Below, one piece after another: positions 1 through 64,000 of a DNA stretch of 64,000 bases. The DNA is from an uncultured Lachnospiraceae bacterium (GTDB taxonomy: Bacteria; Bacillota; Clostridia; Lachnospirales; Lachnospiraceae). The stretch is from positions 62,001-126,000 of the forward strand of contig CANQYY010000003.1 in assembly GCA_947628225.1 (NCBI GenBank), written 5' to 3'. The notes below the pieces were generated by a model. It made no database searches, was not told the origin of the DNA, and was given only the letters and a program-made list of their open reading frames with translations. The position numbers and the translations under genes are program-made. The first letter of the stretch is position 1. Every line of letters begins with the position of its first letter.

Positions 1-806
1 AAAAGAAAAAGCTGTTGATGGAACAGGCGCGTTCGCAGTTTGATTCCAACGTCCGGAGCAAGCAGAGCGAAGTGCTGGCGAAGGAGAAGTCCATTCAGAC
101 CATGGCGAGCGCGGCGGAGAAAAAGCTGGCGGAAATTGAATTAAAAAAGCTAAAGCAGGAATACAGCCAGCTGTTAAAATCCGAAAAGGATATAAAATCA
201 CAGGAAAAGGAGTATGCAGACCTGCTCCGGAAACAAAAGGGGGCAAAGCTCGTATCGGAATATTCCGGTACGGTAATAGAGCCGGTTTCCCCTTCCGAGT
301 ATGAGGATACAACGGTTTCCGGGGAAAGACTTATGAAAATCCGGAATGAAAACGATTTTTTGATACAGGCAGAAGACGCGGGGGACCTCCGATATAATAT
401 GAAAGTAAAAATAGGTCTTGGGAGCACTACGGATGATATTGCCCATACGGTGACCGGACGGGTGATATCCACGGACAATCTTTCTTCCACCTCTTCGGAA
501 GAGGAAGAAGAAACTGCCACGGAACAGCTGATATCGGTTTCCTCAAAAGACAAGAAAAAATATAATTTTAAAAAATATAACATTTATATCACAGGGGTCA
601 CGCTGAGCATCAAGGACGCTCTTATGGTGGATGCTAAGGCAGTATATGAGGAATTAGAGGGCGAAACTACAAAATTGTATGTCATGTTAGTGGAAAACGG
701 GAAACTGCATAAGCGCTATATAGTAAGTAATTATAAACAAGACACAAAATATCTGGTTAATCAGGGTGTTGAAGAGGGCCAGACATTAGCGATACTGAAA
801 GAGTAG
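1..806 (+). CDS. HlyD/MacA-type efflux adaptor subunit, C-terminal part (5' end off window)
   Basis: The frame is open from base 3 with no stop, so the gene starts outside the window and about 268 residues are visible. The first 80 or so are a lysine- and glutamate-rich coiled coil. A lipoyl-like half motif follows (EYSGTVIEPVSP), then beta-barrel sequence interrupted by a very acidic stretch (SSEEEEETATEQ). The C-terminus (YLVNQGVEEGQTLAILKE) matches the usual end of membrane-fusion proteins, where a 'V-x-x-G-L-x-x-G-x-x-V' pattern is typical. The stop lies 14 bases before an FtsX-type permease and two ATPase genes follow, so the protein probably links an ABC exporter to the outer face of the membrane. 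The substrate is unknown; lipids, peptides and antibiotics are known for the family. Confidence 0.8.
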   Translation, partial: KKKLLMEQARSQFDSNVRSKQSEVLAKEKSIQTMASAAEKKLAEIELKKLKQEYSQLLKSEKDIKSQEKEYADLLRKQKGAKLVSEYSGTVIEPVSPSEYEDTTVSGERLMKIRNENDFLIQAEDAGDLRYNMKVKIGLGSTTDDIAHTVTGRVISTDNLSSTSSEEEEETATEQLISVSSKDKKKYNFKKYNIYITGVTLSIKDALMVDAKAVYEELEGETTKLYVMLVENGKLHKRYIVSNYKQDTKYLVNQGVEEGQTLAILKE

Positions 807-820
807 GAGGGAGAGGCGAT

Positions 821-3640
821 ATGATACGGTTTATAAAGCAAAAACTTCTCCACAAAAAGTGGATGGTTATCAGCCTTTTGATTGGTAACATTTTACTGGT
901 GGCGGTTGCCTGCAGCAATCCGATGTATCAGAATGCGGCATTGCAAAAAACCCTCTTTTCCCAGATTAATCAGTACATACAAGAGGAAAATGCAAATCCG
1001 GGCGTGTTGACGTTAGAATCCAATATGAAAGGACGCGACGGACAGGAGGCGGATTATAAAACCCTGCAGAGTATGGCAGGGGGGGCGGCAGACCGTCTGG
1101 GGGTAGAACAGAGTCACTTGATTACCTTACATGAAACAGCAAAAACACGCGGTTCTTTTTTACAGCAGCGCGGCGGCGTCACTATGTCAAAAACGCTTCG
1201 GCTGGCTTCTCTTACCGAACTGGATAAACATATCAATATCATGTCCGGCGGCATGTACAAAGACGAAGCAGGCGCCGACGGCATAATCGAGGGCGTTGTG
1301 AGCCAGAGGGCATTGGCGAAGCTGGATTTGGTTGTGGGGGATGAGCTGGAATTAAAAAGCTTTCTTGACAGCAGCGGCTCCCCTATGAAAATAAGAATTG
1401 CCGGTGTGTTTAACAACAAGGAGGAAGAGGACTCCTACTGGGTGAAGTCACCCTCGGACTATTACATGGAAGTCTTTATTTCACCGAAACTGTTTGAATC
1501 CGTTTTTATTAATCTGGACAAACAGGACTTCAGCGTAGTGACAGACTGGTTTATGGTATACGACTATAATCAGCTGAAATCCACCCAGATTGACCACCTG
1601 ATTTCAGAAACACAGGACATGATAGATGAAATGGCCTACAGCAGTACATCCTATGTTCCGGAACCGGACTATTTATCTGTGCTGAACGAATATCAGACTG
1701 CGGCAAAAAAGGTGCGGACGACCCTGTTAATCTTACAGGTTCCGGTGCTGGCGCTTCTGTTAGCCTTTATCTTTATGATTTCCAGACAGATGCTGGATTT
1801 GGAGCAGAATGAGATTGCTTTGTTAAAAAGCCGTGGTTCCAGTAAAAAACAGATATTGCTGATTTACCTGTTGCAATCCTTTCTCTTATCTGTCCTAAGC
1901 TGTATCGTGGGACTGCCGTTAGGATATTTTCTGTGCAAGGCGCTTGGCTCTACCAACGGATTTTTGGAATTTATCCAGAGAAAGGCGCTGCATATTACTC
2001 TGGGGCCTTCCGTATTTTTATATATGTTAGGAGCCATGGCGGCTTCCATTGCTTTTATGGTGCTGCCGGTATTCCGGGATGCGAATGTGACGATAGTTAA
2101 TGTTAAGCATAAGAACCGGAAAAAGAAAAATTTGCTGCAACGCGTATATCTGGATGTAATCTTGTTATTGATATCCCTGTATGGCCTGTATACCTTCAGC
2201 CAGAGGGAAGATACCCTGATGACGCAGATGCTGGAGGGAGAATCGCTGGATCCATTCCTTTTTATCTGCTCCTCGCTGTTTATTATCAGCGCCAGTCTTG
2301 TGGCGTTGAGGATTCAGCCGCTGCTGATTCGGATTGTATATCTGATTGGGAGAAAACGTTGGAAACCTTCCTTCTTTGCTTCCTTTCTCCAGATATTGAG
2401 GACAAAGGGAAAACAAAGTTTTATGATGGTATTTCTTATGCTGACGGTGGCGCTTGGTATTTTTAACGCTACGGTGGCGAGAACCATTTTATCCAATTCC
2501 GAGAGCAATATCCGGTATGAAATGGGGGCCGATCTGATTTTGCAGGATACCTGGGAGGACAATTCCATTTTCGTCAGCGCGAATCCGGAATTGGAACTTA
2601 CTTATACGGAGCCTGATTTTTCCGTATACGACAGCATGGAGGGAATCCAGCATGCCACCAAGGTATACAAGGAGAAGGATATTTCCACTTCCTTTGATAA
2701 GAACAGTGAAAACAAAGTATCCACTTCCCTGATGGCGATTGATACAAAAAATTTCGGCTTAACGGTCAGCAGCTTTGATGATTCGCTTTTGCCGACTCAT
2801 ATCAACAATTACTTAAATGCTATGGCGTCCAATGCCAATGCCGTTTTGCTCAGCAGCAATTATCATTCCCAGTATGGGGTTGAATTGGGCGACCAGATAA
2901 CCTATACCAATAATGACAAGATCGATGTGACGGGAACGGTTTATGGGTTTGTAGATTACTTCCCGGGCTATGTGGAAAGCACCCATGAGCTGAATGAAGA
3001 AAACACTCTGGTTGCCACGGAAAATTTCCTTGTGATTGCCAACCTTGCCACGGTGCAGCAGGCGATAGGCGTAAAACCATATGAGGTTTGGATTAAGACA
3101 GACGGTTCTTCCCAGTTTATTTATGATTATGCGAAGAAAAACGGAATCCAGTATACGACCTTTGAGGATGTGGCGGCGAAATTAGTGGATGTAAAAAATG
3201 ATGCGCTGTTCCAGGGTACCAACGGTATTCTTACCATGAGTTTTATTATCATACTGATTTTGTGCTGTACCGGATTTTTGATTTACTGGATCTTATCTAT
3301 TCGGCAGAGAGAATTGCTATTCGGCGTATTCCGTGCCATGGGTATGACCAAAAGAGAAATTATCCAGATGTTGATTAATGAGCAGATCTTCAGCTCCGGC
3401 CTGTCCATTCTGATTGGTACTTTTCTGGGGATCTTAGCGTCGAATCTGTTTGTGCCGCTTGTACAGATTTTCTATGCCTCCACCGACCAGTCTGTGCCTT
3501 TGAACGTAGTATATCAGGCGGTGGATATGATACGTCTGTTTAGCGTAATTGGTATTGTTATTATTATCTGCATGGTAGTACTTGGAAAACTCATTAATAA
3601 GATTAATATCTCCCAGGCTCTCAAACTTGGGGAGGATTAA
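821..3640 (+). CDS. ABC exporter permease, FtsX/MacB superfamily, 939 aa
   Basis: Large permease with an N-terminal membrane segment (about residues 14-32), a long extracytoplasmic domain, membrane helices near 300-500, a second extracytoplasmic domain, and three C-terminal helices (about 800-930). This is the duplicated FtsX layout of Gram-positive LolCDE/MacB-like exporters (two FtsX domains in one chain). The sequences before and after the helices (ALLKSRGSSKKQILLIYLL and GVFRAMGMTKREIIQMLIN) are the conserved coupling segments of this family. AGGAGG lies just before the ATG at 821. The gene is followed 22 bases later by its ATPase gene. Exporter function is from the family; the cargo cannot be read from the sequence. 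Confidence 0.88.
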   Translation: MIRFIKQKLLHKKWMVISLLIGNILLVAVACSNPMYQNAALQKTLFSQINQYIQEENANPGVLTLESNMKGRDGQEADYKTLQSMAGGAADRLGVEQSHLITLHETAKTRGSFLQQRGGVTMSKTLRLASLTELDKHINIMSGGMYKDEAGADGIIEGVVSQRALAKLDLVVGDELELKSFLDSSGSPMKIRIAGVFNNKEEEDSYWVKSPSDYYMEVFISPKLFESVFINLDKQDFSVVTDWFMVYDYNQLKSTQIDHLISETQDMIDEMAYSSTSYVPEPDYLSVLNEYQTAAKKVRTTLLILQVPVLALLLAFIFMISRQMLDLEQNEIALLKSRGSSKKQILLIYLLQSFLLSVLSCIVGLPLGYFLCKALGSTNGFLEFIQRKALHITLGPSVFLYMLGAMAASIAFMVLPVFRDANVTIVNVKHKNRKKKNLLQRVYLDVILLLISLYGLYTFSQREDTLMTQMLEGESLDPFLFICSSLFIISASLVALRIQPLLIRIVYLIGRKRWKPSFFASFLQILRTKGKQSFMMVFLMLTVALGIFNATVARTILSNSESNIRYEMGADLILQDTWEDNSIFVSANPELELTYTEPDFSVYDSMEGIQHATKVYKEKDISTSFDKNSENKVSTSLMAIDTKNFGLTVSSFDDSLLPTHINNYLNAMASNANAVLLSSNYHSQYGVELGDQITYTNNDKIDVTGTVYGFVDYFPGYVESTHELNEENTLVATENFLVIANLATVQQAIGVKPYEVWIKTDGSSQFIYDYAKKNGIQYTTFEDVAAKLVDVKNDALFQGTNGILTMSFIIILILCCTGFLIYWILSIRQRELLFGVFRAMGMTKREIIQMLINEQIFSSGLSILIGTFLGILASNLFVPLVQIFYASTDQSVPLNVVYQAVDMIRLFSVIGIVIIICMVVLGKLINKINISQALKLGED

Positions 3641-3662
3641 GGGCGAGAACGGAGGAAAGGCA

Positions 3663-4349
3663 ATGGAAAATGAAAATATAATAGAAACAAAAGATGTGCT
3701 TCAAAGTTTTAAGATTGCCGGGGGAAAAGAATTTGTAGCATTGAAAAATATCAATATACAAATACCTGTCGGGAAACTGACGATGCTCCGGGGACGTTCC
3801 GGTTCGGGCAAAACCACCCTGATGAATATTCTGGGGGCCCTGGATTATCCCAAAAGCGGTACGGTCCTGTTCCAGGGAGAGCCTATCGAAAATATGCCGG
3901 AGAATGAGAGGGAAAACATCCGAAAGACCAGGATGGGTTTTGTGTTTCAGTCGGTAGCCCTGATTCCCATGATGACCGCCTATGAAAACGTGGAATTTGT
4001 ACTCCGTCTTGCTAACTATAAGGGAAACCGGAAAAAACGGACCGAGGAGTGTTTAAAGCTGGTGGGGCTGGGTTCCCGGATGAACCATATGCCTCAGGAA
4101 TTATCGGGAGGCGAACAGCAGCGCGTGGCGATTGCCCGCGCCATTGCCCATGAGCCGAATATTATTTTTGCTGATGAGCCGACGGCTGAACTGGATACCA
4201 ATACGGGGCTGCAGATTATGAAAATATTCAGGGAGCTTATTGAAACCCAGCACATCACGATTGTAATGACAACCCATGATACCGGGCTGATGGAAATCGC
4301 CGACTGTATCTATCACATTGAGGATGGAGAGATTGTCTATGAAGATTAA
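3663..4349 (+). CDS. ABC transporter ATP-binding protein (LolD/MacB type), 228 aa
   Basis: Complete nucleotide-binding domain with Walker A (GRSGSGKTT), Q-loop (VFQSVAL), signature (LSGGEQQRVAIARA) and Walker B (IIFADEPTAELD), followed by the H-loop histidine (TTHD). The frame is open further upstream, but the ATG at 3663 has GGAGGAAAGG directly ahead and gives the usual family length, so I chose it. The protein should power the permease encoded just upstream. The stop overlaps the start of a second ATPase gene by 11 bases, implying translational coupling. Confidence 0.9.
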   Translation: MENENIIETKDVLQSFKIAGGKEFVALKNINIQIPVGKLTMLRGRSGSGKTTLMNILGALDYPKSGTVLFQGEPIENMPENERENIRKTRMGFVFQSVALIPMMTAYENVEFVLRLANYKGNRKKRTEECLKLVGLGSRMNHMPQELSGGEQQRVAIARAIAHEPNIIFADEPTAELDTNTGLQIMKIFRELIETQHITIVMTTHDTGLMEIADCIYHIEDGEIVYED

Positions 4350-5340
4350 TGTAAAGGATAAAATTGTAAAGATCAGACATTTGCGGGACGCAGACCAGGT
4401 TGATAACCAACAGGAGCCCGACATTTTGGTTCCGGACGATGTTATGATAGAATGCGACAGTCTGGTTAAAATTTATAAGACAAAGGATATTGAAGTGTTA
4501 GCCCTTCAGGGACTGGATCTGACCGTAAAAAGAGGAGAACTGCTGGCAATCATAGGAAACAGCGGCAGCGGGAAATCTACCTTTTTGAATATGATTGGAG
4601 GACTGGACAGACCCTCTGCCGGAAAACTGTATGTGGATGGGAAAAATCTTTTTCAGATGGATGAGAAAGAGTTAGTGAAGTATAAGAGGGATACGGTAGG
4701 CTTTGTATGGCAGAACAATGCAAGGAACCTGCTTCCCTATCTGACCGCCTGGGAAAATGTTATGACGCCGATGCTTTTTACGGAAGGGGAAAATGGAGTA
4801 CATACAGAGGCAGAAAAACGGAAAAGGGCGCTGGAATTGCTGGAATTGGTTGGAATGGAACACCGCAGGGACAGCCGGTTAAGCCAGTTGTCAGGCGGAG
4901 AACAGCAAAGAGTGGCGATTGCGATCGCTCTTGCCAATAATCCGAAACTCCTTCTTGCCGATGAGCCAACGGGCGCTGTAGACCGGAAGACCGCGGATGA
5001 TATTTTAGATATGTTCCGCAAACTGAATGAAAAATTGGGAATTACTATTGTTATTGTTACCCATGACAAGGAACTGGCAGGAAAGGTAAATCGCGTAATC
5101 TCTATTCGGGACGGAAAGACCAGCAGTGAGAGAATTATGAAAAGCAACTACCGTGAGAAGATTGAAAGTCTGGATATTGACTGGAGAGAAGAGGAAACGC
5201 AGGAGGAGTTTGCCGTATTAGACCGCGCCGGCCGCGTGCAGATTCCGGGCGAGCTGCTGGAAGAGATGGGAATGGATGGAAATAAAGTAAAATTAGAGTT
5301 GATAGATGGGAAGATTGTCATTGAAAAACCGCAGGAATAA
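4339..5340 (+). CDS. Second ABC ATPase of the operon, with C-terminal AbrB-like domain, 333 aa
   Basis: An N-terminal extension of about 35 residues precedes a full ATPase domain: Walker A (GNSGSGKSTF), Q-loop (VWQNNARNLLPYLTAWENV), signature (LSGGEQQRVAIAIA), Walker B (LLLADEPTGAVD) and H-loop (VTHD). The last 45 residues (coding bases about 5203-5337) are not part of the transporter fold: VLDRAGRVQIPGELLEEMG followed by a 'KVKLEL-DGKIVIEKP' strand pair reads like the AbrB/MazE/SpoVT swapped-hairpin domain. The start at 4339 overlaps the previous gene. Why one permease is served by two ATPases is unclear; they may form a heterodimer. The AbrB assignment is by motif resemblance. Confidence 0.85.
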   Translation: MKINVKDKIVKIRHLRDADQVDNQQEPDILVPDDVMIECDSLVKIYKTKDIEVLALQGLDLTVKRGELLAIIGNSGSGKSTFLNMIGGLDRPSAGKLYVDGKNLFQMDEKELVKYKRDTVGFVWQNNARNLLPYLTAWENVMTPMLFTEGENGVHTEAEKRKRALELLELVGMEHRRDSRLSQLSGGEQQRVAIAIALANNPKLLLADEPTGAVDRKTADDILDMFRKLNEKLGITIVIVTHDKELAGKVNRVISIRDGKTSSERIMKSNYREKIESLDIDWREEETQEEFAVLDRAGRVQIPGELLEEMGMDGNKVKLELIDGKIVIEKPQE

Positions 5341-5411
5341 TGCTATACTATGTCTACTGATGATAATGCCGCAATTTACACAATCAGTCAAATGATGGAG
5401 AGATGAAATAT

Positions 5412-6347
5412 ATGAGTGATTATATGAAAAGATATATTTGCCGGAATAGAAGAAGACGATCTGCCCATATAAGAAAACAAAAGCATCGCAGCAGAAATAT
5501 ATTATGGAAACAAGTGGGAAAAATCGCAGCAGGGGCGGCTGTCGTGGCAGTGGCGGCTTTTATTATTCTCAAAATTTTTCTGCCGTCAGGCGAGGACAAG
5601 AAGGCTGAAAGTACAGCAGCGACCGGTCAGAGCGTTTCGGCTTCCGGCGCTGCCGCCGACGTTATATCCGGCGGGATATCGGAATCGGTGGCTTCTGTCC
5701 CCCTGCTTCCTCCCCAGTCCATTGCCGAACCTACGCCAAAACCTCGTTCCCGCGCCGTGGCGCTTACGTTTGATGACGGGCCCGATACTGAAAATACGCC
5801 TAAAATTCTGACAACTTTAAATAAATATCATGCCCACGCTACTTTTTTTGTGGTGGGGAATCGTGTTGCTTCCCGTGCTTCCTGTTTAAAGCAGGTAATT
5901 GCGCAGGGTTCTGAAATCGGGAACCATTCCTGGAGGCATGAAGATCTGAGTCTGAGGAATATGAAGGATGTAAACAAGTCCTATAATAAAACCGCTTCGA
6001 CTGTAAAAAAACTGACGGGATATAAGATTACTTTTCTCCGGCCTCCCTACGGCGCCATCAGTAACGTGATGCGGAAAAAGCTGAAACATCCGATGATTTT
6101 GTGGAGTATTGATACGTTGGATTGGAAAAGCCGAAATGAAAAATCTGTCTGCAAAATGATCAAAAAGAATGTTTCCGACGGCGATATTATCCTGCTCCAT
6201 GATTTGTACCCATCCACAGAGAAGGCAATAGAAAAAATTGTCCCGTGGCTTGTGAAACAGGATTATGATATTGTTACCGTGTCGGAACTGATGCGGCGGA
6301 AAGGAATCCATATGAAAAACGGGAAAGCCTACGGAAGCGCCCGGTAA
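5412..6347 (+). CDS. Membrane-anchored polysaccharide deacetylase (NodB/CE4 domain), 311 aa
   Basis: A short basic N-terminus (CRNRRRRSAHIRKQKHR) precedes one membrane segment, a Ser/Ala/Pro-rich linker, and a NodB domain facing outside. The CE4 motifs are all present: TFDDGP (Asp121, Asp122), the metal-binding H-x3-H in GNHSWRHEDL, RPPYG, DTLDW and ILLHD. The family removes N- or O-acetyl groups from peptidoglycan or chitin-like glycans; a PdaA/PgdA-type role in the wall is likely, but the substrate is inferred. An ATG at 5403 is in frame, but GGAGAG sits directly against it and is 9 bases from the ATG at 5412, which I prefer. Confidence 0.88.
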   Translation: MSDYMKRYICRNRRRRSAHIRKQKHRSRNILWKQVGKIAAGAAVVAVAAFIILKIFLPSGEDKKAESTAATGQSVSASGAAADVISGGISESVASVPLLPPQSIAEPTPKPRSRAVALTFDDGPDTENTPKILTTLNKYHAHATFFVVGNRVASRASCLKQVIAQGSEIGNHSWRHEDLSLRNMKDVNKSYNKTASTVKKLTGYKITFLRPPYGAISNVMRKKLKHPMILWSIDTLDWKSRNEKSVCKMIKKNVSDGDIILLHDLYPSTEKAIEKIVPWLVKQDYDIVTVSELMRRKGIHMKNGKAYGSAR

Positions 6348-6398
6348 CGCCTTTCCGGCATTATCGGGAAACGGCAGCCTCCGTGAAATAAGGATGAA

Positions 6399-6746
6399 TT
6401 ATGGCTCCTTTTCTGACAGAGCTTCCAGCTTATCATAATATTCATACAGTTTCTGCACTCCGTTTTCCAGTATATAATAATGGCGGATATAGGGAATCAG
6501 AAGAATCAGAAGTAAAACGAATAGCACGAGTAGTAATGGCTGTAGTAAAAAAAGATTTGTAAATAAGGTAAGGACAGTAAGCAGGGCAAATAAAACGGTA
6601 ACAATGAGATGTACCAGCCGTTCATGCTGCATAAATTGTATTTTTGTCAAAAGTTTTTCCCTGTGACAGGCCGCCTCAGATGGCGCCAGCGGCTGTTCCG
6701 TAAGAGATTGATAAAAAGCCAAAAGAGCTTTCATTCGTTTTTCCAT
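6399..6746 (-). CDS. Small membrane protein of unknown function, 115 aa
   Basis: Not recognised. The protein has a soluble N-terminal third that is mildly helical (KRMKALLAFYQSLTEQP), then two hydrophobic helices separated by a short loop (LIVTVLFALLTVLTLFTN and PLLLVLFVLLLILLIPYI), then an amphipathic tail ending in a Glu-rich segment. The layout resembles small DUF-type proteins of clostridia, but I cannot name a family. The start at 6746 has GGGAGG six bases upstream. A consensus-like promoter at 6797-6825 on the same strand supports independent expression. It is convergent with the deacetylase gene. Confidence 0.6.
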   Translation of the reverse strand: MEKRMKALLAFYQSLTEQPLAPSEAACHREKLLTKIQFMQHERLVHLIVTVLFALLTVLTLFTNLFLLQPLLLVLFVLLLILLIPYIRHYYILENGVQKLYEYYDKLEALSEKEP

Positions 6747-6796
6747 AGTATTCCTCCCTTTTTCTATCATTGGATTGAGCCGGGATCCAAAGAATT

Positions 6797-6825
6797 AGTA
6801 TACACTGCCCCATGTGTCAAGTCAA
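6797..6825 (-). promoter_or_regulatory. Sigma-A promoter for the small membrane protein gene
   Basis: Read on the minus strand: -35 TTGACT (6820-6825), 17-base spacer, -10 TATACT (6797-6802). It lies 51 bases upstream of the ATG at 6746. Confidence 0.6.
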
Positions 6826-6885
6826 GTTTTGCGCTGTCCCCATAGTATTGGGAGTTAGCGGGGCGAAAATTTATCGATGGCGCTA

Positions 6886-6917
6886 TTGCCATATCTGTCC
6901 ATTTATGATATTATACT
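6886..6917 (+). promoter_or_regulatory. Probable promoter of the TM1266-hydG leader
   Basis: TTGCCA at 6886-6891 is followed by two overlapping -10 candidates, TATTAT (6909-6914, 17-base spacer) and TATACT (6912-6917, 20-base spacer). Either puts the transcript start near 6920, about 160 bases before the first gene. Confidence 0.45.
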
Positions 6918-7045
6918 AATAAGTGGTCGTACTGACGTGCAAAGGTTTGTCCTGAGCAAAAAGGCGATAAATAGTGAAACCTCCTCGGTTTTGGGAGGAA
7001 GGTTTTCGTTACCGTTGCGCCGGGATGTATGTCCGGGCGTTTTTT
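6918..7045 (+). promoter_or_regulatory. Structured leader with intrinsic terminator before TM1266-hydG; candidate attenuator or riboswitch
   Basis: This is most of the 333-base gap between genes. A CCTCC/GGAGG hairpin (6981-6998) can be extended outward by GAAA/TTTTC. Bases 6942-6948 (AAGGTTT) can instead pair with AAACCT at 6977-6982, which would break that hairpin. A GC-rich stem at 7018-7039 with six U residues (7040-7045) is a good intrinsic terminator placed 35 bases before the start codon. Mutually exclusive pairings ahead of a terminator are what an attenuator needs. I compared it by eye with the FMN, TPP, cobalamin, c-di-GMP, THF, ZTP and SAM consensus features and could not match it. 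No long plausible leader peptide is evident. Confidence 0.5.
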
Positions 7046-7079
7046 ATTATTTACAAAAAGGAAAAGGAGATACCGTGTT

Positions 7080-7325
7080 ATGGAAAAACGTATTGCATTA
7101 ATTGGAATTATCGTAGAAAACAGGGAAGCGTCGGAGCAGATAAATGAAATCCTGCACCAGTACCGGTCCTATATGGTAGGACGGATGGGAGTGCCTTACC
7201 GGGAAAGAAACTTATCTGTCATTAGTGTAATAGTGGATGCGGAGAGTGATATTATCAGCGCCATATCCGGCAAACTGGGAATGGTAGAAGGTGTCAGTAC
7301 GAAAACGATTTACGCAACCAAATAA
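7080..7325 (+). CDS. TM1266 family iron-only hydrogenase system regulator (putative), 81 aa
   Basis: A small alpha/beta protein (MEKRIALIGIIVENREASEQ at the start; LSVISVIVDAESDIISAISGKLG later) that matches the TM1266-type family, which resembles the NikR C-terminal/ACT fold and is found beside [FeFe]-hydrogenase maturation genes. In Thermotoga maritima TM1266 also neighbours hydG, as here. Its proposed role as a regulator is from gene neighbourhood in the literature and not proven by sequence; it has no DNA-binding domain. The frame extends upstream, but the ATG at 7080 has AAGGAG at a good distance and upstream sequence is the leader terminator. The stop is 30 bases before hydG. Confidence 0.8.
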   Translation: MEKRIALIGIIVENREASEQINEILHQYRSYMVGRMGVPYRERNLSVISVIVDAESDIISAISGKLGMVEGVSTKTIYATK

Positions 7326-7355
7326 AGTGCCAAGCGGCGGAATGGAGGAAAGATT

Positions 7356-8780
7356 ATGTATAAATACGACCCGAAATCAAGCGTGGCAGATGAATTTATC
7401 CATGACGGAGAGATTCAGGAATCATTAGCCTATGCACAGGAGAATAAGAACAATAAAGAGGTTATTGATGCCATACTGGAAAAAGCAAGGAAAATGAAAG
7501 GAATTTCCCACCGGGAAGCGGCGGTGCTCCTGGAATGCGGACTTGAGGAAGAAAATAGGGAAATTGAAAAGCTTGCCAAAGAAATCAAAGAGCGTTTCTA
7601 TGGAAAGCGGATTGTTATGTTTGCCCCGCTCTATCTGTCAAATTATTGCGTCAACGGCTGTCTTTATTGTCCGTATCATATGAAAAATAAACATATTGCC
7701 AGAAAGAAGCTGACGCAGGAGGAAATCCGCAAGGAGGTAATTGCCCTGCAGGATATGGGGCACAAGCGTCTTGCTATTGAGGCAGGGGAAGACCCGGTCA
7801 ATAATCCTCTGGAATATATACTGGAAAGTATTAAAACCATTTACAGTATTAAACATAAAAACGGCGCCATACGCCGTGTCAATGTCAATATTGCTGCTAC
7901 AACTGTAGAAAACTACAAAAAGCTCAAAGACGCCGGAATTGGCACCTATATCTTATTCCAGGAAACCTATAATCGCAAGGCATATGAGAAGCTTCATCCC
8001 ACCGGTCCGAAAAAAGATTACGCCTATCACACCGAGGCAATGGACCGCGCCATGGAGGCAGGCATTGATGATGTGGGCTGCGGCGTTTTGTTTGGACTGG
8101 ATATGTACCGGTATGAGCTGGTGGGCATTATCATGCACGCCGAGCATCTGGAGGCAAAATTCGGCGTCGGCCCTCACACCATCAGCGTGCCGAGAGTCTG
8201 CCCCGCCGACGACATTGACCCGGGTGAGTTTGACAACAGCCTGTCCGATGAAATTTTCCAGAAAATCGTGGCTGTCCTGCGTATTGCAGTGCCCTATACC
8301 GGCATGATCGTATCGACCAGAGAGTCCCAGAAGAGCCGGGAGAAGGTGTTAGACCTCGGTATCAGCCAGATTAGCGGCGGTTCCCGCACCAGCGTGGGCG
8401 GCTATGTAGAGGAAGAGCCGGAGGAGGAAAACTCTGCTCAGTTTGATGTAAGCGATAGACGTACTCTGGATCAGGTTGTGAGCTGGCTGTTTGATCTTGG
8501 CTATATTCCGAGCTTCTGCACCGCCTGTTACCGTGAGGGACGTACCGGCGACCGCTTTATGAAGCTGTTAAAATCCGGCCAGATTGTCAACTGCTGCCAG
8601 CCGAACGCGCTGATGACCCTGAAGGAATATCTGGAGGACTACGCTTCGCCGGAAACAAAAGCCAAGGGAGAGAAAATCATCCGGGAACAGTTAGAGATAA
8701 TTACCAATCCGGTAGTTAAAGAAAAGGCACGGGAATACATCGAAAATATCCACAACGGGCAGAGGGATTTCCGGTTTTGA
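7356..8780 (+). CDS. hydG: [FeFe]-hydrogenase maturase HydG, radical SAM tyrosine lyase, 474 aa
   Basis: HydG cleaves tyrosine to p-cresol and dehydroglycine and builds the Fe(CO)2CN synthon of the hydrogenase H-cluster. The radical-SAM cluster motif is CVNGCLYC (Cys98, Cys102, Cys105), placed as in the family. The C-terminal cysteines for the auxiliary cluster are in SFCTACYREGRTG and VNCCQPNALMT. The length is normal and the start (ATG with GGAGGAAAG) is clear. HydE, HydF and the hydrogenase are not in this window, so they must lie elsewhere. The second half of the gene (about 8150-8470) uses more C-ending codons than its neighbours. Expression is probably set by the leader at 6918-7045, shared with the regulator gene. 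Confidence 0.96.
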   Translation: MYKYDPKSSVADEFIHDGEIQESLAYAQENKNNKEVIDAILEKARKMKGISHREAAVLLECGLEEENREIEKLAKEIKERFYGKRIVMFAPLYLSNYCVNGCLYCPYHMKNKHIARKKLTQEEIRKEVIALQDMGHKRLAIEAGEDPVNNPLEYILESIKTIYSIKHKNGAIRRVNVNIAATTVENYKKLKDAGIGTYILFQETYNRKAYEKLHPTGPKKDYAYHTEAMDRAMEAGIDDVGCGVLFGLDMYRYELVGIIMHAEHLEAKFGVGPHTISVPRVCPADDIDPGEFDNSLSDEIFQKIVAVLRIAVPYTGMIVSTRESQKSREKVLDLGISQISGGSRTSVGGYVEEEPEEENSAQFDVSDRRTLDQVVSWLFDLGYIPSFCTACYREGRTGDRFMKLLKSGQIVNCCQPNALMTLKEYLEDYASPETKAKGEKIIREQLEIITNPVVKEKAREYIENIHNGQRDFRF

Positions 8781-8835
8781 TGGAAGGGAAAGCAGAAAAC
8801 GGTTGAAATCGATAGAATGCCGTTATTAATATAAG

Positions 8836-8902
8836 CGCCCGAATCGGCGAGAACCCTTATCCGCGGAAAGGATACCGGGTTCGGCCGATTCGGGCGTTTT
8901 TT
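8836..8902 (+). terminator. Long intrinsic terminator after hydG
   Basis: The 13-base arms CGCCCGAATCGGC and GCCGATTCGGGCG (8836-8848 and 8884-8896) pair perfectly, inner bases GAACCC/GGGTTC extend the stem, and TTTTTT follows. The left flank lacks an A-run, so it ends hydG transcripts rather than those of the minus-strand gene that converges here. Confidence 0.9.
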
Positions 8903-10209
8903 CAATTCTGATACAGATTTCTCTTATCAATTACCCGTACTGCCTTACCTTCGCTTCTGGTAATGCTTTTCGGATCCACAAGAGTAACCTCTGCCAGAAT
9001 GCCCAGCATAGATTTCAGACCGGCGATCAGTTTCCTTTTTGCCAGATCCCGGTCAAAAGTACTGTCTGCTGCCATGGCGGGAGTAAGCTCCACCTGAACT
9101 TCAATATTATCGTTGTTTTTCTGCCGGGATACAATTATCTGATAATTAGCGGCAAAGCCCTGATTGATCAGTACCGTTTCAATCTGGGATGGGAATACAT
9201 TGACGCCCTTGACGATCAGCATGTCGTCGCTCCGGCCCATCGGTTTTGACATTTTCACATGAGTGCGTCCGCAGGAACACTTTTTGCGGCTCAGCACACA
9301 GATATCTCTGGTGCGGTATCGGAGCAGGGGGAAGGCTTCCTTGGTAATACAGGTGAAGACCAGCTCGCCTTTTTCTCCGTCCGGCAGGACTTCTCCTGTG
9401 GCAGGGTCAATAATTTCCGCAATAAAGTGGTCTTCATTGATGTGCATGCCGGTCTGTTCGCTGCACTCAAAGGAAACCCCGGGGCCGGAAATTTCCGTCA
9501 GGCCGTATATGTCGTATGCTTTGATCCCCAGCGCTTTTTCAATATCGCGGCGCATTTCCTCCGTCCATGCCTCAGCGCCAAAAATGCCGGCTTTCAATTT
9601 GATTTTATCTTTTACTCCCCGCTCATGGATGGTTTCTGCGAGGTAGGCGGCATAGGAAGGCGTACAGCATAGAATAGTGGAGCCCAAATCCGTCATAAAC
9701 TGAATCTGCCGATCCGTATTTCCCGAGGACATCGGCAGGGTCAGAGAACCTACCTTGTGGGAACCGCCGTTCAGTCCCGGCCCTCCGGTAAAGAGCCCAT
9801 ACCCGTAGCAGACATGAACGACGTCCTCCTTTGAGCCGCCGGCGGCTATGATAGCGCGGGCGCAGCATTCATCCCATAAATCAATGTCGTGCTGGGTGTA
9901 AAATGCCACTACCCGCCGTCCAGTCGTTCCGCTGGTAGACTGTATGCGGACACAGTCGCTCAGAGGGCGCGCCAGAAGCCCATACGGATAAGCATCCCGC
10001 AGATCATCCTTTGTCAGGAAAGGAAGCTTATGTAAATCCTCGAGAGATTGAATATCTCCCGGCTCTAATCCCTTATTCTGCATTCTTGTCCGGTAATAGG
10101 GGACATTGTCATATACATATTTAACCTGTTTTACCAGACGCTCGTTTTGCCAGGCGCGAATCTGCTCCCGCGAGGCGCATTCAATTTCCTTCTGAAAATA
10201 ATTACCCAT
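8902..10209 (-). CDS. paaK: Phenylacetate-CoA ligase family (PaaK-like), 435 aa
   Basis: ATP-dependent acyl-adenylate ligase that makes aryl-acetyl-CoA from arylacetic acids. The AMP-binding core shows QSTSGTTGRRVVAFYTQHD, the acid-binding loop DIYGLTEISGPGVSFEC and the hinge YRTRDIC, with the C-terminal ACT-like segment typical of the PaaK clade (RSDDMLIVKGVNVFPSQIE). Length matches the family (about 430). In anaerobic Clostridia this enzyme often goes with indolepyruvate oxidoreductase for aromatic amino acid fermentation, but that partner is not adjacent here, so the substrate is inferred. The ATG at 10209 is preceded by GGAGGAAT and a good minus-strand promoter. Confidence 0.92.
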   Translation of the reverse strand: MGNYFQKEIECASREQIRAWQNERLVKQVKYVYDNVPYYRTRMQNKGLEPGDIQSLEDLHKLPFLTKDDLRDAYPYGLLARPLSDCVRIQSTSGTTGRRVVAFYTQHDIDLWDECCARAIIAAGGSKEDVVHVCYGYGLFTGGPGLNGGSHKVGSLTLPMSSGNTDRQIQFMTDLGSTILCCTPSYAAYLAETIHERGVKDKIKLKAGIFGAEAWTEEMRRDIEKALGIKAYDIYGLTEISGPGVSFECSEQTGMHINEDHFIAEIIDPATGEVLPDGEKGELVFTCITKEAFPLLRYRTRDICVLSRKKCSCGRTHVKMSKPMGRSDDMLIVKGVNVFPSQIETVLINQGFAANYQIIVSRQKNNDNIEVQVELTPAMAADSTFDRDLAKRKLIAGLKSMLGILAEVTLVDPKSITRSEGKAVRVIDKRNLYQN

Positions 10210-10282
10210 TGTTTTTATTCCTCCATTCTGTTTCGTAACCTGCCTTCTCCGACAGATGCAGGATCTCTGCCCTTATGCGTTT

Positions 10283-10311
10283 ATTCTATCATATGCAATA
10301 TGGAGGGGCAA
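10283..10311 (-). promoter_or_regulatory. Promoter of the phenylacetate-CoA ligase gene
   Basis: Minus strand: -35 TTGCCC (10306-10311), 17-base spacer, -10 TAGAAT (10283-10288). The transcript would carry a leader of about 65 bases with a CCTGC/GCAGG hairpin (10240-10263). Confidence 0.5.
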
Positions 10312-10321
10312 GTAAAACGCC

Positions 10322-10353
10322 AAAAAAAGTTCCCCGGCATCCAACCGGGGAAC
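10322..10353 (-). terminator. Intrinsic terminator after the cold-shock gene
   Basis: GTTCCCCGG/CCGGGGAAC stem (10329-10353) with seven A residues at 10322-10328 that become the U-tract on the minus strand. It lies 70 bases beyond the stop of the cold-shock gene. Confidence 0.85.
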
Positions 10354-10422
10354 CTTGTTACAACCCATTGTAATTCTTAACTTTTACATAACTATATATA
10401 AAAATTAGTTCATTAAATTCGA

Positions 10423-10620
10423 TTATAACTTTGTTACGTTTGCAGCCTGGGGACCTTTTTCTCCGTCAATCACTTCAAACTCAACTTCATCGCCTTCGTC
10501 TAAAACTTTGAAGCCGTCCATCTGCAACGCAGAGAAGTGTACGAATACATCATTTCCCTCTTCATCCGAAATAAATCCGAATCCTTTTTTGGCATTAAAC
10601 CATTTTACTGTACCTTTCAT
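10423..10620 (-). CDS. csp: Cold-shock domain protein (CspA family), 65 aa
   Basis: Single OB-fold RNA/ssDNA chaperone. It starts [18 protein letters not shown] and contains both RNA-binding motifs: RNP1 (KGFGFI) and RNP2 (DVFVHF). Ends VTKL after PQAANV, as in the family; the size is standard. An upstream in-frame ATG exists, but the start at 10620 has AGGAGG eight bases ahead and matches family N-termini. The 5' leader is short, about 30 bases from the predicted transcript start, so the long cold-sensing leader known from enterobacterial cspA is not present. Confidence 0.97.
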
Positions 10621-10656
10621 GTTTTGCCTCCTACATAATAATTTTAACACTTTTTA

Positions 10657-10685
10657 ACCATATCACAACCTGGATAAAAAGTCAA
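10657..10685 (-). promoter_or_regulatory. Promoter of the cold-shock gene
   Basis: Minus strand: -35 TTGACT (10680-10685), 17-base spacer, -10 TATGGT (10657-10662). Confidence 0.6.
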
Positions 10686-10829
10686 ACAAAACACTCTATG
10701 ATTTGAAAAAAAAAGAATTTTGCAATGTGGATTAAAATATGATACTGTATAAATGTTGGAAAAATTTATAAGAATAAGACTAATCAAATACAGAAAAAAA
10801 TATGGCAGGAGCCAAAGAGAGGAAAAGAT

Positions 10830-13751
10830 ATGGATAGTAAAAATTGCGCGGCATATGAGCTGATCAAAAAAGAAAATCTGAAGGAACTGGGAAGCGCCGG
10901 ATATTTGCTGGAGCATAAAAAAACAAAGGCAAAGGTAATTTTGGTGGAAAATGACGATAATAATAAGGTATTTACCATTGGTTTCCGCACGCCCCCAAAG
11001 GATTCTACAGGTGTAGCACATATTGTAGAACACACGGTATTGTGCGGTTCCCGGGAGTTTCCGGTAAAGGATCCGTTTATCGAGCTGGTAAAGGGGTCCC
11101 TGAATACCTTTTTAAATGCCATGACCTATCCCGATAAAACTGTTTATCCGGTGGCAAGCTGTAATGAAAAGGATTTCCAGAATCTGATGCATGTATATCT
11201 GGACGCCGTCTTTTTTCCTAATATTTACAAGGAAGAAAAGATTTTCTCCCAGGAGGGCTGGCATTATGAGCTCGACAGCAAAGACGCCCCTCTCCGGTAT
11301 AATGGCGTTGTTTTTAATGAAATGAAAGGAGTTTTTTCCTCCCCGAAGCAGCTTCTGGCACGAAATATCCAGCAGTCCCTGTTTCCGGATACGGCATATG
11401 GAGTGGAATCCGGCGGCGACCCGGCAGTAATCCCGGAGCTGGCATATGAAGATTATCTGGATTTCCACCACCGTTATTACCATCCCTCTAACAGTTATAT
11501 TTATCTCTACGGGGATATGGATATGGAAGAAAAGTTAAACTGGATAGCGGAAAATTATCTGGATCAATTCGATTATTTAGCGGTAGACTCGGAAATTGCG
11601 CTGCAAAAGCCTTTTTCCCAAAGAGCAGACAGCTATGGGTTTTATTCTGTTACCGGGGAAGAGGATGTGAAGGGAAAGGCATACTTCAGCTATAATGCCG
11701 TATGCGGCACTTCTCTGGATACAAAGCTGTATATGGCGATGCAGATTCTGGAGTATGTTCTGATTCAGTCGGTGGGGGCGCCGCTGAAGCAGGCGTTACT
11801 GGACGCCGGAATCGGGAGTGAAATTTCCAGTATGTATGAGGAAAGTATAAAGCAGCCGTTTTTCTCCCTTATCGCAAAAAATGTAGAAATGTCGCAAAAG
11901 CAGGAGTTTTTGGACACGATAGAAAAAACGCTTTCCCGTCTGGCAAAGGAGGGGCTGGAGGAAAAAGCGCTCCGCGCAGCAATCAATGCGTTGGAATTTC
12001 AATATCGGGAGGCGGATTTCGGCTCTTATCCCAAGGGGTTAATGTACGGGCTGCAAATGTTTGACAGCTGGCTTTATGACAGTGACAAGCCGTTTATTCA
12101 TATGCACTATCAGGATACGTTTGATTTTTTGAAGAAACAGATTGGCACAGGCTATTTTGAATCGCTGATCCAGACTTATTTACTCGAAAATACCCACACG
12201 AGTTTTGTCAGCGTGGAGCCGAAGGTGGGACTGACTGCCCGGATGGAGCAGGAAGAAGAGGAAAAGCTGGCTGCCTATAAGAAATCCCTGACAGAGGAGC
12301 AGAAGGAAGAACTTGTGAAAAAAACAAGGGAATTAAAGGCATATCAGGAGGAGCCGACGCCGCCGGAAGCCCTGAGCTGTATCCCGCTTTTGTCAAGGGA
12401 GGATATTGGAAAGAAAGCCCTGCCGTTTTTCAATGAAGAGAGAATCATGGCGGGGAAACCGGCGCTTTACCATAATGTCTTTACCAGCGGGATCAGTTAT
12501 CTCCGCTTTGCCTTTGACTGCCGGGATTTAAAAGACTATACGCCATATCTGTCGCTTTTAACAGAGCTTATGGGCTTTGTCGATACCGATTGCCATAATA
12601 AACGGGAGCTGAGCAACGAAATGCTGCTCCATGCCGGCGGCTATTCCCTGAATCTGGGAGTCTACAGCCATACAAAGAAGGAAGAGTATGCTCTCAGCCT
12701 TGAAGTTAATACAAAGGCATTATATCAGGAAATACCGTATGTGCTGGATCTGATTGCGGAAATCCTCACAAAAACCCATCTCGATGATGAAAAGCGTTTG
12801 AGGGAGGTAATCGGGGAGCTGCGCTCTTCTAACCAGATTGCGCTGCAATCTGCCGGCCATGGAACGGCAGTTGGCCGCGCTATGGCTTATATGAGTGAGG
12901 CTGCTACGGTATCGCAGTATGCGAAGGGAATTGCCTATTATGATTTTCTCTGCGATCTGGAAGATAATTTTGAGGAGAGAAAAGAAGGGCTGATTGAGAT
13001 TTTACAGGCATTAGCAAAGAAAATATTTACCGGGGAACGAATCCGGATATGCCTTACTGCGGATGAAGAGGGCTATAAAACAGCAGAAAGCCATATGGCC
13101 GCCTTTCTCGGCGGTTTGCCGGAGCATTCCGGGCTGAAGCTGCCGAAGCCCGTCTGGAAGATGGAAAAGCTGCCGGTAAACGAGGGATTTCAGACGGCAG
13201 GCAAGGTGCAGTATGTTGCCCGCGCCGGAAATTATAAAAAACAGGGAATAGCCTATAGCGGTATTTTTAAAGTAGTAAAGACGATTCTGTCGAATGATTA
13301 TCTGTGGAATGAAGTGCGGGTAAAGGGGGGAGCCTATGGAGTTATGTGCGCTTTTAATAACATCGGGACCGGATATTTTGTATCATACCGCGACCCAAAG
13401 CTTTTAGGGACTAATCAGGTATATGAGGGAGTGCCGGGATATTTGAAGCGTTTTCATGCGGATGAAAGGGAAATGACGAAATATATTATCGGAACGATCA
13501 GTGAATTAGATACCCCGCTGACCCCAAGGGCAAAAGGCGAGCGTTCGTATACGGCATATATGACGGGACTTACCGGGGAGGATGTGCAGAGGGAACGGGA
13601 GGAAGTGTTAGCAGCTGACCCGGAAAAAATCCGAGAGGCCGCCGATATGGCAGAGGCTGTTTTATCCGGTAATTTTATCTGTGTGCTGGGCAGCGAGGAT
13701 AAAGTAAAAAAAGAGGAAGCGTTATTTGAATCCATCCGAATATTGAAATGA
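10830..13751 (+). CDS. M16C insulinase-family metalloprotease (PreP/Cym1-like), 973 aa
   Basis: Zinc protease that degrades peptides inside a closed chamber. The inverted zinc motif is HIVEH (residues about 65-69) in the segment TGVAHIVEHTVLCGS, with the distal glutamate in the downstream EEKIFSQEGWHYEL region. The first 60 residues pair with VKGSLNTFLNAMTYPDKT, a hallmark of the presequence-protease branch. Four M16 subdomains fit the length (family about 970). There is no signal peptide, so it is cytoplasmic and most likely clears peptides. It precedes era with a 13-base gap. The start at 10830 has GAGG seven bases ahead; the divergent cold-shock gene shares the 210-base intergenic region. 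Confidence 0.93.
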   Translation: MDSKNCAAYELIKKENLKELGSAGYLLEHKKTKAKVILVENDDNNKVFTIGFRTPPKDSTGVAHIVEHTVLCGSREFPVKDPFIELVKGSLNTFLNAMTYPDKTVYPVASCNEKDFQNLMHVYLDAVFFPNIYKEEKIFSQEGWHYELDSKDAPLRYNGVVFNEMKGVFSSPKQLLARNIQQSLFPDTAYGVESGGDPAVIPELAYEDYLDFHHRYYHPSNSYIYLYGDMDMEEKLNWIAENYLDQFDYLAVDSEIALQKPFSQRADSYGFYSVTGEEDVKGKAYFSYNAVCGTSLDTKLYMAMQILEYVLIQSVGAPLKQALLDAGIGSEISSMYEESIKQPFFSLIAKNVEMSQKQEFLDTIEKTLSRLAKEGLEEKALRAAINALEFQYREADFGSYPKGLMYGLQMFDSWLYDSDKPFIHMHYQDTFDFLKKQIGTGYFESLIQTYLLENTHTSFVSVEPKVGLTARMEQEEEEKLAAYKKSLTEEQKEELVKKTRELKAYQEEPTPPEALSCIPLLSREDIGKKALPFFNEERIMAGKPALYHNVFTSGISYLRFAFDCRDLKDYTPYLSLLTELMGFVDTDCHNKRELSNEMLLHAGGYSLNLGVYSHTKKEEYALSLEVNTKALYQEIPYVLDLIAEILTKTHLDDEKRLREVIGELRSSNQIALQSAGHGTAVGRAMAYMSEAATVSQYAKGIAYYDFLCDLEDNFEERKEGLIEILQALAKKIFTGERIRICLTADEEGYKTAESHMAAFLGGLPEHSGLKLPKPVWKMEKLPVNEGFQTAGKVQYVARAGNYKKQGIAYSGIFKVVKTILSNDYLWNEVRVKGGAYGVMCAFNNIGTGYFVSYRDPKLLGTNQVYEGVPGYLKRFHADEREMTKYIIGTISELDTPLTPRAKGERSYTAYMTGLTGEDVQREREEVLAADPEKIREAADMAEAVLSGNFICVLGSEDKVKKEEALFESIRILK

Positions 13752-13764
13752 TGCGAGGTGCGAT

Positions 13765-14670
13765 ATGGAAAAACAATTTAAGTCAGGATTTGTTACCTTA
13801 GTGGGGCGTCCCAACGTGGGAAAGTCAACTTTGATGAACCGCATGATTGGCCAGAAGATAGCGATTACCTCCAGTAAGCCCCAGACGACCAGAAACCGTA
13901 TACAGACGGTGTACCATGATGAGAGAGGGCAGATTGTATTTTTAGATACGCCCGGCATCCATAAGGCAAAAAATAAGCTGGGAGAGTATATGGTAAATAC
14001 GGCGGAAAATACATTTAGCGAAGTGGATCTGGTGCTCTGGCTGGTGGAAGCCGATACCTTTATTGGCAGGGGCGAACGGCATATTGCAGACGAATTAAAG
14101 AAATCGGATGCACCGGTTATCCTTGTTATGAATAAAATAGATACCATAAAAAAAGAAGAAATTCTTGTCTGCATTGATGCGTACAAGGATATTTTAGATT
14201 TTGCTGAAATTGTACCGGTTTCTGCAAAAACGGGGGAAAGCGTGGAGCATTTGATTTCCATAATGTTTGATTATCTGCAGGAGGGACCGCCGTATTATGA
14301 AGAAGATACCGTTACCGACCAGCCGCAGAGGCAGATTGTGGCGGAATTGGTCCGGGAAAAGGCGCTGAGGCTGTTGTCGGATGAAATTCCCCATGGGATT
14401 GTCGTGTCTGTTGAGCAGATGAAAAGAAGGAAGGGCAGACAGGATTTATTCGATATAGATGCCACGATTATATGCGAGCGGGATTCCCACAAAGGAATTA
14501 TTATCGGAAAACAGGGAAGCATGCTGAAAAAAATCGGAACTCATGCCCGGCAGGACATCGAAGAACTTTTACAGGCGAAGGTTAATCTTAAACTCTGGGT
14601 AAAGGTAAAAAAGGATTGGCGTGACAGTGATTTTTACTTAAAAAATTTCGGGTACCGGGAAATGGAATAA
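13765..14670 (+). CDS. era: GTPase Era, 301 aa
   Basis: Ribosome-assembly GTPase that binds the 3' end of 16S rRNA. G1 GRPNVGKST, G2 region SKPQTTRNRI, G3 DTPGIH, G4 NKID and G5 VSAKTGE are all present. The C-terminal KH domain includes SHKGIIIGKQGSMLKKIG. Length is that of the family. Upstream gene is the M16 protease and downstream come yqzL and recO, the same era-yqzL-recO order known in Bacillus. The start follows a GAGGTG element. Confidence 0.97.
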   Translation: MEKQFKSGFVTLVGRPNVGKSTLMNRMIGQKIAITSSKPQTTRNRIQTVYHDERGQIVFLDTPGIHKAKNKLGEYMVNTAENTFSEVDLVLWLVEADTFIGRGERHIADELKKSDAPVILVMNKIDTIKKEEILVCIDAYKDILDFAEIVPVSAKTGESVEHLISIMFDYLQEGPPYYEEDTVTDQPQRQIVAELVREKALRLLSDEIPHGIVVSVEQMKRRKGRQDLFDIDATIICERDSHKGIIIGKQGSMLKKIGTHARQDIEELLQAKVNLKLWVKVKKDWRDSDFYLKNFGYREME

Positions 14671-14754
14671 AGTGCCAGCATACAAAAGGTTACCGGCGGA
14701 TATCCTATTGTTAGAGTACAAATCGGTACTGTTCAGTACAGTAGGAGGAAGAAA

Positions 14755-14925
14755 ATGGAAAAGGACGAATGCTGGAATACCTTTGCCCGTACCGGGCTTG
14801 TAGAGGATTACTTAAAATACGCCAGGGCTGACCGGCAGGGGGGACCGGAGCCGGAGAAGGAAGAGGAGGAGCAGCGTGAAGGAACGAGTGACGGGAATGG
14901 TGCTGTCAGCCGCTACCATTGGTGA
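14755..14925 (+). CDS. yqzL: YqzL-like small protein between era and recO, 56 aa
   Basis: A 56-codon frame starting MEKDECWNTFARTGLVEDYL, with AGGAGGAAG eight bases upstream. The 'W-x-x-F-x-x-T-G-x-x-x-x-Y-L' pattern and the position between era and recO match YqzL of Bacillus (its short form also begins with this pattern). After residue 26 the chain is a Glu/Gly-rich extension with no clear fold. The last 50 bases overlap the start of recO, so its translation could feed recO initiation. Function unknown in any organism as far as I know. It is easily missed in automatic annotation. Confidence 0.75.
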   Translation: MEKDECWNTFARTGLVEDYLKYARADRQGGPEPEKEEEEQREGTSDGNGAVSRYHW

Positions 14926-15601
14926 ATATGATAAGCGTGTGGTTCTTCTGACAAAGGAAAGAGGAAGGATATCCGCCTTTGCCAGAGGGGCAAGACGCCC
15001 CAAAAGTCCGCTTTCGGCTTCGACGGAGCCTTTTGTTTTCGGCGAATTTTTTATTTTTCGGGGACGGGATTCCTATACGATTGAACAGGTAGAGGTAAAA
15101 AATTATTTCCCGGAGCTGAGAAAGGATTTGGACAACCTCTATATGGCTCTTTATTTTTGTGAAACGGCGGCTTATTTTACCCGGGAGGGAATGGAGGCAA
15201 AAAACGAGCTGAACCTTTTATATTTGTCCCTGCGCGCCCTGCTTGTGCCGACCCTGCCGGGGAAACTGGTACGATACATATATGAATTCCGCCTGCTTGC
15301 GATAGAGGGAGAGGCTCCCCGGATTTTTGAGTGCATCCGGTGTCATAAAAAGGAGGGGCTTCACCATTTTTATGTGGGAGAGGCAGGTATTGTGTGCGAT
15401 GACTGCCAGGATGGACAAGCCGGGATTACCCTTTCGGAAACGGCAATTTATACCCTGCAGAGAATCGTGTCCTCTCCGTTGGAAAAACTTTACACCTTTA
15501 CGGTGGGGGAAAAGGTGCTGGGGGAAATCGAAACGGTGGTCAGCCGGTATTTTTCTGCCCATACGGATAAAAAGTTCCAATCAATCGCCATGCTGGAATA
15601 A
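14876..15601 (+). CDS. recO: DNA repair protein RecO, 241 aa
   Basis: Loads RecA at single-stranded gaps with RecR and RecF. An N-terminal OB fold (VLSAATIGEYDKRVVLLTKE, then KERGRISAFARGARRPKS) is followed by a helical domain containing a four-cysteine zinc site, CIRC...CDDC (about residues 154-183). Starts with GTG at 14876, with GGAGGAG seven bases upstream inside yqzL. Overlap with the previous gene suggests translational coupling. Length is normal. Confidence 0.95.
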   Translation: MKERVTGMVLSAATIGEYDKRVVLLTKERGRISAFARGARRPKSPLSASTEPFVFGEFFIFRGRDSYTIEQVEVKNYFPELRKDLDNLYMALYFCETAAYFTREGMEAKNELNLLYLSLRALLVPTLPGKLVRYIYEFRLLAIEGEAPRIFECIRCHKKEGLHHFYVGEAGIVCDDCQDGQAGITLSETAIYTLQRIVSSPLEKLYTFTVGEKVLGEIETVVSRYFSAHTDKKFQSIAMLE

Positions 15602-15640
15602 GAGATGCCTTTTCCGGAATATGCGGTCGAAAATATCTCC

Positions 15641-15669
15641 TTGCAAATCCCGGCCTAAAATAGTAAAAT
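15641..15669 (+). promoter_or_regulatory. Promoter of the glycyl-tRNA synthetase gene
   Basis: TTGCAA (15641-15646), 17-base spacer, TAAAAT (15664-15669), 38 bases before the start codon. No T-box specifier or antiterminator motif is visible in the short leader. Confidence 0.5.
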
Positions 15670-15706
15670 AAAGCGAAAGAATATTTGGGAGGATTGGAGG
15701 ATTACC

Positions 15707-17095
15707 ATGGAAAAGACAATGGAGAAAATAGTTGCCCTGGCAAAGAACCGCGGATTTATCTATCCGGGTTCCGAGATATATGGCGGGCTGGCAAATACAT
15801 GGGATTATGGAAATCTCGGTGTAGAATTGAAAAACAATGTCAAAAAGGCATGGTGGCAGAAATTTATTCAGGAGAATAAATACAATGTAGGCGTGGATTG
15901 CGCGATTTTGATGAATCCGCAGACCTGGGTGGCGTCCGGCCACCTCGGCGGTTTTTCTGACCCGCTGATGGATTGTAAGGAATGCCATGAGCGTTTCCGC
16001 GCAGACCAGCTGATAGAGGATTTTGCAGAGGAAAAGGGAATCCGTCTGGAGGGCTCCATAGACGGTTGGGGGAAAGAGAAGATGGAGGATTTCATCGCAG
16101 AACATCAGGTTTCCTGTCCAAGCTGCGGCAAGCGCAATTTTACGGAAATCCGCCAGTTTAACTTAATGTTTAAGACCTTTCAGGGTGTTACCGAGGATGC
16201 GAAAAACACCGTTTATCTCCGCCCGGAAACGGCGCAGGGAATTTTTGTAAACTTTAAAAATGTACAGAGGACATCCCGCAAAAAAGTGCCCTTTGGCATC
16301 GGGCAAATTGGCAAGTCTTTCCGAAATGAGATCACACCGGGAAACTTTACCTTCCGGACAAGGGAGTTTGAGCAGATGGAGCTGGAATTTTTCTGCGTGC
16401 CGGATACGGATTTAGAATGGTTCTCTTACTGGAAGGAATTTTGTATCCAATGGCTTCAGACGCTGGGGATAAAGGAGGAGGAGATGAGGGTTCGCGACCA
16501 CGATCAGGAAGAACTCTCCTTCTATAGCAAGGCGACCAGCGACATTGAATTTTTGTTCCCGTTTGGCTGGGGAGAACTCTGGGGAATCGCCGACCGGACG
16601 GATTATGACCTGACGCAGCACCAGAATACCTCCGGGGAAGATATGAATTATTTTGATGACGAGCGGAAGGAGAAGTATATTCCCTATGTTATTGAACCAT
16701 CCCTGGGGGCGGACCGCGTTACCCTTGCTTTTTTATGCAGCGCTTACGACGAGGAGGAAATCGGAGAGGGGGACGTGAGAACCGTACTGCATTTCCATCC
16801 GGCGCTTGCTCCGGTTAAAATCGGAGTTCTACCATTGTCGAAAAAATTAAATGAAAAAGCGGAAAAGGTATTTGAGGAGCTGAGTAAATTTTACAACTGT
16901 GAGTATGACGACCGTGGGAATATCGGAAAACGGTACCGCCGTCAGGATGAAATTGGCACGCCGTATTGCGTGACTTATGACTTTGATTCAGAAGAGGATG
17001 GCATGGTAACGGTCCGCGACCGTGATACTATGGAACAGGAACGTATAAAAATCAGTGAATTGAAAAATTATTTTGAAGGGAAATTTGCCTTTTGA
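15707..17095 (+). CDS. glyS: Glycyl-tRNA synthetase, homodimeric class II, 462 aa
   Basis: Class II synthetase of the alpha2 type, 462 residues as usual. Class II motif 2 region is seen in [26 protein letters not shown], class motif 3 in [18 protein letters not shown]. It has the zinc-like CKECHERF and CPSCGKRNF segments in the insertion domain, and the anticodon-binding domain at the end ([33 protein letters not shown]). The start has GGAGG twice upstream. It sits downstream of recO with its own promoter candidate. Confidence 0.97.
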
Positions 17096-17140
17096 TAAAA
17101 TATGAGATAGAAACGAACAGGGGGACGGTGGGGACGGAAT

Positions 17141-17980
17141 ATGCAGAAACGAACCTATGACAGAAAGGAGCTTATCCTTATTGTTTTTGTCAGCGCCGTT
17201 ATATTGGCGGCGGGGGTTTTTTTAAAGCTATGGGATGAGAAAAGGACGGAGGGGGAAGAAGCCGCTTCCGTTCAGGTTACCACCCAGGCGGCGATAAATG
17301 TTCAGACTCCGGTGCCGGAACCGGTAAGGACGCCGGATCCCACGGCAGGGATAGCCTCATTTTTACAGGGACCCAAATCCTGGAAAGAAAAACGGGAGTG
17401 GTCGGGAGAATGGGGAAAGGAATACTATGACGGCGGTTCCTTTGGAGGCTTTGGCTGCGGCCTTTGCTGTATGGCAAATATTTATAACTCTCTGACGCAG
17501 TATCGCTGCTCTCCGGTTGATATGTACGAATATGCCAAGAAAGCCAGTATGTATGGCGGGGGAGGCGCCATTGACTGGGGGTATATGAAAGAAACCATGA
17601 CCCGGCTGGGTTTTACCTGTGAAGTAGGGAGAAAGCCCGCCCGGTATCCGTCTTTTCAGGAGAAGATAAAGCAGGCAAAGGCGTGTATTGTAGTGGTGAG
17701 CAGCGCCGATAGCGCCTGTTATTGGAAAAATACGCCGGGGCATTATGTAACCTTGTTTTTGTATGACAAAAAGACGGACAAGGTGTTTCTCACTGATTCC
17801 GGCGATCCGTCACATAACCGGCACTGGGTATCCCTGAAAAAGGTGTACCGTTCGTTAAAGACGGCAAATCACTGGCAGTATATGGCGGTGACGGGGTACG
17901 ATGCCAAAAAAAATAGCTGGAAACACAACGGCTTTGGCGGTACCTGCATACTCCCGGAAAGCTGGTATATAAAGAAATAA
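17141..17980 (+). CDS. Exported peptidase C39-like protein, 279 aa
   Basis: N-terminal hydrophobic segment (LILIVFVSAVILAAGVFLKL) with a short basic start, no lipobox, so it is either a signal anchor or signal peptide. A Thr/Pro-rich linker follows (TQAAINVQTPVPEPVRTPDP). The C-terminal domain from residue 95 is papain-like (C39_2 type): Cys106 in GCGLCCMANIYNSL, His201 in PGHYVTLFLYD and Asp219 in FLTDSGDP form a plausible catalytic set. Substrate unknown; wall turnover or a peptide is possible. The coding region ends at a bidirectional terminator. Confidence 0.72.
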   Translation: MQKRTYDRKELILIVFVSAVILAAGVFLKLWDEKRTEGEEAASVQVTTQAAINVQTPVPEPVRTPDPTAGIASFLQGPKSWKEKREWSGEWGKEYYDGGSFGGFGCGLCCMANIYNSLTQYRCSPVDMYEYAKKASMYGGGGAIDWGYMKETMTRLGFTCEVGRKPARYPSFQEKIKQAKACIVVVSSADSACYWKNTPGHYVTLFLYDKKTDKVFLTDSGDPSHNRHWVSLKKVYRSLKTANHWQYMAVTGYDAKKNSWKHNGFGGTCILPESWYIKK

Positions 17981-17981
17981 A

Positions 17982-18026
17982 AAAATCCCCCGGACAGTGC
18001 GGCCGCTGTTCCGGGGTTTTTCTTTT
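17982..18026. terminator. Bidirectional terminator between the C39-like gene and degV
   Basis: CCCCGGACAG (17988-17997) pairs with CTGTTCCGGGG (18006-18016), one-base bulge. A run of A on the left and of T on the right (18017-18026) give a U-tract in both directions, so it can end both converging genes. Confidence 0.85.
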
Positions 18027-18863
18027 TTACTTTTCAATATAGCCGATGCCAAGACAATTCGGACCGATATGGGTGCCTACAATAGGGCCGATACAGGTAA
18101 TAAAAATTTCATTCTTTATGCCGGCCTCCTTTAACAACGCCTTCAGGGCTTCTGCCCTCTCCGGGGTGTTGGAATGCCCGATGACAAGTTTATAGGAAGG
18201 GTCGGCTGGTTTTTCCTGTAATCGATTAATGAGCCACGAATTGCAGGATTTCTTCCCCTTTACCTTATCGATCGGTTTGGCTCCGTCGGCAATTACCTGG
18301 AGAACCGGATGTAATTTCATCAGCCCTCCGATAAGAGCGGCGCTTTTGGAAATGCGCCCGCCCCGTTTCAGGTATTCCATCGTATCAATTACAATATAAG
18401 TCATAGTCTTAGGGAGCAGGGCGGTAATCTTTTCCGTAATCTGGTCTGCACTCATCCCCGCCTCCCGCATAGTGACAGCGGTTTCCACCAAAAGCGCCTG
18501 CCCCATAGCGCCGTTTTCACAGTCAATCAGATGAAGGGCAGGTGAGTTTACATTTTCTGCTGCAATGGCAGCGGACTGAAATGTGGCGCTCATATATTTG
18601 GAAAATAAAATAGCCACCACTTCATCGCCGGCATCGATATAGCGCCGGAAAATCTCTTCAAATTGAAATGGGTTAACAGCGGCGGTAGTTGGATTATCCT
18701 TACTGGTTTCCAGTTTTTCGTAAAACTCTTCGTTGGATAATTCTATACCACACTTGTAGTCTGTTTCGCCGAAGCGAACGGTAAGAGGCAGAATATCGAT
18801 GTTTAACTCTTTGGCATGCTCCATTGTTAAATCGCACAGAGTATCGGTAATAATTCGTACCAT
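18027..18863 (-). CDS. DegV family fatty-acid-binding protein, 278 aa
   Basis: DegV proteins bind a fatty acid in a two-domain fold and can act as FakB subunits with the kinase FakA. Signature residues are at the start, MVRIITDTLCDL, and STT-type contacts are in TTAAVNPFQFEEIFRRY. The segment SGATFQSA (here YMSATFQSAAIAA) and the conserved lid G(G)RISKSAALIGGL are also present. A longer frame exists, but the ATG at 18863 has GGGAGGAG just upstream and matches family N-termini. FakA is not in this window. Confidence 0.92.
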   Translation of the reverse strand: MVRIITDTLCDLTMEHAKELNIDILPLTVRFGETDYKCGIELSNEEFYEKLETSKDNPTTAAVNPFQFEEIFRRYIDAGDEVVAILFSKYMSATFQSAAIAAENVNSPALHLIDCENGAMGQALLVETAVTMREAGMSADQITEKITALLPKTMTYIVIDTMEYLKRGGRISKSAALIGGLMKLHPVLQVIADGAKPIDKVKGKKSCNSWLINRLQEKPADPSYKLVIGHSNTPERAEALKALLKEAGIKNEIFITCIGPIVGTHIGPNCLGIGYIEK

Positions 18864-18896
18864 AACGGCTCCTCCCTTATATTGGAATTTTTTACT

Positions 18897-18926
18897 ATTA
18901 TAAGTTTTTTTTCCGTCTTTTGTCAA
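18897..18926 (-). promoter_or_regulatory. Promoter of the degV-family gene
   Basis: Minus strand: -35 TTGACA (18921-18926), 18-base spacer, -10 TATAAT (18897-18902). Both hexamers are perfect consensus. Confidence 0.75.
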
Positions 18927-19004
18927 ATAGGAAATAAAAGAGCCCAAAAATTTCAAAATTTACCATTATTTACGAAAAAAAACCTTTTCTAAAGCCCTTT
19001 TTTG

Positions 19005-19013
19005 TGGTACAAT
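19005..19013 (+). promoter_or_regulatory. Extended -10 promoter element of ppdK
   Basis: TGGTACAAT (TG-n-TACAAT) at 19005-19013; the -35 region is weak. It places the transcript start about 90 bases before the gene, so the leader contains the hairpins described separately. Confidence 0.45.
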
Positions 19014-19022
19014 ATTCACAGC

Positions 19023-19080
19023 GACTGCAAAGTAGTCCAACTGCTTTCACAAGTCAAAGGTTTCGTCCGTGAAACGAAAC
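19023..19080 (+). other. Structured 5' leader of ppdK
   Basis: AAAGTAGT (19029-19036) and ACTGCTTT (19040-19047) form an eight-pair stem with a CCA loop, flanked by GACT/AGTC. A second stem GTTTC/GAAAC follows (19060-19075). There is no U-run, so this is not a terminator; an mRNA-stability role is possible but not shown. Confidence 0.4.
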
Positions 19081-19110
19081 AAATACAATATTTTAGGAGG
19101 AATTATAAAC

Positions 19111-21741
19111 ATGGCTAAATGGGTTTATAAGTTCAATGAAGGTAATGCTTCTATGAGAAACCTGCTTGGTGGTAAAGGTTGTAACCTTGCTGAGATGACC
19201 GGTCTGGGAATGCCGATCCCTCAGGGTTTTACTGTTACTACAGAAGCTTGTACAGAGTATTACAACAGTGGGAAACAGATTACAAAAGAGGTTGAGGACC
19301 AGATTTTCGAGGCTTTGACATGGTTAGAGGGTGTCAATGGTAAAAAATTCGGCGATACGGAGGATCCGTTACTGGTATCCGTTCGTTCCGGCGCCCGCGC
19401 TTCCATGCCCGGTATGATGGATACAATTCTGAACCTTGGTTTGAATGATATTGCAGTGGAGGGTTTTGCTAAAAAGACCGGAAATCCCAGATTTGCATAC
19501 GATTCTTACAGACGTTTCATCCAGATGTACTCCGATGTAGTTATGGAAGTGCCGAAAAGCTTTTTTGAGAAGAAAATTGATGAAATGAAAGAAAGATTAG
19601 GCGTAACTTATGATACAGAGCTGACAGCAGACAATTTAAAGGAGCTGGCAGAGCAGTTTAAATTGGTATATAAAGAGGCGATGAACGGCGAAGAATTCCC
19701 GCAGGAGCCAAAGGATCAGCTGATGGGCGCCGTAAAAGCCGTATTCCGTTCCTGGGATAACCCCCGTGCGATTGTATACCGCCGTATGAATGATATTCCG
19801 GGCGACTGGGGTACTGCCGTAAACGTACAGACCATGGTATTTGGCAATAAGGGAGATACTTCCGGTACGGGCGTTGCCTTTACCCGTAACCCGTCCACCG
19901 GTGAAAAGGGTATTTTCGGCGAATATCTGATCAATGCCCAGGGCGAAGACGTAGTTGCCGGCGTTCGTACGCCGCAGCCGATTTCACAGCTTGAGAAAGA
20001 CCTTCCTGACTGTTATAAACAATTTATGGAGCTGGCGATGAATCTGGAAAACCATTTCCATGATATGCAGGATATGGAGTTTACGATTGAGGAAGGAAAA
20101 TTATACTTCCTTCAGACCCGTAACGGTAAGAGAACTGCCCCGGCTGCGATTAAGATCGCCTGTGATCTGGTAGATGAGGGACAGATTACTCCGGAGGAAG
20201 CGGTATGCCGTATTGAGGCAAAATCTCTTGACCAGCTGCTTCACCCGACCTTTGATGCCGCTGCCTTAAAGGCAGGCAAGGTGATCGGTTCTGCACTTCC
20301 GGCATCTCCGGGAGCTGCTGCCGGTAAGGTAATGTTTACGGCAGATGATGCAAAGGAAGCAGGAATCGGCGGTAAAGGAGAGAGAGTAATTCTTGTCCGT
20401 CTGGAAACCTCTCCGGAGGATATTGAAGGTATGCACGCTTCTCAGGGTATTTTGACTGTCCGCGGCGGCATGACTTCCCATGCGGCCGTAGTTGCGCGCG
20501 GTATGGGTACCTGCTGCGTATCCGGCTGCGGGGAAATAGAAATTAATGAAGAAGAGAAATGGTTTAAACTTGGCGGAAAGACATTCCATGAGGGAGATTA
20601 TATTTCCTTAGACGGTACGACCGGTAAAATCTACGACGGAGATATTAAAACAGTAGAGGCTTCTATCGGCGGAGATTTTGAAAGAATTATGAACTGGGCT
20701 GACGAGTACAGAACCTTAAAGGTTCGCACGAATGCCGACACACCGGAAGACACAGCGAATGCTGTAAAACTGGGAGCAGAGGGTATCGGCCTTTGCCGTA
20801 CCGAGCATATGTTCTTTGGCGAGAACAGAATTCCGAAGTTCCGCCGCATGATTCTTTCTGACACAGTAGAGCAGAGAGAGGAAGCCTTAAAGGCAATTCT
20901 TGCATTCCAGAAGGCAGACTTTAAGGCAATGTATGAAACTCTGGAAGGAAAACCGATGAATGTTCGTTTCTTAGATCCGCCTCTGCATGAGTTCGTTCCG
21001 ACGGAAGAGGAGGATATTAAAGCACTGGCAGCGGATATGGGACTTTCGGTAGAGGAAGTAAAGAACCGTTGTGACGCCCTCCATGAATTTAACCCGATGA
21101 TGGGACATCGTGGATGCCGTCTTGCCGTTACTTATCCGGAAATTGCCAAGATGCAGACCCGCGCCGTAATGGAAGCAGCGATTGAAGTAAAAGAGGAAAA
21201 GGGTTACGATATTGTTCCTGAGATTATGATTCCATTGGTAGGCGAAAAGAAAGAGTTGAAATATGTAAAAGACTTTGTAGTAGAAGTAGCGGAGGCTGTT
21301 AAGAAGGAGAAGAATTCCGATATTCAGTATCATATCGGTACCATGATCGAGATTCCCCGTGCTGCATTAACAGCAGATGAAATAGCAGAGGAAGCAGAGT
21401 ACTTCTCATTTGGAACCAATGACTTAACCCAGATGACGTTCGGATTCTCCCGTGATGATGCCGGTAAATTCTTAGATTCCTACTATCAGGCTAAGATTTA
21501 TGAGTCCGACCCATTTGCCCGTCTGGATCAGAACGGTGTCGGCCAGTTAGTTCAGATGGCAGCAGATAAGGGACGTAAGACCCGCCCGGATATTAAACTC
21601 GGTATCTGCGGTGAACACGGCGGCGACCCATCTTCTGTTGAGTTCTGCCATAAGGTAGGTTTAAATTATGTATCCTGCTCTCCATTCCGTGTACCGATTG
21701 CACGTTTGGCAGCGGCGCAGGCAGCGATCAATAACAAATAA
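19111..21741 (+). CDS. ppdK: Pyruvate, phosphate dikinase, 876 aa
   Basis: Interconverts pyruvate + ATP + Pi with PEP + AMP + PPi; in anaerobes it works in both gluconeogenic and glycolytic directions. The phosphorylated histidine is His457 in GGMTSHAAVVARGMGTCC, the hallmark of the swivelling domain. The N-terminal ATP-grasp domain starts MAKWVYKFNEGNASM, and the TIM-barrel PEP domain includes GTNDLTQMTFGFSRDD and the metal-site motif MGHRGCRLAVTYPEI. Length equals the family norm. An in-frame ATG at 19069 lies within the leader; the ATG at 19111 follows TAGGAGGAAT and is chosen. It is followed by a terminator. Confidence 0.97.
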   Translation: MAKWVYKFNEGNASMRNLLGGKGCNLAEMTGLGMPIPQGFTVTTEACTEYYNSGKQITKEVEDQIFEALTWLEGVNGKKFGDTEDPLLVSVRSGARASMPGMMDTILNLGLNDIAVEGFAKKTGNPRFAYDSYRRFIQMYSDVVMEVPKSFFEKKIDEMKERLGVTYDTELTADNLKELAEQFKLVYKEAMNGEEFPQEPKDQLMGAVKAVFRSWDNPRAIVYRRMNDIPGDWGTAVNVQTMVFGNKGDTSGTGVAFTRNPSTGEKGIFGEYLINAQGEDVVAGVRTPQPISQLEKDLPDCYKQFMELAMNLENHFHDMQDMEFTIEEGKLYFLQTRNGKRTAPAAIKIACDLVDEGQITPEEAVCRIEAKSLDQLLHPTFDAAALKAGKVIGSALPASPGAAAGKVMFTADDAKEAGIGGKGERVILVRLETSPEDIEGMHASQGILTVRGGMTSHAAVVARGMGTCCVSGCGEIEINEEEKWFKLGGKTFHEGDYISLDGTTGKIYDGDIKTVEASIGGDFERIMNWADEYRTLKVRTNADTPEDTANAVKLGAEGIGLCRTEHMFFGENRIPKFRRMILSDTVEQREEALKAILAFQKADFKAMYETLEGKPMNVRFLDPPLHEFVPTEEEDIKALAADMGLSVEEVKNRCDALHEFNPMMGHRGCRLAVTYPEIAKMQTRAVMEAAIEVKEEKGYDIVPEIMIPLVGEKKELKYVKDFVVEVAEAVKKEKNSDIQYHIGTMIEIPRAALTADEIAEEAEYFSFGTNDLTQMTFGFSRDDAGKFLDSYYQAKIYESDPFARLDQNGVGQLVQMAADKGRKTRPDIKLGICGEHGGDPSSVEFCHKVGLNYVSCSPFRVPIARLAAAQAAINNK

Positions 21742-21763
21742 GATAAGCAGATTTTGTTAATGT

Positions 21764-21806
21764 AAAAGGAGGTTAGACCATGCCCGCATGAGTCTAACCC
21801 CTTTTC
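21764..21806 (+). terminator. Terminator after ppdK
   Basis: GGTTAGAC (21771-21778) and GTCTAACC (21792-21799) arms around a 13-base loop, extended by AAAAGG/CCTTTT. The U-tract is only four, so it may be leaky toward the kinase gene that starts at 21828. Confidence 0.7.
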
Positions 21807-21827
21807 TATAATATGGGAGAGAATAAA

Positions 21828-24800
21828 ATGAACCAAAAAGATTATGAACTGGTACTAGACTCATTGCCGTCAATGGGAATTTTTATCATACGAGAGGATA
21901 ACCATGAAATTTTATATTTAAATGAAAAGGTAAAAAAGGCGGCCGGCAATGCCGAGGTTGGTATGATATGCCATGAGATATGGAGTGATTTTTGTTCTAA
22001 TTGTCCGTTCCGTGATATTGGAGATAAGAAAGAATGCCGTTCGGTTCAATATAATAGTCTGTTTGGAAAAACGGTGGATATGGTGGCTACCAGGATTTTA
22101 TGGCAGGGTAATATCCCGGCGCTTCTTATAACGGCGAGCCCTCATGCCGGGGTAAGCGGGGACACCTACAGCAGGATACTCCGGGTAAACCTGACGACGG
22201 ACACCTATGAAATTGTAAAAACAGGCGAGGAAGAAGAGCGGGACGAGGGGACGGATTTCTCCCATATGCCTTTTTCCCGATGGATCGATTGGTTTATAAA
22301 AGCCGGAAATGTGCATAGCGGCGATGTGAAACGGCTTTTGAAAATTGTCCAAACGGAAAAGCTTTCCCGGGAAATAAGAAACAACCGGCATATTATTGTC
22401 TGTCCTTATCGGCGAAAGGTGGAAAAGGGCTTCCGCTGGCACACGCTGGAAATTGTACCGGATTATGATTATGCGGAAGATAACCAGACAGTCATGCTAT
22501 ATGTAAAGGACATCCATGATGTTTATAAAAAAGGAATCCAGCTGGAGGAAATTAATATCCAGAATCAGGAGATTATTCAGTCCCTTGGGGAACTGAATTT
22601 TGGTATTTATGTTATTGATATGCGCACCGGCATGCTGAACCCGGTCCGTGTATCGCAGGATATGGATAAATTGTTCCAGGAGGGAATCTGGGGATGGGAT
22701 GAGGTGCTGGTAAAGATGCTGCCGTTTTTCCATCCGGAATACCGGGAGCCTCTGCTGGAGAAATTTTCTGTCGCCTCCCTGAAGGAGGCTCTGGCAAGGG
22801 GAGAAAAGAAAATAGAACTGCTCTGTCAGAGGATGATTGAGGGACGCTACCACTATGTTTCCGTCAGCGTGCATTTTCGGGAAAGCAGCATAGACAGTAA
22901 CTATGTGGTGCTGGCGGTACAGGATGTAGACGAGAGGACAAGGCAGGAGTTTCAGCGCTCGCAGGATGACAGGAGGATGGCTGTCATCATAAAATCCCGT
23001 TACCATATTATGAGCAGCGTGGATCTGGATACGGGAATGTGCGACAGAGTTTATCTGGATGCGACAGAGAATCTTGCTGACTTACAGACGGTGGACTATG
23101 AAAAAGAAGTAAAAAAGGCAGTGGAAGAAGTTATCTGTCAAGATGATATTGAAAAGTTTATAGATAATCTATCCTTAGAGGCTTTGCAGAAGAAAGCGGA
23201 GTCCGTAAAAGATTATGGCGAGTATATCTGCCAGTACCGGATAAAAAAGCCCTCCCTTTGCTGGATAGAGTCCCAGGTCTTTTTCATCCGGCAGGGGGAA
23301 AACATTCTGGTTAATATCCTGGATAGGGATATAACAAAGGAAAAGAAAAAAGAAGAGGCGTACACGGCGGAAAAACGAAAAGGGAACAATATTATCAATG
23401 GCTTAAACAGGATGTTTTTTGCCACTTATTATATGGATCTGGGAACCCATAAATTTTTCGTATTAACCCAGAGGGATAAGATAAGGGAGCTGTTTGGAGA
23501 AGAGGCGGATGCCAGAGAGGCAATCCATATTTATGCTGAGAATATCGTGTGTGAAGAGGACAGAGAAGAATTCCTGGCTATTATGACGGAAGAAAATTTA
23601 AAGGCGACCCTTTCCGGGGAGAATCCCTTTTTTGCTGCGGAATATCGCATAATGGGAGAAAGTGAAGAGGACGGTATCCGGTGGGTTCGCGCCACTGTCA
23701 TTATGGCGGAGGAAAAGGACGGACTTCCGGATAAGGTATTATATGTGGCGCAGGATGTAACGGAGAGCAAGCAGAAAGAGAAACGGGAACAACAGGTGTT
23801 AAAGGAAGCATATGACGCCGCCCTTCATGCCAATGCCTCTAAGAGTGAATTTTTGTCCCGAATGAGCCATGATATCCGTACGCCGATGAATGCGATTATC
23901 GGGATGACGGCTATTGCCGGCACCCACTTAGACAATCCGGCAAGAGTGCAGGACTGCCTGAACAAGATTACGATTTCCGGAAAGCATCTGCTTGCCCTGA
24001 TCAATGAAGTGCTGGATATGAGTAAAATTGAGTCCGGAAAGATTGATTTGGCGGAGGAAGAGTTTAATCTGTCTGATTTGATCCACAATCTGCACACGAT
24101 GATTCTCCCAAGTGTCAAAGGGAAAAAGCAAAAACTGGAAATCCGCATCAATAAGATAGAACATGAGGATGTGGCAGGGGATGTATTAAGACTTCAGCAG
24201 GTCTTTATGAATATTTTGGGAAATGCCGTTAAATATACGCCGGAGGGCGGAGAACTGAAACTGGAGATAACAGAAAAGTCCTCCAAAACCTATGGGTACG
24301 GCTGTTACGAATTTGTATTTTCCGATACGGGAATTGGAATGTCAAAGGAATATATGGAAAAAATATTCGAGCCTTTCAGCCGCGCGGAGGATTCCCGTGT
24401 GAGTAAAATTGAAGGTACGGGGCTCGGTATGACGATAGCCTTGAATATTGTCCATATGATGAATGGCGATATTCGTGTTGAGAGCAGGGAGGGAGAGGGC
24501 TCCCGGTTTACCGTCACGGTATTTTTAAAGCAGCAGGATAACAATATGCCGGCTATGGAACAGTTGGTGGATCTGCCTGTGTTAGTAGTTGATGATGATT
24601 CCTATGTGTGTGAAGCGACCTGCGTTATGCTGGAAGAAATGGGCATGAAAGGGGAATGGGTTCTGAGCGGCAGGGAGGCGGTTGCCCGCGCCGGTGAAGC
24701 GCATGAAACAGGAAATGATTTTTTTGCCGTTATTCTGGACTGGAAAATGCCGGAAATGGATGGCATCCAGACTGCAAGAAAACTCCGGGAAACCGTAGGC

Positions 24801-25394
24801 GATGAAGTGCCGATCATAATTTTATCAGCCTATGACTGGAGCAGCATTGAAGAGGAAGCCAGGGAGGTGGGAATAGACGGATTTATCTCAAAACCGTTAT
24901 TTAAATCTCAGCTTGTCTATCTGTTTAAAAAAATTGTCGACGGCAGTAAGGAGCGCGAAACAGAAATAACAGAGCTTTCCAAACAGGGATATAAAAATAA
25001 ACGGATTCTGTTAGTGGAAGATAATGATCTGAACCGGGAAATAGCCGAGGAAATTATTGGAGATACCGGTATTTTAGTAGACAGCGCGGCGGATGGGAAG
25101 CAGGCATTGGACAAGTATCAGGAGATGGAACCCGGGTACTATGACATGATCTTTATGGACATTCAGATGCCGGTTATGAACGGATATGAGGCGACAAAAG
25201 CAATCCGGAAAACCGGCAGGGAAGATGCGAAAACAATTCCCATTATAGCCATGACAGCAAATGCTTTTATTGAGGATGTGATTGCCAGTAAAGAGGCAGG
25301 GATGAATGAGCATATTACAAAGCCGCTGAATGTGGAGCAGCTGATGGAATGTATCGGGCGCTGGGTCGATAACAAACCGGGGAACAATGAATAA
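21828..25394 (+). CDS. Soluble hybrid histidine kinase with PAS domains and two receiver domains, 1188 aa
   Basis: No membrane segment, so it senses something in the cytosol. The first PAS-like domain (about residues 7-110) contains a cysteine set (CHEIWSDFCSNCPF plus a later C) often seen in Lachnospiraceae PAS proteins. Three more PAS-type regions lie before residue 660. HisKA has His681 in SHDIRTPMN; the ATPase domain has NAVKYTPEGG, DTGIGMS and GTGLGM. Receiver 1 carries Asp971 (ILDWKMPEMDG) and receiver 2 Asp1111 (IFMDIQMPVMNG). It lacks an output domain, so it should pass phosphate to another protein that I cannot identify. The ATG at 21828 has GGGAGAG seven bases ahead and is preferred to the ATG at 21813. 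Confidence 0.9.
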   Translation: MNQKDYELVLDSLPSMGIFIIREDNHEILYLNEKVKKAAGNAEVGMICHEIWSDFCSNCPFRDIGDKKECRSVQYNSLFGKTVDMVATRILWQGNIPALLITASPHAGVSGDTYSRILRVNLTTDTYEIVKTGEEEERDEGTDFSHMPFSRWIDWFIKAGNVHSGDVKRLLKIVQTEKLSREIRNNRHIIVCPYRRKVEKGFRWHTLEIVPDYDYAEDNQTVMLYVKDIHDVYKKGIQLEEINIQNQEIIQSLGELNFGIYVIDMRTGMLNPVRVSQDMDKLFQEGIWGWDEVLVKMLPFFHPEYREPLLEKFSVASLKEALARGEKKIELLCQRMIEGRYHYVSVSVHFRESSIDSNYVVLAVQDVDERTRQEFQRSQDDRRMAVIIKSRYHIMSSVDLDTGMCDRVYLDATENLADLQTVDYEKEVKKAVEEVICQDDIEKFIDNLSLEALQKKAESVKDYGEYICQYRIKKPSLCWIESQVFFIRQGENILVNILDRDITKEKKKEEAYTAEKRKGNNIINGLNRMFFATYYMDLGTHKFFVLTQRDKIRELFGEEADAREAIHIYAENIVCEEDREEFLAIMTEENLKATLSGENPFFAAEYRIMGESEEDGIRWVRATVIMAEEKDGLPDKVLYVAQDVTESKQKEKREQQVLKEAYDAALHANASKSEFLSRMSHDIRTPMNAIIGMTAIAGTHLDNPARVQDCLNKITISGKHLLALINEVLDMSKIESGKIDLAEEEFNLSDLIHNLHTMILPSVKGKKQKLEIRINKIEHEDVAGDVLRLQQVFMNILGNAVKYTPEGGELKLEITEKSSKTYGYGCYEFVFSDTGIGMSKEYMEKIFEPFSRAEDSRVSKIEGTGLGMTIALNIVHMMNGDIRVESREGEGSRFTVTVFLKQQDNNMPAMEQLVDLPVLVVDDDSYVCEATCVMLEEMGMKGEWVLSGREAVARAGEAHETGNDFFAVILDWKMPEMDGIQTARKLRETVGDEVPIIILSAYDWSSIEEEAREVGIDGFISKPLFKSQLVYLFKKIVDGSKERETEITELSKQGYKNKRILLVEDNDLNREIAEEIIGDTGILVDSAADGKQALDKYQEMEPGYYDMIFMDIQMPVMNGYEATKAIRKTGREDAKTIPIIAMTANAFIEDVIASKEAGMNEHITKPLNVEQLMECIGRWVDNKPGNNE

Positions 25395-25406
25395 GGTTTC
25401 TCCTTA

Positions 25407-25435
25407 TTGGATTTTACTTTTTATTAGTATATAAT
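25407..25435 (+). promoter_or_regulatory. Promoter of the DUF4846 gene
   Basis: TTGGAT (25407-25412), 17-base spacer, perfect TATAAT (25430-25435), directly after the kinase gene. Confidence 0.65.
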
Positions 25436-25485
25436 AAAAAACAGGAAATACAACAATGCCGTGATGCCGGGCGAAGGAGGCAATG

Positions 25486-26460
25486 ATGGAAGAGAGAAAG
25501 ATGCGGAATCTATATTTAAAGTCAATATTGTGCGCAGCGCTGATCTTATGTTTGTTTGGCGTGATAAAACTGGCTTTTGGCTCGGAGGAAGATGAACAGC
25601 GGAGCTATACGGCGGCGGATTCCGGCGCTGCGGTTTCCTCTGCGGTGGTTCAGGGAGAAACTCCGCCGGCCGTGGATGCCGTTTCCGGAGATAATGCGAA
25701 TATCCTGAATCCGGATGGAGATACGTTGGCCGCCAGAGTGAACGTACCTGCCGGCTATCAGAGAGAAGAGGCAAAAGAGGATAGCCTGACGGCTTTTTTG
25801 CGGGAATACCCGTTAAAAAAAGAGGGGAGTCCGGTGCTTCTGTATAACGGGGAGCAAAAAGAAAACCAGCAGGCGCATATAGCGGTATTCCGGCTTCCTT
25901 TGGAAAAAGAAGATTTGCAGCAGTGCGCAGATTCCGTTATGCGGGTGTATGCGGAATACTTCTGGAAGACCAAGCAGTATGACCGGATATCCTTTCATCT
26001 TGTAGACGGTTTTGAAGCAAAATATGAACGGTGGCGGGAGGGATACCGGATCTCGCCGGGGGAAACCGGTTCCTCCTGGGTTACGGGGGGAGCTTATGAC
26101 GCCTCCTATAAAAATTTCAAGAAATATTTGAGAATGGTATTTGCCTACGCCAGTACAGTATCCATGGAAAAGGAATCTAAAAAAATCAAGCTGCCCCAGA
26201 TAGAAACCGGAGATATTTTCATAAAGACAGGAAATCCCGGGCATGTGGCAATGGTAGTAGACGTCTGCCAGAATGCAGAGGGGAAAAAGGCTTTTCTGCT
26301 GGGACAGGGATTTATGCCGGCGCAGGAATTTCATCTTTTGAAAAATCCGGCGCATGAGGAAAATCCGTGGTATTACGAAGAGGAAGTGTCCTATCCGTTT
26401 AAAACGCCGGAATTTACCTTTAAAAAGGGAAGTTTAAGGCGGCTGTCCTATGGCGAATGA
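25486..26460 (+). CDS. DUF4846 domain-containing exported protein, 324 aa
   Basis: N-terminal hydrophobic segment (SILCAALILCLFGVIKLAFG) predicts export; an Ala/Ser/Val-rich spacer follows. The domain that begins at ARVNVPAGYQREE matches DUF4846, with the typical sequence SPVLLYNGEQKENQQAHIAV, then LQQCADSVMRVYAEYFW, FEAKYERWREGYRI and GDIFIKTGNPGHVAMVVDV. The family often ends with a 'MPAQEFHLLKNP' element and this one does too. The domain fold looks like NlpC/P60-like outer strands near GHVAMVV, but catalytic residues are not evident. Two ATGs at 25483 and 25486 follow AAGGAGG; the second has better spacing. Function unknown. Confidence 0.75.
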   Translation: MEERKMRNLYLKSILCAALILCLFGVIKLAFGSEEDEQRSYTAADSGAAVSSAVVQGETPPAVDAVSGDNANILNPDGDTLAARVNVPAGYQREEAKEDSLTAFLREYPLKKEGSPVLLYNGEQKENQQAHIAVFRLPLEKEDLQQCADSVMRVYAEYFWKTKQYDRISFHLVDGFEAKYERWREGYRISPGETGSSWVTGGAYDASYKNFKKYLRMVFAYASTVSMEKESKKIKLPQIETGDIFIKTGNPGHVAMVVDVCQNAEGKKAFLLGQGFMPAQEFHLLKNPAHEENPWYYEEEVSYPFKTPEFTFKKGSLRRLSYGE

Positions 26461-26480
26461 TATATTAACAGTTTACCGTT

Positions 26481-27068
26481 TTACTTTAAGGAATACACGA
26501 TATGTTCGTTTTTGGTTCCAATCTTTAATGACAGTTCGCTTTTTTTTGCCTTGGCAACCTTCTTTGGGATTTTGAAAGCGACAATGCCGGATTTTGTTGT
26601 CAGGGCCCCGATGGACTCAGTCGTTAAATCTTTATCATAGCCCAGCAGCTCTGTCGGCTGGTACTCATAGTCTTTTTTATAATACAAGGTGGCGCTGATT
26701 ACCTTGTTTTCATATCCGATTCTGGGAAGGAACTGGGCAGCCTTTTTTCCATTGTTGCGGGCAGAAACCTGAAAGTATATGTAATAGTTGCCCTTGCCCG
26801 CATCGTAATAACGGTACTTGCTGGCTTTAATCTTCCTTTTTACGGTAAATTTTTTGATTTGAATGGTCCAATCCCCTACTGTGCCTTTTTTGCCGAGAGC
26901 CAGATTGGTTTCCTTAGTTGCCGGCGTGGGGGAAGGCTTCCGGTCATTTGCAGGCTGTGAAGTGGTACCCGCTGCGTTTTTTATTGTATTGGTAACGGAG
27001 TCGGATAAAGAACAGCCGGTTATAAATAATGTTGCGCAAATTCCCAATAAAAAAAGTTTCTTTTTCAT
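26481..27068 (-). CDS. Lipoprotein with an Ig-like (DUF4352/DUF5067-type) domain, 195 aa
   Basis: Lipobox near residue 18 (LFLLGICATLFITGCS), so the mature chain is anchored in the outer leaflet. A Ser/Thr/Pro-rich spacer precedes a beta-rich domain (GDWTIQIKKFTVKRKIKA; YYIYFQVSARNNGKKAAQF; GIVAFKIPKKVAKAKKSELS) that resembles the Ig-fold extracellular domains of DUF4352 or DUF5067. I cannot give a function. Starts at 27068, with AGAGGAAG eight bases ahead. It converges with the DUF4846 gene. A promoter candidate lies at 27113-27141. Confidence 0.65.
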   Translation of the reverse strand: MKKKLFLLGICATLFITGCSLSDSVTNTIKNAAGTTSQPANDRKPSPTPATKETNLALGKKGTVGDWTIQIKKFTVKRKIKASKYRYYDAGKGNYYIYFQVSARNNGKKAAQFLPRIGYENKVISATLYYKKDYEYQPTELLGYDKDLTTESIGALTTKSGIVAFKIPKKVAKAKKSELSLKIGTKNEHIVYSLK

Positions 27069-27112
27069 TTTTCTTCCTCTTTTCTTTCTAAAATTTTCAA
27101 TATACAACCAAT

Positions 27113-27141
27113 AGGATACAGGAAAACAATAAAAAAATCAA
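27113..27141 (-). promoter_or_regulatory. Probable promoter of the lipoprotein gene
   Basis: Minus strand: TTGATT (27136-27141), 17-base spacer, TATCCT (27113-27118). Divergent to the superoxide dismutase gene. Confidence 0.4.
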
Positions 27142-27219
27142 GACGGAAGAAAAAGAACAGTAAATTATCATAAAAAGGAGAGCGCCGCTCATATAAATGA
27201 AAAAAAGAAAGCGGTTATT

Positions 27220-27837
27220 ATGCACAACTGTTATCCTTTTATCAATTATCCACTGCCCTATTCTTATGCGGCAATGGAGCCTTACCTTGACATTCAGACC
27301 ATGTATCTGCATCATAGCAAACATCTTCAGAGATATATTGATAATCTAAACAATACCCTCAGTGAACATCCCGTGTGGCAGAGAGTGCCGCTGGAAAAAA
27401 TGCTGACCGATGTGGAGAGGCTTCCCAAAGAGATTTCAAAATCTGTCCGTCAAAACGCCGGCGGCGTATTTAACCACCGGTTCTTTTTTGCCGGCATGAT
27501 AAACGCCGGCATGGAGCCGACAGGAAACCTGTTCCAACAGATAGCAAGACAGTATGGAAGTATAGAAAGTTTTTTTGAAAATTGGAAAAAAGCGGCGCTT
27601 GCGGTATTTGGTTCCGGTTATTTGTGGCTGACCTGCGACGCCGTGGGAAATCTTCAGATACTTCCTACGGCAAATCAGGATACCCCTCTTCGCCTCCGGA
27701 AAAAACCATTGCTGGTCATCGATGTGTGGGAGCATGCGTACTATTTAAAATTTAAAAATGTCAGGGCGGCCTATATCGATAACTGGTGGCGGGTTATCAA
27801 CTGGGAGCGCGCGGAGCGTTTGTATACGGAAGGATAA
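27220..27837 (+). CDS. sodA: Superoxide dismutase, Fe/Mn family, 205 aa
   Basis: Dismutes superoxide to peroxide and oxygen. All four metal ligands are readable: His31 (LHHSKH), His86 (FNHRFF), Asp168 and His172 in DVWEH. The second-sphere Tyr39 (equivalent to E. coli Tyr34) and Gln in TANQDTPL are present; the latter is typical of manganese enzymes. The usual 'HH' of the helix motif is H-L here (SKHLQRY). It ends WRVINWERAERLY as in the family. The start has no clear Shine-Dalgarno; the nearest AAGGAG is about 38 bases upstream. An anaerobe with SOD suggests exposure to oxygen. Metal preference is inferred. Confidence 0.9.
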   Translation: MHNCYPFINYPLPYSYAAMEPYLDIQTMYLHHSKHLQRYIDNLNNTLSEHPVWQRVPLEKMLTDVERLPKEISKSVRQNAGGVFNHRFFFAGMINAGMEPTGNLFQQIARQYGSIESFFENWKKAALAVFGSGYLWLTCDAVGNLQILPTANQDTPLRLRKKPLLVIDVWEHAYYLKFKNVRAAYIDNWWRVINWERAERLYTEG

Positions 27838-27882
27838 AGAAGGGGAAAAACAAAGAAAAATCACGAAATTAACCAAAACCGG

Positions 27883-27911
27883 TTGAATAAATTACAGCTT
27901 GCTTATATAAT
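27883..27911 (+). promoter_or_regulatory. Promoter of the phosphoketolase gene
   Basis: TTGAAT (27883-27888), 17-base spacer, TATAAT (27906-27911). An eight-base palindrome AACCGGTT (27877-27884) overlaps the -35 and could be an operator; this is not shown. Confidence 0.7.
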
Positions 27912-27951
27912 GAAAATGTGCAAATTGAGAAAATACGGAAAGGAGTTTATT

Positions 27952-30324
27952 ATGAGCGAAAATACTTGTCTTGAGAAACAACCTTTGTGTGAGGAAATGC
28001 TTCAGAAAATGGATGCTTACTGGCGCGCGGTAAACTATTTATCGGCAGGGCAGTTGTATCTGTTAGACAACCCGTTATTGCGTAAACCGCTAACGATGGA
28101 ACATATCAAAAAGAAAATTGTCGGTCACTGGGGAACCGTTCCGGGACAGAATTTTGTCTGGACACACTGTAACCGTGTCATTAAGCGTTATGATCTGGAC
28201 ATGATTTACATTTCCGGACCGGGGCACGGCGGAAATTTCCAGATTGCCAATACCTATCTGGAGGGAACTTATAGCGAGGTATACCCAAACATCAGCCAGG
28301 ATGAGGAGGGCATGAAGAAGCTGTTTAAGCAATTTTCTTTTCCAAGCGGGGTGCCCAGCCATTGCGCACCGGAAACGCCGGGCTCCATTAACGAGGGAGG
28401 AGAGCTTGGGTATTCTATCGCTCATGCTTTTGGCGCTGTGTTTGATAATCCGGATTTGATCGCGGTAACGGTAGTTGGTGACGGAGAATCGGAAACCGGG
28501 CCATTGGCAACTTCCTGGCATTCCAATAAATTTTTGAATCCGATTTATGATGGCGCGGTACTGCCTGTATTGGATCTGAACGGTTATAAGATTAGTAATC
28601 CTACGATATTTGCCCGCCTTTCCCATGAAGAGGTAGAATCTTTCTTCAAAGGCTGCGGCTGGGCTCCGATTTTTGTTGAGGGAGATGACCCGATGACCAT
28701 GCACAAACTCATGGCAGAGGCGATGGACTCCTGCATCGAAAAGATTCAGGCAATTCAGAAAAACGCCAGAGAAAATAACGATGCCACCAGACCGATATGG
28801 CCGATGATCGTCCTCCGCACTCCGAAGGGCTGGACTGGTCCGAAGGTAGTAGATGGACAGCAGATCGAAGGCTCATTCCGTGCCCACCAGGTACCGATGA
28901 CGATGGAACAGCCGGAGCATTTAGAGCAGCTTCGCGAGTGGCTTGCAAGTTATAAACCGGAGGAACTTTTTGATGAGAACGGCCGTTTGATTCCGGAACT
29001 TGCGGAACTTACTCCTAAGGGAAATTCCCGTATGGGGGCAAATCCGCATGCAAATGGAGGCCTGTTATTAAAGGATCTGCGTCTGCCCGATTTCCGGGAA
29101 TATGGCATCGAAGTAGAGCCCGGTAAGACAAAGGCGCAGGATATGATTGAGTTAGGCGGCTATATCCGCGATATTTTCCAATTAAATAAAGAAAGTAAAA
29201 ACTTCCGTATTTTTGGGCCGGACGAATCCATGTCCAACCGTCTGTATCATGTCTTTGAGGAGCAGAACCGGGCATGGAATGCTGAGATGTATGATACGGA
29301 TGATTGTCTGGCGCAGGATGGACGTATCATGGATGGCATGCTGTCGGAGCATATGTGCGAGGGTTGGTTAGAGGGCTACCTTCTGACAGGGCGTCACGGA
29401 TTTTTCGCCAGCTACGAAGCCTTTATCCGTATTGTGGATTCCATGGCGGCGCAGCATGCAAAATGGCTGAAGGTTACGAATCAGCTATCCTGGCGGCAGC
29501 CGATTGCCTCTCTGAACTTTATTCTGACCTCTAATGTATGGCAGCAGGACCACAATGGATTTACCCATCAGGATCCCGGATTTTTAGACCATATTGCCAA
29601 TAAGAAAGCGGACGTTGTCCGCATGTATCTGCCGCCGGATACGAATTGCCTGTTATCTTGTTTTGACCATTGTATCAAGAGCAAAAATTATGTGAATGCC
29701 ATTGTGGCTTCTAAACATCCAAGCTGCCAGTGGTTATCCATGGAACAGGCAGTAAAGCATTGTACACAGGGAATCGGCGTATGGGAGTGGGCAAGTAACG
29801 ACCAGAATGAGGAGCCGGATTTGGTAATGGCATGCTGTGGGGATACTCCTACCTTAGAGGTATTGGCCGCGACTACCATTCTCAGGGATGCGATGCCGGA
29901 ACTGAAAATCCGTGTTGTAAATGTAGTGGATTTATTCAAATTGGAGTCGGACGCCAAGCATCCGCATGGACTTTCCGACCGCGAATATGACGCTATTTTC
30001 ACAAAGGATACGCCGGTTGTCTTTGCCTTTCACGGTTATCCGACGCTGATCCATGAGTTGACCTATGAGCGTCATAATAAAAACTTCTCCGTCCATGGTT
30101 ATCTGGAGGAAGGTACGATCACTACACCGTTTGATATGCGTGTGCAGAATGAAATTGACCGGTTTAATCTGGTTAAGGATGCGGTTATGCATCTGCCGCA
30201 GTTAGGGAACAAGGGCTCTTATCTGATTCAGCAGATGAATGATAAGCTGGTAGAGCATAAGCAGTATATCGCTGAATATGGACAGGATTTACCGGAAATC
30301 CGCGACTGGGAATGGCATGCATAA
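27952..30324 (+). CDS. xfp: Xylulose-5-phosphate/fructose-6-phosphate phosphoketolase, 790 aa
   Basis: Thiamine-diphosphate enzyme that cleaves xylulose-5-P (and often fructose-6-P) with phosphate to acetyl-phosphate plus glyceraldehyde-3-P or erythrose-4-P. The family motif [20 protein letters not shown] binds ThDP/Mg; SGPGHGG precedes it. Other phosphoketolase-specific segments are [32 protein letters not shown] and [17 protein letters not shown]. The length fits (about 790). The frame is open upstream, but the ATG at 27952 follows AAAGGAG. It provides a bifid-like carbon route and acetyl phosphate. Ends at a terminator. Confidence 0.97.
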
Positions 30325-30366
30325 GATGTCATATTGACAGAAGAACAAATTAAAAAATAAGAAAGA

Positions 30367-30392
30367 GGGCTGCCGGAAGCAGCCCCCTTTTT
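30367..30392 (+). terminator. Terminator after the phosphoketolase gene
   Basis: GGGCTGC (30367-30373) and GCAGCCC (30379-30385) with a short loop, then a T-rich tail (30388-30392). Confidence 0.85.
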
Positions 30393-30408
30393 AACCACGG
30401 GGGCAGAT

Positions 30409-31074
30409 ATGAAAACTATAGCAAGAATCCACAGTGATTTTAAAGAAAAATTTGGGATACCGAGGCAAAGCGGTCTGGTGGAGGAATTGAAAGCCGCCAT
30501 TGTTTTTGAGCCGGAATACCGAAACCCTGATGCTTTACGGGGATTGGAGGGTTTTTCGCATCTGTGGCTGCTCTGGCTGTTTTCCGAGAATGTGAGAGAA
30601 GGCTGGTCGCCTACGGTACGTCCGCCCAGACTGGGAGGGAATGAAAGGATGGGCGTCTTTGCGACCCGTTCGCCTTTCCGTCCCAATGAGATCGGTCTTT
30701 CTTCCGTGAAACTTCTGGGGATAGAAAATCACAGGGAAACCGGACCGGTTTTATATGTAGCCGGGGCAGATTTAATGGATAAAACGCCGATTCTGGATAT
30801 CAAGCCGTATCTGCCCCGGGTAGACAGTCATCCGGAAGCGGCAGGCGGATTTGCGGACGAGTACCGGAACCACCGGCTCGACGTGCAGTTTCCGAAAGAT
30901 CTTCTGGCAAAAGTTCCGGCTGAAAAACAAAAGGCATTACAGGGAGTGCTGGCAGAGGATCCAAGACCTTCCTACCAGGAGGATGAAGAAAGGGTATATG
31001 GCATGAATTTTGCCGGACTTGAGGTAAAGTTCCGGGTAAGGGGAAAAGCGCTTACCGTATGCGGGGTGGAATAA
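30409..31074 (+). CDS. trmO: tRNA (N6-threonylcarbamoyl-A37)-N6-methyltransferase TrmO-like, 221 aa
   Basis: TrmO methylates t6A37 in tRNA using S-adenosylmethionine. The TsaA/TrmO beta-barrel motifs are visible: IARIHSDFKEKFGIPRQSG, GFSHLWLLWLFSEN, RPPRLGGNERMGVFATRSPF with RPNEIGLSSVKLL, and the DIKPYLPRVD motif. A C-terminal extension of about 50 residues is common in this family (residues 170-221). The start at 30409 lies just after the preceding terminator, with GGGGGC near; this is a weak ribosome binding site. No neighbour shows a linked function. Confidence 0.9.
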   Translation: MKTIARIHSDFKEKFGIPRQSGLVEELKAAIVFEPEYRNPDALRGLEGFSHLWLLWLFSENVREGWSPTVRPPRLGGNERMGVFATRSPFRPNEIGLSSVKLLGIENHRETGPVLYVAGADLMDKTPILDIKPYLPRVDSHPEAAGGFADEYRNHRLDVQFPKDLLAKVPAEKQKALQGVLAEDPRPSYQEDEERVYGMNFAGLEVKFRVRGKALTVCGVE

Positions 31075-31110
31075 AATACGGAAACGATACCGTTAGAACA
31101 GGAGGCAGAA

Positions 31111-31599
31111 ATGGAATATCAGGTGTTGCAGCATAAATTTCCACCAGTATGGAATGAAGAATCGGAGATTTTAATTCTGGGAAGCTTTCCCTCGGTAAAG
31201 TCAAGAGAACAGGGATTTTTTTACGGGCATCCGAGAAATCGTTTCTGGGAAGTTATTTCTACCATTGTAGAATCAGAAAGACCGGTAACAATAAAGGAAA
31301 AAAAGGAAATGCTTCTGGCTCATCACATTGCCATCTGGGATGTGGTAAAAAGCTGCCGGATCCGTGGTTCCAGCGACAGCAGTATTCGGGATGTGGTACC
31401 TAATGACATATCCGGCCTATTGGAAAACTCGCAGATCACGAAGATTTTTGCCAATGGGAAAACGGCACAGCGATTATATTATCGTTACCTTTATGAAAAC
31501 ATTAAATTGCCTGCTGTCCTTCTCCCCTCCACCAGTCCTGCCAATGCGGCATGGTCGTTGGAGCGGCTTATTGGGGAATATCGAAAAATCCGGGAATAA
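31111..31599 (+). CDS. DNA-deoxyinosine glycosylase (UDG superfamily), 162 aa
   Basis: Removes hypoxanthine (deaminated adenine) from DNA. The UDG-fold is shown by EILILGSFPSVKSREQGFFY followed by GHPRNRFWEVIS, both family-typical for the HDG group. The C-terminal LLPSTSPANAAWS motif fits the DNA-intercalating loop of this superfamily. Size is right for the family. The gene is between trmO and a YgjP-like peptidase, with 36 and 88 base gaps; the start has GGAGG upstream. Substrate preference is inferred from the group. Confidence 0.85.
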   Translation: MEYQVLQHKFPPVWNEESEILILGSFPSVKSREQGFFYGHPRNRFWEVISTIVESERPVTIKEKKEMLLAHHIAIWDVVKSCRIRGSSDSSIRDVVPNDISGLLENSQITKIFANGKTAQRLYYRYLYENIKLPAVLLPSTSPANAAWSLERLIGEYRKIRE

Positions 31600-31687
31600 A
31601 GCGGCGGTATGACTTGTCATTTATGTGAAAAACTCCTATAATAGAAAGAGAAGCGAAGAAATGCGGCATTTCAAAACGGAGGAAAAG

Positions 31688-32386
31688 ATGACAGAGCAGG
31701 ATATGGAATATAAAGGGATTGTCATTCATCTGACCCGGAAAAAAATAAAAAATTTATATATACGCATAAAGGAGCCGAATGCCAGAGTGATGGTTTCGGT
31801 TCCTTTCCATACGCCGCAGGAAGCCGTATTTGACTTCCTTGAAAAACAATATGGCTGGATTTGCAAAAAGCGAAAGGAAGTACTGGAAGCGGAGAGAAAG
31901 GCAGAACCGGAGAAGCAGTATCTATCCGGGGAATCCTGTCTGCTATGGGGGATCCCGCATAAACTCATAACAGAGCGCTCTCTGAAAAAACCGCTGACAG
32001 AACTCCGGGAAAATACGATCTATATGAGGGTGACCGCAAATTCTACACAAGTAGACAGAAGAAAACAGCTGGACGGGCTGTATCGGGAGCAGCTGGAGAA
32101 AAGACTGACAGAGCTGATACCGGAATGTGAAAAGATAGTGGGAAAACATGCGTTAGAATGGCGGTTCCGCCGAATGAAAACCAGGTGGGGAAGCTGCCAT
32201 ATACAAAAGAAGCGGATATGTCTGAATCTACAGTTGGCGGAAAAATCACCGGACTGTCTGGAATATGTAGTCATCCATGAACTGACGCATCTGCATGAGC
32301 GGGGGCACAATAAGCGCTTTCGGGAATTGATGGATAGCTTTTGCCCGGACTGGCGTGAGAAAAAAAGGAAACTGAACCGGGAGTAA
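31688..32386 (+). CDS. M48/YgjP-like metallopeptidase (DUF45), 232 aa
   Basis: Soluble zinc-dependent peptidase family of unknown substrate. The zinc motif is in EYVVIHELTHLHERGHNKRF (HExxH with a third histidine three residues after the second). The N-terminal IKNLYIRIKEPNARVMVSVP and RFRRMKTRWGSCHIQKKRI are also family-typical. The frame opens further upstream, but the ATG at 31688 has GGAGG five bases ahead. Cytoplasmic; there is no signal peptide. Confidence 0.88.
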   Translation: MTEQDMEYKGIVIHLTRKKIKNLYIRIKEPNARVMVSVPFHTPQEAVFDFLEKQYGWICKKRKEVLEAERKAEPEKQYLSGESCLLWGIPHKLITERSLKKPLTELRENTIYMRVTANSTQVDRRKQLDGLYREQLEKRLTELIPECEKIVGKHALEWRFRRMKTRWGSCHIQKKRICLNLQLAEKSPDCLEYVVIHELTHLHERGHNKRFRELMDSFCPDWREKKRKLNRE

Positions 32387-32493
32387 AAGCCGGAACCGGT
32401 TTTGGAAATGCTTTCCGGACGAAGAGAAGGTATTTTAGAATGGAGAATAGGTGTGAAAAATCACGCCGCTGCGCTCCGGAATGGAAGGTTAAA

Positions 32494-33861
32494 ATGAAAC
32501 AGGAATGGAAAACACAATATGATAAAATGACGGAGATGCCGGTGTCTAAGCTGGTTATACAGCTGGGGATTCCCACGACCCTGAGTATGCTGGTGACCAA
32601 TCTATATAATCTGGCAGATACTTATTTTGTGAGTAAGCTGGGGACCAGCGCCAGCGCCGCAGTAGGCGTTATCTTTCCGTTAATGGCAATTTTACAGGCA
32701 TTTGGCTTTATGCTGGGACACGGAGCCGGGAGTAATATCAGCCGACAGCTGGGCGCAAAAAAAACGAAGGAGGCCAGTGTGTTTGCCTCTACCAGCTTTT
32801 TTCTCGCCCTGTCTGCGGGAATGTTGATTTTATGCTTTGGTCTGGCATTTTTGACGCCCTTTATGCGGCTGCTGAAAAGCAGCGATACCATATTGCCCTA
32901 TTCTACAGTGTATGGCGGCTATATTCTGGCAGCGGCGCCGGCTATGGTGGCAAGCTGTGTGCTGAATAATATCCTCCGGTATGAGGGGAGGGCGACTCTT
33001 GCCATGCTGGGGCTGGTGTCTGGCGGCGCGTTGAATTTTCTGGGGGACGCCCTGCTTTTAGGCGTACTGAAAACGGGGATATGGGGGGCCGGTTTTTCTA
33101 CCGCCTTTTCCCAGTATATCAGCGCCGGCATACTTCTTGCCATGTTTCTCCGGGGAAAGACCCAGAGCCGGTTAAGCGTCCGTCTTTTTAGTTGGAAAAG
33201 GGAGGTTATCTGGAATATTATATCTGTGGGCGTGCCAAGTTTTGCCAGACAGGGTTTGAGCAGTGTATCCGGTATTGTTCTAAACGGAGTGGCTCTGGTC
33301 TATGGAGATGCCGCCGTTGCGGCAATGAGTATTGTGTCGCGGTTTTGCAATTTCCTGTTTGCGGTGGGGCTTGGAATCGGTCAGGGATTCCAGCCGGTAT
33401 GCGGCTATAATTACGGGGCGGGGAAGTATTCCCGGGTGCGGAGGGCATTTGCCTTTACGCTTTTCATGGGCACCTTTATCTTAGGAGTTTTTGCCATTTT
33501 TGGACTGTTGTTTTCCGGACATATCATCGAATTGTTCCGGAATGATCCGGAGGTAATCCGGATTGGAACGCCGGCGCTGCGTTACCAGTGCATCGCCCTG
33601 TTTCTCCTTCCCACCTCGGTCTGCGGCAATATGCTGTTTCAGAGCGCCGGAAAGAGCGGACAGGCATTACTGTTGTCCTGTATGAGGAGCGGCGTCTGTT
33701 TTCTTCCTATCCTGCTTCTTTTTTCAGCGCTGTTTGGGCTGACCGGAATTCAGTTGGCGCAGCCGGTGGCGGATGGGTTAGCCAGCGTATTCACGGTTCC
33801 TTTTATTTTGCACTTTATGAAACAATTACAAGGGAAAAACGAGAGCTCGGCCCTCACTTGA
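32494..33861 (+). CDS. MATE family multidrug/toxin efflux transporter, 455 aa
   Basis: Twelve-helix exporter driven by Na+ or H+. The sequence starts MKQEWKTQYDKMTEMPVSKL followed by LGIPTTLSMLVTNLYNLADT, a typical MATE entry. Two six-helix halves are evident, the second starting near ISVGVPSFARQGLSSVSG, with the family motif GLGIGQGFQPVCGYNYGAG. An in-frame ATG at 32440 exists; the ATG at 32494 follows GGAAGG and gives the family's N-terminus. Substrate unknown. The final codons carry the -35 element of the nifS promoter. Confidence 0.93.
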   Translation: MKQEWKTQYDKMTEMPVSKLVIQLGIPTTLSMLVTNLYNLADTYFVSKLGTSASAAVGVIFPLMAILQAFGFMLGHGAGSNISRQLGAKKTKEASVFASTSFFLALSAGMLILCFGLAFLTPFMRLLKSSDTILPYSTVYGGYILAAAPAMVASCVLNNILRYEGRATLAMLGLVSGGALNFLGDALLLGVLKTGIWGAGFSTAFSQYISAGILLAMFLRGKTQSRLSVRLFSWKREVIWNIISVGVPSFARQGLSSVSGIVLNGVALVYGDAAVAAMSIVSRFCNFLFAVGLGIGQGFQPVCGYNYGAGKYSRVRRAFAFTLFMGTFILGVFAIFGLLFSGHIIELFRNDPEVIRIGTPALRYQCIALFLLPTSVCGNMLFQSAGKSGQALLLSCMRSGVCFLPILLLFSALFGLTGIQLAQPVADGLASVFTVPFILHFMKQLQGKNESSALT

Positions 33862-33895
33862 CATTTCCCATACACATGCTATAATGGTTATACCA
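33858..33895 (+). promoter_or_regulatory. Promoter of nifS-nifU-mnmA with an inverted repeat at the start site
   Basis: TTGACA (33858-33863), 16-base spacer, TATAAT (33880-33885); both hexamers are perfect. ATGGT-TAT-ACCAT (33883-33895) overlaps the -10, so a repressor such as an IscR-like protein could bind there. The -35 overlaps the MATE stop codon. Confidence 0.7.
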
Positions 33896-33926
33896 TATCG
33901 GAATAATATGAAAAGAGGCGAATGCT

Positions 33927-35105
33927 ATGGATTCATTGATATATTTAGATAATGCAGCTACTACGGCGGTAAAACCGGAGGTTTTTGAGGCGATGCGGCC
34001 TTATTTTCTGGAAAATTACAGCAATCCCTCCAGTGTATATACTTTTGCCGGAAAGGCAAAGCAGGCGGTAGAAGAGGCAAGGGAGAAGATTGCGGCGGCA
34101 TTGAATGCCGGGCCGGAGGAGATATATTTTACGGCAGGCGGCAGTGAGTCGGATAACTGGGCGATAAAAGGGGCTGCCGGCGCATTAAAGGAAAAGGGGC
34201 GTCATATTATTACATCAAAGATTGAACATCATGCGGTGCTCCATACCTGCCAGTGGCTGGAAAAGCAGGGGTATGAAATTACTTATTTGGATGTAGATGA
34301 GGATGGGATGGTATCGCCTGAGGAGCTGGAAAAGGCAATCCGTCCGGATACAATCCTCATTACCATTATGTTTGCGAATAATGAAATCGGAACAATAGAG
34401 CCGGTAGAAAAAATCGGGGAGATTGCCAAAAAACATGGGATTTTATTCCATACAGACGGCGTGCAGGCATTTGGACATGTGCCGATAGATGTACAGGCGA
34501 TGCAAATTGATATGCTGAGTGCCAGCGCCCATAAATTCCATGGCCCGAAAGGAATTGGATTCCTTTATATCCGGAATGGCAGCAAGGTGGAATCCTTTCT
34601 CCATGGCGGCGCCCAGGAACGTTCCCGGCGCGCCGGAACCCACAATGTACCGGGAATTGTTGGGATGGGAGTGGCAGTAGAGCTGGCATTAGAAGGCATG
34701 GAAAAGAGGCGGGAGAGCGAAACCCGGATTCGTGATTATCTGATAGAGAGAATGGAGAAGGAAATACCTTATGTCAAAGTAAACGGACACCGGAAGAAAC
34801 GTCTGCCCAATAACGTAAATGTCTGTTTTCGGTTTATTGAGGGAGAATCTCTTCTGATCATGCTGGACCAGAAAGGGATCTGTGCCTCCAGCGGATCGGC
34901 ATGTACGTCCGGCTCTCTGGATCCGTCCCATGTACTGCTGGCGATCGGACTGAAACACGAGATCGCCCATGGCTCCCTGCGTCTGACGCTGTCGGAGGAA
35001 ACGACAAAGGAACAGGCGGATTATGTGGTAGATAACCTGAAAGTGATTGTGGAGAGATTGCGGAGTATGTCTCCGCTTTATGAAGATTTTGTCAAGAAAG
35101 GATGA
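33927..35105 (+). CDS. nifS: Cysteine desulfurase NifS/IscS, 392 aa
   Basis: PLP enzyme that takes sulfur from cysteine as a persulfide. The PLP lysine is in SASAHKFHGPKGIGFLYI; the catalytic cysteine loop is in SSGSACTSGSLDPSHVL. The N-terminal YLDNAATTAVKPEVFEAMRP and TAGGSESDNWAIKG are family motifs. It is the class I type with the longer Cys loop. The following genes, an IscU-like scaffold 4 bases away and mnmA, show the sulfur goes both to Fe-S clusters and to 2-thiouridine in tRNA. Confidence 0.95.
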   Translation: MDSLIYLDNAATTAVKPEVFEAMRPYFLENYSNPSSVYTFAGKAKQAVEEAREKIAAALNAGPEEIYFTAGGSESDNWAIKGAAGALKEKGRHIITSKIEHHAVLHTCQWLEKQGYEITYLDVDEDGMVSPEELEKAIRPDTILITIMFANNEIGTIEPVEKIGEIAKKHGILFHTDGVQAFGHVPIDVQAMQIDMLSASAHKFHGPKGIGFLYIRNGSKVESFLHGGAQERSRRAGTHNVPGIVGMGVAVELALEGMEKRRESETRIRDYLIERMEKEIPYVKVNGHRKKRLPNNVNVCFRFIEGESLLIMLDQKGICASSGSACTSGSLDPSHVLLAIGLKHEIAHGSLRLTLSEETTKEQADYVVDNLKVIVERLRSMSPLYEDFVKKG

Positions 35106-35109
35106 GAAT

Positions 35110-35535
35110 ATGTATAGCGAAAAGGTTATGGATCATTTTTCAAACCCGAGAAATGTGGGGGAAATTGAAAACGCCAGCGGCGTAGGTACCGTAGGGAATG
35201 CCAAGTGCGGCGATATTATGAGGATGTATCTGGATATTGACGAGGATACGAAGGTAATAAAGGAGTGTAAATTTAAAACCTTTGGCTGTGGAGCCGCGGT
35301 AGCGACAAGCAGCATGGCGACGGAACTGGTCAAGGGGAAGACGATCTATGAGGCATTGCAGGTCACGAATAAAGCGGTTATGGAGGCATTGGACGGACTC
35401 CCGCCGGTTAAGGTTCACTGTTCTCTCTTAGCTGAGGAGGCGATCCATGCGGCCTTGTGGGATTATGCCGAAAAAAACGGAATTGAGATAGAGGGACTGC
35501 AAAAGCCAAAAGCAGATATATATGATGAAGAATAA
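35110..35535 (+). CDS. nifU: NifU/IscU-type Fe-S cluster scaffold, 141 aa
   Basis: Scaffold on which NifS assembles a [2Fe-2S] cluster. The three cysteine ligands are seen in GNAKCGD, FGCGAAVATSSMA and KVHCSLLAEEA, each in its family context. The ATG at 35110 has GGATGAG ahead and gives the typical MYSEKVMDHFSNPRNVGEI start. The gene is 4 bases after nifS and its end overlaps mnmA by 14 bases, so all three are one transcript. The SUF system is not in the window. Confidence 0.95.
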   Translation: MYSEKVMDHFSNPRNVGEIENASGVGTVGNAKCGDIMRMYLDIDEDTKVIKECKFKTFGCGAAVATSSMATELVKGKTIYEALQVTNKAVMEALDGLPPVKVHCSLLAEEAIHAALWDYAEKNGIEIEGLQKPKADIYDEE

Positions 35536-36607
35536 AACAGTTGTGGTGGGAATGTCCGGGGGAGTGGATTCTTCGGTAGCCGCCTATTTACTCAAAGAAC
35601 AGGGATATCGGGTCATTGGAGTGACGATGCAGATCTGGCAGAAGGAGAGTCGGGATGCATCGGAAACGGAAGACGGCTGCTGCGGTCTGAGCGCGGTGGA
35701 GGATGCCAGACGGGTGGCGGCTCAGTTGGATATTCCTTATTATGTGATGAATTTCCGTGAAGAATTTCAGAAAAAGGTTATTGATTATTTTGTACAGGAA
35801 TACCGAAAAGGAAGGACGCCCAATCCCTGTATCGCCTGTAACCGGTATGTAAAATGGGAATCTCTTCTGAAAAAAAGCCTTGCTCTGGGGGCGGATTATA
35901 TTGCCACAGGGCATTATGCAAGGATATGCCGGCTGGACAACGGACGATATACGGTCTGCCGTTCCGAATCGCAGGGAAAGGATCAGACGTATGCGTTGTA
36001 TAATCTGACCCAGGAGCAGCTCCGCCACACGTTGTTCCCTGTGGGAGAATATGATAAAAAAGAAATCCGCAGCATTGCGGAGCAGGCAGGCTTAAAGGTG
36101 GCGCACAAACCGGACAGCCAGGAAATCTGTTTTGTGCCGGACGGCGACTATGCGGCATTTATTGAGCGGGAAACAGGACAGAAAGAAATTCCCGGGAATT
36201 TTATCAGCCGTGAAGGAAAGATACTGGGAAGGCACAGGGGGATCAGCCACTATACGGTGGGACAGCGCAAAGGGCTTGGGATTGCTTTTGGCGAACCCGT
36301 TTTTGTTACGGAAATTCGTCCGGAAACGAAAGAAGTGGTATTGGGAAAGAGCGGGGATGTATTTACCGGAAGCCTTATGGCAGAGGACGTAAATTATATG
36401 GCGGCGGAGCAGTTTATCCCGGGACAGCGGGTAATGGCGAAAATCCGGTATTCTCACGCCGGCGCCCCCGCCACGATAACGGAGGCGGAAAAAAACAGAT
36501 TTTCTCTGGATTTTGATGAACCTGTTCGCGCCGTGACGCCGGGGCAGGCAGCCGTTTTGTATGATGGCAGCCATGTCTTGGGAGGCGGAACGATAGTAGG
36601 ACGGTAG
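35522..36607 (+). CDS. mnmA: tRNA-specific 2-thiouridylase MnmA, 361 aa
   Basis: Adds sulfur to U34 of Lys, Glu and Gln tRNAs. The ATP pyrophosphatase P-loop is SGGVDSSVAAYLL; the catalytic cysteines are in NPCIACNRYVKW and SQEICFVPDGDY. ATP- and tRNA-binding features include GADYIATGHYARI and YTVGQRKGLG. The start overlaps nifU, and no good Shine-Dalgarno precedes it, consistent with translational coupling. The link to nifS suggests a dedicated sulfur donor, as shown for YrvO-MnmA in Bacillus. Confidence 0.96.
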   Translation: MMKNKTVVVGMSGGVDSSVAAYLLKEQGYRVIGVTMQIWQKESRDASETEDGCCGLSAVEDARRVAAQLDIPYYVMNFREEFQKKVIDYFVQEYRKGRTPNPCIACNRYVKWESLLKKSLALGADYIATGHYARICRLDNGRYTVCRSESQGKDQTYALYNLTQEQLRHTLFPVGEYDKKEIRSIAEQAGLKVAHKPDSQEICFVPDGDYAAFIERETGQKEIPGNFISREGKILGRHRGISHYTVGQRKGLGIAFGEPVFVTEIRPETKEVVLGKSGDVFTGSLMAEDVNYMAAEQFIPGQRVMAKIRYSHAGAPATITEAEKNRFSLDFDEPVRAVTPGQAAVLYDGSHVLGGGTIVGR

Positions 36608-36611
36608 GCGG

Positions 36612-37343
36612 CTATTGCCACCCGCCGTCCATTTTTATAATCTGTCCGGTCAGGTAGGAAGGCATATCGGACAGCAGGGAAACAGCCTCTGCCACTTCCT
36701 TCGGAGTCCCCATTCTGCCCACCGGGATTTCATCGCAGATAGCCTGGATTTCTTCCTCGGAAAAAGAAGCATTCATCGGGGTATCAATCATGCCGCAGGC
36801 AAGGGCATTGACGGCAATGCCGCTGGGAGCCAGTTCCTTTGCCAGCGCTTTTGTCAGGGAATGGATACCTCCCTTGGCGGCGGAGTAGGCGGCCTCGCAG
36901 GAAGCGCCCGCCGTTCCCCAGACAGAGGAGAGGAAGATGATTTTTCCTGCTTTTTTTTGGACCATAGGCGGGATGACGCAACGGCAGCAGTAAAAGGCGG
37001 AGGAAAGATTGGTTTCCATGATCTGATGCCATTCCCCGTCGTTCATATCGCTTAGCAGGCCCAGATGGGAAATGCCGGCGCAGTGGACAAATAAATCAAT
37101 ATCTCCCAAAAAGGAGAGGGATTTCTCCATCTGTTCCTTTACAGCTTCACTGTTGCCTACATCGCCCGTCAGGGTAAGAACCGGGATCTTATATTGTCTG
37201 AATTCTTCGCAAAGGCCGGCCAGCCTGTCCCGGGAGCTGTTTCCCCACAGGCACAGGGCATATCCTCTTTTGGCAAACTTCCTGGCAACCGCGCTGCCAA
37301 TGCCGCCGGATGCTCCGGTTATAATCGCTGTTTTTTGTTTCAT
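36612..37343 (-). CDS. SDR family oxidoreductase (FabG-like), 243 aa
   Basis: Short-chain dehydrogenase with the Rossmann motif TGASGGIGSAVARKF, the NAG-like motif in HCAGISH, catalytic Ser in FLSSVWGT and Tyr/Lys in YSAAKGGIHSL. The C-terminal segment NALACGMIDTPMNAS and LTGQIIKMDGGWQ match 3-oxoacyl-ACP reductases, but the neighbourhood lacks fatty acid genes, so the substrate is not fixed. NADP preference cannot be told. It is divergent from the LytR_C gene, with a TATAAT on the minus strand at 37397-37402. Confidence 0.88.
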   Translation of the reverse strand: MKQKTAIITGASGGIGSAVARKFAKRGYALCLWGNSSRDRLAGLCEEFRQYKIPVLTLTGDVGNSEAVKEQMEKSLSFLGDIDLFVHCAGISHLGLLSDMNDGEWHQIMETNLSSAFYCCRCVIPPMVQKKAGKIIFLSSVWGTAGASCEAAYSAAKGGIHSLTKALAKELAPSGIAVNALACGMIDTPMNASFSEEEIQAICDEIPVGRMGTPKEVAEAVSLLSDMPSYLTGQIIKMDGGWQ

Positions 37344-37420
37344 ATTTTCTATTGCGCTCCATTCACATTTTGTTTTTTTTCAGCATATTTTTAACTATTA
37401 TAACATGTTTTGGAAAAAAG

Positions 37421-37449
37421 TTGTATATTTATCCTGTATCTGCTATAAT
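37421..37449 (+). promoter_or_regulatory. Promoter of the LytR_C-WecG-YitT operon
   Basis: TTGTAT (37421-37426), 17-base spacer, perfect TATAAT (37444-37449), about 50 bases before the ATG. Divergent to the SDR gene. Confidence 0.65.
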
Positions 37450-37498
37450 AATAGTCATATTTGTTTAAAAATGAGAACTGTTTGGTTGGAGGAAGGTT

Positions 37499-38635
37499 AT
37501 GAGTAAAAGCGGTGCAGTTGGTATTGCTGTCAAATATTTTTTTAAAACAATAGGAGTGATGGTATTATTTATCGCTGCCGGTATATTGAGCTATTATTTG
37601 ACCATGTTATATTATAAGCAGACAACAAGATTAGAGAGAAGCACCCAGTATACCCATGTGATTGATGTAAATGCCGGAAGTGAATCGAGTAACCTGATAT
37701 ACAGCTATAATAAAGATACGAAAAAAATAGAGGCCATGGTTTTGGAATTGTTTGATGAAAATACCAAAAACCTCGATTATATTACGATTCCGGCAAACAC
37801 ACAGATTTCCATCTCAGGAAAGACCTATGGGGAACTGCTGGAGGTGAGCCAGCAGATACCGCAGTTAGCTACCATGTCGGAAATCAATACTTATTTTTCC
37901 GGCGATGTGGCATATGAGTACGGCATTAAGATCTTACAGGAAGAATTAAAGGCGGATATCGGTTATTTTACTGCCCTTTCCTCAGAACAGTTTAACCGGT
38001 ATTTTGAAAAGAAATCAAAAAGCGAACCGGTGTACAAACCAAGCCAGGCTCTGTTGGCGGAAGCGGAAAAATGTACTTCCGAGGGGGATATGGATGATTT
38101 TATCGAAGACAGATGGGGGGAAATGATTTCGGATATTACCCTGTCGCAGAAACAGAACTATTCCCGGGCTCTGACGGAAGTAAAAAAAGAATTCATACGG
38201 CTGCATGGCGCCTATGGGACAAAGTCCGGGGACGTGTTTGTCCTGAATAAACGCAAAAATAAAAAGATGATCAATGACATATGGGAGTCGAAGGCATATA
38301 CCATAGAGCAGGCAGCAGTGGATGGCTCTTTAAATAAGGCGACGGAAAAGAGTGAAACCTCCGTGGGCAGGAAGATCTGGATATACAATGCCAGCAACAT
38401 TAACGGGCTGGCGGCGGCATGGCAGGAAAGATTGCAGACTGCCGGCTTTTCCATAGCAGGTGTAGATAATTACCGGGGTACGGAGCAAAAAAAGACAGTG
38501 ATTCATGTAAAAAAGAAAAAATGGGGCAGGGATTTGCTGAAATACTTTAAGAATGCAAGCGTTGAAAAGGTGGATAATCTCGCAAACGAAGCAGACATTG
38601 AGATTATTTTGGGGACACAGGACGATTTGTCGTAG
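37499..38635 (+). CDS. Membrane-anchored LytR C-terminal domain protein, 378 aa
   Basis: One membrane helix near the N-terminus (TIGVMVLFIAAGILSYYLTM) and an extracytoplasmic region of about 330 residues. The middle part is not recognised. The last 90 residues show the LytR_C fold: KIWIYNASNINGLAAAWQERL, then TAGFSIAGVDNYRG and the closing strand IEIILG. The LytR_C domain occurs in cell-wall-associated proteins. The catalytic LCP domain is absent, so it is not a ligase itself. It is followed by a WecG-like gene (19-base gap) and yitT-like gene, which suggests a wall or membrane role. Confidence 0.7.
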   Translation: MSKSGAVGIAVKYFFKTIGVMVLFIAAGILSYYLTMLYYKQTTRLERSTQYTHVIDVNAGSESSNLIYSYNKDTKKIEAMVLELFDENTKNLDYITIPANTQISISGKTYGELLEVSQQIPQLATMSEINTYFSGDVAYEYGIKILQEELKADIGYFTALSSEQFNRYFEKKSKSEPVYKPSQALLAEAEKCTSEGDMDDFIEDRWGEMISDITLSQKQNYSRALTEVKKEFIRLHGAYGTKSGDVFVLNKRKNKKMINDIWESKAYTIEQAAVDGSLNKATEKSETSVGRKIWIYNASNINGLAAAWQERLQTAGFSIAGVDNYRGTEQKKTVIHVKKKKWGRDLLKYFKNASVEKVDNLANEADIEIILGTQDDLS

Positions 38636-38654
38636 AACAAGGAGGCAGTCACTT

Positions 38655-39392
38655 ATGGGCACCAGAATAAGTATCATGGATATGGAGTTGGATTTGCTGA
38701 CGCAGGAAACCCTTCAGGAGGAATTGTCGGCATATCTGTCGGAGGATAATCTGAATGTTATCCATATCATATCGTTGGATTATATGGACGCTTATGATGA
38801 AAATGAACAGGTGCGGCGGGTATTGGAGCAGGCAGACCTGGTGCTGCCGGGAGAAAAGACGATATTATCCGCCCATCATGTGGAAGTGCTGGAAACCGGC
38901 GGCATGGTGGTGGATTACCGCACGCTGTTTGAGGCGGTGCGTCCCTTAAATCCGGAGGAGAGAACCTTTTATCTTGTGTTGCGGGATAAAAAAGAGGCAA
39001 AAGCCTTGTACCGTTATGCGACCAGACATTCCCTCAAGGACAATGTAGTAGGGGTATATGCCGCGGACGGCGATAGCTCCGAGGAGGCGCTGATTAACGA
39101 TATTAATACGAAACTGCCGGATATTATCTTTTTATCCATGGACAGTACCAGCCAGGAGGAATGGCTGGAAAATAACAGGAGCAAGTTAAACGCCAAGCTC
39201 TGTGTTGTTATGGGAAGCGTGATGCCTCTCATCATGCGGGACAATGTTCATGTGCCGCTCTGGATTAAGAAAATCGGACTGGCAGGCGCTTACCGCCAGA
39301 TAGCGAAGATTCCGTATTCTCATTTTTTCCGTAAACGAATATTTAACCGTAAAATGGACGACTATATTACCAAAAAGAATTTGCGGAGATAG
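38655..39392 (+). CDS. WecG/TagA/CpsF-like (GT26) protein with altered active site, 245 aa
   Basis: Fold and length fit GT26 glycosyltransferases such as TagA (N-acetylmannosaminyltransferase for teichoic acid linkage). Matched positions include VIHIISLDYMDAYDENEQVR, the DIIFLSMDSTSQEEWLENN block and the end VPLWIKKIGLAGAYRQIAKI. In active enzymes the motif is like T-x-N and then ADLVLPDG; here the corresponding sites are S-L-D and ADLVLPGEKTI. The catalytic aspartate of TagA appears absent. It is therefore either a divergent enzyme or a non-catalytic relative. ATG at 38655 has AAGGAGG 10 bases ahead. Confidence 0.7.
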   Translation: MGTRISIMDMELDLLTQETLQEELSAYLSEDNLNVIHIISLDYMDAYDENEQVRRVLEQADLVLPGEKTILSAHHVEVLETGGMVVDYRTLFEAVRPLNPEERTFYLVLRDKKEAKALYRYATRHSLKDNVVGVYAADGDSSEEALINDINTKLPDIIFLSMDSTSQEEWLENNRSKLNAKLCVVMGSVMPLIMRDNVHVPLWIKKIGLAGAYRQIAKIPYSHFFRKRIFNRKMDDYITKKNLRR

Positions 39393-39418
39393 TGTGCAGG
39401 CTCCGGGATGGAGGTAAT

Positions 39419-40261
39419 ATGTCGGGAAAAGAAAGAATCCGTTCCTATGGTGTCATTACTATAGGAACTTTTCTTATGGCTGTCGGAGTCAATGTAATAT
39501 ATGAGCCGATGGGCATGGTGACGGGGGGATTTTCCGGTATTGGCATTATTTTGTACCGTTTTTTTAAACTTCCGCTCTGGCTGACGACAGCGGTGTTAAA
39601 TATTCCGCTGTTTATTCTGGCAGGGAAAAGCTTTGGCATGGCATTTGTAAAAAAATCCCTTTATGCGGCAATTTGTTTTTCTGTTGCCTTAGGTATTGTG
39701 CCAACGCCGTCTGCTGTATTTGATGATTATCTCATGGCGGCGATTCTCGGCGGTACGCTAAACGGGGTCGGCATAGGCATGGTTTTTGGCAAGGGGGCCT
39801 CTACCGGCGGTTCCGACCTGCTCAGTACATTATTAAGTCTTATATTTCCCTGGGTGACGGCAGGGACTCTGCTATCCGTGACAGACGGCATTATAGTGGC
39901 GGCGGGCATGCTGGTCTTTGGAATCCGGAAAGGCTTATATGCTATTGTTGCGGTCTTTATCACGACTAAACTTATGGACCGGATACTGGAGGGGCTGAAA
40001 TTTGCCAAGCTTTTATATATTATATCCGATGAGCAGGAGGCGATCGCAGCCGGGGTCATGCAGGAGCTGGATCGGGGTGTGACAGCTTTAACCGGCAGGG
40101 GGATGTATTCCCAAAAGGAAAAAAATGTCCTGATGTGCGCCGTGTCGCGAAAGGAAGCGGTGTCTGTTATCCGCATCATTAAAAAGGCGGACAGGAGCGC
40201 CTTCATCATTATTTCCGACGCCAGAGAAGTTATGGGGGAGGGTTTTACCGATCAGTATTGA
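39419..40261 (+). CDS. YitT family membrane protein, 280 aa
   Basis: YitT proteins have five or six helices (DUF161, residues about 10-200) and a cytoplasmic DUF2179 domain at the C-terminus, here RGVTALTGRGMYSQKEKNVL followed by a beta-rich tail ending DAREVMGEGF. The start of the membrane part shows the family motif EPMGMVTGGFSGIGIILY. Function is unclear in the literature. The start at 39419 has GGAGG five bases before. It is the third gene of the operon that begins with the LytR_C gene; the upstream gap is 26 bases. Confidence 0.9.
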   Translation: MSGKERIRSYGVITIGTFLMAVGVNVIYEPMGMVTGGFSGIGIILYRFFKLPLWLTTAVLNIPLFILAGKSFGMAFVKKSLYAAICFSVALGIVPTPSAVFDDYLMAAILGGTLNGVGIGMVFGKGASTGGSDLLSTLLSLIFPWVTAGTLLSVTDGIIVAAGMLVFGIRKGLYAIVAVFITTKLMDRILEGLKFAKLLYIISDEQEAIAAGVMQELDRGVTALTGRGMYSQKEKNVLMCAVSRKEAVSVIRIIKKADRSAFIIISDAREVMGEGFTDQY

Positions 40262-40416
40262 GATTCCTGAACTTAAAAAAACAATCAATTATGCAAATTA
40301 TACAAAATTTTTTCAATAATTTATGTAAAATAAATATAGTGTTTTTTTGAAAATTAGTGTATAGTATTTTTAGATGTTTATGACAAAAAAATTATATTTT
40401 CAGGAGGAAATAGTAA

Positions 40417-41529
40417 ATGGCAAGTTTATCATTAAAGAACATCAACAAAGTATATCCGAACGGTTTTCATGCTGTAAAGGATTTTAACTTAGAAATTGAA
40501 GACAAAGAGTTTATCATATTTGTCGGTCCGTCCGGATGCGGTAAGTCTACGACGCTTCGTATGATTGCCGGTCTGGAGGAGATTACCAGCGGCGAGCTAT
40601 GGATTGGCGACAAACTTGTAAATGACGTGGAGCCGAAGGATAGAGATATCGCCATGGTATTCCAGAACTACGCATTGTATCCACATATGTCAGTATATGA
40701 TAATATGGCGTTTGGTCTGAAACTGAGAAAGGTACCGAAAGACCAGATTGACCGTTTAGTACATGAGGCAGCTAAGATTCTTGATATTGAGCATTTGTTA
40801 GACCGTAAGCCGAAGGCTTTGTCCGGTGGACAGAGGCAGCGTGTTGCGATGGGACGTGCTATTGTCCGTGACCCGAAAGTATTCCTTATGGATGAGCCGC
40901 TTTCCAACTTGGATGCGAAGCTCCGCGTACAGATGCGTATTGAGATTTCCAAACTGCATCAGAGATTGGAAACGACAATCATTTATGTAACCCATGACCA
41001 GACAGAGGCGTTGACGCTGGGTACCCGCATCGTTGTTATGAAAGACGGTGTTGTACAGCAGGTAGATAGTCCGCTGGATTTGTATATGAAACCAAACAAT
41101 TTGTTTGTTGCCGGCTTTATCGGTTCTCCGCAGATGAACTTTATTGAAGCCAAAGTAGTGGTATCCGGCTCCGATGTACTGTTGATGTTCGGCTCCAATA
41201 CCATTAAACTTCCGGATAACAAGGCAAAGAAACTTATTGACGGCGGTTATGAGGATAAGACAGTTATCTTTGGTATCCGTCCGGAGGATATTAAAGACGA
41301 AGAGATGTTCATCAGCAATTCTCCTGAAACTACATTAGAAGCTACCGTTAAGGTATACGAGATGCTGGGCGCCGAAGTATTCTTATACTTTACCGTGGAA
41401 ACTTACGACATTACCGTTCGTGTAAATCCTCGTACGACAGCGCGTCCCGGCGATACGATCAAGATTGCGCTGGATGGCTCCAAGATTCATTTGTTTGACA
41501 AAGAAACACAGGAAACAATAACAAACTAG
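40417..41529 (+). CDS. ugpC: Sugar ABC transporter ATPase, UgpC/MsmK type, 370 aa
   Basis: Energises carbohydrate importers. Walker A GPSGCGKSTT, signature LSGGQRQRVAMGRA, Walker B VFLMDEPLSNLD and the H-loop VTHDQTEAL; then a TOBE/regulatory domain (ETTLEATVKVYEMLGAEVF, RPGDTIKIALDGSKIHLFD). The lone gene without permeases or binding protein suggests the shared ATPase role of MsmK/MsmX, serving several importers encoded elsewhere; this is inference. A long AT-rich leader (156 bases) precedes it, and a strong terminator follows. Codon choice looks like a highly expressed gene. Confidence 0.94.
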   Translation: MASLSLKNINKVYPNGFHAVKDFNLEIEDKEFIIFVGPSGCGKSTTLRMIAGLEEITSGELWIGDKLVNDVEPKDRDIAMVFQNYALYPHMSVYDNMAFGLKLRKVPKDQIDRLVHEAAKILDIEHLLDRKPKALSGGQRQRVAMGRAIVRDPKVFLMDEPLSNLDAKLRVQMRIEISKLHQRLETTIIYVTHDQTEALTLGTRIVVMKDGVVQQVDSPLDLYMKPNNLFVAGFIGSPQMNFIEAKVVVSGSDVLLMFGSNTIKLPDNKAKKLIDGGYEDKTVIFGIRPEDIKDEEMFISNSPETTLEATVKVYEMLGAEVFLYFTVETYDITVRVNPRTTARPGDTIKIALDGSKIHLFDKETQETITN

Positions 41530-41585
41530 GAGTTTAGGCTCTCTGTGCCACAGGTTGGCGCGATTATAAAATAAGTGATAAAAAA

Positions 41586-41640
41586 GAAACTGTAGATCTG
41601 TGAGAGGTTTTCCTGCGGATTTGCAGTTTCTCTTTTTTGT
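41586..41640 (+). terminator. Long terminator after the sugar ATPase gene
   Basis: AGAAACTG (41586-41593) and CAGTTTCT (41625-41632) form the outer stem; inner bases TAGATCTGT pair with GCGGATTTG through G-U wobbles. A 6-base T-run ends it (41634-41639). Confidence 0.85.
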
Positions 41641-41687
41641 CTTATAAGAAATTCCCTGATGCGGGACGAAAAGCGTTATGGGTCGTT

Positions 41688-41716
41688 TTGACATTGCCCT
41701 CAAAAAATGTTACACT
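41688..41716 (+). promoter_or_regulatory. Promoter of the cdaR-ftsEX unit
   Basis: TTGACA (41688-41693), 17-base spacer, TACACT (41711-41716), 63 bases before the GTG start. Confidence 0.65.
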
Positions 41717-41778
41717 GAAAGAGTATAGGATTAAACAATAGTACCGATGAGGGAACCGATAAAATTGGAGGTGTGGCA

Positions 41779-42867
41779 GTGATATCAAATCAGATTTTGC
41801 AAAACACAATAGATGGATTAAAGGGAATTACTAAAATTGATTTAAGGGTGATTGACACAGAGGGGAATGTTCTGGCAGAAACGGCATCAGATTCCGTAGA
41901 TTACGGGGATTCTATTCGCGCCTTTGTAGATTCTCCGGCGGACAGCCAGGTATTGCAGGGGTATCAGTTTTTTAAAGTATATGACGAGAGCCAGTTGGAG
42001 TATGTGGTAATCGCCAGGGGAGATTCCGAGGAGGTTTATACTATTGGAAAGATTGCTGTGTTTCAGATCCAAAATTTATTGGTAGCCTATAAGGAACGTT
42101 ACGATAAGGATAACTTTATCAAAAATCTTTTGCTGGACAATCTGTTGCTTGTAGATATTTTTAACCGTGCCAAGAAACTGCACATCGAGATGAATGTAAG
42201 ACGGGTTGTTTATATTATTGAAACAAGCAAGGAAAAAGATAACGGGGCGCTGGAAACAGTCCGGAGCATGTTTGCCGGAGGAAATAAAGATTTTATTACA
42301 GCAGTAGATGAAAAAAATATTATTCTGGTAAAGGAACTGGCACAGAATGAAACATACGGCGATCTGGAAAAGACGGCGCAGGTAATTGTGGATATGCTGA
42401 ATACGGAAGCAATGGCGAGAGTCCATGTAGCATATGGTACGATTATAAAAGAGATCAAAGAGGTATCCCGTTCCTATAAAGAAGCGAAAATGGCGCTGGA
42501 TGTGGGAAAGATATTCTACAATGATAGAAGAGTGATGGCATACAGTAATCTTGGGATTGGGCGTCTGATTTATCAGCTTCCGATGCCGCTTTGCAAAATG
42601 TTTATTAAAGAAATTTTTGAGGATAATACGCCGGATCAGTTTGATGACGAAACACTCACCACCATTAACAAATTTTTTGAAAACAATCTGAATGTTTCGG
42701 AAACGTCCCGGCAGCTTTATATACACCGGAATACCCTGGTATATCGTCTGGACAAACTGCAAAAAAGCACCGGTCTGGATCTTCGTGTATTTGAGGATGC
42801 CATTACGTTCCGGATTGCCCTGATGGTAGTGAAATATATGAATTATCTGGAATCCATCGACTATTAA
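41779..42867 (+). CDS. CdaR/PucR-type transcriptional regulator, 362 aa
   Basis: The N-terminal 120 residues resemble a diacid-sensing domain (IDLRVIDTEGNVLAE; DSPADSQVLQGYQFFKV), and the C-terminal PucR-type helix-turn-helix (HTH_30) is NVSETSRQLYIHRNTLVYRL followed by DKLQKSTGLDLR. CdaR itself senses sugar diacids in E. coli; the ligand here is not known. The GTG at 41779 is 7 bases from GGAGG (41767-41771), and I chose it over GTG 41773. It lies 29 bases upstream of ftsE, hinting that it responds to a metabolic cue and sits with, or acts on, the division unit. Confidence 0.82.
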   Translation: MISNQILQNTIDGLKGITKIDLRVIDTEGNVLAETASDSVDYGDSIRAFVDSPADSQVLQGYQFFKVYDESQLEYVVIARGDSEEVYTIGKIAVFQIQNLLVAYKERYDKDNFIKNLLLDNLLLVDIFNRAKKLHIEMNVRRVVYIIETSKEKDNGALETVRSMFAGGNKDFITAVDEKNIILVKELAQNETYGDLEKTAQVIVDMLNTEAMARVHVAYGTIIKEIKEVSRSYKEAKMALDVGKIFYNDRRVMAYSNLGIGRLIYQLPMPLCKMFIKEIFEDNTPDQFDDETLTTINKFFENNLNVSETSRQLYIHRNTLVYRLDKLQKSTGLDLRVFEDAITFRIALMVVKYMNYLESIDY

Positions 42868-42896
42868 TAGATTCTTAGCGACTGAGGTGTAATGTG

Positions 42897-43613
42897 ATGG
42901 AAAATGCGAAAAAAACAATTCCGATTATTGCCATGGATCATATTTCAAAGCACTATTCTACAGGAGTAGATGCGTTAGAGGATATTTCCATTCGGATTGA
43001 AAAAGGTGAATTTGTCTTTATTGTCGGTAAAAGTGGGTCCGGGAAATCCACTTTTATTAAGTTGCTGCTAAAAGAGCTGGATCCAAGCTCCGGGCGGCTG
43101 TATGTGGGGGGCAGACAGGTCACCAGACTGAAACGCAAGCAGATTTCCCTATATCGGAGGAAAATCGGAGTTGTATTTCAGGATTTCCGATTGCTGAAAA
43201 ATAAAACGGTATTTGAAAATATCGCATTTGCCCAGCAGATTATCGGCATGACAAAGCGTCAAATTGCCCGGAATGTTCCCATTATGCTGGAAATGGTGGG
43301 GCTGCTTTCAAAGGCGGATGCGTATCCTAACGAACTTTCCGGCGGAGAGCAGCAGCGTGTAGCGATTGCCCGCGCCCTGATAAATCACCCGACTATTTTA
43401 CTGGCGGATGAGCCAACGGGAAATCTCGACCCGCAGACAGCCTGGGAGATTATGATGCTGCTGCAGGAGGTCAATAAAACAGGCACGACTGTCGTTGTTG
43501 TGACACATAATAATGATATTGTAGATATTATGCAGAAACGGGTTGTCACACTGGAAAACGGCAGTCTGATCCGGGATGAGAAAAAAGGCGGGTATGAATA
43601 TGAGAGGAATTAG
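42897..43613 (+). CDS. ftsE: Cell division ATP-binding protein FtsE, 238 aa
   Basis: ATPase partner of FtsX. Walker A GKSGSGKSTF, Q-loop VFQDFRLL, signature LSGGEQQRVAIARA, Walker B ILLADEPTGNLD. Sequence order and FtsE-type residues such as the YRRKIGVVFQDFRL segment support the name. ATG at 42897 is preferred to the GTG at 42894. The end overlaps ftsX by 14 bases. Confidence 0.93.
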   Translation: MENAKKTIPIIAMDHISKHYSTGVDALEDISIRIEKGEFVFIVGKSGSGKSTFIKLLLKELDPSSGRLYVGGRQVTRLKRKQISLYRRKIGVVFQDFRLLKNKTVFENIAFAQQIIGMTKRQIARNVPIMLEMVGLLSKADAYPNELSGGEQQRVAIARALINHPTILLADEPTGNLDPQTAWEIMMLLQEVNKTGTTVVVVTHNNDIVDIMQKRVVTLENGSLIRDEKKGGYEYERN

Positions 43614-44511
43614 TGTATTTGCTTACAGTATAAAACAGGGAATTATCAGTCTGAGAAAAAACCGAATGTTCACACTTGCCTCCGTCGGTACCGTGACTGC
43701 CTGTTTGTTCTTATTTGGAATTTTTTATTTTGCCATTAGTAATTTTCAACATTTGATACATACCGCAGAAAGCTCCGTAGGGGTTTCTGTGTTTTTTCAG
43801 GAGGGGCTTTCGGAAGAGGCGATACAGGCGATTGGCGAGGTGATTCAAAACCGGCCGGAGGTAGAACATGTGGAATATGTGTCGGCAGAGGAAGCCTGGG
43901 AGAGGTTCCGGGAGGAAAATTTTAAGGATTCCCCTGATTTGGTAGAGAGCTTTCAGGATGATAATCCATTGAAGGATTCTGCTTCCTATGAGATTTTTTT
44001 AAATAATATTGACGAGCAGGATACACTTGTAGAATATTTAGAAACCGTGGAAGGCGTGCGGGAAGTGAAACGCTCCGATGAAGTGGCGGGGAGTCTGTCC
44101 AGTATGAATAAGCTGGTGGGCGGAGTGTCAGCCGCCCTGATTCTGATTCTTTTGCTTGTGTCAGTATTTCTCATTCACTCGACGATTTCTACGGGGATAA
44201 CAGTACGAAAACCGGAAATTGCCATTATGAGGCTGATGGGGGCTTCGGATTATTTTATCTGGGCGCCTTTTATTGTGGAAGGCATCGTGATAGGCCTGAT
44301 TGGTTCTTTTCTGCCTCTTTTACTGCTGCTGGTTTCTTATGGCAGAATTGTAGCGTATCTTTCCGAACGGTTTTCTATCTTTGCCGGAACGCTTTCCTTT
44401 CTCAGCACGGGAGAGGTGTTTTCCCGGCTGATCCCGATATCTTTACTGGTAGGCGTGGGCATCGGCTTTTTTGGCAGTTTTATTACCGTTCGTAGAAATT
44501 TGAACATTTAA
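43600..44511 (+). CDS. ftsX: Cell division permease FtsX, 303 aa
   Basis: Four helices: one near residue 22-42, three after 175. The extracytoplasmic loop (ESSVGVSVFFQEGLSEEAIQ and SAEEAWERFREENF) contacts the hydrolase partner in known FtsX systems. The segment LRKNRMFTLASVGTVTACL is typical. In streptococci and Bacillus FtsEX activates PcsB or CwlO. Here an M23 hydrolase with a coiled coil follows 13 bases downstream, which fits the same role. The start at 43600 lies inside ftsE with GGCGGG seven bases ahead. Confidence 0.92.
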   Translation: MRGISVFAYSIKQGIISLRKNRMFTLASVGTVTACLFLFGIFYFAISNFQHLIHTAESSVGVSVFFQEGLSEEAIQAIGEVIQNRPEVEHVEYVSAEEAWERFREENFKDSPDLVESFQDDNPLKDSASYEIFLNNIDEQDTLVEYLETVEGVREVKRSDEVAGSLSSMNKLVGGVSAALILILLLVSVFLIHSTISTGITVRKPEIAIMRLMGASDYFIWAPFIVEGIVIGLIGSFLPLLLLLVSYGRIVAYLSERFSIFAGTLSFLSTGEVFSRLIPISLLVGVGIGFFGSFITVRRNLNI

Positions 44512-44524
44512 GGAGGGCTCGAAA

Positions 44525-45718
44525 GTGCGGAAATGTTACATGGTATTTTGTGTTTTTGTCCTGTGCGCGGTTTGTCTTTTTATGCTGGGAGATAAAAGCG
44601 CGGCGGTCAATTATGATTCCAAAATTGAAAAAGCGCAGAAGGAGCAGAAGCAATATGCAAAAAAGGCGGAGCAGCTTCGGGAGGATATGAAGGAAATTGA
44701 AGAGAGTAAGGAAGATACGCTTTCTTATATAGAGAAACTGGATAAGAAGGTGTCGAAGGTGGAGGACGAGCTGGAGGATGTTGAATCCGGGATTAAAACG
44801 ACAGAGAATAAGTTGAAGACGGCGCAGACAGACCTGACAAGAGCGCAGGCAGAGGAAGAAAAACAGTATACCACAATGAAGCGGCGCATAAAATATATGT
44901 ATGAAAACGGAGGGGAAGAATATCTGGAGATTTTACTTGGCGCCAGCAGTCTGCAGGATTTTCTGAACCGCACCGAATATGTAGAAAAAATCAGCTCCTA
45001 TGACAAGAATATATTTGAGCGGTATCGTCAGACAAAACGGAAGATCGAGGAAAGAAAAAAGGAAATAGAAGATACCCTGACAAGGCTGGAAGGCTTAAAG
45101 GAAGAGGCAAGAGCGGAAAAAGAGGCTTTGTCGGAAATGAGGGAGAATAAAAAGAAAGAAATAAAAAAATATAATGATAAAATAAAGACTTCAAAGGCAC
45201 AGGCAGACGAGTATGCCAGACAGGCTGCCCAGGCAGAAGAAGAGGTCGAGAAGCTGTTGAAGGCAAAACAGGAAGAGATTGACCGGCAAAGCAGCGCCGA
45301 TATGGAAAAAACCGGGGGCGGCAATGGGACGTTGCGCTGGCCGCTGAAAATTACAGGCAGGATTTCTTCCGGTTTTGGGCGCCGGCATAGTCCCACTGCA
45401 GGAGCCAGCAGCTATCATAAAGGAATTGACATCGCCGTCCCGTCCGGCACCCCGATTGTAGCGGCAGAAAGCGGCACTGTGGTAACGGCAGCCTATAGCT
45501 CAAGCGCCGGAAATTATGTAATGATTTCCCACGGGAACCGTTTGTATTCCGTTTATATGCACTGCTCGAAGCTGGCTGTTACAGAGGGCGATAGTGTGAA
45601 ACGGGGGCAGGTAATTGCTTATGCAGGTTCTACGGGAATATCCACGGGTTCCCATTTGCATTTTGGAGTATCTAAAAATGGAACGTATGTAAATCCCCTG
45701 TCATATGTCAGCAGATAG
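44525..45718 (+). CDS. EnvC/PcsB-like M23 murein hydrolase with coiled coil, 397 aa
   Basis: Signal peptide (YMVFCVFVLCAVCLFMLG) then a long coiled coil (about residues 30-250) rich in Glu, Lys and Asp, then a LytM/M23 domain: HKGIDIAVPSGTPIVAAESG, MISHGNRLYSVYMHCS and SHLHFGV give the zinc ligands His and HxH. The intact HxH motif suggests an active endopeptidase, not only an activator. FtsEX is next to it, so FtsX probably opens the coiled coil as for PcsB. Starts with GTG (AAGGAGGG is 8 bases ahead). Confidence 0.9.
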   Translation: MRKCYMVFCVFVLCAVCLFMLGDKSAAVNYDSKIEKAQKEQKQYAKKAEQLREDMKEIEESKEDTLSYIEKLDKKVSKVEDELEDVESGIKTTENKLKTAQTDLTRAQAEEEKQYTTMKRRIKYMYENGGEEYLEILLGASSLQDFLNRTEYVEKISSYDKNIFERYRQTKRKIEERKKEIEDTLTRLEGLKEEARAEKEALSEMRENKKKEIKKYNDKIKTSKAQADEYARQAAQAEEEVEKLLKAKQEEIDRQSSADMEKTGGGNGTLRWPLKITGRISSGFGRRHSPTAGASSYHKGIDIAVPSGTPIVAAESGTVVTAAYSSSAGNYVMISHGNRLYSVYMHCSKLAVTEGDSVKRGQVIAYAGSTGISTGSHLHFGVSKNGTYVNPLSYVSR

Positions 45719-45727
45719 GAGGCAGAC

Positions 45728-46924
45728 ATGAAACGAGAACATATTAAAGGGTTTGTCATTGGATTTTTGGCGGGAATTGTACTTCCGGTGGCGCTTATCA
45801 TAATAACAAAATATTTTGGCATTCATCTTCTTCCCAATGGCTCGTTGGCAGATGACGTATGGGAACGCGCCAAAGTGGTAGAGCAGTATATTGACCGCTA
45901 TTATTGGAAAGATGATGTTTCAGACCAGAAGATTTCAGAATATGCGGCGAAAGGTATGGTTTCAGCCTTAGGCGATAAATATTCCGTGTATTATACGGAT
46001 GAGGAATATGAAGAAACGATGAACAGCGTCAACGGCGATTATTGCGGAATCGGCGCTACCATCCGGCTGGATGCCGGGAGCGGGAAAAAATTAATTGAGG
46101 AAGTCCAGAAAGGAAAACCGGCAGATAAAGCAGGATTAAAAGCCGGAGATGAAATAAAAAAGGTGGATGGCATTGAGATAGCGGATAAAAGCTTATCCGA
46201 TACAGTAGCCATGATAAAGGGAACGGAGGGAAAGAAATCCGTTCTGCTAATTTCCCGCATAGAAAATGGCGTCACTGTGGAAAAAGAAATTACCGTGATC
46301 AGTGAAAAAATTGTAAATCAATCTATTTCGGCGCAATTACTGGATCAGACTACAGGATATTTGAAAATCAGTACCTTTGACAATGAATCGGTTGCCCAGT
46401 TTGAACAGGCGGTACAGGAACTGGAAAAGCAGGGGCAAAAGAGTATGGTCATCGACGTCCGCAACAATGGCGGGGGCTCCCTGGAGGCAGTAGTGGAAAT
46501 GTTAGACGAATTGCTTCCTGCCGGGAATCTGATTACCGAGAAGATTAAGTCCCAGCCGGATAAGGTATATAAATCCACGGATAAAAAGCATTTTGATAAA
46601 CCTCTTGTCGTTCTTATTAATGAAAAAAGCGCCAGCGCCTCCGAGGTGTTTGCCGGCACGCTGCAGGATCGGCAGAAGGCGGCTCTTGTTGGGGTAAAAA
46701 GTTTTGGAAAGGGAATTGTGCAGACTATTTTTTCCCTGCAAAAATCCTGTGGTGGCGGAATCAAGCTGACGACCGGGGAATATCTTTTGCCAAACGGCCG
46801 CTCTATCCATGAAGTTGGTCTGACTCCTGATGTTGAGGTACCGTATACAGGGAGTGAGGACGATTATGGAACAAAACGGGATAACCAACTGCAAAAGGCG
46901 CTCGAAGTATTGGCGAACCAATAA
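45728..46924 (+). CDS. S41 carboxy-terminal processing protease, 398 aa
   Basis: Signal-anchor helix (FVIGFLAGIVLPVALIIITKY) and then a CtpA-type periplasmic-face protease. A PDZ domain (GIGATIRLDAGSGKKLIEEV; KPADKAGLKAGDEIKKVDGI) precedes the catalytic domain with the Ser/Lys dyad in EKSASASEVF and VKSFGKGIVQ. Length is normal. It starts 9 bases after the M23 hydrolase; in Bacillus and other species CtpA-like proteases trim or remove wall hydrolases, so a role in controlling the neighbour is likely but inferred. Confidence 0.93.
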   Translation: MKREHIKGFVIGFLAGIVLPVALIIITKYFGIHLLPNGSLADDVWERAKVVEQYIDRYYWKDDVSDQKISEYAAKGMVSALGDKYSVYYTDEEYEETMNSVNGDYCGIGATIRLDAGSGKKLIEEVQKGKPADKAGLKAGDEIKKVDGIEIADKSLSDTVAMIKGTEGKKSVLLISRIENGVTVEKEITVISEKIVNQSISAQLLDQTTGYLKISTFDNESVAQFEQAVQELEKQGQKSMVIDVRNNGGGSLEAVVEMLDELLPAGNLITEKIKSQPDKVYKSTDKKHFDKPLVVLINEKSASASEVFAGTLQDRQKAALVGVKSFGKGIVQTIFSLQKSCGGGIKLTTGEYLLPNGRSIHEVGLTPDVEVPYTGSEDDYGTKRDNQLQKALEVLANQ

Positions 46925-46977
46925 AAACAGCGGAGGATGCAATGATACGATAAGCCGTGGACGAGGAGAGGGAGAAT

Positions 46978-47637
46978 ATGGCGAAAAGGAACAGTACTTA
47001 TCATCTGACAACCAGAGAGCAGGCGTTAGCCTATGGCCTGTCATTTCCGAATACATATCAGGATGCGCCCTTTCATGACACCAACTGGCAGCTGGTTCGC
47101 ATGAAGGGTTCCAAAAAGGCATTTTTGTGGACATACGAGCGCGACGGTTTTATTAATCTGAATGTGAAAACGGATGCCGAGGCGAGAGATTTCTGGAGGA
47201 GCGCCTATGATGCCGTTGTGCCGGGGTGGCATCAGAACAAAGAGCACTGGAACACAATTATTCTGGACGGCTCCATTCCGGATGATGATATTCGGCGGAT
47301 GATTTCCGAGAGTTATGATTTGGTGGCAGACAGCCCGGCAAAAAGAATTTATGAGGCGGTAAAAAGAATTCCTTCCGGTCATGTGGCAACCTACAGCCAG
47401 GTGGCGGAGATGGCAGGAAATAAAAAAATGGCAAGAGCGGTTGGAAATGCATTACACAGGAATCCGGACCCGTCGGGGATCCCCTGTTATCGCGTGGTCA
47501 ATGCAAAGGGGTACTGTTCGGGAAGTTTTGCCTTTGGAGGGTCGGACGCTCAGGCAAAGCTGCTGCGTGAGGACGGAATTGAAGTGATAGATGGCAGAGT
47601 GGACTTGGAAAAATATGGTATAGAACGGAAAATGTAA
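46978..47637 (+). CDS. YjbR-like domain fused to MGMT-type alkyltransferase, 219 aa
   Basis: N-terminal 100 residues match MmcQ/YjbR (DUF419): SFPNTYQDAPFHDTNWQLVR and KTDAEARDFWRSAYDAVVPG. The C-terminal 110 residues are the DNA alkyltransferase fold (RIYEAVKRIPSGHVATYSQV, then AVGNALHRNP). The active-site cysteine is Cys170, but the motif reads IPCYRVV, not PCHRVV; Tyr replaces the conserved His. This could be an alkyltransferase of altered reactivity. GTG 46957 is also in frame; the ATG at 46978 has GAGGGAG nearby and is chosen. Function otherwise inferred from the fused domains. Confidence 0.85.
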   Translation: MAKRNSTYHLTTREQALAYGLSFPNTYQDAPFHDTNWQLVRMKGSKKAFLWTYERDGFINLNVKTDAEARDFWRSAYDAVVPGWHQNKEHWNTIILDGSIPDDDIRRMISESYDLVADSPAKRIYEAVKRIPSGHVATYSQVAEMAGNKKMARAVGNALHRNPDPSGIPCYRVVNAKGYCSGSFAFGGSDAQAKLLREDGIEVIDGRVDLEKYGIERKM

Positions 47638-47669
47638 ATGTGAAAGAGATTCTCAGGAGGTGTTGACAG

Positions 47670-47939
47670 ATGCGGCATAAGTTTGCTGTTGCCACCGCTT
47701 TTATTTCGCTGATTCTGCCTCTATGCGCCATGGCAATTATGCAGTGCGTGGAGGAAGAACGTGTGGAGGCGTTTTTGGGGGGCGGACTGGCAGGCTGCCT
47801 GATCGGCAGTGTGCTTGGAGTGATAGCGTTGATTTTAAACAGAGGGGAAAGCAGGCTGGTGAAAATACTGTCAATTATTCCTATGTGTCCGCTGGGAGTA
47901 TATATGTTATTGCTTATCCCCTATATACTGTTTCGATAA
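47670..47939 (+). CDS. Small membrane protein, 89 aa, function unknown
   Basis: Three hydrophobic stretches (FAVATAFISLILPLCAMAI; GGLAGCLIGSVLGVIALIL; LSIIPMCPLGVYMLLLIPYI), with a short charged loop (CVEEERVEAFLGG). A good Shine-Dalgarno (CAGGAGG) precedes the ATG at 47670. It starts 32 bases after the alkyltransferase gene and ends before a terminator. I do not recognise a family. Confidence 0.6.
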   Translation: MRHKFAVATAFISLILPLCAMAIMQCVEEERVEAFLGGGLAGCLIGSVLGVIALILNRGESRLVKILSIIPMCPLGVYMLLLIPYILFR

Positions 47940-47995
47940 TCAAATGGAATAGCGGCATTGGTTATTTGGGAGGGAAGAAGAGATACACAATCTTC

Positions 47996-48038
47996 AAAAA
48001 GTACAGAACAAATGTTCATTTTGCTCTGTACTTTTTTT
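47996..48038 (+). terminator. Terminator that holds the LexA box in its loop region
   Basis: AAAGTACAG (47998-48006) pairs with CTGTACTTT (48026-48034) and seven T residues follow. The inner bases contain GAACAAATGTTC, the LexA-type site. It ends the small membrane protein gene and stands before uvrB. Confidence 0.7.
48006..48017 (+). promoter_or_regulatory. LexA/DinR (SOS) operator of uvrB
   Basis: GAAC-AAAT-GTTC, a perfect palindrome that fits the Gram-positive LexA consensus CGAACRNRYGTTYC except at the outer bases. It lies 10 bases upstream of the -35 candidate of uvrB, and uvrBA is a known SOS operon in Bacillus. Confidence 0.7.
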
Positions 48039-48055
48039 ATGGATAGTGGTATACT
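48027..48055 (+). promoter_or_regulatory. Promoter of uvrB-uvrA
   Basis: TGTACT (48027-48032), 17-base spacer, TATACT (48050-48055), with a TG extension (TGGTATACT). It overlaps the terminator of the upstream gene and leaves about 28 bases of leader. Confidence 0.5.
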
Positions 48056-48090
48056 ATAAAAGCAGGAATATTCTCGAAAGGAAAGATACC

Positions 48091-50076
48091 ATGCCACAAT
48101 TCAAACTTCACGCCCCCTTTCAGCCCACCGGCGACCAGCCGGAAGCGATCGAAGCATTAGTAAAAGGCTTCAAAGAGGGCAATCAATTCCAGACGCTGCT
48201 CGGCGTCACGGGCTCCGGCAAGACGTTCACGATGGCGAACGTCATCCAGGCGTTGCAGAAGCCGACTCTCGTGATCGCGCACAATAAGACGCTGGCGGCG
48301 CAGCTTTACGGGGAGTTCAAGGAGATGTTCCCGGAGAATGCGGTGGAATATTTTGTGTCCTACTACGATTATTATCAGCCGGAAGCCTATGTACCCTCCA
48401 CAGATACCTATATTGAAAAGGATTCCGCTATTAATGAAGAAATTGATAAGCTCCGGCATTCTGCCACTGCGGCTCTGACAGAGCGCAGGGATGTTATTAT
48501 TATTGCCAGTGTATCCTGTATTTACGGATTGGGCAGTCCCATTGATTATCAGAATATGACGGTATCGCTCCGCCCCGGGATGGAGAGGGATCGGGATGAG
48601 GTAATCCGGAAACTGATAGATATACAGTATACAAGAAATGATATGGATTTTCACCGCGGCACCTTCCGGGTGCGGGGGGATGTGGTGGAGATTTTCCCCG
48701 CTTCCGCTACAGACCGCGCTATCCGGGTGGAATTTTTTGGGGACGAAGTGGACCGGATTCAGGAAATTGATGTGCTGACCGGAGAGCCTCTCAGCAGGAT
48801 GGAGCATATGGTTGTGTTTCCTGCTTCTCATTATGTGGTAGCTCCGGATAAAATGGAGCGGGCCATTGTGGCGATTGAATCAGAACTGAAAGAACGGGTA
48901 AAATATTTTAAAAGTGAGGACAAGCTGCTGGAAGCCCAAAGAATTGCGGAGCGGACCCATTTTGATATTGAGATGCTGAGGGAAACGGGATTCTGCTCTG
49001 GGATTGAGAATTATTCCATGCACTTAAACGGTTTAAGTCCCGGAGATACTCCCCAGACTTTAATGGATTATTTTCCGGAGGATTTTCTTATTATTGTGGA
49101 TGAATCCCACATTACCATTCCTCAGATTCGGGGGATGTACGCGGGGGATCAGTCGAGAAAGACTACACTTGTAGATTATGGATTCCGCCTGCCTTCCGCT
49201 AAGAGCAACCGGCCTTTGAATTTTGAAGAATTTGAATCCCACATAAACCAGATGATGTTTGTTTCGGCGACTCCTTCGGACTATGAGGCGGCCCATGAGC
49301 TTATGCGGACCGAACAGATTATCCGCCCTACCGGTCTTTTGGATCCGGAAGTATTTGTCCGGCCGGTACAGGGACAGGTGGATGATTTGCTGGGAGAAAT
49401 CCGAAAGGTAACAAAGAAAAACGGCAAAGTTCTGGTGACGACGCTGACAAAACGAATGGCGGAGGATTTAACCAGGTATTTAAAGGAGGTAGGCGTACGG
49501 GTCCGCTATCTTCATTCTGATATTGATACCTTAGAGCGTTCGGAAATCATCCGGGATATGCGGATGGATGTCTTTGATGTATTAGTGGGGATTAACCTGT
49601 TAAGAGAGGGATTGGATATCCCGGAGGTGTGTCTGGTAGCGATATTGGATGCCGATAAGGAGGGCTTTCTGCGTTCGGAAACTTCTTTGATTCAGACCAT
49701 TGGACGTGCCGCCAGAAACGCTGAGGGGCGGGTTATCATGTATGCCGATGAGGAAACGGAGTCCATGCAAAAAGCGATTGGGGAAACGAACCGCCGCCGT
49801 CAGGTGCAGCAGGCGTATAATGAGGCGCACGGCATCACGCCCCAGACAATTAAAAAGGCAGTCAGAGATCTGATCCGCATTACTTCTAAGGCAGAAAAAG
49901 ATATTACGGAGGAAGAAAAAGATCCGGAATCTATGAGCAGGGAAGAATTAGAAAAGGCAATCCGAAAACTGTCTAAAAGGATGGAACAGGCGGCCGCCGA
50001 GCTGAATTTTGAACTGGCGGCAGAACTGCGCGACAAAATGCTGGAATATAAAAAACATTTACAGGAATGTATGTGA
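48091..50076 (+). CDS. uvrB: Excinuclease ABC subunit B, 661 aa
   Basis: Damage-verifying helicase-like subunit of nucleotide excision repair. Walker [14 protein letters not shown]; beta-hairpin region [20 protein letters not shown]; helicase motif DESH at [15 protein letters not shown]; then motif VI region [14 protein letters not shown], and the UvrC-binding UVR motif at the end ([20 protein letters not shown]). Length is the family standard. The start at 48091 follows GAAAGGAAA. The first 240 bases use GC-rich codons unlike the rest of the gene. Controlled by a LexA box; uvrA is 15 bases downstream. Confidence 0.97.
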
Positions 50077-50091
50077 ATAAGAGAGGATACT

Positions 50092-52941
50092 ATGAGTACA
50101 AATAATACAGACAAAAAACGAGTAATACGCATCCGTGGAGCAAGAGAGCATAACCTGAAGGAGATTAACTTAGATATTCCGAGAGATGAATTTGTTGTCC
50201 TTACCGGTTTGAGCGGTTCCGGTAAATCATCCCTTGCCTTTGACACGATTTATGCAGAGGGGCAGAGGCGGTACATGGAATCACTATCCTCTTACGCCAG
50301 ACAATTTCTGGGGCAGATGGAAAAACCGGATGTAGAGAGCATTGAGGGATTACCGCCGGCGATTTCCATTGACCAGAAATCTACCAACCGCAACCCACGT
50401 TCTACCGTAGGGACCGTTACGGAAATTTACGATTATTTTCGGCTTTTGTATGCGCGCGTGGGAATCCCGCATTGTCCGGTCTGCGGCAAGGAGATAAAGA
50501 AGCAGACCGTTGACCAGATGGTGGATGAGATTATGAAACTGCCGGAGCGCACTAAAATCCAATTGTTGGCGCCGGTGGTCCGGGGACGGAAGGGAGAGCA
50601 TGTCAAGATTTTTGACAAGGCAAAAAAAAGCGGTTACGTCCGTGTGATAGTAGATGGCAACCAATTTGAACTCAGCGAGGAAATCAAACTGGAGAAAAAT
50701 AAAAAACATACGATTGAAATTATTGTAGACCGTCTGGTAATACGGGAAGGCATAGAGAAGCGTATGACGGATTCGATTGAAAATGTGTTAAAACTCTCAG
50801 ACGGATTGCTGGTTGTGGATGTGGTTGGCAGGGAGCCGATAAATTTCAGCCAGAGCTTTTCCTGCCCGGACTGCGGCGTCAGTATTGATGAGATTGAGCC
50901 GAGAAGTTTTTCCTTCAATAATCCCTTTGGCGCCTGTCCGACCTGTCATGGCATTGGTTATAAAATGGAATTTGATGAGGACTTGATCATACCGGATAAA
51001 AGCCTTAGCATTGACGAGGGAGCCATTGCGGTTATGGGCTGGCAGTCTGTTACTGATCCGGGCAGTTACAGCCGCTGCATTATGGATGCTCTGGCAAAAG
51101 AATATGGTTTCAGCCTGGACACCCCTTTTCGGGAATATCCAAAGGATATTCAGAATATTATCTGGTACGGCACAGGCGGACACAGGGTTGAGGTACATTA
51201 CACCGGCCGTCATGGCCGCGGCGTATATAATGTAGCCTTTGAGGGTCTGCTCCATAATGTGGAAAAACGGTACCGCGAAACAGCATCCGAGGTATCCAGA
51301 CAGGAATATGAATCCTTTATGAGGATAACCCCATGCCGGGAATGCGGAGGCAGACGACTGAAAAAAGAATCCTTAGCCGTTACGGTAGGAGATAAAAATA
51401 TCGCGGAAATCTGTGATCTGCCCATTTTAGATTTGAAGCAGTTTATGGAGGAAGTGAATCTTACCGAACGCCAAAAACAGATTGGACGGCTGGTGTTAAG
51501 GGAAATCCGGGCAAGACTGGGATTTTTGGTGGATGTAGGGCTGGATTATCTGAGTCTGGCGCGCGCCACGGGTTCCCTTTCCGGCGGCGAGGCGCAAAGA
51601 ATCCGCCTTGCCACCCAGATAGGCTCTGGGCTGGTAGGGGTAGCCTATATTCTGGATGAGCCAAGCATTGGGCTGCATCAGCGGGATAATGATAAATTAA
51701 TCCGAACCCTGAAAAAACTGAAGGATCTGGGAAATACCCTGATTGTGGTAGAACATGATGAGGACACGATGTTAGCGGCCGATTATGTGGTGGATATCGG
51801 ACCGGGCGCCGGCGAGCATGGCGGCGCCGTAGTGGCAGAGGGAACAGCGCAGGATATTATGAAGGTGCCGGAGTCGATTACCGGGGCGTATCTCAGTGGA
51901 AAGATCCGGATCCCGGTACCCAAAAAACGTCGGAAGCCCACAGGATATTTGACGGTAAAGGGAGCGGAGGAAAACAATTTAAAGAAAATCAATGTAAAAA
52001 TCCCTTTGGGGGTAATGACTTGTGTTACCGGTGTGTCCGGTTCCGGTAAAAGCTCGCTGGTCAACGAAATCCTGTCCAAAAGCCTTACCAGAACCCTGAA
52101 CCACGCCCGCTGTATACCGGGAAAACACACAGAAATTAAAGGCGTGGAGCAATTAGATAAAGTAATTAATATTGACCAATCGCCTATTGGGCGGACGCCC
52201 CGCTCCAATCCGGCTACCTACACCGGCGTTTTTGATATGATTCGGGATTTGTTTGCAGCGACCCCGGATGCTAAGGAAAGAGGCTATAAAAAAGGGCGAT
52301 TTAGTTTTAACATCAAAGGCGGCCGCTGTGAAGCATGCGCCGGCGATGGAATCATAAGGATAGAAATGAATTTTTTGCCGGACATTTACGTCCCCTGTGA
52401 GGTCTGTGGGGGAAAACGCTACAATAGGGAAACATTAGAAGTAAAGTATAAAGGGAAAAGCATATATGATGTGCTGGATATGACCGTGGAGGAAGCTCTT
52501 GGATTTTTCCGGCATATTCCAGGCATCCACCGTAAAATCCAGACGATGTATGATGTGGGACTTTCCTATGTAAAGCTGGGACAGCCATCTACCACGCTTT
52601 CCGGCGGGGAAGCGCAACGGATTAAGCTGGCTGCGGAGCTGAGTAAACGCAGCACCGGGCGGACAATTTATATTCTGGATGAACCTACCACCGGTCTTCA
52701 TTTTGCCGATGTCCATAAACTGATCGACATATTGCACCGCCTGACGGAAGGGGGCAACTCGGTTGTCGTAATTGAACATAATCTGGATGTCATAAAAACT
52801 GCCGATTACATTATTGATATGGGTCCGGAGGGCGGCGACAAGGGCGGAACGGTAGTGACGCAGGGAACGCCGGAGCAGGTGGCGCAGTGCGAAAAATCCT
52901 ATACCGGTTACTATATGAAGAAAATGTTAGGAGGAAAATAA
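50092..52941 (+). CDS. uvrA: Excinuclease ABC subunit A, 949 aa
   Basis: Damage-sensing ATPase, dimeric, with two ABC modules. First Walker A is [14 protein letters not shown], second [14 protein letters not shown]; signature motifs [12 protein letters not shown] and [12 protein letters not shown]; Walker [15 protein letters not shown] and [14 protein letters not shown]. Zinc-finger cysteines: [33 protein letters not shown] and CEACAGDG plus [10 protein letters not shown]. Full length. The terminal TAATG overlaps the next gene. Confidence 0.98.
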
Positions 52942-53531
52942 TGTATCCATTTTTTGCCATGATGGCGCGCATGAAATATATTGAGAGATGGGCGCTTATG
53001 AGAAATTCCCTGAAGGAAAATATTAGCGAACATTCCCTGGAGGTGGCAATGTTAGCCCATGGGCTGGCGATTATATCGAACGAAAGATGCGGGGGAAATC
53101 TCGACGTCGGGCAGATTGCCCTGATGGGTCTGTACCATGATGCCAATGAAATTATTACCGGGGATATGCCGACGCCGGTAAAATATTATGACGAATATAT
53201 CCGGGAGGAATATAAGCGGGTGGAAAATATCGCAAACCACACAATGATAAATAAGCTGCCGGAATACATGAAAAAATATTACAGGCCGCTTTTTCTGCCG
53301 GAGGAACAGGAGCACAGGGATAAGGCGTGGCGCATTGTCAAAGCGGCGGATAAATTGTCCGCCCTGATCAAATGCAAGGAGGAGCTGCGCACGGGCAATC
53401 AGGAATTTGCGACGGCAAAGGAAACCATTGAACAGGCGTTGGCAGATATGGATATGCCCGAGATAGAAATTTTTGTGCAGGAATTTCTGCCGGCATATGA
53501 CCTGACGTTAGACGAGTTGCAGAAGGCTTGA
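52941..53531 (+). CDS. HD-domain YfbR-like 5'-deoxynucleotidase, 196 aa
   Basis: Hydrolyses deoxyribonucleoside 5'-monophosphates in known members. HD motif: histidine in SEHSLEVAMLAHGL, HD in MGLYHDANEIITGDMPTPVK, and a distal aspartate in VKAADKLSALIKC. The starting ATG at 52941 uses the stop of uvrA (TAATG), so translation is coupled and the gene shares the SOS promoter. That linkage suggests nucleotide-pool control during repair. The stop lies in the -35 of the FMN riboswitch promoter. Confidence 0.88.
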   Translation: MYPFFAMMARMKYIERWALMRNSLKENISEHSLEVAMLAHGLAIISNERCGGNLDVGQIALMGLYHDANEIITGDMPTPVKYYDEYIREEYKRVENIANHTMINKLPEYMKKYYRPLFLPEEQEHRDKAWRIVKAADKLSALIKCKEELRTGNQEFATAKETIEQALADMDMPEIEIFVQEFLPAYDLTLDELQKA

Positions 53532-53556
53532 CGGAATAATATGTTTATGATATAGT
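53528..53556 (+). promoter_or_regulatory. Promoter of the riboflavin operon
   Basis: TTGACG (53528-53533), 17-base spacer, TATAGT (53551-53556). Overlaps the stop codon of the preceding gene. Confidence 0.75.
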
Positions 53557-53567
53557 GGTGGCAAATA

Positions 53568-53683
53568 GAGGTCTTCAGGGCGGGGTGCAAGTCCCCACCG
53601 GCGGTAAAGCCCGCGAGCAGGTAAACCTGCTGATTCGGTGAGATTCCGAAGCCGACAGTATAGTCTGGATGAAAGAAGATTTA
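53568..53683 (+). promoter_or_regulatory. FMN riboswitch (RFN element)
   Basis: Conserved pieces are all here in order: AGGGCGGGGTGCAAGTCCCC, ACCGGCGGTAAAGCCCGCGA, GATTCGGTGAGATTCCGAA, GCCGACAGTATAGTCTGGAT and GAAAGAAGAT. The outer helix pairs GGTCTTC (53570-53576) with GAAGA (53674-53679). FMN binding should favour the terminator at 53700-53731 and shut off ribDEBAH. Confidence 0.98.
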
Positions 53684-53699
53684 GGATGATGATTATATG

Positions 53700-53731
53700 C
53701 CCGGAGTATCTTTATATGCTCCGGGTTTTTT
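53700..53731 (+). terminator. Terminator of the FMN riboswitch expression platform
   Basis: CCCGGAG (53700-53706) and CTCCGGG (53719-53725), then six T residues. It is 16 bases upstream of the ribD start. Confidence 0.9.
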
Positions 53732-53747
53732 CTTATAAGGAGGAAGC

Positions 53748-54848
53748 ATGACAAAGCAGGGATATATGCAGCTTGCGCTGGAACTGGCGAAAAAGGGAAT
53801 GGGACGCACCTCCCCGAATCCTATGGTAGGCTGTGTGGTTGTGAAAGATGGGGAGATTGTGACACAGGGGTACCATGAACAGTATGGAAAATATCATGCA
53901 GAGAGAAACGCCCTGATAAACTATGACGGGGATTTGAAGGGAGCCGATCTGTATGTGACGCTGGAGCCCTGCTGTCATCAGGGAAACACACCCCCCTGTA
54001 CCGATATTATCATAGAAAAAGGAATCAGCCGGGTTTTTATCGGCTCACTGGATCCGAATCCTAAGGTGGCAGGAAAAGGCGCTGCTATTTTAAAAGAGCA
54101 TGGCATTGCAATAGAAACGGGTATATTAGAAGAAGAATGTTTGGAACTGAATGAAGTGTTTTTCCATTACATTACAACGAAATCCCCTTTTACCGTAATC
54201 AAATATGCCATGACTTTGGATGGAAAAATTGCCACTGCCAGCGGGGATTCCAAGTGGGTTACCGGAGAAGAAGCCCGTCGCCATGCTCATATGCTGAGAA
54301 AAAAATACAGCGCCATTATGGTGGGGATTACAACGGTGTTACAGGACAATCCGTTGTTAAACTGCCGGATAGAGAAAGGAGTTGACCCGGTTCGGATTAT
54401 TTGCGATTCGCATCTTCGCATTCCCATGAATAGCCGGATAGTACAGACAGCAGGGGATATTCCTACGATAGTTGCGTACTCGGAGGGAAAACCGGAAAAG
54501 GAAAAACAACTGAAAGAGGCGGGAATTGAGCTGCTCCGCACTTCGGAACCCGACAGGGTGGATTTGCCGGAGCTAATGAAAGAGCTGGGGAACAGAGGCA
54601 TTGACAGTGTGCTGGCAGAGGGAGGCGGTACCCTTCACGGAAGCCTGTTAAAAAGCGGGCTTGTGAATCGTGTTTACTGCTATGTGGCGCCGAAGCTGAT
54701 CGGCGGGAGGGAAGCGAAATCCCCAATAGAGGGCAGGGGTTTTTCCCGGATGGATGAGGCATTAGGGCTGAATAAGACAGAAATATTAAAATTGGGAAAT
54801 GATCTATGTATCAGCGGTCGTGTAGACGGTCGTTATACCGGACAATAA
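53748..54848 (+). CDS. ribD: Riboflavin biosynthesis bifunctional deaminase/reductase RibD, 366 aa
   Basis: Deaminates and reduces the pyrimidine intermediate from GTP. Deaminase zinc site: HAERNAL, then LEPCCHQGNTPPCTD; the N-terminal SPNPMVGCVVVKDG is typical. The reductase half has KYAMTLDGKIATASGDSKWV and the LAEGGGTLHGSLL motif. Length is normal. First gene after the FMN riboswitch; AGGAGG precedes the ATG. Confidence 0.97.
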   Translation: MTKQGYMQLALELAKKGMGRTSPNPMVGCVVVKDGEIVTQGYHEQYGKYHAERNALINYDGDLKGADLYVTLEPCCHQGNTPPCTDIIIEKGISRVFIGSLDPNPKVAGKGAAILKEHGIAIETGILEEECLELNEVFFHYITTKSPFTVIKYAMTLDGKIATASGDSKWVTGEEARRHAHMLRKKYSAIMVGITTVLQDNPLLNCRIEKGVDPVRIICDSHLRIPMNSRIVQTAGDIPTIVAYSEGKPEKEKQLKEAGIELLRTSEPDRVDLPELMKELGNRGIDSVLAEGGGTLHGSLLKSGLVNRVYCYVAPKLIGGREAKSPIEGRGFSRMDEALGLNKTEILKLGNDLCISGRVDGRYTGQ

Positions 54849-54860
54849 GGGGGAAATTTA

Positions 54861-55508
54861 GTGTTTACAGGAATCATAGAAGAAATTGGACAAATTCAAT
54901 CCATTGGGAGGAGCGGGCGCTCTGCCGTGCTGCGCATCAAATGCCATAAGGTATTGGAGGGTACGAAAATCGGCGACAGCATTGCTGTGAACGGCGTCTG
55001 TCTGACAGTGACAACAATACAAAAGGATGGTTATACAGCAGATGTGATGGCAGAAACGATAAACCGGAGTTCCCTTGGAGCATTAAAACCGGGGAGCCGT
55101 GTCAATTTGGAACGCGCGATGCCGGCAGACGGCAGATTCGGCGGCCATTTTGTGGCGGGGCATATAGACGGTACCGGAACGATAGAGGATATTTCCCGTG
55201 ATGAAACCGCAGTATGGTATCGGATATCGGCGGAACCAGCCTTACTTCGGTATATTGTGGAAAAGGGTTCGATCACAATAGACGGCATTAGCCTGACTGT
55301 GGCAGGAGTAAGCGGGGCGGATTTTTCTGTTTCCATTATTCCTCATACCCAGGCGAATACTTCTCTGGCAGACCGACATCGGGGGGATATTGTAAATCTG
55401 GAAACAGATATAATTGGAAAATATGTAGAAAAATTATGGCAGCCACAGGATGAACGGAAGAAAAAGGAAAAGCTGACGAGGGAATTTTTGGAAGAAAACG
55501 GCTTTTAA
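54861..55508 (+). CDS. ribE: Riboflavin synthase alpha chain, 215 aa
   Basis: Dismutates two 6,7-dimethyl-8-ribityllumazine molecules to riboflavin. Two repeats: [19 protein letters not shown] with [20 protein letters not shown], and a second half [20 protein letters not shown] with [20 protein letters not shown]. Starts with GTG 12 bases after ribD, with GGGGGAAA nearby. The '[19 protein letters not shown]' segment closes the second domain as usual. Confidence 0.96.
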
Positions 55509-55530
55509 AACAGAAAGAAGGGATAGAAAA

Positions 55531-56745
55531 ATGGCGGAACAAACAGCGGAGATCGCAACAGTAGAACAGGCGATTGAGGATTTGAGGCAGGGAAAGGTAA
55601 TTTTAGTAACCGATGACCCGGACCGGGAAAACGAGGGGGATTTAATCTGTGCGGCACAATTTGCCACTACGGAGAATGTGAATATGATGGCAACTTATGC
55701 CAAAGGCTTGATTTGTATGCCTATGAGCAGTGAAATGACAGAAAAACTGGGATTGCAGCAGATGGTAGAAGTGAATACCGACAATCATTCCACTGCCTTT
55801 ACCGTATCCATCGACCATGTGGATACTACAACAGGAATATCGGCAGTGGAGCGTTCCCTGACGGCGATGAAATGTGTGGAGGATGGTGTAAAGCCGGAGG
55901 ATTTCCGCAGGCCGGGCCATATGTTTCCGCTGGAGGCAAGGGAGGGCGGCGTATTGAAACGCGCCGGGCATACGGAGGCTACGGTGGATTTAATGCGTCT
56001 TGCCGGACTAAAGGAGTGTGGATTGTGCTGTGAAATTATGAGGGAGGACGGCACTATGATGCGCTCAAAGGAGCTCTTCGCTTTTGCGAAAAAGCACGGC
56101 ATCCATGTTATTACCATTGAGCAGCTGATAAAAAAACGGCTGGAAAAAGAAAGCCTGGTAAAGAAAAAGGCAGAGGCAAAACTTCCTACCAAATTTGGCG
56201 ATTTCATTATTCACGGATACGAGAATATTACAAACGGGGAACATCATGTGGCATTGACGATGGGAGATGTGGCGGACGGAGAACCGGTGCTCTGCCGCGT
56301 TCATTCCGAATGCCTGACCGGGGATGTTTTCGGCTCCAAGCGCTGCGACTGCGGGGAGCAGTTGGAAAATGCCCTGAAGATGATCGCCCGCGAAAAAAGG
56401 GGGATTCTTCTCTATATGCGCCAGGAAGGCAGGGGGATTGGCCTTTTGAATAAGCTGAAGGCTTATGAATTGCAGGAGCAGGGCTATGATACCGTAGAAG
56501 CAAACGTAAAGCTGGGATTTGCCCCGGATTTGCGGGAGTACGGCATCGGGGCTCAGATTTTACACGATCTGGGCGTGAAAAAGCTTCGGCTTTTGACAAA
56601 TAACCCGAAGAAGATAGCAGGACTTTCCGGTTATGGAATCTCAATCGAGGAGCGTGTGCCTATTGAAGTAAAGCCAAAGCCGGAGGACTATAAATATCTG
56701 ATAACAAAACAGGAAAAAATGCAGCATATGACGCATTATAAATAA
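55531..56745 (+). CDS. ribBA: Bifunctional RibBA (DHBP synthase/GTP cyclohydrolase II), 404 aa
   Basis: The N-terminal half makes 3,4-dihydroxy-2-butanone-4-P (metal-site segment [31 protein letters not shown]). The C-terminal half opens GTP: zinc ligands in [18 protein letters not shown], and the ATP-like site in [18 protein letters not shown]. Ends with [11 protein letters not shown]. Both halves look complete. 22 bases separate it from ribE. Confidence 0.97.
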
Positions 56746-56796
56746 AACCAAAATTATTGCCGGGCGAATAAAAAAACGGCGGAAAGAGAGGATAAT

Positions 56797-57258
56797 ATGA
56801 GAACATTAGAAGGAAATGTAATTGGAAATGGATTGAAGATTGGGATTGTGGCGGCAAGATTCAACGAATTTATTGTCAGCAAACTGATCTCCGGAGCAGA
56901 GGATGCCCTGATACGCCATGGTGTGGAAACCGATAATGTGGACCTGGCATGGGTGCCGGGCGCGTTTGAAATCCCGGTAGTGGCACAAAAAATGGCGCAG
57001 TCCGGAAAATATGATGCCGTGCTTTGTCTGGGAGCGGTAATCAGGGGCGCGACCTCCCATTATGATTATGTATGCACCGAAGTCAGCAAAGGTATTGCTG
57101 CCGTAGGAATGAAAACCGGAGTGCCGACTCTGTTCGGCATATTGACAACAGACAACATTGAGCAGGCGATTGAAAGAGCCGGCACAAAAGCGGGGAACAA
57201 GGGATATGATGCGGCCTGCTCCGCTATTGAAATGGTAAATCTGCTGAAAAATATATAG
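56797..57258 (+). CDS. ribH: 6,7-dimethyl-8-ribityllumazine synthase RibH, 153 aa
   Basis: Condenses the pyrimidine and the butanone phosphate; forms icosahedral or pentameric capsids. Motifs are [52 protein letters not shown] and [20 protein letters not shown]. Length is standard. It is last of the riboflavin set; 12 bases later a MoxR gene begins. Confidence 0.97.
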
Positions 57259-57270
57259 AGGAGCAAGGGA

Positions 57271-58224
57271 ATGGAGATTGCAGAAGTTAAGGAACTGGCA
57301 GAGGCGGTTCGTGGAAATATTGAAAAAGTGATGGTGGGAAAATCGGAGGTTATCGATTTGGTACTGACGGCATTTCTTGCCGGAGGGCATGTCCTCTTGG
57401 AGGATGTGCCGGGGACGGGGAAAACGATGCTGGCAAAATCTCTGGCCGCCTCACTGGATATGGATATGAAGAGAATTCAGTTTACCCCGGATTTATTGCC
57501 CGGAGATGTTACCGGAATTCACTATTTCAATCAGAAGGAGGGGGAGTTTGAATTTCGCCCCGGAGGGATTTTCACGAATATCCTGCTGGCAGATGAAATC
57601 AACCGCGCCACGCCGAGAACCCAGTCCTCTCTTCTGGAATGCATGGAGGAACGTCAGGCTACCGTCGATGGCATCACAATGGAAATGCCCTCCCCTTTTT
57701 TTGTAGTTGCCACCCAGAATCCGATTGAAACCGCCGGTACCTTCCCCCTGCCGGAGGCGCAGTTAGACCGTTTTATTATGCAGATTCTGATTGGATATCC
57801 GGAGAAGGAGGAGGAGAGGGAAATCCTCCGCCGTTTTGAGAGTGAAAGCCCCCTGACGGATTTGAAGCCGGTCTGCGATGCGGATAAGATACAAAAAATG
57901 CAGAAAACCTGCGAGGAAGTGTATATCGACAATGCGGTCGTCGATTATCTGTTAGAGCTGGTGGAAAAGACCAGAAACCACAAAAATATTGCGCTGGGTG
58001 TCAGTCCCCGCGGAGCGATTGCCTTTCTCAAGGTAGTAAAGTGCTATACTGCTATTCAGGGACAGACTTTTGTGACGCCGGAAACGGTAAAGAAATTAGC
58101 GCCCTATGTACTGGCGCACCGCATTATCCCGGAAGATATATATAGCAGTAAAAAGAAGGCGGCGGATTATATACGGGAAATTGCCAGCTTTACGACAGCG
58201 CCGACGGAGGATTTTTCTAAGTGA
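57271..58224 (+). CDS. MoxR family AAA+ ATPase, 317 aa
   Basis: Chaperone-like ATPase: Walker A DVPGTGKTMLAKS, Walker B ILLADEINRATPRTQ, sensor 1 VATQNPIE, arginine finger PEAQLDRFIM and sensor 2 GVSPRGAIAFLKV. MoxR proteins are encoded with DUF58 and similar genes, as here, and help fold or assemble membrane or exported complexes. Overlap with the DUF58 start and the 12-base gap after ribH suggest the module may ride on the riboflavin transcript. Confidence 0.92.
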   Translation: MEIAEVKELAEAVRGNIEKVMVGKSEVIDLVLTAFLAGGHVLLEDVPGTGKTMLAKSLAASLDMDMKRIQFTPDLLPGDVTGIHYFNQKEGEFEFRPGGIFTNILLADEINRATPRTQSSLLECMEERQATVDGITMEMPSPFFVVATQNPIETAGTFPLPEAQLDRFIMQILIGYPEKEEEREILRRFESESPLTDLKPVCDADKIQKMQKTCEEVYIDNAVVDYLLELVEKTRNHKNIALGVSPRGAIAFLKVVKCYTAIQGQTFVTPETVKKLAPYVLAHRIIPEDIYSSKKKAADYIREIASFTTAPTEDFSK

Positions 58225-59339
58225 TTTTTTTACTAACTATCATAGCAGTCGTCTATGTGCTGTACCAGGCATACACCTATCATTACCGGAAAAACTGGAA
58301 AGAAAATTTTGAGGTAAAAGTAGAGTTTTCCGAGGAGCAGGCAGGCGTAGGCGACCAGCTTTTTTTGTATGAAACGGCAATTAACAATAAGAAAATGAGC
58401 TTACCCGCTATCTGTGTAAAATTTCTTGCTTCAAAATATCTTCAGTTTGAGGGCAGTGAAAGCGGAACGGTTTCCGACCACTTTTACCGCAATGATGTGA
58501 TGAGCGTGGACGGTTTTCAGAAAGTGCGCCGAAAATTGCGATTTACCTGTAAACAAAGGGGAATGTATACGATTGAGGAAGCAGAATTAGTAAGCTATGA
58601 TTTGTTTTTTGCCCATACCTTTGTACATCGGGTGGAGGTAAGCGCTTCTCTTTGCGTATATCCCTCTTTAGTAGATATCAGCAAACTGATTCCGGTATTT
58701 CGGCAGATGAATGGCGGGGTACGGACAAAAGTCCCTCTTTTTGAGGATCCCTATGCTTTTGCCGGCGTGCGGGAATATACCCCTCAGGATTCCATGAAGC
58801 GAATCCACTGGAAAGCGTCGGCAAAAACTGGCAAGTGGCAGGTAAAAACTATGGAATACCAGTCATCTACACCTGTAGTAATTATTCTGAATCTGGAATC
58901 GCCGGGAGTTTTTACCAATACGGATTTAATGGAGGATAGTATCCGGATTGCCTATTCACTGGTATACTACTTGTGTAGTAATGGAATCCGTGTCAGATTG
59001 GTGACAGCAGGAGATGGGAAAATCCGTCTGGAAGAAGGAAAAAGAGAACAGATTGCTGCCACAAGGCGGGCCCTCGCGCTGATTTCTTATCATAATGTCT
59101 GCTGTAATGGAGTGGAGTTATTGTCAGAGGAAAAAAGCCGACTTACGCCGGGGACGCAGGTTATCTTTATTTCTGCAGCCGGGAAAAAACCATTACAGGA
59201 ACAGGTATTGGAACTGCTGCATTTGGGGATTCCGGTAGTCTGGGTAGCGCCAATCATCAGCTCAAACAGTGAAGATAGTGAATTCCGTGAGCTTTTACCG
59301 GCTCTTTCTAAGTGTTTAGTGAAATGGGGTGGTACTTGA
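58221..59339 (+). CDS. DUF58 domain-containing protein, 372 aa
   Basis: N-terminal helix (IFLLTIIAVVYVLYQAYTYH) then an extracytoplasmic beta-rich region and the DUF58 motif GVREYTPQDSMKRIHWKASA, a vWA-like domain with no full MIDAS visible to me. The start is GTG 58221, overlapping the MoxR stop by 4 bases. Works with MoxR and the next gene; the usual partner transglutaminase-like protein is not present in this window. Confidence 0.87.
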   Translation: MIFLLTIIAVVYVLYQAYTYHYRKNWKENFEVKVEFSEEQAGVGDQLFLYETAINNKKMSLPAICVKFLASKYLQFEGSESGTVSDHFYRNDVMSVDGFQKVRRKLRFTCKQRGMYTIEEAELVSYDLFFAHTFVHRVEVSASLCVYPSLVDISKLIPVFRQMNGGVRTKVPLFEDPYAFAGVREYTPQDSMKRIHWKASAKTGKWQVKTMEYQSSTPVVIILNLESPGVFTNTDLMEDSIRIAYSLVYYLCSNGIRVRLVTAGDGKIRLEEGKREQIAATRRALALISYHNVCCNGVELLSEEKSRLTPGTQVIFISAAGKKPLQEQVLELLHLGIPVVWVAPIISSNSEDSEFRELLPALSKCLVKWGGT

Positions 59340-60418
59340 TGAACGAATACCGTGTCATGCAGATTATCGCATTTTATTACAAATATTTGCTGCTGGTAAC
59401 ATTAGTGAGCGCCTATTTTTTCTGGTTTAATATGAATGCGGCTTCTATTATGCTGGTCATTATTATATTAGCGGTGCCCTTTCTTTTGCAGTCCCTGCTA
59501 TTCCCGGATAAGACCCTGAAAAAGAAAAGGGAAAAGGGAAAGATGCCGGTTTGCCCCCTGGGGCATCTGATTGTAGTGGGAGTGATAATTTCCCCTGTCT
59601 TTATTCTTCCCGAGGCGAAGCCGAATTCCCTTTTTTGCCTTATTTTATACCTTTTGGATATGGGGATTTTTTTCTTTTACCAGTATTATAAGGGGAAGTA
59701 TAATCTGCTTTACTGTAATCCCAGCGTGACTGACTATACAAGAGAGCGCGCGGAGGGAAAATTGAACCGGATGTTTTTTAAGCTGTTCATGGCGGCGGTT
59801 CTTGCGATAATAGTTCTCTTCTTTATTGTAAATGCAGTTTCGGGAGCGGATATCCGAATATCCCCGCCCAGGCAGGAGCAGGAGGAAGAACCGAAAAAAG
59901 AGGCTGACCGGATTCCGGCGGAATTGTCGAAAAAACAGAAAGATTTGCTAAGGCAGAAACAAAAGGAGGACAATTTCTTTTTGCTCCTGCTGCGATATGC
60001 CGTGTTTTTGCTCCTTGTGCTTCTTACCCTTTTTGTGTTATTATTTTTGTTGTACAGGATTATTATGTACTTTGTGAGAAAACGGCGAAAAATCTCCTGC
60101 GGATATTATGAAGAGATTGTAGAGGAAAATGACCAGGAAGAATATACCAGATTAGTCCCGGCAGTAAAAAGAGAACCTTCTTTCCCCGGAGGGAATAATG
60201 GAAAGATACGGAAGGCATTTTACCGGGCAGTCCGCCGGGGAGCCGGAGGGAAAAAGGTGGACAAAAGCCATACCCCTTATGAATTAAAGGATGCCTATCT
60301 GGCTCCGACCGAGTCTTCCGGATATCTGACTGCTCTTTATGAAAAAGCAAAATATAGTCCGTGGGACGTTACAGATGATGAAATAAAGAAATGGGAGGAA
60401 AAGGAAAAATCCTCTTAA
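59339..60418 (+). CDS. Membrane protein with DUF4129-type C-terminal domain, 359 aa
   Basis: About five hydrophobic segments (for example YKYLLLVTLVSAYFFWFNM, VIISPVFILPEA, AVFLLLVLLTLFVLLFLLY), a Lys/Glu-rich region that has coiled-coil character (ELSKKQKDLLRQKQKEDN), and a C-terminal helical segment ending YEKAKYSPWDVTDDEIKKWE, typical of DUF4129. Start shares TGATG with the DUF58 stop. The module MoxR-DUF58-DUF4129 is known but its task in Clostridia is not fixed. The gene is followed by an XRE unit. Confidence 0.78.
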   Translation: MNEYRVMQIIAFYYKYLLLVTLVSAYFFWFNMNAASIMLVIIILAVPFLLQSLLFPDKTLKKKREKGKMPVCPLGHLIVVGVIISPVFILPEAKPNSLFCLILYLLDMGIFFFYQYYKGKYNLLYCNPSVTDYTRERAEGKLNRMFFKLFMAAVLAIIVLFFIVNAVSGADIRISPPRQEQEEEPKKEADRIPAELSKKQKDLLRQKQKEDNFFLLLLRYAVFLLLVLLTLFVLLFLLYRIIMYFVRKRRKISCGYYEEIVEENDQEEYTRLVPAVKREPSFPGGNNGKIRKAFYRAVRRGAGGKKVDKSHTPYELKDAYLAPTESSGYLTALYEKAKYSPWDVTDDEIKKWEEKEKSS

Positions 60419-60422
60419 AAGG

Positions 60423-60500
60423 AAAAAACCTCAAATGCAATATTTCAGTAAAAAACCTCAGATAGTAAAATAGTGTTATATAAAATATCGGAGGTTTTAT
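60423..60500 (+). repeat. Two direct repeats AAAAAACCTCA before the XRE gene
   Basis: Copies at 60423-60433 and 60450-60460, 27 bases apart. The last bases AAAACCTC of each can pair with GAGGTTTT (60491-60498), which contains the Shine-Dalgarno of the XRE gene (ATG 60501). The site could be an operator or a translational hairpin; the sequence does not tell which. Confidence 0.5.
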
Positions 60501-60860
60501 ATGAAAAAGATTGTAGATACCAAAACACTGGGAATTAATATTAAACGTTACCGCGAGGAAAAAGGATTATCAGCCGGTAAGCTGGCAGAGCAGACCGGAG
60601 TATCGTTATCCCATATCAATAATATTGAAAGCGCTTCCGCCCATGCCAGCGCAGAGGTGCTGGTGCGCATTTCCAGTACCTTGGGAGTGCCGTTAGACCT
60701 TTTATTATGTGATTCCTTAAAAGGAGAGGCTAACCGGATGGCAAGGATCATGGAGTACTATACGGTTCTTGAGGATTGCGATGAAGATGAAACCAGAATT
60801 ATTATGGGGACGGTTCAGGCGCTGAAGCAGGAATTGAAAAAGAAACCCAGAAAAGATTAG
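60501..60860 (+). CDS. XRE-type helix-turn-helix regulator, 119 aa
   Basis: N-terminal HTH: NIKRYREEKGLSAGKLAEQT and GVSLSHINNIESASAHASAE with the 3 core helices visible, then VLVRISSTLGVPLDLLL. A C-terminal helical tail (residues 80-119) includes MEYYTVLEDCDEDETRIIM. Likely an autoregulator given the leader repeats. It is 16 bases before a small DUF2007 gene. Confidence 0.88.
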   Translation: MKKIVDTKTLGINIKRYREEKGLSAGKLAEQTGVSLSHINNIESASAHASAEVLVRISSTLGVPLDLLLCDSLKGEANRMARIMEYYTVLEDCDEDETRIIMGTVQALKQELKKKPRKD

Positions 60861-60876
60861 AAAGGAAGGAAACATT

Positions 60877-61221
60877 ATGGTAAAATTATACAACTCCGGA
60901 AGTCCGGTTGAAACAAGGCAGATAATAGCGGCGCTGGAAGCAGAGGGGATTCCGGTATTAAAAAAGGATGTCGGGAGCAATAGTTATATGACGCTGACTT
61001 CCGGAATGTCGCTGATGGGCAGTGACCTTTATGTGAGTGAAAGCGCAGAAAAGCGCGCCAGAGATATCATTTCAGGAATTGTCGGTGAAGCGCAGTCCGG
61101 CACAGAAACGGATGAAAATAAGAAGTTGTATCGTTTTTCGGTAATAAAGCGTCTGGCGGCTGCTGTTTTGTTTATTTTGGTAATGGCGGGGATCATCACG
61201 GGTATGTTCCTGCTTTCCTGA
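60877..61221 (+). CDS. DUF2007 domain membrane protein, 114 aa
   Basis: The N-terminal 70 residues show the DUF2007 putative signal-transducing fold (VKLYNSGSPVETRQIIAALE, GIPVLKKDVGSNSYMTL, GSDLYVSESAEKRARDI). A C-terminal helix (LAAAVLFILVMAGIITGMFL) anchors it. Start has GGAAGG about 7 bases upstream. Encoded with the XRE gene, which may regulate it. Function unknown. Confidence 0.8.
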   Translation: MVKLYNSGSPVETRQIIAALEAEGIPVLKKDVGSNSYMTLTSGMSLMGSDLYVSESAEKRARDIISGIVGEAQSGTETDENKKLYRFSVIKRLAAAVLFILVMAGIITGMFLLS

Positions 61222-61247
61222 CAAAACAGAGCCGGCCAGATGTTTTT

Positions 61248-61682
61248 TTAATTGCTTTCCTCGTTTGTTTCTTCGAGCTCCGATGTACAATGAGGGCATC
61301 GGGTAGCCGCAATATCGATTTCGCTAAGACAATACGGACACTTCTTTGTAGCAGGCTCTTCCGGTGTTTCCTCTTTTCTGTGGCCGCCCAGATTTGACAG
61401 TGCATTGATTCCTTTTACCAAAAGGAAAATAACGAATACCATAATGACAAAATTGATTACTGCCGTGAGGAAAGAGCCGTACTTAACATCTACTCCATTG
61501 ATTTTCAGGGTTAGATAGCTTAAATCTGTCTTTGCTACCAGTCCAATCAGCGGTGAGAGTACATCATTTACCAGAGAATTGATAATTGCCTGGAAAGCGG
61601 CGCCGATAATGACACCAATGGCTAAATCCATGACATTGCCTCTCAGGGCAAAATCCTTAAATTCTTTTAAAAACTTTTTCAT
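61248..61682 (-). CDS. mscL: Large-conductance mechanosensitive channel MscL with zinc-ribbon tail, 144 aa
   Basis: Two-helix channel that opens under osmotic downshock. N-terminal amphipathic helix MKKFLKEFKDFALRGNVMDL, then TM1 AIGVIIGAAFQAIINSLVND and TM2 AVINFVIMVFVIFLLVKGIN. The tail after NLGGHRKEETPEEPATKK is CPYCLSEIDIAATRCPHC, a four-cysteine zinc ribbon absent from E. coli MscL. The ATG at 61682 has AAGGAG about 8 bases before it. An upstream in-frame extension is unlikely. Promoter at 61711-61739. Confidence 0.93.
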   Translation of the reverse strand: MKKFLKEFKDFALRGNVMDLAIGVIIGAAFQAIINSLVNDVLSPLIGLVAKTDLSYLTLKINGVDVKYGSFLTAVINFVIMVFVIFLLVKGINALSNLGGHRKEETPEEPATKKCPYCLSEIDIAATRCPHCTSELEETNEESN

Positions 61683-61710
61683 TGTGTTCTCCTTTGTCAT
61701 TTTTTGTAAC

Positions 61711-61739
61711 ATTATAGCATATTTTTTATAAAAGACCAA
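61711..61739 (-). promoter_or_regulatory. Promoter of mscL
   Basis: Minus strand: TTGGTC (61734-61739), 17-base spacer, TATAAT (61711-61716). Confidence 0.6.
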
Positions 61740-61781
61740 CACATATGGAATAATTTTTTATTTACAAAAGGAGTTATACAA

Positions 61782-62615
61782 ATGGGCATAAAAATGATAG
61801 CCTTTGATTTAGACGGGACCGTCTTTGACGATCAGAAAAAAATACTGCCGAAAACAAAGGCGGCGCTGGAAAAAGCGGCGGCAGACGGGATTGAAATCGT
61901 ACCGGCTACCGGCCGTCCCCTGTGCGGGGTGTCGGAACAGATATGGCAGCTAAGGGGCGTCCGTTATCTGCTCACAAGCAATGGCGCCGGTATTTACAGG
62001 GCAGATACGGAAGAGTGCATTTATGAAAACAATATGAAGTTAGAGGAGTTTTTGCCCTTGTTGGCGCGCTTGGAGCCCTTGGAGGTTATGGGAGATGTTT
62101 TCGTCCGGGGGAAAGGTTTTATGAGCAGAAAAAAACGGCGTCTGATCGACAGGCTGGATACTACCGGGGAAATGAAGGACTATATCCGCAATTCACGAAC
62201 CTGCGTAGATAATCTCACGGAGTTTCTAAGGCAAGACGGCGCTGACATACAGAAAATAACGATTAACTTTGTGGGACGGGCGGGGGAGGTTTCGGATAAT
62301 CGAAAAAAAGTACAGGAAATTTTACGGGATTTCCCTGAATTTACAGCGGTATCAGGCGGTATGAATAATATTGAGGTCACGGATAAATCAGCGACTAAGG
62401 GAAGCGGCATTTTAAAGCTGGGAGAACTGCTGGGAATCCGGAGGGAGGAGATTCTGGCATTTGGGGACAGCGGAAATGACGCGACGATGCTTCAAATGGC
62501 AGGGATTGGCGTGGCAATGGAAAATGCAGAGCCGCCGGTAAAAGCAATAGCAGATTTTGTAACCCGTTCCAATACAGAGGAGGGGATTGCCTATGCCCTC
62601 GGGAAATTTTTATAA
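61782..62615 (+). CDS. Cof-type HAD phosphatase (HAD-IIB), 277 aa
   Basis: Motif I is AFDLDGTVFDDQKK, motif II ATGRP, motif III K in SATKGSGILKL and motif IV GDSGNDATMLQMAGIG. The large cap inserted after motif II marks class IIB, whose members hydrolyse sugar phosphates or phosphorylated cofactors such as FMN or PLP. The substrate is unknown. AAAAGGAG precedes the ATG. Confidence 0.92.
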   Translation: MGIKMIAFDLDGTVFDDQKKILPKTKAALEKAAADGIEIVPATGRPLCGVSEQIWQLRGVRYLLTSNGAGIYRADTEECIYENNMKLEEFLPLLARLEPLEVMGDVFVRGKGFMSRKKRRLIDRLDTTGEMKDYIRNSRTCVDNLTEFLRQDGADIQKITINFVGRAGEVSDNRKKVQEILRDFPEFTAVSGGMNNIEVTDKSATKGSGILKLGELLGIRREEILAFGDSGNDATMLQMAGIGVAMENAEPPVKAIADFVTRSNTEEGIAYALGKFL

Positions 62616-62678
62616 TCCATTCATAAAAGAGGGATCGGCAGCAGGGCATGACTTAGGAAAAGAAAAGGAGAAGCAAGC

Positions 62679-64000
62679 ATGAACCCAAATCCATTATTGA
62701 AGGCAGATTTTCCGGATCCGGACGTCATACGGGTGGAAGACACTTATTATATGGTAAGTACTACCATGCACTTTATGCCGGGCTGTGTTATTCTGCGCTC
62801 GTATAATCTGACGGACTGGGAAATTCTTACCCATGTCTATGAAACGCTGGAGAAGACAGATAAGGAGAGCCTGAAGAACGGGCAGTGCGCCTATGGGCAG
62901 GGAATGTGGGCGGCGTCCCTCCGCTGGCATGAAGGAAAATTTTATATCTGCTTTGCGGCAAATGATACGGGAAAGACCTATCTCTATCAGTCGGAAAATA
63001 TTACCGGACCATGGAGAAAAAGCCGGATCGAGGGCTTTTATCATGACGCCTCGCTTTTGTTTGATGAGGACGGGAAGGCGTATCTGGCCTACGGCAACCG
63101 TCAGATTCATATACAGGAACTAAAAAAGGATTTATCAGGGCCGGAGCCGGGAGGCTTCCATCAGATTGTGGTGGAGGATACGGATGCGGCGCGGCTTGGT
63201 TATGAGGGTACTCATTTTTATAAAATAAATGGCAGATATTATCTGTTTTTCATACACTGGGGCAATGCGCCGGATGCCAGACGCACCCAGGCCTGTTATG
63301 TGGCGGAACAGATTGGGGGTCCCTACCGGGGCGGTGATGTGCTGAATGACGACAGGGGATATCACAATCAGGGGGTGGCGCAGGGAGGAATTGTTGACAC
63401 GCCGGAGGGGGACTGGTATGCCATTCTGTTTCAGGACAGCGGAGCCGTAGGGAGGATTCCTGTACTGGCGCCGGTAAAATGGCGGGAGGATTTCCCGGTA
63501 TTTGGCAGAGAGGGGAAGATACCGGAGCATATCGACTGTATGGACAGCCGGCCGGGTTATTCCTATGAACCGATTTACGGAGGAGATGATTTCTCTTATA
63601 CGCCGGATGAAAACGGGAAGATTTCTCTGCATCCCCGTTGGGAGTGGAACCATATCCCGGATGTTTCCCATTGGAGAATCCTTCCGGAAAAGGGGGCGTT
63701 GGAACTTATCACATCCGAACCCTGCCGGAATGTAACCCAGGCAGTCAATACCCTGACCCAGCGGCTTATGTATCCGGGCAGCGAAGTAACGGTAACGATA
63801 GAGGGAAGCGGCTTAAGGAAGGGAGATTTGGCGGGACTGTGCCTGCTCCAGGGGGATTATGCGGGAGCGGGCATCCGCCGGGAGCAGGACGGGTACTTTG
63901 CCGTGCTTTTTCAGAGGCCCGGCGAAAAGGAAAATGCCATGGCGCAGCCGGCGGACGATACCATGCCGGTGGAGCGGGAGCGGATCGCCCTGAATGAATC
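62679..64000 (+). CDS. Glycoside hydrolase family 43 protein, 3' end off window (440 codons seen)
   Basis: Five-blade beta-propeller of the xylosidase/arabinofuranosidase type. Catalytic residues: base Asp in ADFPDPDVIRV, pKa-modulating Asp in YHDASLLFDEDGKAYL and acid Glu in GYEGTHFYKINGRYYLFF. Start MNPNPLLKADFPDPDV is family-like; the ATG at 62679 has AAAAGGAG seven bases upstream. From about residue 330 a beta-sandwich of DUF1349/GH43_C2 type begins (HWRILPEKGALELITSEP). The frame is open to base 64000 without a stop. There is no signal peptide, so it acts on imported oligosaccharides. Xylan-derived substrates are likely but unproved. Confidence 0.93.
   Translation, partial: MNPNPLLKADFPDPDVIRVEDTYYMVSTTMHFMPGCVILRSYNLTDWEILTHVYETLEKTDKESLKNGQCAYGQGMWAASLRWHEGKFYICFAANDTGKTYLYQSENITGPWRKSRIEGFYHDASLLFDEDGKAYLAYGNRQIHIQELKKDLSGPEPGGFHQIVVEDTDAARLGYEGTHFYKINGRYYLFFIHWGNAPDARRTQACYVAEQIGGPYRGGDVLNDDRGYHNQGVAQGGIVDTPEGDWYAILFQDSGAVGRIPVLAPVKWREDFPVFGREGKIPEHIDCMDSRPGYSYEPIYGGDDFSYTPDENGKISLHPRWEWNHIPDVSHWRILPEKGALELITSEPCRNVTQAVNTLTQRLMYPGSEVTVTIEGSGLRKGDLAGLCLLQGDYAGAGIRREQDGYFAVLFQRPGEKENAMAQPADDTMPVERERIALNE

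Follow-up and report, generated by a model that had tools for sequence, protein, structure and literature searches.

The attenuator of the pyr operons that answers to PyrR is a short leader hairpin with conserved internal-loop nucleotides, and this hairpin forms at the expense of an antiterminator. Its binding protein is the product of the first gene of the operon, and the bound, folded state leads to termination. The terminating (OFF) riboswitches of Firmicutes, such as the FMN riboswitch, have a structured 5′ domain whose 3′ strand is common with the antiterminator, and they are placed ahead of biosynthesis and uptake genes.

The leader of the TM1266-hydG operon in the window (the whole stretch of 64,000 nucleotides analysed here) resembles both systems. 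Like the PyrR attenuators (RF00515), it sets a hairpin with conserved internal loops against an antiterminator, its candidate effector (TM1266) is encoded by the first gene, and its folded state is predicted to terminate transcription. Unlike RF00515, it gives no covariance match to that family, its regulon is H-cluster supply, and TM1266 is unrelated to PyrR and a candidate RNA binder only. With the OFF riboswitches it shares the structured 5′ domain, the common 3′ strand and the place ahead of biosynthesis and uptake genes, but its sequence and fold differ from those of riboswitches such as FMN, and no Rfam family fits. To our knowledge, TM1266 has so far been described only as a "putative regulator".

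Leader Layout and Gene Neighborhood

The features of the leader are listed in Table 1. Curated profiles confirmed the two genes that the earlier note had placed downstream, TM1266 (TIGR03959, 117 bits) and hydG (TIGR03955, 926 bits). The intrinsic terminator of that note, put at about 35 bases before the start codon, was also seen and ends about 34 nt before the ATG of TM1266. Only 9 nt separate the predicted −10 from the element. The leader, described before as structured, folded at −41.5 kcal/mol, modestly below its shuffles (z −2.1). Since z is only −2.1, the single sequence proves little, and related sequences have to decide.

Table 1. Features of the TM1266-hydG leader and operon (window coordinates).
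Feature	Position	Strand	Basis
Promoter, sigma-70 type, TTGCCA-17-TATTAT, extended −10 (TG)	6886..6914	+	Predicted
Conserved RNA element, 46-nt hairpin	6924..6969	+	Model match 60-66 bits, covariation, RNAalifold on unguided alignment
P1, A6931 bulged	6926-6930/6964-6968		
Pairs C6932-T6933/A6962-G6963	6932-6933/6962-6963		
Purine mismatches G6934-A6935/A6960-A6961	6934-6935/6960-6961		
P2	6938-6940/6956-6958		
Purine mismatches	6941-6942/6954-6955		
P3, loop 6946-6950	6943-6945/6951-6953		
GGCG on the element 3′ side, element-paired when folded, putative antiterminator 5′ strand when not	6963..6966	+	Own-versus-swapped complementarity, fold energies
Variable spacer hairpin (CCTCC/GGAGG), brings both antiterminator strands together	6976..7007	+	Sequence varies in relatives
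Intrinsic terminator, GCGCCGGGAT-GTAT-GTCCGGGCGT + T tract	7017..7046	+	Predicted, plus complementarity analysis
CGCC in terminator arm, putative antiterminator 3′ strand	7018..7021	+	Complementarity analysis
Shine-Dalgarno AAGGAG of TM1266	7064..7069	+	Sequence
TM1266 family protein, 81 aa, NikR C-terminal-domain-like fold, candidate effector (ATG at 7080)	7080..7325	+	Profile, structure model
hydG, H-cluster radical SAM maturase, 474 aa, operon gene 2	7356..8780	+	Profile

A terminator-like stem (GCCGATTCGGGCG + T6) lies downstream of hydG at 8875-8901. Beyond it, a convergent gene at 8902-10209 (−), which we take by eye from its sequence to be phenylacetate-CoA-ligase-like, occupies the same place in the relative L042.

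Structure and Conservation of the 46-nt Element

The element is one irregular hairpin that carries two copies of a single internal-loop module, CYRA/RARG. Its consensus consists of P1 (CG(U)N-CU/AG-GCG), tandem purine mismatches, a 3-bp P2, tandem purine mismatches again, and an apical part in which P3 (RGG/CCY) is capped by a short loop. The two internal loops stand in two-fold pseudo-symmetry, and both are exactly CUGA/AAAG in 19 of 80 copies. Invariant nucleotides were also found outside the base pairs of the element. A kink-turn was considered and rejected, the internal-loop modules having no 3-nt bulge.

In a comparison of 39 genomes of the genus, positions 6923-6969 were about 90% identical (90-92%) ahead of TM1266 in the closest relatives, and the 75 nt on the 3′ side were unalignable. 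Of the structured leader of about 125 bases described in the earlier note, the structure stands, and the conserved unit is limited to the 46 nt of the element. The CCTCC/GGAGG hairpin of that note is present in the window, yet it is not conserved in the relatives. The pairing of 6942-6948 with 6977-6982, which had been proposed to exclude it, can be drawn here, but its AAACCT partner is missing in the genus relatives.

Alignments A4, A5 and A8 were fitted to the covariance model, and the calibration of the models was short. There were 141 double-change cells in alignment A5 (79 distinct sequences); shuffling left 46.4 ± 5.2, and slid controls never exceeded 35. Because A5 was fitted to the model, alignment A6 was built without it, by MAFFT alone, from 32 diverse copies. 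The count of double-change cells in A6 was 51, with 18.2 ± 3.1 after shuffling and a maximum of 21 among the slid controls. Covariation, which the earlier note had proposed looking for in related leaders, was thus present in an unguided alignment, and RNAalifold, given A6 with no structure supplied, returned the same 12 pairs. The element is therefore a conserved structured RNA class with pairs that covary across diverse members. Structure arising by chance in a spacer, which would agree with the only modestly unusual fold of the single sequence, is refuted by these data, the element being conserved over at least 17 families with covariation; we give it practically no weight.

In several other families, a segment of about 50 nt lies between promoter and element (L099, L101, L105, L107, L109, L110, L112, L115, and L116). 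It has a possible hairpin of its own, e.g., CUGCGAGG-U-CCUUUCAG, and is possibly a second domain.

Comparison with Known RNA Families

No Rfam 15 family was found on the element at the gathering cut-off in the window and 14 related loci, and on the window leader all matches stayed below every gathering threshold. At E ≤ 10 for the window leader and E ≤ 0.5 for 20 further loci, nothing on the element rose above chance. The earlier impression that no known riboswitch is present, gained by eye, is borne out by this absence of an Rfam 15 match on the element in the window and 34 related loci. The best sub-threshold match was the rteR sRNA (RF04181), which like the leader has two stem-loops with a terminator. 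It scored 19.5 bits where the cut-off is 72 (E 1.9), which is chance level, and it was rejected. The sole Rfam match of the window is an FMN riboswitch at 53567-53684 (+) (RF00050, 122 bits).

HydG uses tyrosine, and this substrate, together with the terminator/antiterminator layout, would suit attenuation by a leader peptide or a T-box that senses tyrosine or another amino acid. Neither a T-box motif nor a plausible reading frame occurs in 6918-7045. No T-box was detected in the window leader at the Rfam gathering cut-off or at E ≤ 10, no ATG precedes the distal arm of the terminator in 6918-7045, and a short GTG frame has neither a tyrosine codon nor a ribosome site. The conservation is that of an RNA structure and not of a reading frame, and we consider amino-acid attenuation of this kind very unlikely.

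A search of the open-access literature returned no relevant paper on HydG or HydE riboswitches, on TM1266 or on RNA motifs of hydrogenase maturases. The main text of two genome-wide motif-discovery papers does not mention hydrogenases. No RNA regulator of [FeFe]-hydrogenase maturation was found in Rfam 15 or among the open-access papers searched, and the element is apparently a previously undescribed cis-regulatory RNA.

Distribution and Genes Preceded

Two covariance models, R1 (14 leaders) and R2 (35 copies), were searched against genomes that were not selected by gene context. R1 found 27 positive among 397 genomes of the family, and R2 found 24 among 245 genomes of the class. Within the class Clostridia, the element is spread over at least 17 families, one false match in coding sequence having been set aside. 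When 85,000 species genomes were scanned for an exact pattern, 24 named contigs carried it; Hespellia stercorisuis, Faecalicatena contorta, and [Ruminococcus] torques ATCC 27756 are among the carriers. A search of plasmid DNA gave no match.

The first gene on the 3′ side of 80 copies, 14 of which had been gathered via TM1266 loci, was TM1266 (65 copies), hydE (12), a substrate-binding protein (2), or a permease (1). Nearly all context-free matches also lie ahead of TM1266, hydE, or a TM1266-linked ABC transporter, and the linkage of the hairpin to these genes is established by computation. R3 matches among 100 TM1266 loci of the family concentrate 100-250 nt on the 5′ side of TM1266. An element that R3 recognises stands directly 5′ of about 24 of the 100 genes, and most are without one. 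Weak model matches in or beside unrelated genes (L091, L095, L119, L186, and L187) were discarded; L091, L095, and L119 are the context-free matches that fall outside this regulon.

Genome G135 has three copies of the element, at C4:43087 and C4:44518 (L174) and at C33:533 (L094). Two of them are in tandem, and the upstream copy of this pair has no intact gene directly behind it.

Probable Attenuation Mechanism

A terminator follows within 260 nt in 67 of the 80 copies. Between the 3′ strand of the element and the 5′ terminator arm of the same leader, the mean complementarity score was 13.75, compared with 12.68 ± 0.23 when arms were swapped, and none of 2000 permutations was as good. Strand and arm co-vary in L166 (AAGGCGCA/TGCGCCTT), L260 (AGGCACAAA/TTTGTGCCT), and L209 (AAGGCATGG/CCATGTCTT). 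In L078 the pair is GGCATGA/TCGTGCC, and P1 is changed there as well (UCAUG/CAUGA). Since strand and arm change together, one strand serves either the element or the antiterminator. The mutually exclusive pairings proposed earlier thus survive as a conserved competition between other partners, GGCG on the element side and CGCC in the terminator arm. As in an intrinsic-terminator attenuator, a terminator and an exclusive upstream structure are conserved among relatives.

The predicted antiterminator of the window is short, made up of GGCG/CGCC and a weak extension. As the terminator arm emerges, the element (−27.0) and the antiterminator (−28.9) are near-isoenergetic, and in the full-length leader the element with the terminator (−41.5) is favored over the alternative (−33.8). 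Minimum-energy folds at growing length pass from the element, through a near tie, to the element with the terminator.

We conclude that the leader is probably an attenuator of TM1266-hydG, with a predicted transcription start. The element, with P1 and two purine-mismatch modules, would fold soon after the start site. If it stays folded, the downstream terminator would form and TM1266-hydG would not be transcribed. If it opens, its 3′ strand (AAGGCG) would be free to pair with the terminator's 5′ arm, and transcription would read through. We infer that folded means OFF and that the leader regulates in the cell. Stabilisation of the element by an effector would then amount to feedback repression. 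Attenuation of the hydrogenase-maturation genes, as suggested in the earlier note, is well supported, and the regulon reaches beyond hydG: it takes in TM1266, hydE, hydF, the ABC transporter, and nitrogenase-like genes. For L069, L074, and L076, no terminator separates the element from the TM1266 start codon that it adjoins, so control may act on translation instead.

An alternative that we regard as improbable is an effector-free role in processing, pausing, or stability, in which the conserved hairpin would be followed by a constitutive terminator. Hairpins at the 5′ end stabilise mRNA, and in about half of the relatives the transcript would begin at or close to the element (about 30 of 66, with a distance of 1-10 nt between the end of the −10 and the element). 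Such a hairpin would not explain why the 3′ strand fits its own terminator arm in particular, why conservation exceeds the pairing, or why the element is restricted to one regulon.

Candidate Effector

The leading candidate for the effector is TM1266, which may well be it and might carry a metal or an H-cluster intermediate. The gene was present in all 26 element genomes tested and in 109 of 200 genomes of the family overall; R1 found the element in 14 of the 109 genomes with TM1266 and in none of the 91 without it (Fisher p = 1.4 × 10⁻⁴), a co-occurrence with some circularity in it, given that the element mostly stands ahead of TM1266. TM1266 was also present in about 12 genomes in which the element precedes another gene, and some of these elements lie ahead of hydE or the transporter, far from TM1266. 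As in PyrR-type systems, the candidate protein thus co-occurs with the element also away from its own gene. A sensitive search of all 35 genomes with HydG and without TM1266 found no element, and its two weak matches read as coding sequence.

The structure model of TM1266 (mean pLDDT 95) shows a domain with the order beta-alpha-beta-beta-alpha-beta and has a TM-score of 0.94 to TM1266 of T. maritima (PDB 2nzc). The next solved relatives are the regulatory domains of NikR (TM-score about 0.8-0.88), in which this fold is oligomeric. TM1266 is therefore like the C-terminal regulatory domain of NikR by fold, and unlike NikR it is modeled with no ribbon-helix-helix or other DNA-binding domain. The NikR-C-like fold of the model neither proves nor excludes RNA binding. 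We prefer protein-responsive attenuation because a symmetric RNA site adjoins a regulator gene whose product has a fold that is oligomeric in NikR. A protein effector is at least as likely as the ligands named in the earlier note (tyrosine, iron-sulfur state, or a hydrogenase-related metabolite).

It is nevertheless quite possible that the element is a true riboswitch, which binds a small molecule or ion directly without TM1266. Possible ligands are iron, an H-cluster precursor, SAM or a tyrosine-derived product, and a cyanide or CO complex. Invariant nucleotides beyond the base pairs, one element with two outputs (termination or start-codon overlap), and joint control of synthesis genes with an uptake system, the usual regulon of riboswitches, all speak for direct binding. 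The hairpin, on the other hand, is small and pseudo-symmetric, TM1266 was always present where tested, and the genomes with HydG and without TM1266 lack the element, a dependence that a metabolite sensor would not need. For TM1266, a leader RNA common to the maturation genes of much of the class Clostridia means a function that can be tested. It also suggests that H2 production in the gut is regulated through the supply of the H-cluster.

Modules in HydG-Less Genomes

The absence of HydG is a recognised puzzle in acetogenic Clostridium (PMC9431212). The neighborhoods of TM1266 in the family fall into three modules, and their gene calls were supported by profile checks. Genomes with HydG have TM1266-HydE-HydG-HydF, and in these loci neither nitrogenase-like genes nor a substrate-binding protein was found adjoining TM1266. 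In about half of the genomes with HydE and without HydG, TM1266 stands with NifH-, NifD-, and NifK-like genes, often with HydF. In many genomes with neither, it stands with an SsuA-like ABC transporter. Among 43 genomes with TM1266 and without HydG, 41 have the catalytic domain of [FeFe] hydrogenase and 17 have HydE over the cut-off.

Nitrogenase-like loci were seen at L177 (G117 C1:88000-101500) and at the TM1266 loci of G025, G083, G124, G134, G159, G175, G183, and G191. The element-led operon of G117 holds hydE, NifH-, NifD-, and NifK-like genes, a siderophore-type Fe ABC transporter, hydF, and TM1266.

We infer that the nitrogenase-like and transporter modules may substitute for HydG, and the ABC transporter is a candidate importer of an H-cluster precursor. 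The element is a genomic marker for these HydG-less operons. Operons tagged in this way may explain active hydrogenase in organisms without HydG, a gap noted in the literature (PMC9431212). A more far-reaching reading, which we regard as unlikely, is that the element, alone or via TM1266, responds to an organometallic H-cluster intermediate, for instance the diiron subcluster or the Fe(CO)2(CN) synthon, or to a shortage of it, and coordinates three interchangeable supply routes. These routes would be HydEFG, HydEF with nitrogenase-like proteins replacing HydG, and import by the ABC transporter.

The transporter that follows TM1266 or the element is of the SsuA/NMT1/phosphonate type, carries the motif VGSLKGPTSMG, and occurs in genomes with [FeFe] hydrogenase (L174, L175, L178, L180-L182, L184, L188, L197, L221, L239, L251, L267, and L280). 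Where tested, these genomes are mostly without HydG and HydE. In G135, the transporter operon runs on into a group A6 [FeFe] hydrogenase.
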